A DNA stretch of 37,239 nucleotides, taken from positions 1 through 37,239 of the forward strand of contig JAFLUL010000014.1 of the NCBI GenBank assembly GCA_022508845.1, written 5' to 3'. The DNA is from Oscillospiraceae bacterium (GTDB lineage Bacteria > Bacillota > Clostridia > Oscillospirales > Acutalibacteraceae). Positions 1 to 37,239 of this stretch are shown piece by piece; the stretch's first letter is position 1, and every line of letters starts with the position of its first letter. The notes under the pieces are model-generated. The model worked only from the letters and a program-made list of their open reading frames with translations, was not told the origin of the DNA and searched no databases. The position numbers and the translations under genes were made by a program.

Positions 1-50
1 GTTAAAATCTTTTTATTTAATAGGAAACGAGAAGTTTCCTATTAAATAAA
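1..50. repeat. Palindromic element, copy 1 (cut by window edge)
   Basis: A perfect 17-bp inverted repeat (arms 12-28 and 34-50, arm TTTATTTAATAGGAAAC) surrounds a 5-base loop. Followed or preceded by A/T runs, it could act as a bidirectional terminator. The whole 50 bases, including the GTTAAAATC flank, recur in reverse orientation at 24624-24673 with two mismatches, so this is a dispersed repeat rather than a one-off terminator. The left flank is outside the window. Confidence 0.85.
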
Positions 51-67
51 AAAGCGAAGCGTTTCAC

Positions 68-103
68 GGAATTCCCAGTTCATGATTTCGAATTCCGAAT
101 TGA
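68..103. repeat. Fragment of the AATTCGGAATT intergenic element family
   Basis: GGAATTCCC at the left and CGAATTCCGAATTG at the right resemble the ends of the larger intergenic elements at 1162, 3101 and 12677. The hairpin core seen in longer copies is absent. It lies between the palindromic element and the aminopeptidase ribosome binding site. Confidence 0.5.
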
Positions 104-146
104 AACAGTCCGACTGAATCTGATAAAAATTTTTTAGGAGACCAAA

Positions 147-1163
147 ATGACCATCAAAGAAATACTGAAAACATTATGTCTTTCGCCCTCCGTTTCGGGT
201 GACGAAGCTATGGCGGGAGAATCGCTCCGCAGGTGTCTTGCCGAAACGGGGCCGGAATTAAAGAGCGACGCCCTTGGAAACTTTATTGCCGTTATGAATC
301 CCGAGGGAAGCCCTCGGATTATGCTGGAGGCGCATCTTGATAAAATAGGCTTTATTATAACCGGAATTGACGAAAAAACCGGCTTTTTAAGAATTGATAA
401 GGTTGGCGGCTCAGACGCCCGTGTTTGCCCCGCTCAGAGAGTAAGCGTTTTCGGCAAAAGGGAGCTCAAAGGCGTTATTATAAGCACTCCGCCTCATCTT
501 GCTAAGGGCGATTCTAAAAAGGTCACTCCGATAAACGAGCTGGCTATAGACTGCGGCCTTCCCTTCAGCGAGATAAAGGATATAGTGTCCCTTGGCGACA
601 GGGCAATGATAACCGCTTCATTTTATGAGATGGGCGAAAATATAGTTTGCGCGCCTTATTTAGACGACTCAGCAGGAGCTGCCGTTCTGATAAGAGCCGC
701 TGAAATATTAAAAGAAAAAGGCTCAAAGGCAAGAGTTGAGCTTGTTTTTTCCTCCCGCGAGGAGGTTGGCGGTATGGGCGCAAAAACCGCCGCGTTTGCG
801 TCAGAGGCCGGGTACGGCATTGCCGTTGACGTGAGCTTTGCCTCAGCCCCCGGAGTTAAAGACGAAAACTCAGCCCCTTTAGGCTCGGGCGCGATGATAG
901 GAGTGTCGCCCGTTTTGCAGAGAAAAGTTTCGGATATGCTCAAAAAGGCCGCTGAGGAAAACGGCATCCCCCACACGATAGAGGTGCTCGGCCGCTCAAC
1001 CGGCACCGACGCCGACGATATAGTTATATCAAAATCGGGAATTCTCACGGGACTTGTTTCTGTCCCGATAAGAAATATGCACACGCCCGTTGAAATTGCG
1101 GACGTAACGGATATTGAAAGCGCCGCAAAGCTTTTGGCGGAGTTTACGGCGAAAATCGATTAG
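147..1163 (+). CDS. M42 family metallopeptidase (glutamyl aminopeptidase/FrvX type)
   Basis: A 338-residue cytoplasmic protein, the usual length for M42 aminopeptidases, which are di-metal enzymes that trim N-terminal residues from peptides and form large tetrahedral assemblies. Expected metal and catalytic landmarks are visible: EAHLDKIGF (His63, Asp65), YLDDSAGAA (Asp173/174), SSREEVGGMGA (Glu205/206), the VDVSFA Asp228 and the C-terminal His in RNMHTPVE (312). The central stretch with GDRAMI matches the family's inserted beta domain. There is no signal peptide. The start is supported by AGGAG at 136-140, six bases upstream of ATG. The gene stands alone between repeat elements, and a repeat begins directly at its TAG stop. 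Substrate specificity within M42 cannot be read from the sequence. Confidence 0.93.
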   Translation: MTIKEILKTLCLSPSVSGDEAMAGESLRRCLAETGPELKSDALGNFIAVMNPEGSPRIMLEAHLDKIGFIITGIDEKTGFLRIDKVGGSDARVCPAQRVSVFGKRELKGVIISTPPHLAKGDSKKVTPINELAIDCGLPFSEIKDIVSLGDRAMITASFYEMGENIVCAPYLDDSAGAAVLIRAAEILKEKGSKARVELVFSSREEVGGMGAKTAAFASEAGYGIAVDVSFASAPGVKDENSAPLGSGAMIGVSPVLQRKVSDMLKKAAEENGIPHTIEVLGRSTGTDADDIVISKSGILTGLVSVPIRNMHTPVEIADVTDIESAAKLLAEFTAKID

Positions 1164-1308
1164 GAATTCGGAATTTCGGAAAAATCGCAAGTGATTTTTG
1201 ATTAAATAGATATAATTTCAAATTTCATCATTTAACGGAAATTTCAGAGTAAATTTTTTGCTGTCAAATTATATATTTAATATAATTCCGAATTACGCAT
1301 TCCGAATC
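1162..1308. repeat. Intergenic element, long copy, abutting the M42 stop codon
   Basis: It starts inside the stop codon with GGAATTCGGAATTTCGG and ends with AATTCCGAATTACG and CATTCCGAATCA, so the ends are inverted relative to each other. Next to the left end lies the shared hairpin (AAAAATCGC / GTGATTTTT, about 1181-1199). The left third matches the reverse complement of the copy at 13540-13586. The centre is AT-rich and unlike the other copies. Confidence 0.75.
1258..1286 (+). promoter_or_regulatory. Possible promoter for the GH2 gene
   Basis: TTGCTG at 1258-1263, a 17-base spacer and TATAAT at 1281-1286. The -10 is perfect and the -35 matches only partly. It lies inside the repeat element, about 45 bases before the GH2 start, so the element may supply transcription to the next gene. 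Confidence 0.45.
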
Positions 1309-1330
1309 ATACATAATTGGGAGGTATTTT

Positions 1331-3103
1331 ATGACTCAGTTACTCACCCGCTGGGGGCGTGAGCTTAAAAGCGAATGCCCGTTAAACGATTACCCCCGTC
1401 CTCAGATGGAGAGAAATTCCTTTATCTGTCTCAACGGGCAGTGGGACTATGCAATTTATCCGAAAAACTCTGAGTTTTCGGGCTATGAGGGCAAGATAAC
1501 CGTTCCGTTCAGCCCCGAAACGGTTCTCAGCGGCGTTAACAGAACCGTTACGCCGAACGACGTTCTCTATTACAGAAAAAATTTCCGCTTTACCAAAACA
1601 AACAGCCGCGCGCTGCTGCATTTCGGCGCGGTGGATTATGCGTGCGAGGTAAAATTAAACGGCATTTCGCTCGGCAGCCACACCGGCGGCTATTTCCCGT
1701 TTTGTTTTGACGCCACCCCGGCAATAATCAGCGGCGAAAACGAACTCACTTTAACCGTGACCGACCCGAGCGAAACCGGGAGCGGGGCAAGCGGCAAGCA
1801 GACCTCAAAGCGCGGCGGAATATGGTATACTCCGCAGTCGGGCATATGGCAGACGGTATGGATTGAGGAAGTTCCCGAGAGCTTTATTGAGAGCGTTAAA
1901 ATAACCCCCGATATTGATAACGGGCTTGTTAATATAAAAGTTAATATCAACGGCGAAAAGAGCGAGGCGAAAATTTCGGTTCTCGATAATGGAAAAATAA
2001 AGGCCGAGGGGCAAACCCTGGGCGGCGAAGCTTCCGTTTCGCTTTCGGATTTTCAGCTCTGGAGCCCCGAAACGCCTTACTTATATGATTTGGTTATTAA
2101 AACCGATTCGGACGAAGTTAAGAGCTATTTCGGAATGAGAAAATTCGGAGTCGGCAAGGATAAAAAGGGCGTTGCGCGCCTGATGCTCAACAACGAGCCT
2201 TATTTTATGAACGGCCTGCTCGATCAGGGATATTGGAGCGACGGAATGTATACCGCTCCGTCGGATGAGGCTCTGATTTATGATATTGCCGTGATGAAAG
2301 AGATGGGCTTTAATATGCTCAGAAAGCATATAAAAATTGAGCCGCTCAGGTGGTATTATCACTGTGACCGTCTCGGTATGCTCGTTTGGCAGGATATGAT
2401 AAACGGCGGAAACGAGGTAAATCAGTTAACGGCTGCCGTTCTCCCGGCTTTTCATCTTGCAACAAATTCAAGAAGGCTCGGCAATATAAAGGACACAGAG
2501 AAAAGCTATAAATTATTCTCCCGTGAGGACGAAAAGGGAAGAGAAGAATATTATATTGATGCAAAAAGAATGATAGATTCGCTTTATAACTGCGTATCCC
2601 TCTGCCTGTGGGTTCCTTTTAACGAGGGCTGGGGACAGTTTGACGCGCTTAAGGCCGAAAAATTCTTCCGCGAAAACGATCCCACCCGCATAATTGACCA
2701 TGCCAGCGGCTGGCACGACCAGGGCGGCGGCGATGTTAACAGCTTTCATATTTATTTCACCCCGTTTTTCTTCCCAAAAAGGGATAAAAATGACTGCAGA
2801 GCCATAGCTCTCACGGAATTCGGCGGCTATTCTATGAAAACCGAGGGTCACGTTTATAACACCGAAAAAATGTTCGGCTACCGAAAATATTCCTCCCGTG
2901 AGCAGCTTGAAAACGCGCTCGAAAAGCTCTATGGCAGATTGGAGCCGCTCATAGAGCGCAAGGGACTTTCGGCTCTTGTTTATACCGAGGTATCTGACGT
3001 TGAGGACGAAACCAACGGTCTTTTGACCTATGACCGTGAGGTTGTAAAGGTAAGCATTGATCTTATGAAAAAGATAAACGCAAAGATGAGGTTTAAAATC
3101 TGA
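1331..3103 (+). CDS. Glycoside hydrolase family 2 (beta-galactosidase/glucuronidase-like)
   Basis: A 590-residue enzyme with the GH2 layout: an N-terminal sugar-binding jelly-roll (about 25-180, with LNGQWDYAIYP and VKLNGISLGSHTGGYFPF), an immunoglobulin-like domain (about 185-275, ending FGMRKFGV) and a TIM barrel (about 285-590). The barrel holds the acid/base motif WVPFNEGWGQ (Glu432) and the nucleophile motif ALTEFGGYS (Glu496). There is no signal peptide, so it probably hydrolyses imported glycosides in the cytoplasm. It is shorter than LacZ and lacks the C-terminal domains, like many gut Clostridia GH2 proteins. GGGAGG at 1319-1324 sets the start. The TGA stop is also the first three bases of the next repeat element. 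The sugar specificity is not determined. Confidence 0.92.
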   Translation: MTQLLTRWGRELKSECPLNDYPRPQMERNSFICLNGQWDYAIYPKNSEFSGYEGKITVPFSPETVLSGVNRTVTPNDVLYYRKNFRFTKTNSRALLHFGAVDYACEVKLNGISLGSHTGGYFPFCFDATPAIISGENELTLTVTDPSETGSGASGKQTSKRGGIWYTPQSGIWQTVWIEEVPESFIESVKITPDIDNGLVNIKVNINGEKSEAKISVLDNGKIKAEGQTLGGEASVSLSDFQLWSPETPYLYDLVIKTDSDEVKSYFGMRKFGVGKDKKGVARLMLNNEPYFMNGLLDQGYWSDGMYTAPSDEALIYDIAVMKEMGFNMLRKHIKIEPLRWYYHCDRLGMLVWQDMINGGNEVNQLTAAVLPAFHLATNSRRLGNIKDTEKSYKLFSREDEKGREEYYIDAKRMIDSLYNCVSLCLWVPFNEGWGQFDALKAEKFFRENDPTRIIDHASGWHDQGGGDVNSFHIYFTPFFFPKRDKNDCRAIALTEFGGYSMKTEGHVYNTEKMFGYRKYSSREQLENALEKLYGRLEPLIERKGLSALVYTEVSDVEDETNGLLTYDREVVKVSIDLMKKINAKMRFKI

Positions 3104-3237
3104 TTCGGAATTCGGAAAGCGTGATTCTGAATTAAATAAGAGCTTGGAGCTTATATTTCGGAACCTGCGGTTTGCAATATAAAAATCCAAAATCGTTTGC
3201 GATTTTCCCGGAATGCCGGATAACGCATTCTGAATCA
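3101..3237. repeat. Intergenic element, long copy, supplying the GH2 stop codon
   Basis: It begins TGATTCGGAATTCGG and ends CGCATTCTGAATCA. Inside are ATTTCGGAACCTGCGG and the hairpin core AAAATCGTTTGCGATTTT (about 3189-3206). The order ATTTCGGAACCT, hairpin, CCGAAT-type end is the same as in the copies at 13519-13586 and 24747-24919. The first TGA is the stop codon of the GH2 gene. Confidence 0.75.
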
Positions 3238-3273
3238 AATTATATTTCTTGTGTTCCTGCCAGAGGAGAAAAA

Positions 3274-5580
3274 ATGTACCGTTTTAAGAAATTCATTTCA
3301 TTATTTCTCAGCGTTTTTATGTTCTTAGGAACAGCTGCTTTGATCCCGTTTTCGGCGTTCGCGGCGGGGGAAATCTCCCTCGGCAAAGAGCAGACGGTTA
3401 ACATCGGCAGCGAAGGGAAACAGGTTTATTTTTCCTTTATCCCCGAAAAAACTCTCGTTTATGAGTTTATTTCGGTGTCTGAAGCTGTTGACCCCTGCGG
3501 CTATATTTATAACAGCGACATGGAACTGATGTATTCGTGCGATGATAAGGAAGAAGAGGAAAGCCTTGATTTCAGCATTGCAGCAAGACTCATCAAGGGC
3601 AAAAAATATTATCTTTCGGCTGCTCTCTTTGAGGGGAGCAAGGGTTCGTTTAAGGTTTTGCTCAGAGCATACGAGGGAATATTTGTTGAGGACTTTACCG
3701 GCGATATAGAGGTAAAACCCGGCGAGAGCTTTGTTTTAACAACCAATGCCTATTCAAACTCGGGCGAGCTAAATTATCAGTGGGATATGGAATATTTATC
3801 CTTCGATAAAAACGGAGAATATTTTTGGGAAGAGAGGATCCTTCAAGACGGAAAATCAAATTCTCTGAGCATTGCAAAAGCAAAGATGTCCGGGCATATC
3901 AAGTGCATTATTTCGGATCCCCACGGGAATCATAAAGACGTGTGGTTTGAGGTTCATCTTAACAGCGGACTTAAAGCTGAAATTCAGGGGAATGAATTCA
4001 GGGATGTTGTTCCCGGCAGCAATGAAACTCTCAGCGTTTGCGCTTCTTCCGAAGTAGGCTCAGTTCACTATAAATGGTATAAGGAATATAAGGTATATAC
4101 TGCGCGAGGGGATTATGATTGGGAGCGCAAGCTCATTTCGGGCGAAGAAAAAAACAGCTTAACTCTCGTTTCCCCCTCCGAGGGCGCGAGCTATTGCTGC
4201 CTTGTTTACGATGACTATAATAATATTGAGGAAATCTGGTTTTATGTGAGTATGAACAGCGGTTTTACCGCCTCAGCTGCGGGAAACACCTCGCTCAGCG
4301 TTAAACCCGGTTCCTCCCTTACCCTAAGCGTCAACGCGGCGGTAAATAAGGGAAAAATCCATTATCAGTGGTATAAAAAGCAAAAGTCCGCCGATTCGGA
4401 GCGCTATGTAATAGAAAAGCTCTTCAGCGGCACCTCAAAGGATATTACGCTTAAAAACCTGAAATACTGCGCCGATTACGTATGCTTTGTTTCGGATGAT
4501 TACGGAAACTTTGAATATGTTTTGTTTTCTGTAAGCATTTTGAGCGGATTCAAAATAAATTCGCCCCATATAACCGAGCTTACTGTTGGAGCAGGGATTT
4601 CGGCAACTCTCTCGGTTAACGCCGTATCGGATGCGCCTCTTTCATATCAGTGGGGAAGCAGCTACGGCTTTGAAAATAACGGCGCGTTTGAAAACGGAAC
4701 AGGCCCACAGTTTACAACCCCCTCTGTTTATGACTGTTCCGAGATTTATTGCCGCGTAACGGACGCCTGCGGAAACGAAGACACCGTTTGGTTTTATTTG
4801 ACCCCCGACAGCGGTATGGTTCATAAATTCGACGAACCGTTCTGGATTTGGAACAGCGATTATTCCTCCGCAAAAGCGAAGTTTGTTTGCAAGTCCGAAA
4901 GCGCGCATATTCAATTTGTTGACGCTGAAATAACAAAAACCGTAACGTCCGCAACCTGCACTTCAGACGGCAAAACCGTTTATACCGCCTCCGCTTCCTT
5001 CTATGGCAAAACCTACACCGCCTCAATATCGGTTGCCGGCGCGAGTGCGTCAGGTCACAAATGGAACAATGGCATTGTAACCCGATCCGCAACCGAGATA
5101 AAAGAGGGCGTTAAAACCTTCACCTGCTCCGTTTGCGGTACAAAGAGAACCGAAAGCATTCCAAAACTCAGCGTCAGTGATCTCGGCGCCTCCGAGCTTA
5201 CGGAGAAAGACGGATATTTGTATGTCAGGCCGGAGCTCACCTGCGCCGAGATAATAAAGACCGCCGGAAAAGGCTCAAAGCTGCTGAAACCAAACGGCTC
5301 TCTTCTTAAATCGGATGAAAAAGCAGGCTCAGGTATGACGCTCATTAAGACGAACGGAACGATTCTTACCGTAATAGTTAAGGGAGACTGCGATTGCGAC
5401 GGCGAAATAACCGCCTCGGATGCGCGCATTGCGCTGAGAATTGCCGTTGATCTTGAAAATCCCACTCCGCTGCAAAAAACAGCCGGACTTGTTGACAGCT
5501 CAAAGGCTGAAATAACCGCCTCGGATGCGCGCCTTATCCTTCGCGCAGCGGTTAATCTTGAAACATTAAATCTCTATTGA
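3274..5580 (+). CDS. Secreted Ig-like repeat protein with C-terminal dockerin
   Basis: A 768-residue exported protein. The start at 3274 is chosen because AGAGGAG lies just upstream and a signal peptide follows at once (MYRFKKFISLFLSVFMFLG, cleavage near AFA-A). An upstream in-frame ATG at 3172 lies in a repeat element. Residues about 34-138 resemble a bacterial pre-peptidase C-type beta domain (DLxx-rich, GKKYYLSA). Four Ig-like repeats of about 95 residues follow (about 139, 231, 329 and 424), each with a YQW or YKWY core and ending in xxSGxxx. At about 535-625 there is a CxxC-bearing domain (ASGHKWNNG, CSVCGTKR). The end (about 703-768) is a type I dockerin pair: GDCDCDGEITASDARIALR and a second unit AEITASDARLILRAAV; only the first keeps the full acidic calcium loop. 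No catalytic domain is visible, so it probably acts as an adhesin or a cellulosome-type component. Confidence 0.85.
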   Translation: MYRFKKFISLFLSVFMFLGTAALIPFSAFAAGEISLGKEQTVNIGSEGKQVYFSFIPEKTLVYEFISVSEAVDPCGYIYNSDMELMYSCDDKEEEESLDFSIAARLIKGKKYYLSAALFEGSKGSFKVLLRAYEGIFVEDFTGDIEVKPGESFVLTTNAYSNSGELNYQWDMEYLSFDKNGEYFWEERILQDGKSNSLSIAKAKMSGHIKCIISDPHGNHKDVWFEVHLNSGLKAEIQGNEFRDVVPGSNETLSVCASSEVGSVHYKWYKEYKVYTARGDYDWERKLISGEEKNSLTLVSPSEGASYCCLVYDDYNNIEEIWFYVSMNSGFTASAAGNTSLSVKPGSSLTLSVNAAVNKGKIHYQWYKKQKSADSERYVIEKLFSGTSKDITLKNLKYCADYVCFVSDDYGNFEYVLFSVSILSGFKINSPHITELTVGAGISATLSVNAVSDAPLSYQWGSSYGFENNGAFENGTGPQFTTPSVYDCSEIYCRVTDACGNEDTVWFYLTPDSGMVHKFDEPFWIWNSDYSSAKAKFVCKSESAHIQFVDAEITKTVTSATCTSDGKTVYTASASFYGKTYTASISVAGASASGHKWNNGIVTRSATEIKEGVKTFTCSVCGTKRTESIPKLSVSDLGASELTEKDGYLYVRPELTCAEIIKTAGKGSKLLKPNGSLLKSDEKAGSGMTLIKTNGTILTVIVKGDCDCDGEITASDARIALRIAVDLENPTPLQKTAGLVDSSKAEITASDARLILRAAVNLETLNLY

Positions 5581-5594
5581 TTTAAAAAAATTAA

Positions 5595-5638
5595 GGGCGT
5601 TTGCTGAAACCGAAGAGGACAGCAAACGTCCTTTTTTT
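5595..5638 (+). terminator. Rho-independent terminator of the dockerin protein gene
   Basis: Arms GGGCGTTTGCT (5595-5605) and AGCAAACGTCC (5621-5631) pair over 11 bases with one G-U, followed by seven T. It lies 15 bases after the stop codon. Confidence 0.85.
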
Positions 5639-5648
5639 GCTGCGTGTT

Positions 5649-5676
5649 TTGAAAAAACGGCTTGTTCGTGTATAAT
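5649..5676 (+). promoter_or_regulatory. Promoter of the decayed DUF4160-DUF2442 pair
   Basis: TTGAAA at 5649-5654, a 16-base spacer and TATAAT at 5671-5676, 12 bases before the remnant ATG at 5688. The promoter looks intact although the genes behind it are broken. Confidence 0.55.
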
Positions 5677-5687
5677 AATACGAAGAA

Positions 5688-5829
5688 ATGATTGCCTTGC
5701 CGGAATTAAGCAGAATTTTATAATATTGCAATTAATATGATATATTCGGATAATGAGCAGAGCCATAAGCCGCATTTTCACGTTTATTTTGCGGAATATA
5801 CAGCTTCTGTTGAAAAATCAAACCCTTGA
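5688..5829 (+). pseudogene. DUF4160 family remnant (frameshifted, truncated)
   Basis: From the ATG at 5688 the frame reads MIALPELSRIL and stops at 5721. After a one-base shift near 5715 the next frame continues FYNIAINMIYSDNEQ then SHKPHFHVYFAEYTASVEK to a stop at 5827-5829. Joined, this follows the N-terminal half of DUF4160 proteins, whose hallmarks are PELSRFYG and a PHFHV motif followed by EY. Intact members are about 80-100 residues, so the C-terminal half is missing. The assignment comes from memory of the family. DUF4160 genes usually stand directly before DUF2442 genes, as here. Confidence 0.65.
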
Positions 5830-5846
5830 AGTAAGGAGGTTTTCAG

Positions 5847-5946
5847 ATGTATATTCAAAAACGGAACAGCCCATATAGGCGAACAGAAAAAGCCTGTCTC
5901 CGTTTCCGGAGTTAGAGTGCTTCCGGATTATAAATTATGGATATAG
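5847..5946 (+). pseudogene. DUF2442 family remnant (frameshifted, truncated)
   Basis: A textbook Shine-Dalgarno, TAAGGAGGT (5832-5840), precedes ATG at 5847. The first codons read MYI, then one extra base at about 5856 breaks the frame. The following frame reads KNGTAHIGEQKKPVSVSG then VRVLPDYKLWI and meets TAG at 5944-5946. This matches the start of DUF2442 proteins, which carry a V-x-x-V-x-x-L-x-D-Y-x-L core. The rest of the domain (FDF...) is gone, replaced by the end of the opposite-strand DUF3048 gene two bases later. Read without the shift, the ATG gives a meaningless 22-codon peptide. Confidence 0.6.
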
Positions 5947-5948
5947 TA

Positions 5949-7013
5949 TTAGTATATGCTTTTTCCCTGCTGCGTACTTCTTACAAACCCGATATATGAA
6001 TTGCCGGGATTCAGGGTGAGGGGGGAGCCGTCTGCGCTTAAAAGCTGAAGCTTATCGGTGGTTTCGCCTTTTGTCCAGCTTATTTCCTCGAGCTTTCCTC
6101 CGGAGATATAAACGCCTTTGCCGCCGTTTTGGAGCAGGAGATCCTGATGTCCGGAGGAATCGTGCATATCAGCCATTTGAACATAGAGGATCAAAACGTT
6201 TGTATAGGAGCATTCATTTCTGTTTTCATCCGTGCAGGGAGTGCCGTTTATTTTCGGGTTGTATTTGCCGGCGGTTTCGTTGAAGGTAAAGTCGTATTTA
6301 TAGCTGCTTGAATATTCAAAGTGGATAGAAGTGCAGTCGTTTCCGTTAAGAGTTCTTTTTTCAAAGCTGAAAGGCTTTTTATATGCAGGATCAACCTGTG
6401 TTTCAAGGCCTAAATCAGCAATAGACTGCCTTAAGCCGCTGCCGGTTAAAACAAGCGTGTGCTCGGTTGAAACGCCGCGGGATTTATCCCTGTAAAAGCA
6501 GCCGTCGTAGGTAAGTCCGTCAATTTCGCTGAGCGTTCCCCGGTGCTGCTTTATCATATTAAGAGCCATATCGCTGCCGCCGCAGTGAACAAAGAGCATA
6601 TCCATTCCGATAGCCAGCTCAACTATGTCGTGACGCGCGCTTCTGACAGGCCCCACCTTCTCGGGGACTTTATCCGCGTTTGAATAGAGCCAGAGCATAC
6701 GCGAAATTCCGCCCTCAACCTCATATTCCATAACAATATCGGGCGTTGTAAAGCCCCATTGGGGTCTTGCCTTCGGATGATTTTCAACAACAATGCCGAT
6801 CGGTTTGCTGTTTTCGTATTTTTCGTCATATCCCGTTTGCCCCGTGAGCGGGTCGGTCAGCCCGGGCACGTCAATATCCTGAGTTTCGGTTTCAGAGCTG
6901 CCTTCGGTTGTTGTGTTGTCTGTCTGCTCCTTTTTGCAGGAGGGAAGCATAAATGCCGCGGCAAAAAGTATGGCCGCAGCGGTAATTATCGAAATAAACT
7001 TTTTGATTTCCAT
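5949..7013 (-). CDS. DUF3048 (YerB-like) lipoprotein
   Basis: A 354-residue protein with a lipoprotein signal: MEIKKF, a hydrophobic core and the lipobox MLPSC (Cys26). A Ser/Thr/Glu-rich linker (about 30-50) leads to DUF3048 landmarks: PIGIVVENHPKARPQWG (71-87), DIVMEYEVEGGISRM, the family signature VGPVRSARHD (120-129) and FVHCGGSD. YerB of Bacillus subtilis is the named relative; the function of the family is not established. An ATG exists at 7079, but it would place the start upstream of the predicted transcription start and add a charged, non-signal leader, so the ATG at 7013 is preferred. It stands alone, convergent with the DUF4160-DUF2442 remnants. Confidence 0.88.
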   Translation of the reverse strand: MEIKKFISIITAAAILFAAAFMLPSCKKEQTDNTTTEGSSETETQDIDVPGLTDPLTGQTGYDEKYENSKPIGIVVENHPKARPQWGFTTPDIVMEYEVEGGISRMLWLYSNADKVPEKVGPVRSARHDIVELAIGMDMLFVHCGGSDMALNMIKQHRGTLSEIDGLTYDGCFYRDKSRGVSTEHTLVLTGSGLRQSIADLGLETQVDPAYKKPFSFEKRTLNGNDCTSIHFEYSSSYKYDFTFNETAGKYNPKINGTPCTDENRNECSYTNVLILYVQMADMHDSSGHQDLLLQNGGKGVYISGGKLEEISWTKGETTDKLQLLSADGSPLTLNPGNSYIGFVRSTQQGKSIY

Positions 7014-7050
7014 TTTTCTTCGCCTTTTTTCGATTTTTTTCTCTGCGGCT

Positions 7051-7079
7051 ATTATATATCTTTTTGGATTGAGGGTCAA
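7051..7079 (-). promoter_or_regulatory. Promoter of the DUF3048 lipoprotein gene
   Basis: On the minus strand, TTGACC (7074-7079), a 17-base spacer and TATAAT (7051-7056). Transcription should begin near 7044, which supports the start codon at 7013 over 7079. Confidence 0.75.
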
Positions 7080-7210
7080 TAGTAATTTTTGCTCGTTTTG
7101 CTGATGTTCCTCTCGGCCGCGGGATGGGAGAGTATAGCTTTATAAATTGATGAGAAAATTTATATTGATATTTCCGTTGAAATATAAAATTATAAATTTA
7201 CAGTATAATT

Positions 7211-7316
7211 AAAAATCGCTTGCGATTTTTCCTTTCATCCATTTCCCATCCCGCGAGCAAAGCGAACAATATCCTGCGAGCGGAGCGAACAATATCCCGC
7301 GGGAGGAGCCGGCAAT
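7211..7316. repeat. Hairpin plus three tandem 23-bp units at the HAD gene stop
   Basis: The hairpin AAAAATCGC-TT-GCGATTTTT (7211-7230) is followed by three degenerate 23-bp direct repeats at 7248-7270, 7271-7293 and 7294-7316. Their shared pattern is ATCCyGCGaGCrrAGCGAACAAT; the third is most diverged. The last unit ends on the base before the stop codon of the minus-strand HAD gene. The same hairpin-plus-unit arrangement occurs at 22041-22100. The rest of the intergenic stretch (7080-7210) is AT-rich with nothing recognisable. Confidence 0.8.
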
Positions 7317-7961
7317 TTAGATTTCTTTGAGCAGCTCCTGCGGCTTGTCTATCAGCGTTTTTGCTCCGTTGGATAAAAGAAATTCCCTGTCCTTAAATCC
7401 CCAGGTTACCGAAATTATGGGCAGTCCCGCGTTTTTGGAGGTTTCAATGTCCACCTCTGAATCGCCCACAAAAAGAGCCTCCTCTTTTTTTATATTCAGC
7501 TCTCTCAGCACCGCCTCAACCTCGTCGGGCGCGGGCTTCTTTTTTATTTTATCGCTCTCTCCGACGCACATATCGAAGAGAGAACCGAAATATTCTTCTG
7601 CGAGCTGCTTTACCGCGCTGTCTATCTTGTTTGAAACAACCGCCGTTTTCATTCCCCGGTTTCTTATTTCGGTTATAACCTCGGTTATTCCGTCATAGGG
7701 GGCGGTTGCGTTTGCGCAGTTTTGTTCGTAGTGTTCGGAAAAGTCCGAATAAACCTTATCGGTCAGTTCTTTGTTTGTTCCCTCGGGAACGCCCCTTTCA
7801 ATGAGCTTTCTTATGCCGTTTCCAACAAAAGAGCGAACCTCGCTGAGGCTTCTTTCGGGGAGTCCGTTTTTTTTCAGCGCGTGGTTCAAAGACGCCGATA
7901 AATCCGGGAGAGTGTTGAGTATGGTTCCGTCCATATCAAAAATTATAAGCTTATATTTCAT
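7317..7961 (-). CDS. HAD family phosphatase, phosphoglycolate phosphatase-like
   Basis: A 214-residue soluble HAD hydrolase, the normal length for Gph/PgmB/PpaX-type enzymes. Motif I is FDMDGTILNT (Asp9 nucleophile, Asp11 acid), followed by the alpha-helical cap typical of this subfamily (about 15-85, with LPDLSASLNHAL and SFVGNGIRKLIERG). Motif II is AVVSNK, motif III the lysine in KKKPAPDEVE, and motif IV GDSEVDIETSKNAG. The GxxP(D) and SVTWGF endings are typical of phosphoglycolate phosphatases, but the family also covers other small phosphoesters, so the substrate is open. AAGGAAC upstream of the ATG serves as ribosome binding site. It lies just after the terminator of the ffh-rpsP-khpA group and may need readthrough. 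Confidence 0.88.
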   Translation of the reverse strand: MKYKLIIFDMDGTILNTLPDLSASLNHALKKNGLPERSLSEVRSFVGNGIRKLIERGVPEGTNKELTDKVYSDFSEHYEQNCANATAPYDGITEVITEIRNRGMKTAVVSNKIDSAVKQLAEEYFGSLFDMCVGESDKIKKKPAPDEVEAVLRELNIKKEEALFVGDSEVDIETSKNAGLPIISVTWGFKDREFLLSNGAKTLIDKPQELLKEI

Positions 7962-7976
7962 TTTGATGTTCCTTTA

Positions 7977-8010
7977 TAAAAAAATCGGTACGGTTGCCGT
8001 ACCGGTTTTT
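7977..8010 (-). terminator. Terminator of the rpsP-khpA transcript
   Basis: A perfect 8-bp stem, CGGTACGG (7986-7993) and CCGTACCG (7997-8004), with a 3-base loop, flanked by A-run and T-run, giving a U-tract for minus-strand transcription. It lies between khpA and the HAD phosphatase gene. Confidence 0.85.
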
Positions 8011-8023
8011 CAATGGTTTGTTA

Positions 8024-8257
8024 TCAGTCTATTTCAACCTGATTTTTCTCGTTGTTGCGAACGCCTGCGGAACGCATAACAACGCGAATTGCCTTTGCAA
8101 TGTGACCCTGCTTGCCGATAACTCTTCCTGTGTCGCTCTCGGCAACGTGCAGATGATACACAACAACGCCCTCTTCGTTTGGCTCGTCAACTGTAACGCT
8201 GACGGCGTCGGGATCGTTAACAAGACCCTTTGCAATGTTCATAAGCAGTTCTTTCAT
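8024..8257 (-). CDS. khpA: KhpA, KH-domain RNA-binding protein
   Basis: A 77-residue single KH-domain protein. It starts MKELLMNIAKGLVNDPDAV, typical for KhpA (YlqC), and carries the RNA-binding GxxG loop as RVIGKQGHIAKAIR (GKQG at 48-51). KhpA pairs with KhpB to bind RNA and influences cell elongation and translation in Gram-positive bacteria. The start at 8257 is chosen because the in-frame ATG five codons earlier contains the Shine-Dalgarno GGAGG. It lies 20 bases downstream of rpsP, its usual neighbour, and is the last gene before a strong terminator. The rimM-trmD-rplS genes that often follow are absent here. Confidence 0.93.
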   Translation of the reverse strand: MKELLMNIAKGLVNDPDAVSVTVDEPNEEGVVVYHLHVAESDTGRVIGKQGHIAKAIRVVMRSAGVRNNEKNQVEID

Positions 8258-8277
8258 TTTATTTTCCTCCAAAAAAA

Positions 8278-8520
8278 TCAGTCGATAACACCGTTCTTCT
8301 TGAGAAGAACCTTAACGGTATCGGTGGGCTGAGCGCCGTTTTTGATCCATTCCTTAACCTTGTCCGCGTCAACCTTAACGTCGGCCGGCTCGGTCATGGG
8401 GTTATAGTAGCCTATTTCTTCAATGAATCTGCCGTCGCGGGGATATCTTGAATCGGCCACAACGATGCGATAGAAGGGAGCTCTCTTTGCGCCCATACGG
8501 CGTAAACGAATTTTTACCAT
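8278..8520 (-). CDS. rpsP: 30S ribosomal protein S16
   Basis: An 80-residue protein with the S16 signature start [20 protein letters not shown], followed by [20 protein letters not shown] and the C-terminal [13 protein letters not shown]16 binds 16S rRNA early in 30S assembly. The earlier in-frame ATG (8535) overlaps the ribosome binding site GGAGG, so the start at 8520 is used, matching the conserved N-terminus. It lies between ffh and khpA on the same strand, the common Bacillota order. Confidence 0.97.
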
Positions 8521-8600
8521 TTGTATTTCCTCCATATTTAATATTTTTTATCTAAAACACACTCCGGCTTGCGCACAATGGTGTTAAAGTACAGATTTTA

Positions 8601-8657
8601 ATAATTCGGAATTTCGGGAAAATTATAAATTTTTAAATAATTCCGAATTCCGCATTA
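8601..8657. repeat. Intergenic element, short copy, at the ffh stop codon
   Basis: AATTCGGAATTTCGGG at the left and AATTCCGAATTCCGCATTA at the right are near mirror images enclosing about 20 AT-rich bases. Read on the minus strand, the TTA at the right edge is the ffh stop codon. It separates ffh from rpsP inside what is usually one operon. The gap 8521-8600 holds nothing else that I recognise. Confidence 0.7.
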
Positions 8658-10007
8658 AAACGGCATTCCTCCGGGCATCATTCCTCCGGGCATCATACGG
8701 CGCATTTTCTTTTTGCTGCCCTTGCCGCCGAGCTTCTTAAAAAGCTCCTGCATCTGGCGGTACTGCTTTAAAAGGCGGTTTACGTCTTCAACCTGCATTC
8801 CGCAGCCGGCTGCTATGCGGCGTTTGCGCGAGGGATTGATTATATCGGGCTTTTCTCTCTCTTTTGGCGTCATCGAGAGAATGATAGCTCTCGTTTTATC
8901 AAATGCCCGCTCGTCAACATCCACATCCTTTATCTTTTTGCCGATACCCGGTATCATACCGAGCAAGTCCTTCATCGAGCCCATTTTTTTCATCTCTTCC
9001 ATCTGGTAGAGAAGGTCGTTAAGGTCAAATTTATTTGCTCTGAGCTTTTTTTCAAGCTCCTCGGCTCTTTTCTCGTCCAGAGTGTTTTCGGCCTTTTCAA
9101 TAAGGGAGAGAACATCGCCCATGCCGAGTATGCGGGATGCCATTCGGTCGGGATGGAAGGTGTCGAGGTCGTCGAGTTTTTCGCCCGTTCCGGCAAACTT
9201 TATCGGCTTGCCCGTTACCGCTCTTGCCGAGAGCGCCGCGCCGCCTCTTGTGTCGCCGTCAAGTTTTGTTAAAACAAGGCCGTCAATTCCAAGCTCGCTG
9301 TTAAAGGTGGAGGCAACGTTTACCGCGTCCTGTCCTGTCATAGCGTCAACAACAAGCAGTATCTCGTGCGGGTGGACTGTTGCTTTTATCTCCTTTAGCT
9401 CCTGCATGAGCTGTTCGTCTATGTGAAGACGTCCTGCCGTGTCAAGAAAAACATAGTCGTAGCCCTGGTCTTTTGCGAGTTTTATCGCCTCAGAGGCTAT
9501 TGTTACAGGGTTTATCTGCCCCATCTCAAAAACGGGAACCCCGGCCTGCTCGCCCACTATCTGGAGCTGTTTTATGGCGGCGGGACGGTAAATATCGCAC
9601 GCTGCCAGCAGCGGACGGTGCCCCTGCCCTTTGAGAAATTTGGCTATTTTTGCCGAGTGTGTGGTTTTACCGGAGCCTTGAAGTCCGCACATCATAACAA
9701 CCGTTGGCGGGTGGGGAGCGGTGTTGAGGCGCGTTGCTGTGCCGCCCATAAGAGCCGTAAGCTCGTCGTTTACTATCTTTATAACCATCTGCGCGGGGGT
9801 GAGACTTTCGGTCACCTTTGCGCCTATTGCTTTTTCGGTGACGCGGTTTGTGAAGTCCTTTGCCACCTTGTAGCTTACGTCCGCCTCTAAAAGCGCAAGA
9901 CGAACCTCTCTCATTGCCTCTTTAACGTCCGCTTCCGTTAATGAGCCTTTGCTTCTCAGCTTCTTAAAAGCGGCGTCAAGCTTATCGGATAAGCCTTCAA
10001 ATGCCAT
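8655..10007 (-). CDS. ffh: Signal recognition particle protein Ffh (SRP54)
   Basis: A 450-residue SRP GTPase that binds 4.5S/scRNA and signal sequences and delivers nascent chains to FtsY. The N domain (about 1-90) begins MAFEGLSDKLDAAFKKLRSKG. The G domain has the P-loop GLQGSGKTT (108-116), DTAGRLHIDEQLM and TKLDGDTRGG. The M domain is methionine-rich and ends RRMMPGGMMPGGMPF. The ATG at 10007, with GGTGG upstream, gives the conserved N-terminus; the ATG at 10049 would add 14 residues encoded by a repeat element. It follows ylxM at a distance of about 106 bases filled by a repeat. Confidence 0.97.
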   Translation of the reverse strand: MAFEGLSDKLDAAFKKLRSKGSLTEADVKEAMREVRLALLEADVSYKVAKDFTNRVTEKAIGAKVTESLTPAQMVIKIVNDELTALMGGTATRLNTAPHPPTVVMMCGLQGSGKTTHSAKIAKFLKGQGHRPLLAACDIYRPAAIKQLQIVGEQAGVPVFEMGQINPVTIASEAIKLAKDQGYDYVFLDTAGRLHIDEQLMQELKEIKATVHPHEILLVVDAMTGQDAVNVASTFNSELGIDGLVLTKLDGDTRGGAALSARAVTGKPIKFAGTGEKLDDLDTFHPDRMASRILGMGDVLSLIEKAENTLDEKRAEELEKKLRANKFDLNDLLYQMEEMKKMGSMKDLLGMIPGIGKKIKDVDVDERAFDKTRAIILSMTPKEREKPDIINPSRKRRIAAGCGMQVEDVNRLLKQYRQMQELFKKLGGKGSKKKMRRMMPGGMMPGGMPF

Positions 10008-10033
10008 TTTGTCACCACCAAATAAACTAATTT

Positions 10034-10080
10034 TAAATTCGGAATTCAAAATTCCGGGAAAATCGAAACCGGTTTTTTAT
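10034..10080. repeat. Intergenic element fragment between ylxM and ffh
   Basis: AAATTCGGAATTCAAAATTCCGGG followed by AAAATCGAAACCGGTTTTT resembles the family ends and a degenerate hairpin core. It lies immediately before the ffh ribosome binding site. Confidence 0.55.
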
Positions 10081-10113
10081 TTTATCATCAAACCGCTGAT
10101 CTCCGGCCGCCGA

Positions 10114-10476
10114 TCACTCCGACAGGGAAATAGCTATTGATTTTATTCTCACGCTAAGGTCGTTTATTTCCCTTGAAAGTCCGCTTTTGCGGTTTTCGGC
10201 GCTTATCTGAGAGGCGCAGTCCATTATTTCTTTAAGCCCTTCCTGCATCTCCTTAAAGCGCTTTGCAAGCTTCAGCCGCTCCTCCATTTCGGTGAGCTGA
10301 CATTCGGCGCGCTTTATGGCGTCGCGCACTCCCTGCCGCGTTATGCCAACGTTTTCGGCTATCTCGGCAAGCGAGAGATCATCGTTATAATAGTAGTCAA
10401 GAAATTCGCGCTGCTTTGCGGTGAGCATATCGCCGTAAAAATCGAGCAGAACGGTTATCTCAAGATTTTTTGCCAT
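10114..10476 (-). CDS. ylxM: YlxM-type helix-turn-helix protein
   Basis: A 120-residue protein of the YlxM/p13 family, which is almost always encoded directly before ffh and is thought to modulate SRP. A sigma-70 region 4-like helix-turn-helix is visible: LTAKQREFLDYYYNDDLSL, then AEIAENVGITRQGVRDAIKR (about 18-58). The C-terminal half is charged and helical, probably a coiled coil. AAAGGAG lies upstream of the ATG. It is the first gene of the ylxM-ffh-rpsP-khpA group and has its own promoter at 10531-10559. Confidence 0.9.
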   Translation of the reverse strand: MAKNLEITVLLDFYGDMLTAKQREFLDYYYNDDLSLAEIAENVGITRQGVRDAIKRAECQLTEMEERLKLAKRFKEMQEGLKEIMDCASQISAENRKSGLSREINDLSVRIKSIAISLSE

Positions 10477-10501
10477 AAAAACGCTCCTTTCAAAAAAAAT
10501 A

Positions 10502-10526
10502 CCTGTAAAGCCTTAAACTTTACAGG
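10502..10526 (-). terminator. Hairpin with U-tract, cca terminator in the ylxM leader
   Basis: A perfect 9-bp stem, CCTGTAAAG (10502-10510) and CTTTACAGG (10518-10526), with a 7-base loop. On the minus strand it is followed by TATTTTTTTT. It lies 30 bases past the cca stop, but the ylxM promoter lies between the two, so the hairpin falls at the very 5' end of the ylxM transcript as well. Confidence 0.75.
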
Positions 10527-10530
10527 CGAT

Positions 10531-10559
10531 AATATAACATATAAAAATAAGTTTGTCAA
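10531..10559 (-). promoter_or_regulatory. Promoter of the ylxM-ffh group
   Basis: On the minus strand, TTGACA (10554-10559), a 17-base spacer and TATATT (10531-10536). The -35 box overlaps the TGA stop codon of cca. Transcription should start near 10524, at the foot of the hairpin 10502-10526. Confidence 0.75.
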
Positions 10560-11731
10560 GAGTTTTTTTTGATATATTTTTTAAGCTCGTTTTCGGTGTT
10601 TTCTATCTCTCCGTTTGAAACGGCAACGAGCAGCCTGTTCAGAGCTTCGCCTATCTTTTTTCCCTTAAAGCCGAGCTGCAATAAAATTTCGCCGTTTATT
10701 TTAAGGTCGCTTATTTTTGAAGCGGCGCCGGTGTTTTTAAGAGCCTCTTTCAAAACGGAAGCATCAAAGCCGAAGGCCTCCCTTAAAACGCAGAGCTTTT
10801 CGGTTTTTTCCCTTGAATAAGCTCCGATAAAGCGAACCCCCTCGCCCGCGGACGAAAATTCCCTTTTTGCGTTTTCCGTTAAAAAGACGACGGACTTTCT
10901 GAATGAGTTGTCGGTTTTAAGGTTTCGGCATATCTTATCGGCGGCTTCGCTGCCGAGCGGGAGCATAAGAGAGGCAAAGGAGAGCAGGGCGTTTTTTAAT
11001 AAGGCGGCGCTTTCGGCGCAGAGGATATAATCCCTGTTCGGAATATTTTCAATTTCGGGAATGCACGAAATGAGAACATCCCTGTAATTTATCAGAATGC
11101 TGAGGCAGTTTTTGCCCTCCAACAGCTTTTTAAGTTCCGTGAAAATACGCTCGGAGGATATTTTTTTCAGATTATCTCGGTTTTTGATTATTGAGGCGGC
11201 GGTTTTTTCTTCAACTGAAAAGCCCAAAACGGATGAAAAACGGAGCGCGCGCAAAATTCTGAGAGCGTCCTCGCCGAAGCGAACGTCCGGCTCGCCCACG
11301 CAGCGGATTATGCTGTTTTCAAGATCGGCTTTGCCTGCAAAGAGGTCAATAAGACCCGCGTCATCCGAAAAAGCCATGGCGTTCACGGTGAAATCCCGGC
11401 GGGATAGATCCTCGGCAAGGTTCATAGTAAAGCTCACTCCCTCCGGGCGGCGCATATCTCTGTATTCCCCGTCAAGACGAAAGGTTGTAAGCTCAAGATT
11501 ATGATCGTCAATAACAACCGTAACGGTGCCGTGGCGTATGCCCGTTTCAATTACCCTGAAATCCCTGAAACACTCTTTTGTTTTTTCGGGAGTGCAGGAA
11601 ACCGCAATGTCATAATCGTCCGGCGCGCTCCCCAGCAGGGAATCCCGAACGCAGCCTCCAACGGCATATCCCTCATAGCCGTTAATTTTAAGTATTTCAA
11701 GGGCTTTCAGAACATATGCAGGTAAATACAT
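10556..11731 (-). CDS. cca: CCA tRNA nucleotidyltransferase (class II)
   Basis: A 391-residue enzyme that adds or repairs the 3' CCA of tRNAs. The nucleotidyltransferase head has YAVGGCVRDSLLG (about 22-34) and the metal-binding DYD (39-41). Then come RHGTVTVV, RRDFTVNAMA, and IDLFAGKADLENSIIRCVG with DPDVRFGEDALRILRALRFS-like neck motifs. Poly(A) polymerase I shares this fold, but the length, and its being the only such gene here, favour CCA-adding activity. AAAGGAG precedes the ATG. The C-terminal body is family-typical but poorly conserved. Confidence 0.9.
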   Translation of the reverse strand: MYLPAYVLKALEILKINGYEGYAVGGCVRDSLLGSAPDDYDIAVSCTPEKTKECFRDFRVIETGIRHGTVTVVIDDHNLELTTFRLDGEYRDMRRPEGVSFTMNLAEDLSRRDFTVNAMAFSDDAGLIDLFAGKADLENSIIRCVGEPDVRFGEDALRILRALRFSSVLGFSVEEKTAASIIKNRDNLKKISSERIFTELKKLLEGKNCLSILINYRDVLISCIPEIENIPNRDYILCAESAALLKNALLSFASLMLPLGSEAADKICRNLKTDNSFRKSVVFLTENAKREFSSAGEGVRFIGAYSREKTEKLCVLREAFGFDASVLKEALKNTGAASKISDLKINGEILLQLGFKGKKIGEALNRLLVAVSNGEIENTENELKKYIKKNS

Positions 11732-11753
11732 AAAGTCTCCTTTTCAGAACGCG

Positions 11754-11798
11754 GAATGGGGACGGAGCGAGGAATGTCCCGTGAGCAGAAGCGAACAT
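11754..11798. repeat. Degenerate 23-bp-type units between cca and the radical SAM gene
   Basis: Two adjacent stretches (about 11754-11775 and 11776-11798) carry the GAGCGAGGAAT and CCCGTGAGC-AAGCGAACA patterns of the units at 7248-7316 and 22078-22100. The second ends four bases from the stop of the radical SAM gene. Confidence 0.5.
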
Positions 11799-11801
11799 TT
11801 T

Positions 11802-12620
11802 TTATCCGAATCGCCGTTTTGCAAAATCGCATCGGCGGCAAAGCTCTTCATTTGTTTTTCCCTGCGAAAAGCCGTTTTTTATGCCTGTCGCCCGTTCGCA
11901 GTTCAGAATTTCGTTAATATCGTCCGTCAGGATATTGCCGAGCTTAATTTCCCCCTCTGCGTCAAGGCAGCAGGGAACCGCCGTGCCGTCCGCAAGAATT
12001 CCTATCTGGTCTCTCAGCCCCATACAAAACCGGGGATTTTTTTGCTCTTCGGACAGATCCGGCCAAACAAATTTATCGGCAAAGTCAAGATAAATATTGC
12101 TTTTGAGCTTGTCTGTTTTTTGGCAGCCGAAGTAATTTTGTAGGTATTCGAGAATTCTGCCGTTGAGAACGCTTTTTCCGCCGCCGTTCCAGAGCTTTAA
12201 TACGTTTATAACGCCGTTTTCTGCGCTTTTATCGGCAAAGCTGCAAATGCTCTCAAGATATTTTTCCAATGAAACGCTATGCTCGTTTGCCTCATATGAG
12301 TGCAGTGAAAAGCAGGTTTTATAAAGGCATTTTGATGAAAGAAGAATATCTGCGGCGCTATCTATCAGAGTGCCGTTTGAAACAATCGTAACCTTAAAAT
12401 CAAGAAGCGCGCAAATATCGAGAATTTCGCCGAGATCGGGGTGCAAAAGCGGCTCGCCTAAAATATGAAGATAAATATAGCCTGTAACGGGGCGAAGCTT
12501 TTCGGCGATAACGCGAAAATCCCGCGGATCCATAAAAGCCGGCGCGCGGGAGGTGCCGTGGCAGAATTCGCACGACAAATTGCAGATATTTGTTATTTCA
12601 ACATAGGCCTTCTTCAGCAA
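11802..12620 (-). CDS. Radical SAM/SPASM protein
   Basis: A 272-residue protein with the radical SAM cluster motif CNLSCEFC (Cys13, Cys17, Cys20) near the N-terminus, a GEPLLHPDL segment and an IVSNGTLI strand typical of the SAM barrel. A C-terminal SPASM-like region has cysteines in RFCMGLRDQIG, AVPCCLDAEG and ELCRRCDFAKR, which would bind auxiliary iron-sulfur clusters. Members modify peptides or act as anaerobic maturases; no precursor peptide gene is visible nearby, so the substrate is unknown. The start is a TTG at 12620, with GAGGG six bases upstream. An ATG just before it is in another frame. Confidence 0.85.
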   Translation of the reverse strand: MLKKAYVEITNICNLSCEFCHGTSRAPAFMDPRDFRVIAEKLRPVTGYIYLHILGEPLLHPDLGEILDICALLDFKVTIVSNGTLIDSAADILLSSKCLYKTCFSLHSYEANEHSVSLEKYLESICSFADKSAENGVINVLKLWNGGGKSVLNGRILEYLQNYFGCQKTDKLKSNIYLDFADKFVWPDLSEEQKNPRFCMGLRDQIGILADGTAVPCCLDAEGEIKLGNILTDDINEILNCERATGIKNGFSQGKTNEELCRRCDFAKRRFG

Positions 12621-12643
12621 AAAACATCCCTCTTTCGGAAAAT

Positions 12644-12673
12644 ATTATAAAGTAGCGGGAGGGAAGATGTCAA
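12644..12673 (-). promoter_or_regulatory. Promoter of the radical SAM gene
   Basis: On the minus strand, TTGACA (12668-12673), an 18-base spacer and TATAAT (12644-12649), both hexamers perfect. The leader is only about 17 bases before the TTG start. Confidence 0.8.
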
Positions 12674-12676
12674 TAC

Positions 12677-12718
12677 AATTCGGAATTATAAAAAATCCGG
12701 AATGCGCAATTCCGAATT
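12677..12718. repeat. Intergenic element, minimal copy with perfect ends
   Basis: The terminal inverted repeats AATTCGGAATT (12677-12687) and AATTCCGAATT (12708-12718) are perfect over 11 bp. They enclose 20 bases containing ATCCGGAATGCGC. This is the cleanest view of the family ends. It lies between two divergent promoters. Confidence 0.75.
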
Positions 12719-12733
12719 AAGTTTGCTTTCTCA

Positions 12734-12761
12734 TTGACTAAAAAATACATAATGATATAAT
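12734..12761 (+). promoter_or_regulatory. Promoter of the two-component/ABC group
   Basis: TTGACT (12734-12739), a 16-base spacer and TATAAT (12756-12761), 35 bases before the response regulator ATG. Confidence 0.7.
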
Positions 12762-12795
12762 ATTATTGAAGTTTTTTTAGCCGGAGGGAGCGCAA

Positions 12796-13518
12796 ATGAC
12801 AGACACACGCCTGAAAATTGCTGTTTGCGATGACAGCGAGGTTTATTCGGGCTATATAGCCTCTGCCGTTATGCTCTGGGCAAGGGAAAGACAGCGGCAG
12901 GTTCAGATAAACGCATTTTCCTCCGCCGAAGAGTTTTTGTTCAGGTATGAGGAGGATAAGGATACTCAGATTTTGCTGCTGGATATCGAAATGGGCAAAA
13001 TGAACGGCGTTGAGCTTGCCAAAGCGATACGGCAGGAAAATAAAGATATGCAGATCGTTTTTATAACCGGTTATTCCGAATATATATCCGAGGGATACGA
13101 CGTTGCCGCGCTGCATTACCTGATGAAGCCCATAAACAGAGATAAGCTCTTTGAGGTATTGGACCGCGCTTTGGAGAAGATGAAGGAAAACGAGCGATAT
13201 CTGAATCTGGAGCATTCGGGCGAATCGGTGAGGATCGCTTTTCGGGATATAAGGTATCTTGAAGTAAGGCAAAACTATGTAACGGTTCAGGCAAAGGGAG
13301 CTTATACGGTAAAAAAGCCTCTGCGGGAAATAGAAGAAACTTTGGACGGCCGATTTTTTCGGATAGGACGTTCGTATATAGTTAACCTCTTATATATTCA
13401 GCGCATAACTAAAACCGACGTTTATTTGTTCGACGGCACCGCCCTGCCCCTGCCGCGCGGAATGCACGAATCGCTGAACAGAGCCGTTATTGATTTAGAG
13501 TTTAGAGTTAAAAGTTAA
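12796..13518 (+). CDS. LytTR family response regulator
   Basis: A 240-residue AgrA/ComE-type regulator. The receiver domain (about 6-125) has the acidic pair Asp12/Asp13 (VCDDSE), the phospho-acceptor Asp63 (LLLDIEMGKMNG), Thr91 (FITGYSEY) and Lys111 (LMKPIN). The LytTR DNA-binding domain (about 135-240) has IRYLEVRQNYVTV, TLDGRFFRIGRSYIVNL and PLPRGMHESL. Such regulators bind imperfect direct repeats upstream of target promoters. GGAGGGAG lies just upstream of the ATG. The partner kinase follows after a repeat element, and two ABC exporters come next, which suggests they are targets. Confidence 0.93.
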   Translation: MTDTRLKIAVCDDSEVYSGYIASAVMLWARERQRQVQINAFSSAEEFLFRYEEDKDTQILLLDIEMGKMNGVELAKAIRQENKDMQIVFITGYSEYISEGYDVAALHYLMKPINRDKLFEVLDRALEKMKENERYLNLEHSGESVRIAFRDIRYLEVRQNYVTVQAKGAYTVKKPLREIEETLDGRFFRIGRSYIVNLLYIQRITKTDVYLFDGTALPLPRGMHESLNRAVIDLEFRVKS

Positions 13519-13586
13519 TATCTCAGAACCTACGGCGGCAATATGATCCGGAAATCGCCTGCGATTTTCCGAAATTCCGAATAAAA
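13519..13586. repeat. Intergenic element between regulator and kinase genes
   Basis: It starts one base after the regulator stop with ATCTCAGAACCTACGG, then ATATGATCCG, the hairpin GAAATCGCCTGCGATTTTCC (about 13551-13570) and AAATTCCGAATAA. The order is the same as in the copies at 3101 and 24747. Confidence 0.7.
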
Positions 13587-13653
13587 AATAATTGCTTGCT
13601 GTTTTTCATCCCCCATTTTTGAACTGCAGCGAACATAAAAGGAGTATTATGCT

Positions 13654-14364
13654 ATGCCCTTCCTTTCTTCTCTTATTGATAAGCGAATTGCCGCCTATCA
13701 GCGGGAGCTTATTGAAACTCACTATGCCGAGGTTGAAAATATGTATCGGCAGATCCGCGGCTGGCGGCACGATTACCGCAACCATATTCAAACCATGAAG
13801 GCCTATGCCGCCGAAAAAAATCTGGACGCGATAAAAAACTATCTTGATGAGCTGGATAAGGATCTGTCAACCGTTGATACCGTTGTTAAAACGGGCAACG
13901 CTATGGCTGACGCGATACTCAACAGCAAAATAGCTCTTGCAAAATCCAAAAATATCCCCGTTCGGGCGGACGCGCATATTCCGTTTTCATTGCCGCTGTC
14001 CGAGCTGGACTTATGCGTTATCATAGGCAATCTGTTTGATAACGCCATTGAAGCAAGCCTTTCTCTGCCGGAAGAAAAAAGGCTGATCCGTGTTTATATG
14101 GATATGAAAAACACCCGGCTCTATATTTCGTTTACAAATTTCACCAACTCAAAAAAGCGGACAAAGGTAAACGGCAGATTCCTCTCCACCAAGGGCAGCG
14201 GCCACGGCTTCGGGCTTCTGCGCATAGACACCATAATTAAGCGTTTGGACGGCTATATCAGCCGAAACAGTGAGGACGGCGCATTTACAACCGAAATTTT
14301 GCTTCCCACCTCTCTTTCATCCCCCGAAATGAACAATTCATCCCCGAAAAACGCCGACGGCTGA
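13654..14364 (+). CDS. GHKL sensor histidine kinase lacking a membrane domain
   Basis: A 236-residue kinase. The phospho-acceptor His39 lies in WRHDYRNHIQ, the H-box of the AgrC/ComD/CitA-like group. The ATPase has IIGNLFDNAIEAS (N126, D129, N130) and the G-box GSGHGFGLL (181-188). Relatives normally carry five to seven transmembrane helices before the H-box; here only about 38 soluble residues precede it and no hydrophobic segment is present. An ATG at 13649 is in another frame. The ATG at 13654 has GGAG nine bases upstream, and no longer in-frame N-terminus exists. The signal must therefore be cytoplasmic or come through a partner protein, possibly the ABC transporter downstream. Confidence 0.88.
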   Translation: MPFLSSLIDKRIAAYQRELIETHYAEVENMYRQIRGWRHDYRNHIQTMKAYAAEKNLDAIKNYLDELDKDLSTVDTVVKTGNAMADAILNSKIALAKSKNIPVRADAHIPFSLPLSELDLCVIIGNLFDNAIEASLSLPEEKRLIRVYMDMKNTRLYISFTNFTNSKKRTKVNGRFLSTKGSGHGFGLLRIDTIIKRLDGYISRNSEDGAFTTEILLPTSLSSPEMNNSSPKNADG

Positions 14365-14397
14365 GTTTTATGATAGGATAGCGGTGAGGTGAATGAA

Positions 14398-16236
14398 ATG
14401 AAAAAACCGCTGCAAAAAATTTTCCGCGAGCTTTCTCTGCCGTTTCGCGGTATCCCGTTTATGATAGGAATTGCCCTGAAAACGCAAAAAAGCGTTCTTC
14501 TGTTTGTTCCGCTGCTTGCCTTTTCGGAGCTTGGAAGAAATCTCGCAGGGCTTTTGGTGTCGCCCGTTATATTGGGAAAAGTGGAGGAAGCCGCCCCTTT
14601 GGGAGAGCTCTTTCGGGCAATTTTATTGTTCACTTTTCTCCTTATAGTTTTTAACGCCGCGTGCGCCTATATTGAAACGAACGCTATGTTCGGGCGAATC
14701 GCCGTAAGGAGCCGCGTTATTTCAATGCTCCACAGAAAAATGTGCGTTACCTCTTTTCCCAATACCGAGGATACCGAAGTTCGGGAAAAATGGAATAAGG
14801 CAGGCCTGGAGGTGGACGGCAACTCTTCAAGCACCGAGGCTGTTTGGAAGTTTCTCGGAAATCTTTTGCGTGACAGCGCGGGGCTTATAATTTACGTTTT
14901 TATGCTCTCGTCCGCCGCGCCGAATCCGGTTTTGCTCACCGTTGTGGGAATTACCACCGCGGTTAATTACTTTTTCGGGCTGTGGATACAGGATTGGGAG
15001 TGGCGCCACCGGGAAGAAAAGGGCAAGCTCCAATCGAAGATGTGGTATATAGTTGAAAAATCCCGGGATCTTGCCTTTGCCAAGGACGTTCGCCTGTTCG
15101 GCATGGGAGGTTGGCTGAAAGACATATACCTGAGCACAAACCGCCTTTATATGGCGTTTATCTTAAAGCGCGAAAAAATCAATCTGTCCGCAAACATACT
15201 GGATGTTCTTTTAACGGTTCTCAGAAACGGGCTTGCCTATTATTATCTTATAAGCGTCACCCTGAAAAACGGTATGCCCGCCGCCGAGTTTTTGTTGTAT
15301 TTTTCAGCCGTTGGCGGCTTTACAAGCGCGGTTAAAGGCTTTTGCGAGGCCTGCGGAAAAATTGTCTGGGTTGGACACGGAGTTCAGAATGTCCGCGATT
15401 TTTTGGATTTGCCAGAGTCTTTCAGGTTTGAAAACGGAGAACCCCTGCCGAAAAACGGACAGGACTATGAAATAGAGCTCAGAGATGTATCATTTCGCTA
15501 TCCCGGCGCGGATAAAGATATCCTGACCGACTTTAATCTTAAAATCCGACCCGGCGAAAAGCTGGCGATAGTTGGCCTTAACGGGGCGGGAAAAACAACG
15601 CTTGTTAAGCTCATTTGCGGTTTTTATGATCCAACAAAGGGCGAGGTGCTGTTAAACGGCAGGGATATCCGCCTTTTTAACCGCCATGATTACTATTCGC
15701 TTTTCTCCGCCGTCTTTCAGCAGGTTTCGCTTCTTGAAGTATCGTTAACGGAGAACATTGCGTCATCCGATACCGATATTGACCTGAGCCGGGCGGAGGC
15801 CTGCGTTGAAAAAGCGGGTCTTACCGAAAAGGTGAAAAGCTTGCCCAGCGGCGGCAAAACTCATATCGGCAGAAGGGTGTGGCTTGACGGTGTTGAGCTT
15901 TCGGGCGGCGAAACCCAGCGGCTGCTGCTTGCCCGCGCGCTTTATAAGGACGCTCCGGTTTTGGTTCTCGATGAGCCAACCGCCGCTCTTGACCCTATAG
16001 CGGAAAATGATATCTACCTAAAATATAACGGTATGACCGCGGGGCGCACCGCAGTTTATATCTCCCACCGTTTAGCATCCACCCGCTTTTGCGATCGGAT
16101 TCTCTTTATTGAAAACGGCGGTATCGCCGAAGAGGGAACCCACGAGGCTCTGCTTCGGCTAAACGGGCGATATGCCGAACTTTTCAGAGTTCAGAGCAAG
16201 TATTACCGCGAGGGAGGGCAGGAAGATGAAGAATAA
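14398..16236 (+). CDS. ABC exporter half-transporter, first of a pair
   Basis: A 612-residue fused permease-ATPase (type IV exporter fold). Roughly six membrane segments occupy residues about 20-330, and the nucleotide-binding domain lies at about 355-612. It has Walker A GLNGAGKTT (393-401), Q-loop FQQVSLLEV, signature LSGGETQ (501-507), Walker B with VLDEPTAALD (about 523) and the H-loop YISHRL. All catalytic residues look intact. The start at 14398 is preferred because GAGGTG lies five bases upstream; a GTG at 14389 is in frame but has a weaker site. It overlaps the next gene by 11 bases, so the two are probably translationally coupled and form a heterodimer. The substrate is unknown; regulated pairs like this often export peptides or drugs. 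Confidence 0.9.
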   Translation: MKKPLQKIFRELSLPFRGIPFMIGIALKTQKSVLLFVPLLAFSELGRNLAGLLVSPVILGKVEEAAPLGELFRAILLFTFLLIVFNAACAYIETNAMFGRIAVRSRVISMLHRKMCVTSFPNTEDTEVREKWNKAGLEVDGNSSSTEAVWKFLGNLLRDSAGLIIYVFMLSSAAPNPVLLTVVGITTAVNYFFGLWIQDWEWRHREEKGKLQSKMWYIVEKSRDLAFAKDVRLFGMGGWLKDIYLSTNRLYMAFILKREKINLSANILDVLLTVLRNGLAYYYLISVTLKNGMPAAEFLLYFSAVGGFTSAVKGFCEACGKIVWVGHGVQNVRDFLDLPESFRFENGEPLPKNGQDYEIELRDVSFRYPGADKDILTDFNLKIRPGEKLAIVGLNGAGKTTLVKLICGFYDPTKGEVLLNGRDIRLFNRHDYYSLFSAVFQQVSLLEVSLTENIASSDTDIDLSRAEACVEKAGLTEKVKSLPSGGKTHIGRRVWLDGVELSGGETQRLLLARALYKDAPVLVLDEPTAALDPIAENDIYLKYNGMTAGRTAVYISHRLASTRFCDRILFIENGGIAEEGTHEALLRLNGRYAELFRVQSKYYREGGQEDEE

Positions 16237-18124
16237 AAAAGATGAAAATATCTCCCTTAAAGAAACGCTGAATCTCCATATCAGAGCTTTTCTTCTGCTG
16301 CGGCAAAAAAATCCGGGGATGTTCCTTTCATCCCTCTTAAGCGCGGTGTTCAGCGCGGCGGCTCCGTGCGTTGAGCTGTTCTTTTCGGCGAGAATCATAG
16401 AAGAGCTTGCGGGGGAAAGAGATATTGCCGTTTTGCGCAAGCTTATTGTTTTAACTGTGGTTGTTTCCGCCGTGCTTATTCTGATAAACGCGATCCTTTT
16501 CCGCTGGAAGGACTATACGGAGGATGCGATATGGGTCAACACGCGAAAAATATATGCCGATAAATTTTATGAGCTTGATTTTTGCGTTATGGACGAGCAA
16601 AAGACCCATGATCTTCGCGCTCAGGTTGAGCAAAACGAGGGCTGGGCTTCATATGGGCTTATAATGGTTATAAATCTTTTTAATTCCGCCGCAAACGCCG
16701 TTATAGGAATAATAGGCTCGGTTGCGCTGAGCGTTGGGCTGTTTGTTCAAAAGGTTCCTGCCGATGCGGGAAAATGGACTGTGCTGAATAATTCGATGTT
16801 TATTTTTGGGCTTATTTTTGTTTTGCTGCTCGGAACCGCTTTGCCGCCGCTCTTTCTCAGCAGGGGCGACCGCTATCACGCGCGCTATGCCGAGCAGGCA
16901 ACCCACGGCAACCGCTTTTTCGGCTTCTTCGGCTTTATGGCAAGGGAAACCGAGCGCGCTCTCGACATAAGAATGTATAACCAGCAGGAGATATGCTCCA
17001 GTTATTTTGAAAAGGATAAGTCCTTTAAGCCCGGCTGCGAGCTCGCTGAGGCCGCAAAGGGACCTCTCGGCGGCTGGAACGCCCTGAGCGCGTCGGTAGG
17101 AAGCGTTTTCACAGGGCTTATCTATGTGTTTGTTTGCCTTAAGGCGAGAGCGGGAGCGTTCGGGATCGGAGGCGTTGCCCAGTATGTTGGGGCAATAACG
17201 ACCCTCTCAAAAAGCCTTTCCTCTCTTTTGTCCGTGCTCAGCAAAATGAAAACCAACGCCGTTTTTCTGAAAACGACTTTTGAATATCTCGACCTGCCGA
17301 ACCGGATGTATCAGGGCACTCTTACAACCGAAAAACGAGCCGACCGCAGTTATGAGATAGAATTTAAGAACGTATCCTTCCGCTATCCCGGCAGCGAGGA
17401 GTTTGCCTTAAAAAATGTTTCATTCAAATTCAGGGTTGGGGAGCGCCTTGCCGTTGTGGGCAGAAACGGCTCGGGGAAAACAACCTTTATAAAGCTCCTC
17501 TGCCGTCTTTATGACCCAACCGAGGGCGAGATTTTATTAAACGGCATCGACATTAAAAAATACCGCTATGACGACTATCTGCAAATTTTTTCCGTTGTGT
17601 TTCAGGATTTTAAGCTTTTATCTGCGCCTTTGGGAGAAAACGTTGCGTCAAGAATGAAATATAAAACATACAGAGCCGAAAAAACTCTGAACGAAGCGGG
17701 CTTTTCAGAGCGGCTTAAAAGTATGCCGCAGGGACTTGACACTTATTTATACAAGGACTATGAAAACAACGGCGTTTTGATTTCGGGCGGGGAAGCGCAG
17801 AAAATAGCCATTGCCCGCGCGCTGTATAAGGACGCGCCTTTTATGATACTCGACGAACCCACCGCCGCTCTTGACCCTATTGCCGAGGCGGAAATTTACA
17901 GCAGGTTTAACGATATAGCGGGCGATAAAACGGCGGTTTATATCTCCCACCGCCTTTCCTCCTGCCGCTTTTGCGATAAAATAGCGGTGTTTGACAGCGG
18001 AAGGCTTGTGCAGACCGGCAGTCACGAGGATCTTTTATCGGACGCAAAGGGAATTTATCACAAGCTCTGGTATGCTCAGGCGCAGTATTATCTCAGAGAA
18101 AATATCAATTTTAAGGAGAAATAA
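16226..18124 (+). CDS. ABC exporter half-transporter, second of a pair
   Basis: A 632-residue fused permease-ATPase. The lysine-rich start MKNKKDENISLKETLN leads into about six membrane segments (40-345). The ATPase has Walker A GRNGSGKTT (412-420), Q-loop VFQDFKLLS, signature ISGGEAQ (519-525), Walker B MILDEPTAALD and H-loop YISHRL. Both half-sites of the presumed heterodimer therefore keep their catalytic residues, unlike asymmetric exporters with one dead site. The ATG at 16226, inside the end of the preceding gene and preceded by GGGAGGGCAGGAAG, is chosen over an upstream in-frame ATG at 16172 lying well inside that gene. Only three bases separate it from the GH5 gene. Confidence 0.9.
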   Translation: MKNKKDENISLKETLNLHIRAFLLLRQKNPGMFLSSLLSAVFSAAAPCVELFFSARIIEELAGERDIAVLRKLIVLTVVVSAVLILINAILFRWKDYTEDAIWVNTRKIYADKFYELDFCVMDEQKTHDLRAQVEQNEGWASYGLIMVINLFNSAANAVIGIIGSVALSVGLFVQKVPADAGKWTVLNNSMFIFGLIFVLLLGTALPPLFLSRGDRYHARYAEQATHGNRFFGFFGFMARETERALDIRMYNQQEICSSYFEKDKSFKPGCELAEAAKGPLGGWNALSASVGSVFTGLIYVFVCLKARAGAFGIGGVAQYVGAITTLSKSLSSLLSVLSKMKTNAVFLKTTFEYLDLPNRMYQGTLTTEKRADRSYEIEFKNVSFRYPGSEEFALKNVSFKFRVGERLAVVGRNGSGKTTFIKLLCRLYDPTEGEILLNGIDIKKYRYDDYLQIFSVVFQDFKLLSAPLGENVASRMKYKTYRAEKTLNEAGFSERLKSMPQGLDTYLYKDYENNGVLISGGEAQKIAIARALYKDAPFMILDEPTAALDPIAEAEIYSRFNDIAGDKTAVYISHRLSSCRFCDKIAVFDSGRLVQTGSHEDLLSDAKGIYHKLWYAQAQYYLRENINFKEK

Positions 18125-18127
18125 AAT

Positions 18128-19591
18128 ATGGAAAAAATTTCGGTACGGGGAACAGCTCTTGTTGACGAATACGGCAGAGAGCGTATTTTTAACGGCGTGA
18201 ATCTTGTGTGTAAGGCAGGGGACGGAAGAGTGCCTGAAAACTGGACGGAGGATATGTTTAAGCGCCTCGGAGAATTGGGCGTTAATCTTGTCCGTTTGGG
18301 TCTTATCTGGTCGGCGATTGAGCCGCTGCCCGGAGTTTATAACGATCAGTATCTCGATAAGATGGAGCGTTTTATTGATTTTTGCAATAAATACGGTATA
18401 TACGTCTATCTTGATATGCATCAGGACGTATGGTGCGCGGTAAGAGGCTATGACGACGGCGCCCCGCCCTGGGCAACGCTCACAGACGGCTATCAGTTCA
18501 AGCAGCCAAAGGTCATCTGGGCTGAGGGCTACTATTTCGGCAAGGCAACTCACCGGGCCTTTGACCACTTCTGGGCAAATGATAAGGTGGGAAACAGAGG
18601 TCTTCAGGACTATTTTGCGGATATGTGGAAATATGTGGTTCTGCGCTTTAAGGATAAGGAAAATATTTTAGGTTATGATGTATTCAACGAGCCATTCCCC
18701 GGCTCTGACGGCGGCAGGGCGTTTAAGAAAATGCTCGGCAGCGCCGTTAAAACGATATTGTCCAAAAAGGTTAATAAGGTTCAGGCGCTTAAAAATATAA
18801 TAAAGGGCGACCTCGCAGCCGAAGCTCTCGCCGTCCTCGACGATCCTGAGGTTTTGCGCAGCGGAACGTCAGGCGCGGATGAGCTTATCCGCAAATTCGA
18901 TACGGAAAAATACTATCCGTTTTTAAAAAAGATCGCGGGTGAAATACGCTCCGTTACAGACAACGGCATTATTTTTATGGAGGCTTGCTATTATTCAAAT
19001 ATATCCGTTCCCTGTTCAACTGAGCGAATACGTTACGATAACGGAAAAATTGAAGAAAATCTTGTCTTCTCTCCCCATGGCTACGATCTGACGGTGGATT
19101 CCTATATGACGAACACAGCAAGCAACGCGCGCGTTGAAACTATTTTTAACGGACATAAACGCACTCAGCAGCGGCTCGGGGTTCCAGTTATCGTTGGCGA
19201 ATGGGGAGGTATGGTGCCCGGGTGCGGCGAATATCCGCATCTTGAACACCTGCTAGAGTATTTTGACGATAACCGCTGGAGCCATACTTATTGGGCGTTC
19301 TGGCCGGAGCTTGCGGAAGAAAAAATAATGAGGATCATTGCAAGACCCTATCCGGCGGCGGTTCCGGGAAAAATAGAAAAATATAATTTTAACAGAAAAA
19401 CAAACACCTTCACCTTGAAATTCACCTCCGACGGAAACTCGGAAAAACAGGTTGAAATATATTCTCCCGCCGCCCCGGCCGAAATAATTTCAAAAAATGA
19501 AGCTGAAATTGAAAAAATCGGAGATTCTCAGGCGGTTATTATCCGAATTCCGCCCTCAGAGGGAGAAAATGAAATAGAGGTCAAGCTATAA
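18128..19591 (+). CDS. Glycoside hydrolase family 5, endoglycoceramidase-like
   Basis: A 487-residue TIM-barrel glycosidase. Shared with endoglycoceramidase-related GH5 proteins are FNGVNLVCKAG (21-31), GVNLVRLGLIWSAIEPLPG, YLDMHQDVW (94-102), the acid/base motif GYDVFNEPFPG (Glu188) and the nucleophile in VIVGEWGGM (Glu358). A C-terminal beta domain (about 395-487) follows. Relatives release oligosaccharide from glycosphingolipids or related beta-glycosides; the true substrate is not evident. There is no signal peptide, so it should stay in the cytoplasm. AAGGAG precedes the ATG. The three-base gap to the ABC genes indicates co-transcription with the two-component/ABC unit. Confidence 0.87.
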   Translation: MEKISVRGTALVDEYGRERIFNGVNLVCKAGDGRVPENWTEDMFKRLGELGVNLVRLGLIWSAIEPLPGVYNDQYLDKMERFIDFCNKYGIYVYLDMHQDVWCAVRGYDDGAPPWATLTDGYQFKQPKVIWAEGYYFGKATHRAFDHFWANDKVGNRGLQDYFADMWKYVVLRFKDKENILGYDVFNEPFPGSDGGRAFKKMLGSAVKTILSKKVNKVQALKNIIKGDLAAEALAVLDDPEVLRSGTSGADELIRKFDTEKYYPFLKKIAGEIRSVTDNGIIFMEACYYSNISVPCSTERIRYDNGKIEENLVFSPHGYDLTVDSYMTNTASNARVETIFNGHKRTQQRLGVPVIVGEWGGMVPGCGEYPHLEHLLEYFDDNRWSHTYWAFWPELAEEKIMRIIARPYPAAVPGKIEKYNFNRKTNTFTLKFTSDGNSEKQVEIYSPAAPAEIISKNEAEIEKIGDSQAVIIRIPPSEGENEIEVKL

Positions 19592-19613
19592 AGGTTTTAT
19601 TCCTAAATTTTTC

Positions 19614-19642
19614 TTGAAGCTTTTCCTTTTATGTGGTATACT
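19614..19642 (+). promoter_or_regulatory. Promoter of the lipoprotein-phosphoesterase pair
   Basis: TTGAAG (19614-19619), a 17-base spacer and TATACT (19637-19642), 32 bases before the GTG start. No terminator is visible between the GH5 stop and this promoter. Confidence 0.65.
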
Positions 19643-19674
19643 TAATATATATTGTCTGATTCGGGGGTGGGATA

Positions 19675-20652
19675 GTGAAAAAGCTGATGAGCTTGCTGCT
19701 GGCGGCAGCGGCGGTGCTTTGTCTTTTTTCGTCCTGCTCCGAGGAAGCGGACGGCGATCCGTTAACGGTAAACGGAACTCCGATAAGCGATGAAATATTC
19801 AGGTTTTATCTTGACGAGGGCTTCGGCGACGACTCTCTCTGGGATAAAAGCGATATTGTTAATTATGCCACCGAGCAATGCATAAGATATGTTGCGGTGA
19901 ATTCCGCGTTTGAGGCGAGGGGGCTTTCGCTCTCGGCGGGCGAGATAGCCGATTTGAGCGAGCGGGGGAACGCTCTCTGGAGATATTTCGGGGCGCACTA
20001 TGAAAAGATCGGTGTTTCAAAGCAGACATTTATGAAAATTCAAACCAGCCTTGCCTACACCGAATCGCTCAGATACGCCCTTTTTGATAAGGGCGGGGTT
20101 ATGCCACTGGGGGATGATATGCTCAAAAGCTATCTTTCGGAGAAATATGCGTCCTTTAAGGCTCTTTCGGGCAATCTTTTCGGAACCGATGTTTACGGCA
20201 ACCGCACGGAGCTTACGAATGAGCAGGCCATGAACATTATGGATCGTTACGATACCGCCGCAAATCAGATAAACATAGGCGGCTCGATAGAATATGTTTA
20301 CGCTTCTCTTGTAAACAGCGGAAACGATGAGGTGAGGCAGTCGCTTGAAACCGTTGTTATATTGGACGGCAACCCGTTTTATCCCGAGGGATTTTATTCA
20401 TTTGTGAAAGAAATTGAGCCCGGTAAGGCGCAGGCGATGATATTTGACGATAAAATTTATCTTGTTTACCGCGTTGATATCCTCTCTGATCCCGACATCT
20501 TTGAAAAATACAGGAATGCCTGTCTTATTGCGGTGAGCGAGCCGTATCTTCAAAGTGAAATAAATGTAATGTGCAACGCCTATACTTCCGTGAGAAGGAG
20601 CTTTGCGGTTGAGCGTTGCTATAACAGCGTTAAAGAAGGGAGAAACTCATAA
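19675..20652 (+). CDS. Lipoprotein with SurA/PrsA-like N-terminal domain
   Basis: A 325-residue lipoprotein: a signal of about 20 residues with lipobox FSSC (Cys21) and then an acidic stretch. LTVNGTPISDEIFRFYLDEGF resembles the start of the foldase chaperone domain in PrsA/SurA proteins, and the helical stretch to about 165 fits that domain. I do not see a clear parvulin PPIase domain, only weak similarity at PGKAQAMIFDDKIYLVYRVD near the end, so catalytic activity is doubtful. The start codon is GTG at 19675 with GGGGGTGGG upstream. It shares one base with the following phosphoesterase gene (TAATG), so the two are translationally coupled. Confidence 0.75.
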   Translation: MKKLMSLLLAAAAVLCLFSSCSEEADGDPLTVNGTPISDEIFRFYLDEGFGDDSLWDKSDIVNYATEQCIRYVAVNSAFEARGLSLSAGEIADLSERGNALWRYFGAHYEKIGVSKQTFMKIQTSLAYTESLRYALFDKGGVMPLGDDMLKSYLSEKYASFKALSGNLFGTDVYGNRTELTNEQAMNIMDRYDTAANQINIGGSIEYVYASLVNSGNDEVRQSLETVVILDGNPFYPEGFYSFVKEIEPGKAQAMIFDDKIYLVYRVDILSDPDIFEKYRNACLIAVSEPYLQSEINVMCNAYTSVRRSFAVERCYNSVKEGRNS

Positions 20653-22019
20653 TGGACGAATTTAAGTTTTTGCTCGTGACCGACACTCACTATTTTGCCG
20701 AAAAGCTCGGCTGCAGGGGAGAAGCCTATAAGGAATTTATGAGGTATGAGCAGAAGTGCTTTGCCGAAACTCAGAAAATAAACGAGGCTTCTTTTAAGTT
20801 TTTTAATGAAACCGACCTTGCCGACACCGTTTTAATAGCGGGAGATCTCTCGTTTAACGGCGAAAAGGAGAGCCACCTTGAATTTATCGAGCTTTTAAAG
20901 GACTTAAAGGCTCACGGCAAAAAGGTTTACGTTATAACCGCCGGACACGACTGCACCGAGCATCCCTTTGCCTTTGATGAAACCGGAAGACTTGCCCCCG
21001 AGGGAACAAAGAGGGAAGAGCTCTTTGACCTCTATTATGAATTCGGATTTTCGGACGCCATTGCGGTGGACAGAGAAGGGCTTTCCTATGTTGCTCAGCT
21101 CGCTCCGGGGCTGAGACTTCTTGCGATGAATAACGACGGCGATGAACACCACAGACATACATACACCCCGTCGCAGATAGCCTGGATCAAGGAGCAAACG
21201 GCAAAGGCGAGGGAAGAAGGGCAAACGATGATTGCGATGAACCACTATCCCCTCCTCCCCGGAGTTCCGATTTTCGCTCTGCTCGGCGGCGAAGTGGTTA
21301 TGAAAAACGCCGACGAAATAACCACCATGCTTGCCGACGAGGGAGTTCATCTCTGCTTTACGGGGCATATGCACAATATGGCGATAAACGAAAAGATAAC
21401 TGAAAAGGGAAATAAGTTTTATGACGTGTGCACCGGCTCTCTCATAGGCTGCCCCGCCGGCTTCAGGCTTATAACTCTGAAAGATAATTATTCGGTTGCT
21501 GAAATAAAGACTTACCCCACTCCCGACTTTGAATGGGATTTTGAGGGGCTTACCCAGGATGAATATTTCCGCCGCCAGTTTGATATGATGATAAACACTT
21601 ATCTCACCTCCATGCGCGATGACCCCGAGAGATTTTTGGGCAAGCTCAAGGTGAAAACCAATGATAATACGTCAAAATTCGTTGCTAAATTCGGCGCTTA
21701 TCTCAATAAAACAACCGTTGGAAAGGTGTGCAGAAAGTTTTTCGTGCGCTGTGACGGCAGCATTAAGGACAGACTTTTTGTTGACCTTGCAAGAGATATC
21801 GTGAGAAACGCCTTCACCGGGAACGCCCCTTACGTTAAGGGAACTCCCGAATATGACGCTGTTATGGGCGTGTTCAGAAGGCTGAAGCCCGTGTTTAACA
21901 TTATCAATAAAAAAATCAAGGTAAACGGCAAAAACGCCGACCTGCTCTATATGCTTGAACACACAATAGGAAAGTATGGGCTTTCAGACATTGATGAAAC
22001 CCTGAAGCTTAAGGATTAA
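20652..22019 (+). CDS. Calcineurin-like metallophosphoesterase
   Basis: A 455-residue protein. Metal-binding motifs are LLVTDTHYF (Asp11, His13), LIAGDLSFNGE (Asp65), VITAGHDCTEH (97-100 AGHD), MNHYPLLPG and CFTGHMHNM. The third motif is normally GNHD or GNHE; here the asparagine that binds metal and substrate is replaced by Gly98, while His99 and Asp100 remain. There is no signal peptide. About 150 extra C-terminal residues follow the catalytic fold and contain no motif I know. Candidate substrates include cyclic nucleotides and other phosphoesters; nothing decides between them. It is coupled to the lipoprotein gene by an ATG overlapping that gene's stop. Confidence 0.88.
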   Translation: MDEFKFLLVTDTHYFAEKLGCRGEAYKEFMRYEQKCFAETQKINEASFKFFNETDLADTVLIAGDLSFNGEKESHLEFIELLKDLKAHGKKVYVITAGHDCTEHPFAFDETGRLAPEGTKREELFDLYYEFGFSDAIAVDREGLSYVAQLAPGLRLLAMNNDGDEHHRHTYTPSQIAWIKEQTAKAREEGQTMIAMNHYPLLPGVPIFALLGGEVVMKNADEITTMLADEGVHLCFTGHMHNMAINEKITEKGNKFYDVCTGSLIGCPAGFRLITLKDNYSVAEIKTYPTPDFEWDFEGLTQDEYFRRQFDMMINTYLTSMRDDPERFLGKLKVKTNDNTSKFVAKFGAYLNKTTVGKVCRKFFVRCDGSIKDRLFVDLARDIVRNAFTGNAPYVKGTPEYDAVMGVFRRLKPVFNIINKKIKVNGKNADLLYMLEHTIGKYGLSDIDETLKLKD

Positions 22020-22040
22020 CGGAAGATTTACATTATGATC

Positions 22041-22100
22041 ATAAATCGCTTGCGATTTTTCCTTGCCCCCATCCCGCATCCCGTGAGCTAAGCGAGCAAT
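22041..22100. repeat. Hairpin plus one 23-bp unit
   Basis: The hairpin AAATCGC-TT-GCGATTT (22043-22058) with a T-run is followed by one unit of the 23-bp pattern (22078-22100, core CCCGTGAGC and AAGCGAGCAAT). The arrangement is the same as at 7211-7316. The element lies just before the ribosome binding site of the dehydrogenase gene and after the phosphoesterase stop. Confidence 0.75.
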
Positions 22101-22121
22101 GATAAAAAGAAAGGATCAAAA

Positions 22122-23081
22122 ATGAACATCGTAATTTTGGACTCTGTTTCCGCCAATCCCGGAGATCTGAGCTGGGATTTTCTTAAAAAATACGGCGAGC
22201 TTACGGTTTACGACCGCTCTCTCACGGAGGATTTGGTTATCGAGCGCGCAAAGGAAGCCGAGATAGTTATTCTCAATAAAACAGTGATAACGAGAAGAGT
22301 TGTTGAAAATTTACCGAAGCTCAGGCTTATAGCGCTGCTTGCAACGGGCTATAACGTTATCGACTGCGCCGCCTGCTCCGAATGCGGCGTAATGGTTGCG
22401 AACGTTCCGTCTTATTCCGGCTTTGCCGTGGCTCAGCAGACCTTTGCGTTTATTCTTGAATACGCAAATCGCGTGGCCCTTCACAGCGAGTCCGTTTTAT
22501 CCGGCGGATGGGCAGGCAGCCCCGATTTCAGCTATTTTCTTTCGCCGCTGTGCGAGCTTAAAAACAAGACCATAGGGCTTATAGGCTACGGCAACATAGG
22601 AAAAAAGGTTGCCGAAATTGCAAGGGTATTTGAAATGCGGGTGCTTGTTAACACCGCACACCCCGAAAAATACCCCGATGCTCCGGTGGAATTTAAAAAT
22701 CTTGACGAAATGCTTCCCCAATGCGATTTTGTTTCGCTCCACGCTCCCCTGACCCCCGAAACGAACGGGCTGGTTAATAAGAACTTTATATCAAAAATGA
22801 AAACGGGAGCTTTTCTTGTTAATAATGCCAGAGGAGGGGAATTAAACGAGCAGGATGTTGCCGACGCGCTGAACTCCGGTAAGCTCGGAGGCCTCGGAGC
22901 GGACGTGCTCTCAACCGAGCCTCCAAAGGCGGATAATCCGCTTCTCAGCGCAAAAAATGTTTTTATAACTCCGCATATAGCCTGGGCTTCTCTCGAAACC
23001 CGCACCCGTTTAATGGGCATTCTTGAAAAGAATATCTCCTGCTTCATTGAGGGCAAACCGCAGAATATTGTTAATATGTGA
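22122..23081 (+). CDS. D-2-hydroxyacid dehydrogenase (glycerate dehydrogenase-like)
   Basis: A 319-residue NAD(P)-dependent dehydrogenase of normal family length. The Rossmann motif is IGLIGYGNIGKKVAEIA (GYGNIG 155-160). The catalytic triad is Arg237 (NNARGGELN), Glu266 (STEPPKADNP) and His285 (TPHIAWAS). SLHAPLTPET is the usual substrate-side loop. HprA-type glycerate dehydrogenases look most similar, but lactate and other 2-keto acids are possible. AAGAAAGGA lies upstream of the ATG. The gene appears to stand alone; a broken DUF3990 gene begins five bases after its stop. Confidence 0.9.
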   Translation: MNIVILDSVSANPGDLSWDFLKKYGELTVYDRSLTEDLVIERAKEAEIVILNKTVITRRVVENLPKLRLIALLATGYNVIDCAACSECGVMVANVPSYSGFAVAQQTFAFILEYANRVALHSESVLSGGWAGSPDFSYFLSPLCELKNKTIGLIGYGNIGKKVAEIARVFEMRVLVNTAHPEKYPDAPVEFKNLDEMLPQCDFVSLHAPLTPETNGLVNKNFISKMKTGAFLVNNARGGELNEQDVADALNSGKLGGLGADVLSTEPPKADNPLLSAKNVFITPHIAWASLETRTRLMGILEKNISCFIEGKPQNIVNM

Positions 23082-23085
23082 GATT

Positions 23086-23349
23086 ATGAGCGGGTTTATC
23101 GTTTATCTCGGAGGAAAAAGAAGTTATTCTCTCGCCTGAGATCCGGGTTTCAGGATCTTATAAGGACTTTTCTTTTGGGTTTTGCTGTATCAGTATGCCG
23201 GAGCAGGCGAAGCGCCGGGAGGCGCGCTTTGAAGGAAAGGGCAATGCAAACGAATATGTTTATGCTCCAAACGAAGATCTTAAATTTTGCGCTTTGAAAA
23301 AATGACTGAGGAATGGCTTTGTTTTATTATCAGCCGAGGGATCATATAA
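23086..23349 (+). pseudogene. DUF3990 family remnant (at least two frameshifts)
   Basis: Three consecutive pieces in different frames make one protein. From ATG 23086: MSGFIVYLGGK. After an extra base near 23118: EVILSPEIRVSGSYKDFS, then FGFCCISMPEQAKRREARF, then EGKGNANEYVYAPNEDLKF to a stop at 23303. After another shift, from 23302: MTEEWLCFIISRG, ending at 23349. This order (EKPEIRxSxxxKDFxxGFY, QAxRWAxRF, YxPxxxLKxLxF, MTxEWLDFI) is how I remember DUF3990 proteins, which I believe belong to the ADP-ribosyltransferase-like superfamily. The C-terminal VEGPMA part is lost. The stretch 23350-23472 has only a short leftover frame (VKFWNEHCPKW...) that I cannot assign. Confidence 0.65.
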
Positions 23350-23472
23350 GGGATTGCTGCCTTGAAGGTGAAATTTTGGAATGAACATTGCCCGAAATGG
23401 CGGCAAAGAGCGAAAGATTTTTATTTAAATATCCAAAAATGGATGATTTAAGTTAAATTTTTAACAAATTGC

Positions 23473-23500
23473 TTGAAATGGAAAATTTTTCGGATATAAT
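23473..23500 (+). promoter_or_regulatory. Promoter of gap
   Basis: TTGAAA (23473-23478), a 16-base spacer and TATAAT (23495-23500), 41 bases before the gap ATG. AACGGAGGAAAATTATT provides a strong ribosome binding site. Confidence 0.75.
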
Positions 23501-23541
23501 TATTATGAAAATTAAAAATTATATAACGGAGGAAAATTATT

Positions 23542-24576
23542 ATGTCAGTTAAAGTTGCTATTAACGGCTTCGGCAGAATCGGCCGTCTTGCTTTCCGTCA
23601 GATGTTCGGCGCAGAGGGTTATGATGTTGTTGCCATCAACGATCTCACCAAGCCCTCAATGCTTGCAAATCTTCTTAAGTACGATACCGCTCAGGGCGGC
23701 TATTGCGGCGTTATAGGCGAAGGCCTTCACACCGTATCCGCCGATGACGAAGCAGGCACCATCACCGTTGACGGCAAAGTTCTCACCATATATGCAAAGG
23801 CCAACGCCGCCGAGCTCCCCTGGGGCGAGCTGGGAGTTGACGTTGTTCTCGAGTGCACCGGTTTCTATTGCTCCAAGGAAAAGAGTATGGCTCACATCAA
23901 CGCCGGCGCAAAGAAGGTTGTTATCTCCGCTCCTGCCGGAAACGACCTCAAGACCATCGTTTACAGCGTAAATGAAAACACCCTCACCGCTGATGATCAG
24001 ATCATCTCAGCCGCTTCCTGCACAACAAACTGCCTTGCTCCCATGGCTAAGGCATTAAACGACTATGCCCCCATCCAGAGCGGCATTATGAGCACAATCC
24101 ACGCCTACACCGGCGATCAGATGATCCTTGACGGCCCCCACAGAAAGGGCGACCTCAGACGTGCCCGCGCAGGCGCTGCCAACATCGTTCCCAATTCAAC
24201 CGGCGCTGCCAAGGCAATCGGCCTTGTTATCCCCGAGCTCAACGGCAAGCTTATCGGCTCCGCTCAGAGAGTTCCCGTAACCACCGGCTCCACCACCATC
24301 CTTACCGCTGTTGTTAAGGGCGAAAACGTAACCAAGGAAGGCATCAACGCCGCTATGAAGGCTGCCTCTTCCGCCAGCTTCGGCTATAACGAGGATCAGA
24401 TAGTTTCCTCCGACGTTATCGGTATGCGCTACGGCTCACTCTTCGATGCCACCCAGACCATGGTTATCGATCTCGGAAACGGCCTCTATGAGGTTCAGGT
24501 TGTTTCGTGGTATGACAACGAAAATTCCTACACCAGCCAGATGGTTCGCACCATTAAATATTTCGCTGAGCTGTAA
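23542..24576 (+). CDS. gap: Glyceraldehyde-3-phosphate dehydrogenase (type I)
   Basis: A 344-residue glycolytic enzyme that oxidises and phosphorylates glyceraldehyde-3-phosphate with [21 protein letters not shown] is the N-terminal nucleotide-binding start, with Asp34 (AINDL) pointing to NAD. The active site is [12 protein letters not shown] (Cys160), with His187 in [43 protein letters not shown] and WYDNENSY are all family-typical. Codon choice favours C-ending codons more than in neighbouring genes, as expected for high expression. It is monocistronic: its own promoter, a strong ribosome binding site and a terminator at 24598-24625. The usual pgk-tpi partners are not adjacent. Confidence 0.97.
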
Positions 24577-24597
24577 GAATAGCTTAAATAAAAAAAT

Positions 24598-24625
24598 CCG
24601 GCTGTCCCGAAAGGGGCAGCTTTTT
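24598..24625 (+). terminator. Terminator of gap
   Basis: GCTGTCCC (24601-24608) pairs with GGGGCAGC (24613-24620) around a GAAA tetraloop with one G-U pair, followed by five T. Confidence 0.85.
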
Positions 24626-24673
24626 CATTTAATAGAAAACTTCTCGTTTCCTATTAAATAAAAAGATTTTAAC
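24624..24673. repeat. Palindromic element, copy 2 (inverted relative to copy 1)
   Basis: This is the reverse complement of bases 1-50 of the window with 48 of 50 matches. The stem TTTAATAG(A)AAAC...GTTTCCTATTAAA has one mismatch here. The AAAAGATTTTAAC flank is conserved too, so the repeat unit is larger than the palindrome. It starts inside the T-run of the gap terminator. The following 24674-24746 is GC-rich (GCCCGCCG, GCGGCGATGGCG) and may belong to the same repeat; it shows no gene. Confidence 0.85.
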
Positions 24674-24746
24674 GCCCGCCGAACTTTGCCCTGCAGGGAG
24701 CGGCGATGGCGTGATCGAAAGCGGACACGCCGCAGCCGCTTTCTTG

Positions 24747-24919
24747 TTTCGGAATTCGGACTGCGGAATCAAATAAGAGATAAGAGATCAGAAATCAGAT
24801 ATTAGAGCTTAGATATTAGAGCTTAGATATTAGAGCTTAGATTTTAGATTTCGGAACCTTCGGGCATATATGATCCGAAAATTGCTTGAGATTTCCCTGA
24901 AATCCCGAATTCCGTATTA
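24747..24919. repeat. Intergenic element, longest copy
   Basis: It begins TTTCGGAATTCGGACTGCGGAATCAA and ends CCCGAATTCCGTATTA. Inside are TTTCGGAACCTTCGGG, ATATGATCCG and a degenerate hairpin core AAAATTGCTTGAGATTT. Those blocks occur in the same order at 3101-3237 and 13519-13586. A 14-bp tandem repeat fills the middle. The right edge overlaps the -35 box of the next gene. Confidence 0.75.
24799..24847. repeat. 14-bp tandem repeat, 3.5 copies
   Basis: ATATTAGAGCTTAG is repeated exactly at 24799-24812, 24813-24826 and 24827-24840, with a partial ATTTTAG after it. It sits inside the longest copy of the intergenic element and probably expanded by slippage; the neighbouring AAGAGATAAGAGATCAG is a related degenerate run. 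Confidence 0.9.
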
Positions 24920-24947
24920 TTGACAAAGCCTCCTTGTTATGTATAAT
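24920..24947 (+). promoter_or_regulatory. Promoter of the GT-C-like membrane protein gene
   Basis: TTGACA (24920-24925), a 16-base spacer and TATAAT (24942-24947), both perfect, 47 bases before the start codon. The first two bases of the -35 box belong to the end of the repeat element. Confidence 0.75.
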
Positions 24948-24993
24948 TATTATATAGGACAAAAAAGTATAAGAAAAAAGAGGGGTTCTGCTG

Positions 24994-26832
24994 ATGAAAA
25001 AATGTTCCGCAAAGAAATCAGAATATTATTCCTGCGAAACAGCGGCGTTTATTCTCGGTGCGGCGCTTTTTATTCTGTTTTTTTATTCCGCAAGGCTGGG
25101 AGTGCCGTCTCCCGACGAATCCTTTTATTATACTGTTGCGCAGCGCATAATTAACGGAGACAGGTTGATAATTGACGAATGGAATCTCACTCAGTTTTCT
25201 CATATTCTGAGCGTCCTTCCCGTTTGGGCTTTTACAAAGCTCACCGGCTCAACGGACGGGATAATTCTGTTTATGCGCTATGTTTTTATTGGCATTGATC
25301 TTATCTTTTATGCTTATATGTGCCGAAAGCTTCGTCCGCTTAAGTGGGCGGGAGTTATATCCGCGTTTATATTCTGCGCTCTTATCCCGCAAACGGTTTT
25401 TTCGATATGCTATTTTACCTCCGCTTCTATGTCCTTTATGGCTCTTTGCCTGATACTTATTGCCGATACGAAAAAGAAAAAACCGGTACAGCTCATCATG
25501 TCCGGAGTTATTTTGGCCGCGGGTATACTCAGCGAGCCGATGCTTATTTTCGTTTTTGTTTTATATGCGATAGGCGTTATTGTGAGCGAGGCTCTGAAAA
25601 AAAGGAATACATATCTCGGGGATTATGATTTTCTTTTGAACAGGCGAACCTTCCTTTATCTCAGTGCGGGGGCTTTTGTTGTTTTTGTTTGTTTTATGAG
25701 CTATCTCTGTTTTTCGGGCAGCCTTGCCGAAATAAAAAAGGTTCTTCCGTATCTGTTTACCGGGGTTGAATATAATGCCGAATCCTTTTTTGACATAGGA
25801 AAACTGTATACCGCCGTCTCGTATTACGGCCATCTGCCCGTTTCGCTGCTGGTGCTTTGCGCTGTTTTGTCGGCTGTGTTTTATTTTATAAAAAAGGAAA
25901 ATAAGAAAATAAGATATGCTCTCTTTGCTATGTCCTGCGTTTGTATGGTATGGTGTTATATCCACACCTGCTTTATCAGAGGGATTGCCGGAGTTCATAT
26001 TTATATTACAAGCCATGGCTTTCTCCTTCCCGTTATTTCGCTTATCTGGTTTTTGCTCTATAAGGAGAAAAACCGCGGCTTAAACGCGCGGCTGTTTTCG
26101 GTTTTGATCATCGCCTTTTTATACAGCGCAATGGTTGATCTCTCGTCCGAGGCAGATCTCGGAACGGGAGGAATGATAGCGCAGATCGCAGGAGTATACT
26201 GCTTTATAGGGCTGCTCAGAGGATTGATTGCTGAATCAAAGAGCATTCGGATTGAAAACAAAAAAAAGCTCGCCGAAAAAGGATTTTTTGCGGCGGCGGG
26301 GTTGTTTGCGTGTATGTTTATTGTATGCGCTGTGGGTTGGCACGGCTCTTTCATTGTTATGGAAACGGTTCGCAAGCCGATAGAATATGTTTTTTCGGGC
26401 GGCGGCAGCTTTGAGCCCGAAAAGCTGACCAAAGGGCCGTATAAAAATCTTAAAACTTCTCCTCATATTGCCCGAATTTACAACAATACCCTTGAGGACT
26501 GCTATGAAATTGAGAAAAACGCCCGGGAAGGCAAGCTTGCCGTTCTCGGACTTGAGCCGTTTGTTTATTTGCAAACCGATATGCCCTACGGCGTTTTCAG
26601 CGCGTGGTATGAGGATGAAATCCAGCGTTTAGCGGACTATTGGGCGATTTTTCCCGAAAACAGACCCAGCCGTATTTATATTCCGTTTTACGATAATTTC
26701 TTTTTCAGGCAGCGCGATATTATAAAGGGACAGTCCTTTTCGGATTATCTTGAGTTCCTCTCAGGTGTTTTTGATTTTGATATTCAAACCGGCAAATCCG
26801 GCTATATCCTCGATGTTAAGGACCGGGAGTAA
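24994..26832 (+). CDS. Polytopic membrane protein, GT-C glycosyltransferase-like
   Basis: A 612-residue protein with about 11 predicted membrane helices between residues 15 and 450 and a soluble C-terminal domain (about 455-612). After the first helix comes RLGVPSPDESFYYTVAQ, an acidic loop (Asp-Glu) in the place where GT-C enzymes (GT39/GT83/PMT-like) carry their catalytic acid, followed by GDRLIIDEWN. This topology suggests a lipid-linked-sugar-dependent transferase acting outside the membrane, but I cannot name the family. GAGGGG lies upstream of the ATG. It converges with the next gene, with six bases between stop codons and no terminator. Its C-terminal domain has no motif I recognise. 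Confidence 0.6.
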   Translation: MKKCSAKKSEYYSCETAAFILGAALFILFFYSARLGVPSPDESFYYTVAQRIINGDRLIIDEWNLTQFSHILSVLPVWAFTKLTGSTDGIILFMRYVFIGIDLIFYAYMCRKLRPLKWAGVISAFIFCALIPQTVFSICYFTSASMSFMALCLILIADTKKKKPVQLIMSGVILAAGILSEPMLIFVFVLYAIGVIVSEALKKRNTYLGDYDFLLNRRTFLYLSAGAFVVFVCFMSYLCFSGSLAEIKKVLPYLFTGVEYNAESFFDIGKLYTAVSYYGHLPVSLLVLCAVLSAVFYFIKKENKKIRYALFAMSCVCMVWCYIHTCFIRGIAGVHIYITSHGFLLPVISLIWFLLYKEKNRGLNARLFSVLIIAFLYSAMVDLSSEADLGTGGMIAQIAGVYCFIGLLRGLIAESKSIRIENKKKLAEKGFFAAAGLFACMFIVCAVGWHGSFIVMETVRKPIEYVFSGGGSFEPEKLTKGPYKNLKTSPHIARIYNNTLEDCYEIEKNAREGKLAVLGLEPFVYLQTDMPYGVFSAWYEDEIQRLADYWAIFPENRPSRIYIPFYDNFFFRQRDIIKGQSFSDYLEFLSGVFDFDIQTGKSGYILDVKDRE

Positions 26833-26838
26833 ACTTTT

Positions 26839-28179
26839 TCAGTGCACATAATAAATATATGCAGTTGAAGCGAAGCTCAGAAAAAGAATGAGTAACACCG
26901 CGATTTTTTTCGGCGCGGAGCTTACGCACTTTTTTGCCGCGTCACACAGCAGTGGTTCATCGCTTTTAAGAACTGCAAACAGCAGCATGAAATTTGAGAA
27001 AAACGATGCGCCCGCCCAGCGGGAGGTGTCGGTTGACGCTATAACGGAAATTATCAGCATTAAAGGCTGGAGCATAAAAACAAGATATGGTAGCCGGCTT
27101 TTTTTATCGGTTCTTTTTAATATGTATATCCAGAAATACAGGATAATTCCGAAAACCGGGAAGGTTGACAGGGAATAAAGTAAAACCTTTTTCAGTCTTA
27201 TTCTTTCGGCGGCGTAGCTTACTAGGAATTTTATAAAATCCGCGGGAGCGGAGTAGTTCACCCCCTGATAATCGCCGTAAATATAATAGGTAAAGTATTC
27301 TTCAAAAAGCCCGGTTGCTCTTGCGTCGGGGTATTTTGAGAGCATATATTCGTAAAGCTCAGACGCGCTCATCTTTACTCCGTATTTTGAAAAGAACATA
27401 AGATACACCGTAAGGGCAATGCTGCCCGCTGCGGTAAAGCAAAAAAACGCCGCGCGGAGGGCTCTGCCTTTTTTGTTCTTTACAATATAATACAGCTCAA
27501 CGGAGAATATCATTGTGAGATAAGCAAGAACAAACTGATAATGAAGGATAATTCCGGTAAAGCAAATAACGGGCGTTAAGATAAACGCGCCTTTTTTGTC
27601 GGAAATATAAATATAGAAGACAGCAAGCAGCAGGTTATAGGTGTCAAGTATGCCGTAGTTCATAACGTTGGGCATAACAGTGTGGTGCGAGAGGGCAAAA
27701 AAAACAAATAAAACGCAGAGAAGCGGGCTTTTTTTGAGCCACGCTTTTTTAAATGCCGCCGCCGCCAGAAGAGCCTGCAAAATCAGCGATATCCATAAAA
27801 CGGCTTTAGTCAGCGCGAGGAAAAAAACGAAGGACACTTTATCTGTAAAAAGCGAAATTATATGCCCTATGAGCGCGCGGGAAACAAAGCCGACGCTGTA
27901 ATCTATCAGATAAAACTGCACCGTCCTCGTTGCATACATCGGGAAATTGTTAAAAAGGTAATTATAGCTTGTAATGGAGTATGTAAAGAGCATAAGTCCC
28001 AGCATAATAACTGCCAAAAACAGGGCGCTGTATTTATATCTTATAAAAGTGTCAGCTTTTTCCAGAGCAGTTTTGCCGGCATTCAGGGCAAACTGCCGCG
28101 GGCGTTTTTTTTCGATAAACGCCGTGATTTTCTGTTTGAGCGAGGGCTTTTTTGTTTTTTTTGATGATTTTTTGCTCAT
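26839..28179 (-). CDS. Polytopic membrane protein of unknown function
   Basis: A 446-residue protein I do not recognise. A very basic N-terminal tail (MSKKSSKKTKKPSLKQK and EKKRPRQF) of about 47 residues should lie in the cytoplasm. Roughly ten membrane helices follow. The stretch FYLIDYSVGFVSRALIGHI after the first helix has a D-x-x-x-G-F-x-x-R-x-L-x-G pattern that looks conserved, and an external loop follows KYGVKMSASELYEYMLSKYP. The overall architecture resembles GT-C-type or polymer-assembly membrane proteins, which would fit the neighbour, but that is inference. The ribosome binding site is weak. The promoter at 28218-28247 is divergent from that of the giant secreted protein. Confidence 0.7.
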   Translation of the reverse strand: MSKKSSKKTKKPSLKQKITAFIEKKRPRQFALNAGKTALEKADTFIRYKYSALFLAVIMLGLMLFTYSITSYNYLFNNFPMYATRTVQFYLIDYSVGFVSRALIGHIISLFTDKVSFVFFLALTKAVLWISLILQALLAAAAFKKAWLKKSPLLCVLFVFFALSHHTVMPNVMNYGILDTYNLLLAVFYIYISDKKGAFILTPVICFTGIILHYQFVLAYLTMIFSVELYYIVKNKKGRALRAAFFCFTAAGSIALTVYLMFFSKYGVKMSASELYEYMLSKYPDARATGLFEEYFTYYIYGDYQGVNYSAPADFIKFLVSYAAERIRLKKVLLYSLSTFPVFGIILYFWIYILKRTDKKSRLPYLVFMLQPLMLIISVIASTDTSRWAGASFFSNFMLLFAVLKSDEPLLCDAAKKCVSSAPKKIAVLLILFLSFASTAYIYYVH

Positions 28180-28217
28180 ATCGGATATAACACATCTCTA
28201 TATATAATGTAATATAT

Positions 28218-28247
28218 ATAATAAGGGATAGGGTTATAAATTGTCAA
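28218..28247 (-). promoter_or_regulatory. Promoter of the unknown membrane protein gene
   Basis: On the minus strand, TTGACA (28242-28247), an 18-base spacer and TATTAT (28218-28223), about 40 bases before the start codon. Alternating TA runs nearby make the exact -10 uncertain. Confidence 0.6.
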
Positions 28248-28397
28248 GTTTATTTTGTTTCGTATCCAATGGACAAGGCGAGTTTTCAGCAGGTTTTAGG
28301 AACAAATTGACCAAATTGTGTCCAGTTGCAGAGATTTTTTGTTCAATTTACCTATTTTTGTAGTTCAAGTTTTGTTCATATTTAAGTCATCAAATTG

Positions 28398-28427
28398 TTG
28401 ACATCGTTGCTTTGGGTGCTGTATAAT
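28398..28427 (+). promoter_or_regulatory. Consensus promoter and leader of the giant protein gene
   Basis: TTGACA (28398-28403), an 18-base spacer and TATAAT (28422-28427), both hexamers perfect. Transcription should start near 28434, giving a leader of about 95 bases. The leader holds two ATAGTATnCCC-type repeats (28438-28457) and a small hairpin, GACAAA (28467-28472) with TTTGTC (28480-28485). AAGGAG at 28515-28520 lies nine bases before the ATG. Between the two divergent promoters (28248-28397) I see only AT-rich sequence. Confidence 0.85.
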
Positions 28428-28529
28428 AGGGATGATATAGTATACCCATAGTATCCCTAAAAATGGGACAAAAAAAGGGTTTGTCTATAATTTTTGCGAA
28501 AAACCGCAAACAAGAAGGAGTGTTACTTT

Positions 28530-31500
28530 ATGGGAACAAAGGCTAAGCTTTCAACAAAAGTTATTAGCGTATTCCTGTCGGCTCTGATGGTTTTGAGCTG
28601 CGCTTATGCCGCGCTGCCGGGCCTTGCGCCGAAAGCTAAAGCCGCTTCTGCCGAGGAAAAAGCCTGGCAGAATCTGAGCGACGCTTTTGCGTCTGCCGTA
28701 AACGGCGGCTATCTGAGCACCAAAGATTGGTCGGCTATAACATCCTCCGACGGCACCGTCACCGTGACCGACGGTACCGTTAACGGCTATGCCTATAATA
28801 TTGTGGCAGCCATCGGAGAGCTGATAAAGCTTATTGGCGAAGGAAAACACAATGCCGAGCTGCGTGAAACAATTAAGCAAACGCTCTCCCGTTCGCCATA
28901 CAATATGCCGCTCAATACATATCAGGTGAATTTCCTGAACCGCATTCTTGACGTTTCGGGAAAATACGGCGATTATACTCCTGACAGCATCTGGAACGGC
29001 ACTGTTTCGGATATGGAGGCGAATCTCACCGCGCAGACCATAACCGTTGTTGCAACGCGCGAAGAGAACGCCGCAATAATTTCGCAGTTTAACACCGTTG
29101 ACGAGATAGACGCCGCAGGGTATAAGATCGAAATGACCTATACTATCAAGCTTACTGCCGAGGCAGTTAAGTGCGACTCCTCAAACGGAGCCGAGACCGG
29201 AGCCTATTATGAAAACAGCAAAATTGAGGCCGGCGGCGAAAAGGTTGACATCTCCTCAGGCGTTAAAACAAACCTTCAGAATATAGGGGCTTATTTAACC
29301 TATGTTGGCAGCACCGCCTTCAAGCCCTATTTTGATAAGTGGTATAATGACGGCGGCGAAGTGAACACCGTTTCGCTCTATGCTATGACAACCGAGCAGA
29401 TAGCCGCTCTCGAAGCGGACTATAACGACGTTTATGTTAAAGTTGACATAGGCGATCAGTATTTCGTTGAAGAGTTCATTGGCAGGATGAATTATGAGGC
29501 TCATCAGAGATTTGTTGACGCTGCGGTCGAAGCTCTTAAGGTCGTTAATTATAAGGACTATGTTGCGTGGCTTGTTAACGGAACCCCTCTCGGAAACGGC
29601 ACTCGCAACCGCGACGACTATAAAACCAGCGATCCCTCCTCGATTGCCGCCGTTATTGAACAGGCGAGCGCCTTCAAAGAGGGCCTTGAAACCGCGAATT
29701 CCGATGCGCTTGCAAGCCTTGCAAACGTATATCCGGGTTTTGACGCTTACGGCGAATATGACGTAACAAACTCCAAAACTTATTATATGAACTTTGATAA
29801 CTATATCCGTTATCTGAGCAGCTTGCTTTATAACTTCTATCTCCAGGAGATAAAGGCCGCCGCAACAACCCTTCTTAATAACGGCGCGTCCACAACCTAT
29901 GTTTTCTCGAATGAGACCTCCGATTTCTTCAACCTGCTTTCGGGCGTTGTTGGAAGCGGATATCAGACGGGCTCAAACTATGTTCCCACCTCCGACTCCA
30001 GAGTTGATCCCGATAAGACCTATTATACTCCCAGCGCAACCTATTCCTATGCCGCAACCTCTGATTCCGAGATTGACGGCAGCAAGCATTATTTTACAAA
30101 CTGGGAAAAGGTTGAAAACCCCGTTGCAGCAGACCTCGGAAGTTATTATGAGGATGTTGAGGTGTTTACCTACGCCCCCACCGAGGACACCGAACTTGCT
30201 GACGGCAAAACATATTATACCTTTGCCGACGGCGTTTACACCGCTGTTGAAGAGCCCGCCGCCGAGAATTTAGAAACCTATTATGAGCGCACCGGCTCCT
30301 ATCATACATATCTGCCCACAGCCGATGAGGCTCTGAACGCTTCAAAGGCATATTATACTCAGGGCAGCTCATATGCCGTTGTTGCTTCTCCTTCCGCGGC
30401 ATATATCAGAACCTACTCCGAGAGAACGGTTGTGAGCTATAATTATCAGCTCACCTCCGATAAGGATATAATGTCCGGCAAAACTTATTACACAAAATCC
30501 GGATCTGTTTACACCCCGGTTGAAGAGCCCGTTGCCGACGATCTCGGATCATATTATGAAATCGTTTTCGTTGCAGTTGAAAGCCCTCTCACCTCGTATC
30601 TGTTTGATTATTACGAGCTTGTAGGCGCTTTCTACGGTCTTAAGGGCGTTGGAAAAGGCGAATATGTCGAGGCAAACTATCAGAATACTTATTATAAAAC
30701 AAGCGATACTTCCGTTGTTCCCGGCAAGACCTATTATGTTTATAATGAGGCCTCCGGAGTCTACACTCCCGTTACCTCTCCCTCAAACGCTGCTTTAGGC
30801 GACTACTATGAAAGAGCGCAGTGCCCGATTGACGACACCGACCTTTCCGCTCTTTACACCTTCTTCAACACCGCTGTTGATATGATGAATCGCGCCGCGT
30901 CTTACGGCGTTAACGTAAATAATTATCTGAGCGAATCTCTCCAGCTTCAGATCCGCGATATGAGCACGCTTCTCTATAACGAGCAGGTTCTCCGCGGCAG
31001 AGTAACCGAGGCTTTCCTTCAGGCGTATCAGCCCGCTGCCGATCTTATGGCGGGCTATATCAAGGGCGGCAAGAGCATTTCTCAGCTCTATGCCGATCTC
31101 AAAACCCTCGAAGAAAAGCGCACGGCCCTCAATAATTCCTACAGCTGGTTTAAGGATGACCCGCGTGACGCCGCTATGGCCAATTTCATAACCGAGCTTT
31201 ACTGCGAGATCTATGACCGCGTTCAGGCTCAGTATGTTGAAATTCAGAATCTTTACCGCGAATACGGAAACGTTAATGTTCGCAACTATTATCAGCTTCG
31301 CAGAAACATTGACCGCATAAACGGCCTCACCGGCACCTATAACGGCGTTTCCGTTTCAATTCTAAACTTTATAAGCAGCAGCTACGCCGCAGGCAAAATT
31401 TCCGGCGTAAACGCAACCGGCTTTACCCGTAACGCAACTAATCTTTCATATCTCTATTATAATGAGACAACCGGAATATACGGCTACGGCACTCTCTTCA

Positions 31501-34500
31501 GCACGATCAATACCAGAGTTAACAGCTTTAACACAACCAACGTTGCAGGTACGGTATCTTCAAATCAGTATACCCATAATAACATCACCCGCAACACTAT
31601 GGATGCCGACTGGGTACACAACAAAGCCTTTACCGCGTATTTCACCTCCAAAAACACTCCAACCTCCGGCAACTATGCAAGCGTTGCTTCAACGGTAAAT
31701 AAGCTTGACGCCTTCCTCAAGAGCGAAGACTTTGTTAAGCTTCTCGGCGTTGACGAGCAGGGCAAGGGCATAACAACGCTCACAGGCTTTATTCAGGATA
31801 TTCTTGCCGAGAATCTCTTCTCGGACGAGATGCTTGACACTATTTTAGCGCTGTTATTCCCGCTGCTTACAAGCATATTCGATCAGGTACTTCCCGAAAT
31901 GCTCGCTAAAAATATTCAGAACAAAAATGTTGCCGACCTTGCCGGCGATACGGGCAGCGTTGTTCTCGAAGGCGGAAGAATGTGGTTCTATTTCGGCGGC
32001 TATACTGTAGCCTGGGAAGAGGACGCAAACGGCAGAATTATAACAACATACACCGGCGGTCAGCCCGGAAGCCACCTTACAAACACATTCCAGTCAATAA
32101 CCTCAAATAAGGCTCAGCTTTATATTTACCCCTCAACCCTCGGAAATTATTTCTCAACTATAACCACCTCCGCCGGCATAACGCAGGCTCAGGCGAACCT
32201 GCTCCACACCATAGGTAATTCTCTTAAGGCTGTGGGCGATCAGACTATGACCTACACCACCTATAAAGACAGAAACGCGTGGGATAAGTTTAAGAATGCC
32301 GACGGCGATTTTGAGTTCAACGGCGGCAAGGGCTTTAACTGGGGCGTTGACGCGCAGACCACCTTTAACGGAAAGTATAGTCAGTTTAAGTCTATGCTCG
32401 GCGCAATGCTCAGCTCGGCTATAACAATTCTTCGCGCTCTCTTCGGCAACACGACATTCACCCTCTCGCTCGACGGTAACTACAGCACCGGCGGCAACCT
32501 TCTCTATGCATATATTTACGACCTCACGGTTGGATATCATCTTATTACCGACATTAAAACCAGCGGTAACTGGCTGCGTGCGGAAGGCATCAAGGCAGAC
32601 CTGACCATACAGCCGCTGAACCTCTATCAGGGACTTTGGATACCGATTATGGAGGATCTTCTCGGTATGAACGCCGGAACCGACGGCGTATTTACCTGGG
32701 GCGTTCCGAGCGTTACGGGCAACTTTACCGGACCGCAGCTCGCAGGATACCTGCTCGATCCCGTATATCAGCTCATTCTCGCGGTGAGCGCAAATCCCGT
32801 GCAGTCGGTATGTAAGCTTCTGCCGAACCTTGCCTATCATCTTCTGGACGGTACGATAAACAACCTTCTTGACGTAAACATTTTAATTCATCTCGCAATC
32901 AAGGACCTTGATGTAACAGACGCCGGCGGCGGTCTCGGAGGCGACCTGCTCGACTGGAGCTGGGTAAAGAATATGATCATAGGCATTGCCTCTGATTCGC
33001 TCAAATTCGATATCCCCGTTGCCCTTGGAAGTATGATAAATCTTGACGATATGCTCGGCTTCAGCCTCAGCGATCTCAACTCGATTCTTGCGGGCGTTAT
33101 CGGTATGATAAGCAGCGATGCCGAATATAATCTTCCCGGCATAGGCACCGGCCGCCTTGCAACTATGTTTAAGTCCGGCGGCTTTACCTCAAATGCCGCA
33201 ACAAACGGCGTCCGCCCGAACTCAAGATCCAGAACATATATCAAAGCCGATGTTGAATATGTTTTCTACGGCATCTTCAGCTGGCTCTTCCGTGCCGTTC
33301 AGAATAAGGGCGGTCTTGCGGATATTCTCGCAATGGTTGAATCCATTTCCGGTTCTTCGCTCGGAGGCAGCCTTCCGTCCATAGTTTATGCTCTTGTTGA
33401 GGGCATTGAAAGCGCAGACCTTGCGTTTGCCGCTCTTATTGAGCTTCTCAACGAGCCTAAGTATGACGTTGCAACCTTCAATTGGTATGACGTTGCAGGT
33501 TCCTCCAACAAGCCCACCATAAACTGGAACACAACAGCATTCACCTATCTTGACTACAATAATAAGTGGACTAAGGAAAAGGCCGATTATATTTACGGTA
33601 ATATGGATAACATAGTTAACGCAGTTGTTAATATGATATCCCCCGAGTCTCTTGCCGAATTTAACGGCGACGTAAACGTTTGGCTCAGCAAGTTTATAAA
33701 CTCGATGTTCACAAACGAAGGCGTAATGAACGTTATTGAGATGGTAACAATGCTCGGCGACGCCCTCAAGGGAGCAAACGGACTTGTAAAGCTTCTGCGC
33801 CAGCAGATAACAAGCTCCAACGCAACCGACCCCGAGATGAACCTCTATGCGTGGTATAACATTTTCGGTTATAATTATGACGCCTACCACAACGTCACCC
33901 TCGGAACAAACGAGTTCATTGCCTATAACACAATATCCAATCAGGTTTATGTTTATCAGGCGGTTCCAACCGATGAAAGCGAAGTTGTTGATCTTACCAA
34001 AACCGGAACCTTCACCTGGAAGATAGTTCAGGCATATCCCGTTGCTCCGGGTGAGAGAATTCCTTACCAGATAAACGGACAGAACTTTGTAAGAACCAGT
34101 ATAGTTCCTTATGACACCTCCGTAAAAACCGACAAATATCAGGTTTATGAGGATCTCTTCTCAAAGGTTCGCTGGACTAAAGCAAACGATCCCAACGGCG
34201 GAAACGACCCGTACTGCACATGGGAAGTTAAGCTTACCTCCGAAATAATCGGCCGTCTTGCCGATAACGGTACAACTCTCAAGAGAATCGGCTCCGGGGG
34301 AGCATACACCGGCTATTATGACAGCGGAAAGAGCTATAACGTAGGCGACTATTATCCGCTTACCGACGGCGGCAGCATGGAAATCCCCGGCTCAGACAAT
34401 GCCCGCGCTGTTTTCACCGCCATATTCTCAGAGCTTATAGGCCCGTTTGCAAACCTCTTCTCATTTGTTCTCCGCGGAACGGATCTCAATCTCTTCGGCA

Positions 34501-37239
34501 ACAATCTCAAAATTCAGGGCTATTCAACCTATAATAACGCCATTATCCCGCTGCTTGAGGCATTCGGAGTTTACGGTCTTAAGACCTCCGATCAGTTTGA
34601 AAGCTATGCAGTGGCTAACGGTACACGCGCGGCGTTTGACTACCTTGTAAACGAGCTGTTCGGCGCTCTCGATGATCTTTTGACCGACGACAGAGTTTAC
34701 GATGAAAAAGGCAACGTGGTTTCCGGCAAGGGCGCCTTCCAGAAGCTTGTTGACATTTTGCCGCACCTTTACTACTACCTGCAGAGCGACGGTATGACCG
34801 TTGTTGTGAAGAACCTGCTTATGTTTGTGTGGCAGCTTCTTGACACTCTTCGTCCTATAGTAAACATTGATCTTGACAACGTTATCCACGCTCTTCTCTG
34901 CCGCTTCCTCGGCTATGTTTACGATGACACCGCCGCAGGCTATCAGTCTAACCTCTTAACAAGCGAGCTGCTTGACCTCCTGGGCATTTCCGCCCCGACC
35001 TATACCTCCTCCGCCGCAACGCGCGACAAGGAAAAGGTTGACGCCATATTTGCCTTCTCGCTTAAAAACCTCACCCTTCAGGGAATGTATTCGCTTGTAA
35101 CCGGTATAACCGGGCTTAACCTCTATCCTCTTGTTTACGCGCTCGAGGGTATGTGTCAGACCGCGCCTCCGATTGCTCTTACCTACAGCGCCGATCAGAC
35201 CGAGCCTTATAAATATACGAGCTACAGAGTTCCCAACACCACAGCAACAACCTATAAGACCTATACCGTAAACTTCAGCGGTCAGGACACCATAACCTTA
35301 ACCCTCTCTGCGCTTATCGACATTATCAAGTATGAGGGCAACGCTTCCGCTCTTGACGAGATGTTCGGCACAATTACTGAGCTTATCCCCGGAGCTTCGA
35401 ATATGCTCACAGGCGAAGGCATTCAGGGACTTATTCAGGCAATTGTTACCATATTTGATGACCAGCCCTACGGAGTTGAAATTCAGCGTCCGAATTGGGA
35501 CTACATCTTTGAGGGTAAGCTTGTTATCTTCTCCGACGGCAATTCAAAGCTTTGGGAAGATATAGTATGCACCGAAGAAACGACCGAAATCTCTATTTCC
35601 AGATGGGCTGAGCTTTATAATATCGTTCAAACTCCCAACTACGATTTCAGCCGCTATCACAAAGACACATTATATAATCTTGAATATTTAACAAGCTGGA
35701 CCGAAAACGTTGCAAAGGCAACCTACGGAATGCTTGAAGGTGTTCTTGATTATGTTGTTTCGCTCGCCGCGGAGAGCATATCAAAACGTCTCGGCGTTAA
35801 CATAACAACCTTCAGCGAGCTTGTTGACGTTCTTCTTAGCGAAATGGTCTTCACTCCCGAGCTTATGATAAGCCTCCTTGACCTGCTCGCAAATGTTTAT
35901 ACCTATATTCCCGATGAAATTCTTGAAGCATTAAACCACCTGCTCACCGATAACGCTGAGGAGGGTGCGATAGTTGATATGTTCGCCTGGAGAGACGCGG
36001 GCTATATCGTATTTGACTATCCCTGGAATTCCGACGGAACTCAGGATACCTCCAAAGATATGATCTGGCAGGCAAACCGCAATCACGATTGGTTCGTTGA
36101 AGGAAAGCCCGGCTATATTGAGGATGAATCCACCTTTATAGACGCAATCGGCGATCTTCTCGCTCCTGCCGGAACCCTCTTCGCCCTTATCTTCTTAAAC
36201 GAGGACTATAATCTTCTCAATTCACTTGCCAAGAATTCCCAGGGCAATAACGACAGCATTGTCTTAAATGGTACCGCCGCTTATGCAACGGCCTTAGTTC
36301 CGCTGTTTGAGGCTCTCGGGCTTGACCTTTCGAACTATAAGCCCGAAAAGTATAACAACGGCGACGGAACCTATAACGGCTCGCTGTTTGTTAACGACCT
36401 TGTTGAAATCGTTGACACCCTGCTTAAGGACGTTATCTACGGTCCTGAGGGTGCAAACGGAGAACGCGCAGGCGGCCCGATTAAGTGGATAATAAAGAAC
36501 CTGCCCAATATAATTTACTTCATTAACGCGGACGGCATAAAGGCCTCCATAAACAACGTTTTCGGCGCGCTCAATTCCATTATAGGCGCAATTGAAACAA
36601 TAATTGACCTGCCCGTGGATCTTCATAACCTCCTTGATTCCGGTTTGGATGTTACAAACCTCTCAATGGAAGGTCTCTTCGGTATGCTCTATACGCTTAC
36701 AAAGAGCTATAACGATGACGGCAGCGTTATTCCCGGCCTTTATATGAGCGATTCGCTTATGAGCTACATTAAGAATATCTATATCGGTAAGCTTGAGGCG
36801 TTTGTTTCCGCCAACGGCTATCAGAGCTTCCGTATGGTTTATTCCGAAACAGAGCAGGAGCACGATATGATAACCGTTCTCCTTGCTATGATCCTTGAAT
36901 ATGCAACCGATTCCGGCACATTCTATGACAACGTTGACAGCCACGGCAACGAGATAGAATACAACAACGCCGATGTTCTTGACAGACTTCTCTTCGGCGG
37001 CTCCGATATGGAAGGCCTTATCGGTCAGGTTATCCACGCGCTTCGCAATCCCGAAGGTCTTGCCGTAGCCGATATGGACTGGAAATATTTTGATGAGGAA
37101 TTTGATCTCTCCGCAGTTAAAGATCATCCGATAAGAGTTGACGCTTATGCCTATCGCTATCTGAACTGGACCACCGAATGGACATATTCAAAGGCATCAA
37201 CCGCCGCGGATGAGTTTGAAACTCTCGTTCTTCAGGCTC
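28530..37239 (+). CDS. Giant secreted repeat protein, 3' end beyond the window
   Basis: One uninterrupted frame of 2903 codons with no stop before the window edge. The start has AAGGAG nine bases upstream and a classic signal peptide (MGTKAKLSTKVISVFLSALM, cleavage near AKA-A at 38). Residues about 40-485 are mixed helical. Residues about 486-763 hold about five short repeats built on GKTYYT...VYTPVEEPVADDLGSYYE. Residues about 765-1285 are helical. From about 1288 to the end, three long divergent modules start at about 1288, 1958 and 2536. The protein is rich in Leu, Asn, Tyr and Ala and has few cysteines. I see no enzyme motif, LPXTG, S-layer homology or dockerin in the visible part; such a domain could lie beyond the edge. 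A surface or extracellular structural role is likely but not shown. The promoter is near perfect, suggesting abundant product. Confidence 0.9.
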   Translation, partial: MGTKAKLSTKVISVFLSALMVLSCAYAALPGLAPKAKAASAEEKAWQNLSDAFASAVNGGYLSTKDWSAITSSDGTVTVTDGTVNGYAYNIVAAIGELIKLIGEGKHNAELRETIKQTLSRSPYNMPLNTYQVNFLNRILDVSGKYGDYTPDSIWNGTVSDMEANLTAQTITVVATREENAAIISQFNTVDEIDAAGYKIEMTYTIKLTAEAVKCDSSNGAETGAYYENSKIEAGGEKVDISSGVKTNLQNIGAYLTYVGSTAFKPYFDKWYNDGGEVNTVSLYAMTTEQIAALEADYNDVYVKVDIGDQYFVEEFIGRMNYEAHQRFVDAAVEALKVVNYKDYVAWLVNGTPLGNGTRNRDDYKTSDPSSIAAVIEQASAFKEGLETANSDALASLANVYPGFDAYGEYDVTNSKTYYMNFDNYIRYLSSLLYNFYLQEIKAAATTLLNNGASTTYVFSNETSDFFNLLSGVVGSGYQTGSNYVPTSDSRVDPDKTYYTPSATYSYAATSDSEIDGSKHYFTNWEKVENPVAADLGSYYEDVEVFTYAPTEDTELADGKTYYTFADGVYTAVEEPAAENLETYYERTGSYHTYLPTADEALNASKAYYTQGSSYAVVASPSAAYIRTYSERTVVSYNYQLTSDKDIMSGKTYYTKSGSVYTPVEEPVADDLGSYYEIVFVAVESPLTSYLFDYYELVGAFYGLKGVGKGEYVEANYQNTYYKTSDTSVVPGKTYYVYNEASGVYTPVTSPSNAALGDYYERAQCPIDDTDLSALYTFFNTAVDMMNRAASYGVNVNNYLSESLQLQIRDMSTLLYNEQVLRGRVTEAFLQAYQPAADLMAGYIKGGKSISQLYADLKTLEEKRTALNNSYSWFKDDPRDAAMANFITELYCEIYDRVQAQYVEIQNLYREYGNVNVRNYYQLRRNIDRINGLTGTYNGVSVSILNFISSSYAAGKISGVNATGFTRNATNLSYLYYNETTGIYGYGTLFSTINTRVNSFNTTNVAGTVSSNQYTHNNITRNTMDADWVHNKAFTAYFTSKNTPTSGNYASVASTVNKLDAFLKSEDFVKLLGVDEQGKGITTLTGFIQDILAENLFSDEMLDTILALLFPLLTSIFDQVLPEMLAKNIQNKNVADLAGDTGSVVLEGGRMWFYFGGYTVAWEEDANGRIITTYTGGQPGSHLTNTFQSITSNKAQLYIYPSTLGNYFSTITTSAGITQAQANLLHTIGNSLKAVGDQTMTYTTYKDRNAWDKFKNADGDFEFNGGKGFNWGVDAQTTFNGKYSQFKSMLGAMLSSAITILRALFGNTTFTLSLDGNYSTGGNLLYAYIYDLTVGYHLITDIKTSGNWLRAEGIKADLTIQPLNLYQGLWIPIMEDLLGMNAGTDGVFTWGVPSVTGNFTGPQLAGYLLDPVYQLILAVSANPVQSVCKLLPNLAYHLLDGTINNLLDVNILIHLAIKDLDVTDAGGGLGGDLLDWSWVKNMIIGIASDSLKFDIPVALGSMINLDDMLGFSLSDLNSILAGVIGMISSDAEYNLPGIGTGRLATMFKSGGFTSNAATNGVRPNSRSRTYIKADVEYVFYGIFSWLFRAVQNKGGLADILAMVESISGSSLGGSLPSIVYALVEGIESADLAFAALIELLNEPKYDVATFNWYDVAGSSNKPTINWNTTAFTYLDYNNKWTKEKADYIYGNMDNIVNAVVNMISPESLAEFNGDVNVWLSKFINSMFTNEGVMNVIEMVTMLGDALKGANGLVKLLRQQITSSNATDPEMNLYAWYNIFGYNYDAYHNVTLGTNEFIAYNTISNQVYVYQAVPTDESEVVDLTKTGTFTWKIVQAYPVAPGERIPYQINGQNFVRTSIVPYDTSVKTDKYQVYEDLFSKVRWTKANDPNGGNDPYCTWEVKLTSEIIGRLADNGTTLKRIGSGGAYTGYYDSGKSYNVGDYYPLTDGGSMEIPGSDNARAVFTAIFSELIGPFANLFSFVLRGTDLNLFGNNLKIQGYSTYNNAIIPLLEAFGVYGLKTSDQFESYAVANGTRAAFDYLVNELFGALDDLLTDDRVYDEKGNVVSGKGAFQKLVDILPHLYYYLQSDGMTVVVKNLLMFVWQLLDTLRPIVNIDLDNVIHALLCRFLGYVYDDTAAGYQSNLLTSELLDLLGISAPTYTSSAATRDKEKVDAIFAFSLKNLTLQGMYSLVTGITGLNLYPLVYALEGMCQTAPPIALTYSADQTEPYKYTSYRVPNTTATTYKTYTVNFSGQDTITLTLSALIDIIKYEGNASALDEMFGTITELIPGASNMLTGEGIQGLIQAIVTIFDDQPYGVEIQRPNWDYIFEGKLVIFSDGNSKLWEDIVCTEETTEISISRWAELYNIVQTPNYDFSRYHKDTLYNLEYLTSWTENVAKATYGMLEGVLDYVVSLAAESISKRLGVNITTFSELVDVLLSEMVFTPELMISLLDLLANVYTYIPDEILEALNHLLTDNAEEGAIVDMFAWRDAGYIVFDYPWNSDGTQDTSKDMIWQANRNHDWFVEGKPGYIEDESTFIDAIGDLLAPAGTLFALIFLNEDYNLLNSLAKNSQGNNDSIVLNGTAAYATALVPLFEALGLDLSNYKPEKYNNGDGTYNGSLFVNDLVEIVDTLLKDVIYGPEGANGERAGGPIKWIIKNLPNIIYFINADGIKASINNVFGALNSIIGAIETIIDLPVDLHNLLDSGLDVTNLSMEGLFGMLYTLTKSYNDDGSVIPGLYMSDSLMSYIKNIYIGKLEAFVSANGYQSFRMVYSETEQEHDMITVLLAMILEYATDSGTFYDNVDSHGNEIEYNNADVLDRLLFGGSDMEGLIGQVIHALRNPEGLAVADMDWKYFDEEFDLSAVKDHPIRVDAYAYRYLNWTTEWTYSKASTAADEFETLVLQA
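29985..30818 (+). repeat. Short repeat block in the giant protein (TYYT repeats)
   Basis: About five units of 35-55 residues. Recognisable cores are VDPDKTYYTPSATY, LADGKTYYTFADGVYTAVEE, LNASKAYYTQGSSYAVVAS, IMSGKTYYTKSGSVYTPVEE and VVPGKTYYVYNEASGVYTPV. Each is followed after 8-12 residues by a closing YYE or YSE. The alternation of acidic start, TYYT strand and YYE strand suggests small beta units in tandem. Units two and four are most alike at protein level. Confidence 0.8.
32391..37239 (+). repeat. Three long divergent modules in the giant protein
   Basis: Modules begin near 32391, 34401 and 36135. Landmarks recur in order. First: a hydrophobic stretch followed by WIPIMEDLLGMN, AIIPLLEAFGVYG or ALVPLFEALGLDL. 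Then CKLLPNLAYHLLDGTINNLL, DILPHLYYYLQSDGMTVVV or KNLPNIIYFINADGIKASI. Near the end: YLDYNNKWTKEKADYIYG, NLEYLTSWTENVAKATYG or RYLNWTTEWTYSKAS. The third module is incomplete at the window edge. Spacing is about 670 and 578 residues. Confidence 0.7.

What the first reader, a model, noticed from the sequence alone, without database searches (positions are those of the whole stretch)
28530..37239. Giant exported protein of at least 2903 residues with no recognised domain
The frame stays open for 8.7 kb, has a signal peptide, a strong ribosome binding site and a near-perfect promoter, yet shows no enzyme motif or known anchoring domain in the visible part. A protein this large and apparently strongly expressed is a heavy investment, which points to a surface layer, adhesin or matrix role that has not been described to my knowledge.
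Basis: partly seen in the sequence, partly recalled or inferred. Interest (0 to 1): 0.75.

Follow-up and report, generated by a model that had tools for sequence, protein, structure and literature searches.

The report
Giant exported repeat protein with tail
A gut bacterium of the Clostridia carries the front part of a giant exported protein built from large, ordered repeat units; complete relatives end in a short sticky helix that this lineage also puts on many other, unrelated proteins and that probably holds them at the cell surface.

Summary
The frame 28530-37239 is open, under purifying selection, and cut by the contig end. It has a consensus promoter, a ribosome-binding site and an export-signal-like start, and no Pfam, NCBIfam or PDB match above cut-off. 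It is probably the first ~40% of a ~7,000-residue protein: the closest complete relatives have 7,197 and 7,235 codons and 12 diverged units of ~450 residues; the window ends in unit 3. Units keep their order between species (12 of 12, 12 of 12, 18 of 18, 8 of 8 in four pairs), so this is an old ordered array.
By eye, 54 of 57 closed relatives end in one amphipathic, aromatic, cationic helix. Profiles of this tail also match proteins outside the family, mostly at the very C-terminus: 359 hits in 26 of 26 genomes of the genus (not all inspected), against single hits in 5 of 298 other genomes of a phylum sample. No library model describes it. I propose a C-terminal membrane anchor or sorting signal and a long, largely helical surface rod. 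Anchoring and function are inferred. Structure prediction never ran (server busy, 26 attempts).

The parts
28398..28427 (+). sigma-70-type promoter, TTGACA-18-TATAAT, 12 of 12
   Evidence: best match 10-12 of 12 with 18-base spacer in the window and 8 relatives
28431..28490 (+). conserved leader element GATGATATAGTATACCC..., able to fold as a hairpin in RNA
   Evidence: with up to 1 mismatch found in 7 of 14 genus genomes, in each in front of a giant gene, and only there in 6 of the 7 (G012 has two further sites)
28515..28520 (+). ribosome-binding site AAGGAG
   Evidence: read; GAAGGAGTGTT before the start in 8 of 9 sequences, window included (G002 has AAGGAGTG)
28530..37239 (+). giant exported protein, first 2903 residues, cut by the contig end
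28530..28643 (+). putative Sec signal peptide (residues 1-38, AKA|A), by eye; a lipobox-like reading around Cys24 is not excluded
28644..31670 (+). N-terminal part without units (residues 39-1047), with 'TSD...GKTYYT'-type repeats from about residue 487 to 790 (by eye)
   Evidence: no family above cut-off
31671..33626 (+). repeat unit 1 (residues 1048-1699, two profile matches)
33603..35648 (+). repeat unit 2 (residues 1692-2373, two profile matches)
35685..37238 (+). repeat unit 3 (residues 2386-2903); seed of the unit profile and first row of alignment A3 (80 rows)
   Evidence: alpha-helix-like periodicity
24994..26832 (+). 612-residue membrane protein (12 hydrophobic segments) with an invariant DE(S/A)xY motif, possibly a GT-C glycosyltransferase; beside some giant genes in relatives
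   Evidence: no Pfam or PDB support
26839..28179 (-). 446-residue membrane protein (9 hydrophobic segments), neighbour of some giant genes in relatives
   Evidence: no Pfam match

Best explanation
The window holds the front ~40% of a ~7,000-residue exported protein of twelve ordered ~450-residue, mostly helical units behind a unique N-terminal part. Complete relatives end in a ~25-residue amphipathic aromatic helix. I propose that after Sec export this tail lies in the outer face of the cytoplasmic membrane and holds the protein there, so that the unit array forms a long rod through and beyond the wall with the N-terminal part outermost, serving as a surface scaffold or adhesin. Shown: ORF, selection, family, unit order, the tail of relatives, and its occurrence at the C-terminus of proteins outside the family, many with a signal-peptide-like start. 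Inferred: membrane binding, helical rod shape, orientation, surface role, and that the window's own missing C-terminus has 12 units and the tail.
For: Open frame, dN/dS about 0.15. Relatives of 7197, 7235, 6951 and 7696 codons with 12 counted units each. Units are colinear 12/12 (G007-G024), 12/12 (G007-G012), 18/18 (G022-G014), 8/8 (G013-G015), 11/12 (G007-G004). Alpha-type periodicity significant in 32% of 257 overlapping windows of one unit, beta-type in 1%. Tail by eye on 54 of 57 closed relatives; best hydrophobic moment per tail 0.61-0.83 in 54 of 57, net charge 0 to +5. Tail matches lie at the C-terminus: 36 of 43 loci within 3 residues of the stop; leaving out the 13 unit-family loci, 24 of 30; 33 of 34 genus loci within 5 (partly the same loci). 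Carriers outside the family include InlB-type repeats, a purple acid phosphatase with choline-binding repeats, and an esterase-type hydrolase. No hydrophobic 19-mer above cut-off in the window protein but the signal peptide. Two of four own-genome paralogs have another membrane-type anchor instead: C1 a lipobox-like N-terminus, C139 a C-terminal hydrophobic helix; C106 and, weakly, C118 have the tail.
Against: No structure, localisation or binding data; the fold of a unit is unknown. The window's own C-terminus is missing and was not found elsewhere in the assembly. Complete relatives hold 1-7 further hydrophobic 19-mers each that pass the same cut-off (5 relatives), so membrane contact elsewhere is possible. 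Amphipathic helices can also self-associate or bind proteins. In other genera of the family only 17 of 26 inspected tail matches lie within 5 residues of the stop. The genus has sortases (26 of 26), so other anchoring routes exist. A Cys in the signal peptide of 33 of 42 members leaves an N-terminal lipid anchor possible. The paralog argument rests on four proteins.
Confidence: 0.5

Rival explanations
1. Released matrix protein: the giant is secreted and the tail drives self-assembly (helix bundles) of a network outside the cell, not membrane binding.
For: The tail has hydrophobic and aromatic faces fit for bundling. The giant proteins of Apilactobacillus kunkeei were found in cell-free supernatant (passages of PMC12863079).
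Against: The tail sits on smaller proteins of other kinds too, among them hydrolases; two paralogs of the same unit family carry membrane-type anchors instead.
Confidence: 0.2
2. The tail is a sorting or processing signal read by a dedicated, undescribed machine (export, cleavage or covalent attachment), in the manner of LPXTG or the CTERM domains.
For: A C-terminal homology region confined to one lineage, many carriers per genome, otherwise unlike each other, as GlyGly-CTERM proteins are usually alike only in their C-terminal region (passages of PMC3237569).
Against: That paper's inference of unknown sorting systems was made for regions with motif, transmembrane helix and basic end; this tail lacks that layout. 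No partner gene is known and none was sought.
Confidence: 0.2
3. The giant is a lipoprotein anchored at the N-terminus by the signal-peptide Cys.
For: 33 of 42 motif-bearing N-termini have a Cys in the signal peptide; the window reads VLSC.
Against: The Cys position wanders, some relatives (G004, G021, G022, G014) lack it, and what follows is hydrophobic with a later AxA site (by eye).
Confidence: 0.1

Closest known systems
Apilactobacillus kunkeei Giant1-5 (PMC12863079; passages seen)
   Same: Signal peptide, 3,000-8,000 residues, long imperfect internal repeats (13 of 366 residues in Giant2), helical repeats predicted in Giant1-3, conserved C-terminal segment
   Different: Their C-terminus holds DUF5776 domains; none was found here. 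Here units are ~450 residues with positional identity between species, and the end is an amphipathic helix
E. coli PBP5 C-terminal amphipathic anchor (PMC2909392; passages seen)
   Same: Exported protein held at the outer face of the cytoplasmic membrane by a C-terminal amphipathic helix (there shown, here proposed)
   Different: There one enzyme and its kin; here one tail on many unlike proteins, including giants. Likeness of mechanism only
LPXTG, PEP-CTERM, GlyGly-CTERM, MYXO-CTERM sorting signals (PMC3237569 passages; PMC11980579 start of abstract in listing)
   Same: C-terminal region shared by otherwise unlike proteins, lineage-specific, many per genome
   Different: No signature motif + transmembrane helix + basic cluster; no known sorting partner
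Fibrillar adhesins with stalk and head (PMC9210967; start of abstract in listing)
   Same: Proposed layout of head, long repeat stalk and C-terminal anchor
   Different: No known stalk, adhesive or anchor domain found

Membership tests
Apilactobacillus-type giant proteins | long internal imperfect repeats behind a signal peptide | tested here: met
   signal peptide by eye only
Apilactobacillus-type giant proteins | C-terminal DUF5776 domains | tested here: not met
   no Pfam match at E 0.1 on P0002 or L074
LPXTG / sortase substrates | LPXTG-like motif near the C-terminus | tested here: not met
   0 of 57 closed relatives within the last 60 residues
CTERM tripartite sorting signals | signature motif, transmembrane helix, basic cluster; known model | tested here: not met
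   amphipathic rather than transmembrane by calculation; no NCBIfam CTERM model on 10 carriers or 24 tails
CTERM tripartite sorting signals | joint presence with a sorting enzyme across genomes | not tested
   no phylogenetic profiling was done
C-terminal amphipathic membrane anchors (PBP5-like) | C-terminal helix with high hydrophobic moment | tested here: met
   (calculation from sequence; best 18-residue window of each tail)
C-terminal amphipathic membrane anchors (PBP5-like) | membrane binding of the tail | not testable with these tools
   needs experiment
Known wall-binding domains (SLH, choline-binding, dockerin, LysM) | a matching Pfam domain | tested here: not met
   on the window protein, P0002 and one complete relative (L074)
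[quoted passage not shown]

The most novel reading that the evidence does not exclude
The tail is the address label of an undescribed surface-sorting or anchoring system of this clostridial lineage, with about 14 matches per genome on average, among them giant proteins of up to ~10,600 residues whose units each have a fixed place and task.
Probability: 0.3. Interest if true: 0.82.

Novelty: new variant of a known kind. Interest (0 to 1): 0.6.

Why it matters
If the tail is an anchor or sorting signal, much of the surface proteome of an uncultured, gut-dwelling Clostridia genus becomes readable from sequence, and a non-covalent alternative to sortase anchoring becomes testable with one reporter fusion. 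The giant array with positionally conserved units is also a clean case for asking why bacteria keep 20-30 kb genes in fixed order rather than letting repeats turn over.

Tried and rejected
Known family or domain: rejected after Pfam, NCBIfam, PHROGs and PDB sequence searches; the weak matches there lie below cut-offs, hit single members, or are short matches to families of unknown function. Recent tandem amplification: rejected. Viral origin: one profile pattern scanned in viral contigs matched 30 stretches, none encoding a relative; one pattern only, so weak. Missing C-terminal part elsewhere in the assembly: searched with P0002, the last 1541 residues of the G007 relative; its matches in the unit part are to paralogs or to the window's own units (top hit 32% identity, 24-44% in all; the short 69% match is the tail of another protein), so no orthologous piece was seen. 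Rfam family in the window: none. Consensus RNA structure of the leader: single-sequence folds are strong (z -2.2 to -5.5 in 10 of 10) but the alignment of 9 supports only a 4-pair stem, one pair with a two-sided change, so a DNA operator is as possible. Weak Pfam matches of the 24 tails include amphipathic membrane-binding helices (NS5A membrane anchor E 0.012, PSMalpha 0.12, FtsA_C 0.14, CAP18_C 0.73; one member each; that these bind membranes is partly recalled) but also phiKZ_IP in 8 of 24 and four other names; taken as likeness of composition, not kinship. The four phylum-sample loci L280-L283 gave no match to a loose tail pattern, so their position relative to a stop was not determined. 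Papers: the listings showed no description of this unit family or tail; I read no paper whole, and most subscription journals and preprints are not in that library.

Outputs that failed: searches (file name; coordinates), script crashes after useful output (the N-terminus part was redone).

Full report
WHAT IS THERE. The frame from ATG 28530 to the window end is open for 2903 codons. The window is the complete contig C46 of its assembly (2.36 Mb in 157 contigs, 85% complete), so the gene is cut by the contig end. Upstream lie a 12-of-12 sigma-70-type promoter, AAGGAG at 28515-28520 and a signal-peptide-like N-terminus. Against the G007 relative the aligned 2838 codons have 66% protein identity, dN 0.27 and dS 1.78: a real protein under purifying selection. 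Its C-terminal continuation was not found in the rest of the assembly.

FAMILY AND SPREAD. P0001 finds relatives in 29 of 59 genomes searched at E<=1e-5: 25 of 26 of its own genus (own genome included; G019 is the miss, G009 and G020 have one weak match each), 4 of 10 other genera of its family, 0 of 23 genomes of other families of the order. A scan of one genome for each of 84,980 species gave 101 relatives, 80 kept, 69 loci, titled as uncultured or metagenome-derived Clostridia, Oscillospiraceae, Ruminococcaceae, Ruminococcus sp. and the like; 38 of the 69 titles name a ruminant gut site. That scan used two short peptide patterns and therefore misses distant relatives. Closed frames range from 899 codons (own-genome C139) to 10,643; four 12-unit relatives have 7197, 7235, 6951 and 7696 codons.

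UNITS. A profile started from window residues 2386-2903 finds the same ~450-residue unit many times in each protein: up to 19 profile matches in the two proteins of about 10,500 residues, five in the window. Counting only matches covering more than 300 profile positions, G007, G024, G012 and G004 each have 12, G022 and G014 18, G013, G015 and G002 8. Of 155 such units 150 have their nearest neighbour in a different protein (the set holds close relatives, which favours this); the last unit is nearest to another last unit in 20 of 22 cases. In eight pairs that I chose, order is kept position by position 12/12, 12/12, 18/18 and 8/8 in four; G007-G004 11/12; G014:C41-G006 5/6; pairs of different unit number (G007-G002, G014:C41-G017) are only partly colinear. 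These are old, individually conserved positions. Mean hydrophobicity along A3 (80 rows) shows alpha-type periodicity at p<0.05 in 32% and beta-type in 1% of 257 overlapping windows; a fold could not be predicted. No Pfam, NCBIfam, PHROGs or PDB family explains the protein, the units or the complete relative tested.

THE TAIL. Of 57 relatives with a stop codon in the fetched DNA (some from overlapping or nearly identical contigs), 54 end, by eye, in xxxNGxIxFFQKIxxFFxKIxxxFKNLF or close to it; L131 and L137 are off-pattern and L129 ends inside a unit. By profile (E<=0.1), 37 of 43 proteins closed at both ends, 38 of them and five from other genomes fetched (L094 and G033 are one protein), have it within 15 residues of the end; the six without are L129, L131, L137, the own-genome paralogs C1 and C139, and G034. 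The best 18-residue window of each tail has a hydrophobic moment of 0.61-0.83 in all but L090, L129 and L137, and net charge 0 to +5. None of the 57 has an LPXTG-like motif in its last 60 residues.

THE TAIL IS NOT CONFINED TO THIS FAMILY. Profile A4 (tails of unit proteins) found 12 places in the own genome and 4-30 in each of 12 genus genomes at E<=0.05. Of the 43 loci taken, which include a few repeats of one place, 36 have the match within 3 residues of the stop, six within 11-13, and one is cut by a contig end; by my count 13 of the 43 are unit-family proteins, and of the other 30, 24 lie within 3. Of 13 own-genome carriers printed, three are cut at the N-terminus and 8 of the other 10 begin, by eye, with a signal peptide; carriers in other genomes were not checked for this. 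Pfam sees Listeria-Bacteroides (InlB-type) repeats in two, a purple acid phosphatase with choline-binding repeats, an esterase-type hydrolase and DUF6273 in one each of ten scanned, and nothing in the other five. No model covers the tail. Profile A5, built from 24 tails of carriers outside the unit family, gives 359 hits in 26 of 26 genus genomes at E<=0.001 (sum; unit proteins included, most hits not inspected), hits in 10 of 59 other genera of the family, 8 of them with 3-10 hits, single hits in 5 of 116 other genomes of an order sample that included some same-family genera, and single hits in 5 of 298 other genomes of a phylum sample. Of 65 loci inspected, 51 have the match within 5 residues of the stop: 33 of 34 from the genus (about five of them unit proteins, and partly the same places as), 17 of 26 from other genera of the family, 1 of 5 from the order sample. 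Some tails are preceded by CxxCGxxH.

HOW IT MOST LIKELY WORKS. The window protein has no hydrophobic 19-mer above the chosen cut-off except in the signal peptide; the five complete giant relatives tested have 1-7 scattered ones inside the protein. The tail is the only feature seen at the C-terminus that could hold the protein. Two paralogs in the same genome have a membrane-type anchor in its place: C1 a lipobox-like N-terminus and no tail, C139 a C-terminal hydrophobic helix with a basic end; two others, C106 and, weakly, C118, have the tail. This exchange is the best indirect evidence that the tail is an anchor, and it rests on four proteins. PBP5 of E. coli shows that a C-terminal amphipathic helix can tether an exported protein to the outer face of the cytoplasmic membrane (passages of PMC2909392). 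I therefore favour membrane tethering with the unit array reaching outward and the N-terminal part outermost. These last steps are inference.

NEIGHBOURS AND REGULATION. Two membrane proteins lie upstream in the window (12 and 9 hydrophobic segments). The 612-residue one is beside giant genes in G007, G013, G015, G022 and G014; the 446-residue one in G007, G024, G016, G013 and G015. In the species-genome loci each was found in 5, while 34 loci had more than 2.5 kb upstream, so they go with only part of the family. The 612-residue family has an invariant DE(S/A)xY motif in 6 sequences that recalls GT-C glycosyltransferases; this is from memory and no library match supports it. Directly downstream of the -10 box stands GATGATATAGTATACCC; with up to one mismatch it occurs in 7 of 14 genus genomes, in front of a giant gene in each, with no match of the reversed control; G012 has two more sites, identical to each other over 65 bases, one of which was seen to lie inside a coding frame. 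It can pair with downstream sequence, but covariation is weak.

KNOWN OR NEW. Giant repeat-built surface proteins are known; the Apilactobacillus giants are the nearest described case I found (passages of PMC12863079), and huge bacterial proteins are mainly peptide/polyketide synthetases or surface proteins (passages of PMC11573180). C-terminal sorting regions are known too; lineage-specific ones with the motif-helix-basic layout have been taken as signs of undescribed sorting systems (passages of PMC3237569), a layout that this tail does not have. What I did not find described, within the searches named, is this unit family, the positional conservation of its array, and this tail. I rate it a new variant of a known kind.

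Noticed in passing
28431-28490: Leader element GATGATATAGTATACCC after the -10 box, nearly unique to the giant gene in each genome that has it; could be an operator or an mRNA 5' hairpin.
   Followed up: partly
24994-26832 and 26839-28179: Two membrane proteins beside the giant gene, also beside several relatives; the first has an invariant DE(S/A)xY motif reminiscent of GT-C glycosyltransferases (recalled, no library match).
   Followed up: partly
L049/L050 (G022:C13) and L061-L063 (G014:C33): Open frames of 10,643 and 10,516 codons of the same family with 18 colinear units. G017 shows a 10,643-codon frame too, so G017 and G022 may be close kin.
   Followed up: partly
L057 (G000:C1) and L060 (G000:C139): Short paralogs that carry a lipobox-like N-terminus (C1) or a C-terminal hydrophobic helix (C139) in place of the tail.
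   Followed up: partly
L206, L208, L239, L249, L257 and others: A sub-type of the tail preceded by CxxCGxxH (such as CKYCGKVHTGFFGK...), perhaps metal-binding or a distinct recognition site.
   Followed up: no
3172-5580: 802-residue exported-looking protein with a twofold dockerin-like end, judged by eye only; a similar end on a neighbour of the giant in G014:C33.
   Followed up: no
29988-30899 (residues 487-790): 'TSDxxVxxGKTYYT...YYE' repeats, by eye, in the N-terminal part, unlike the rest of the protein; origin unknown.
   Followed up: no
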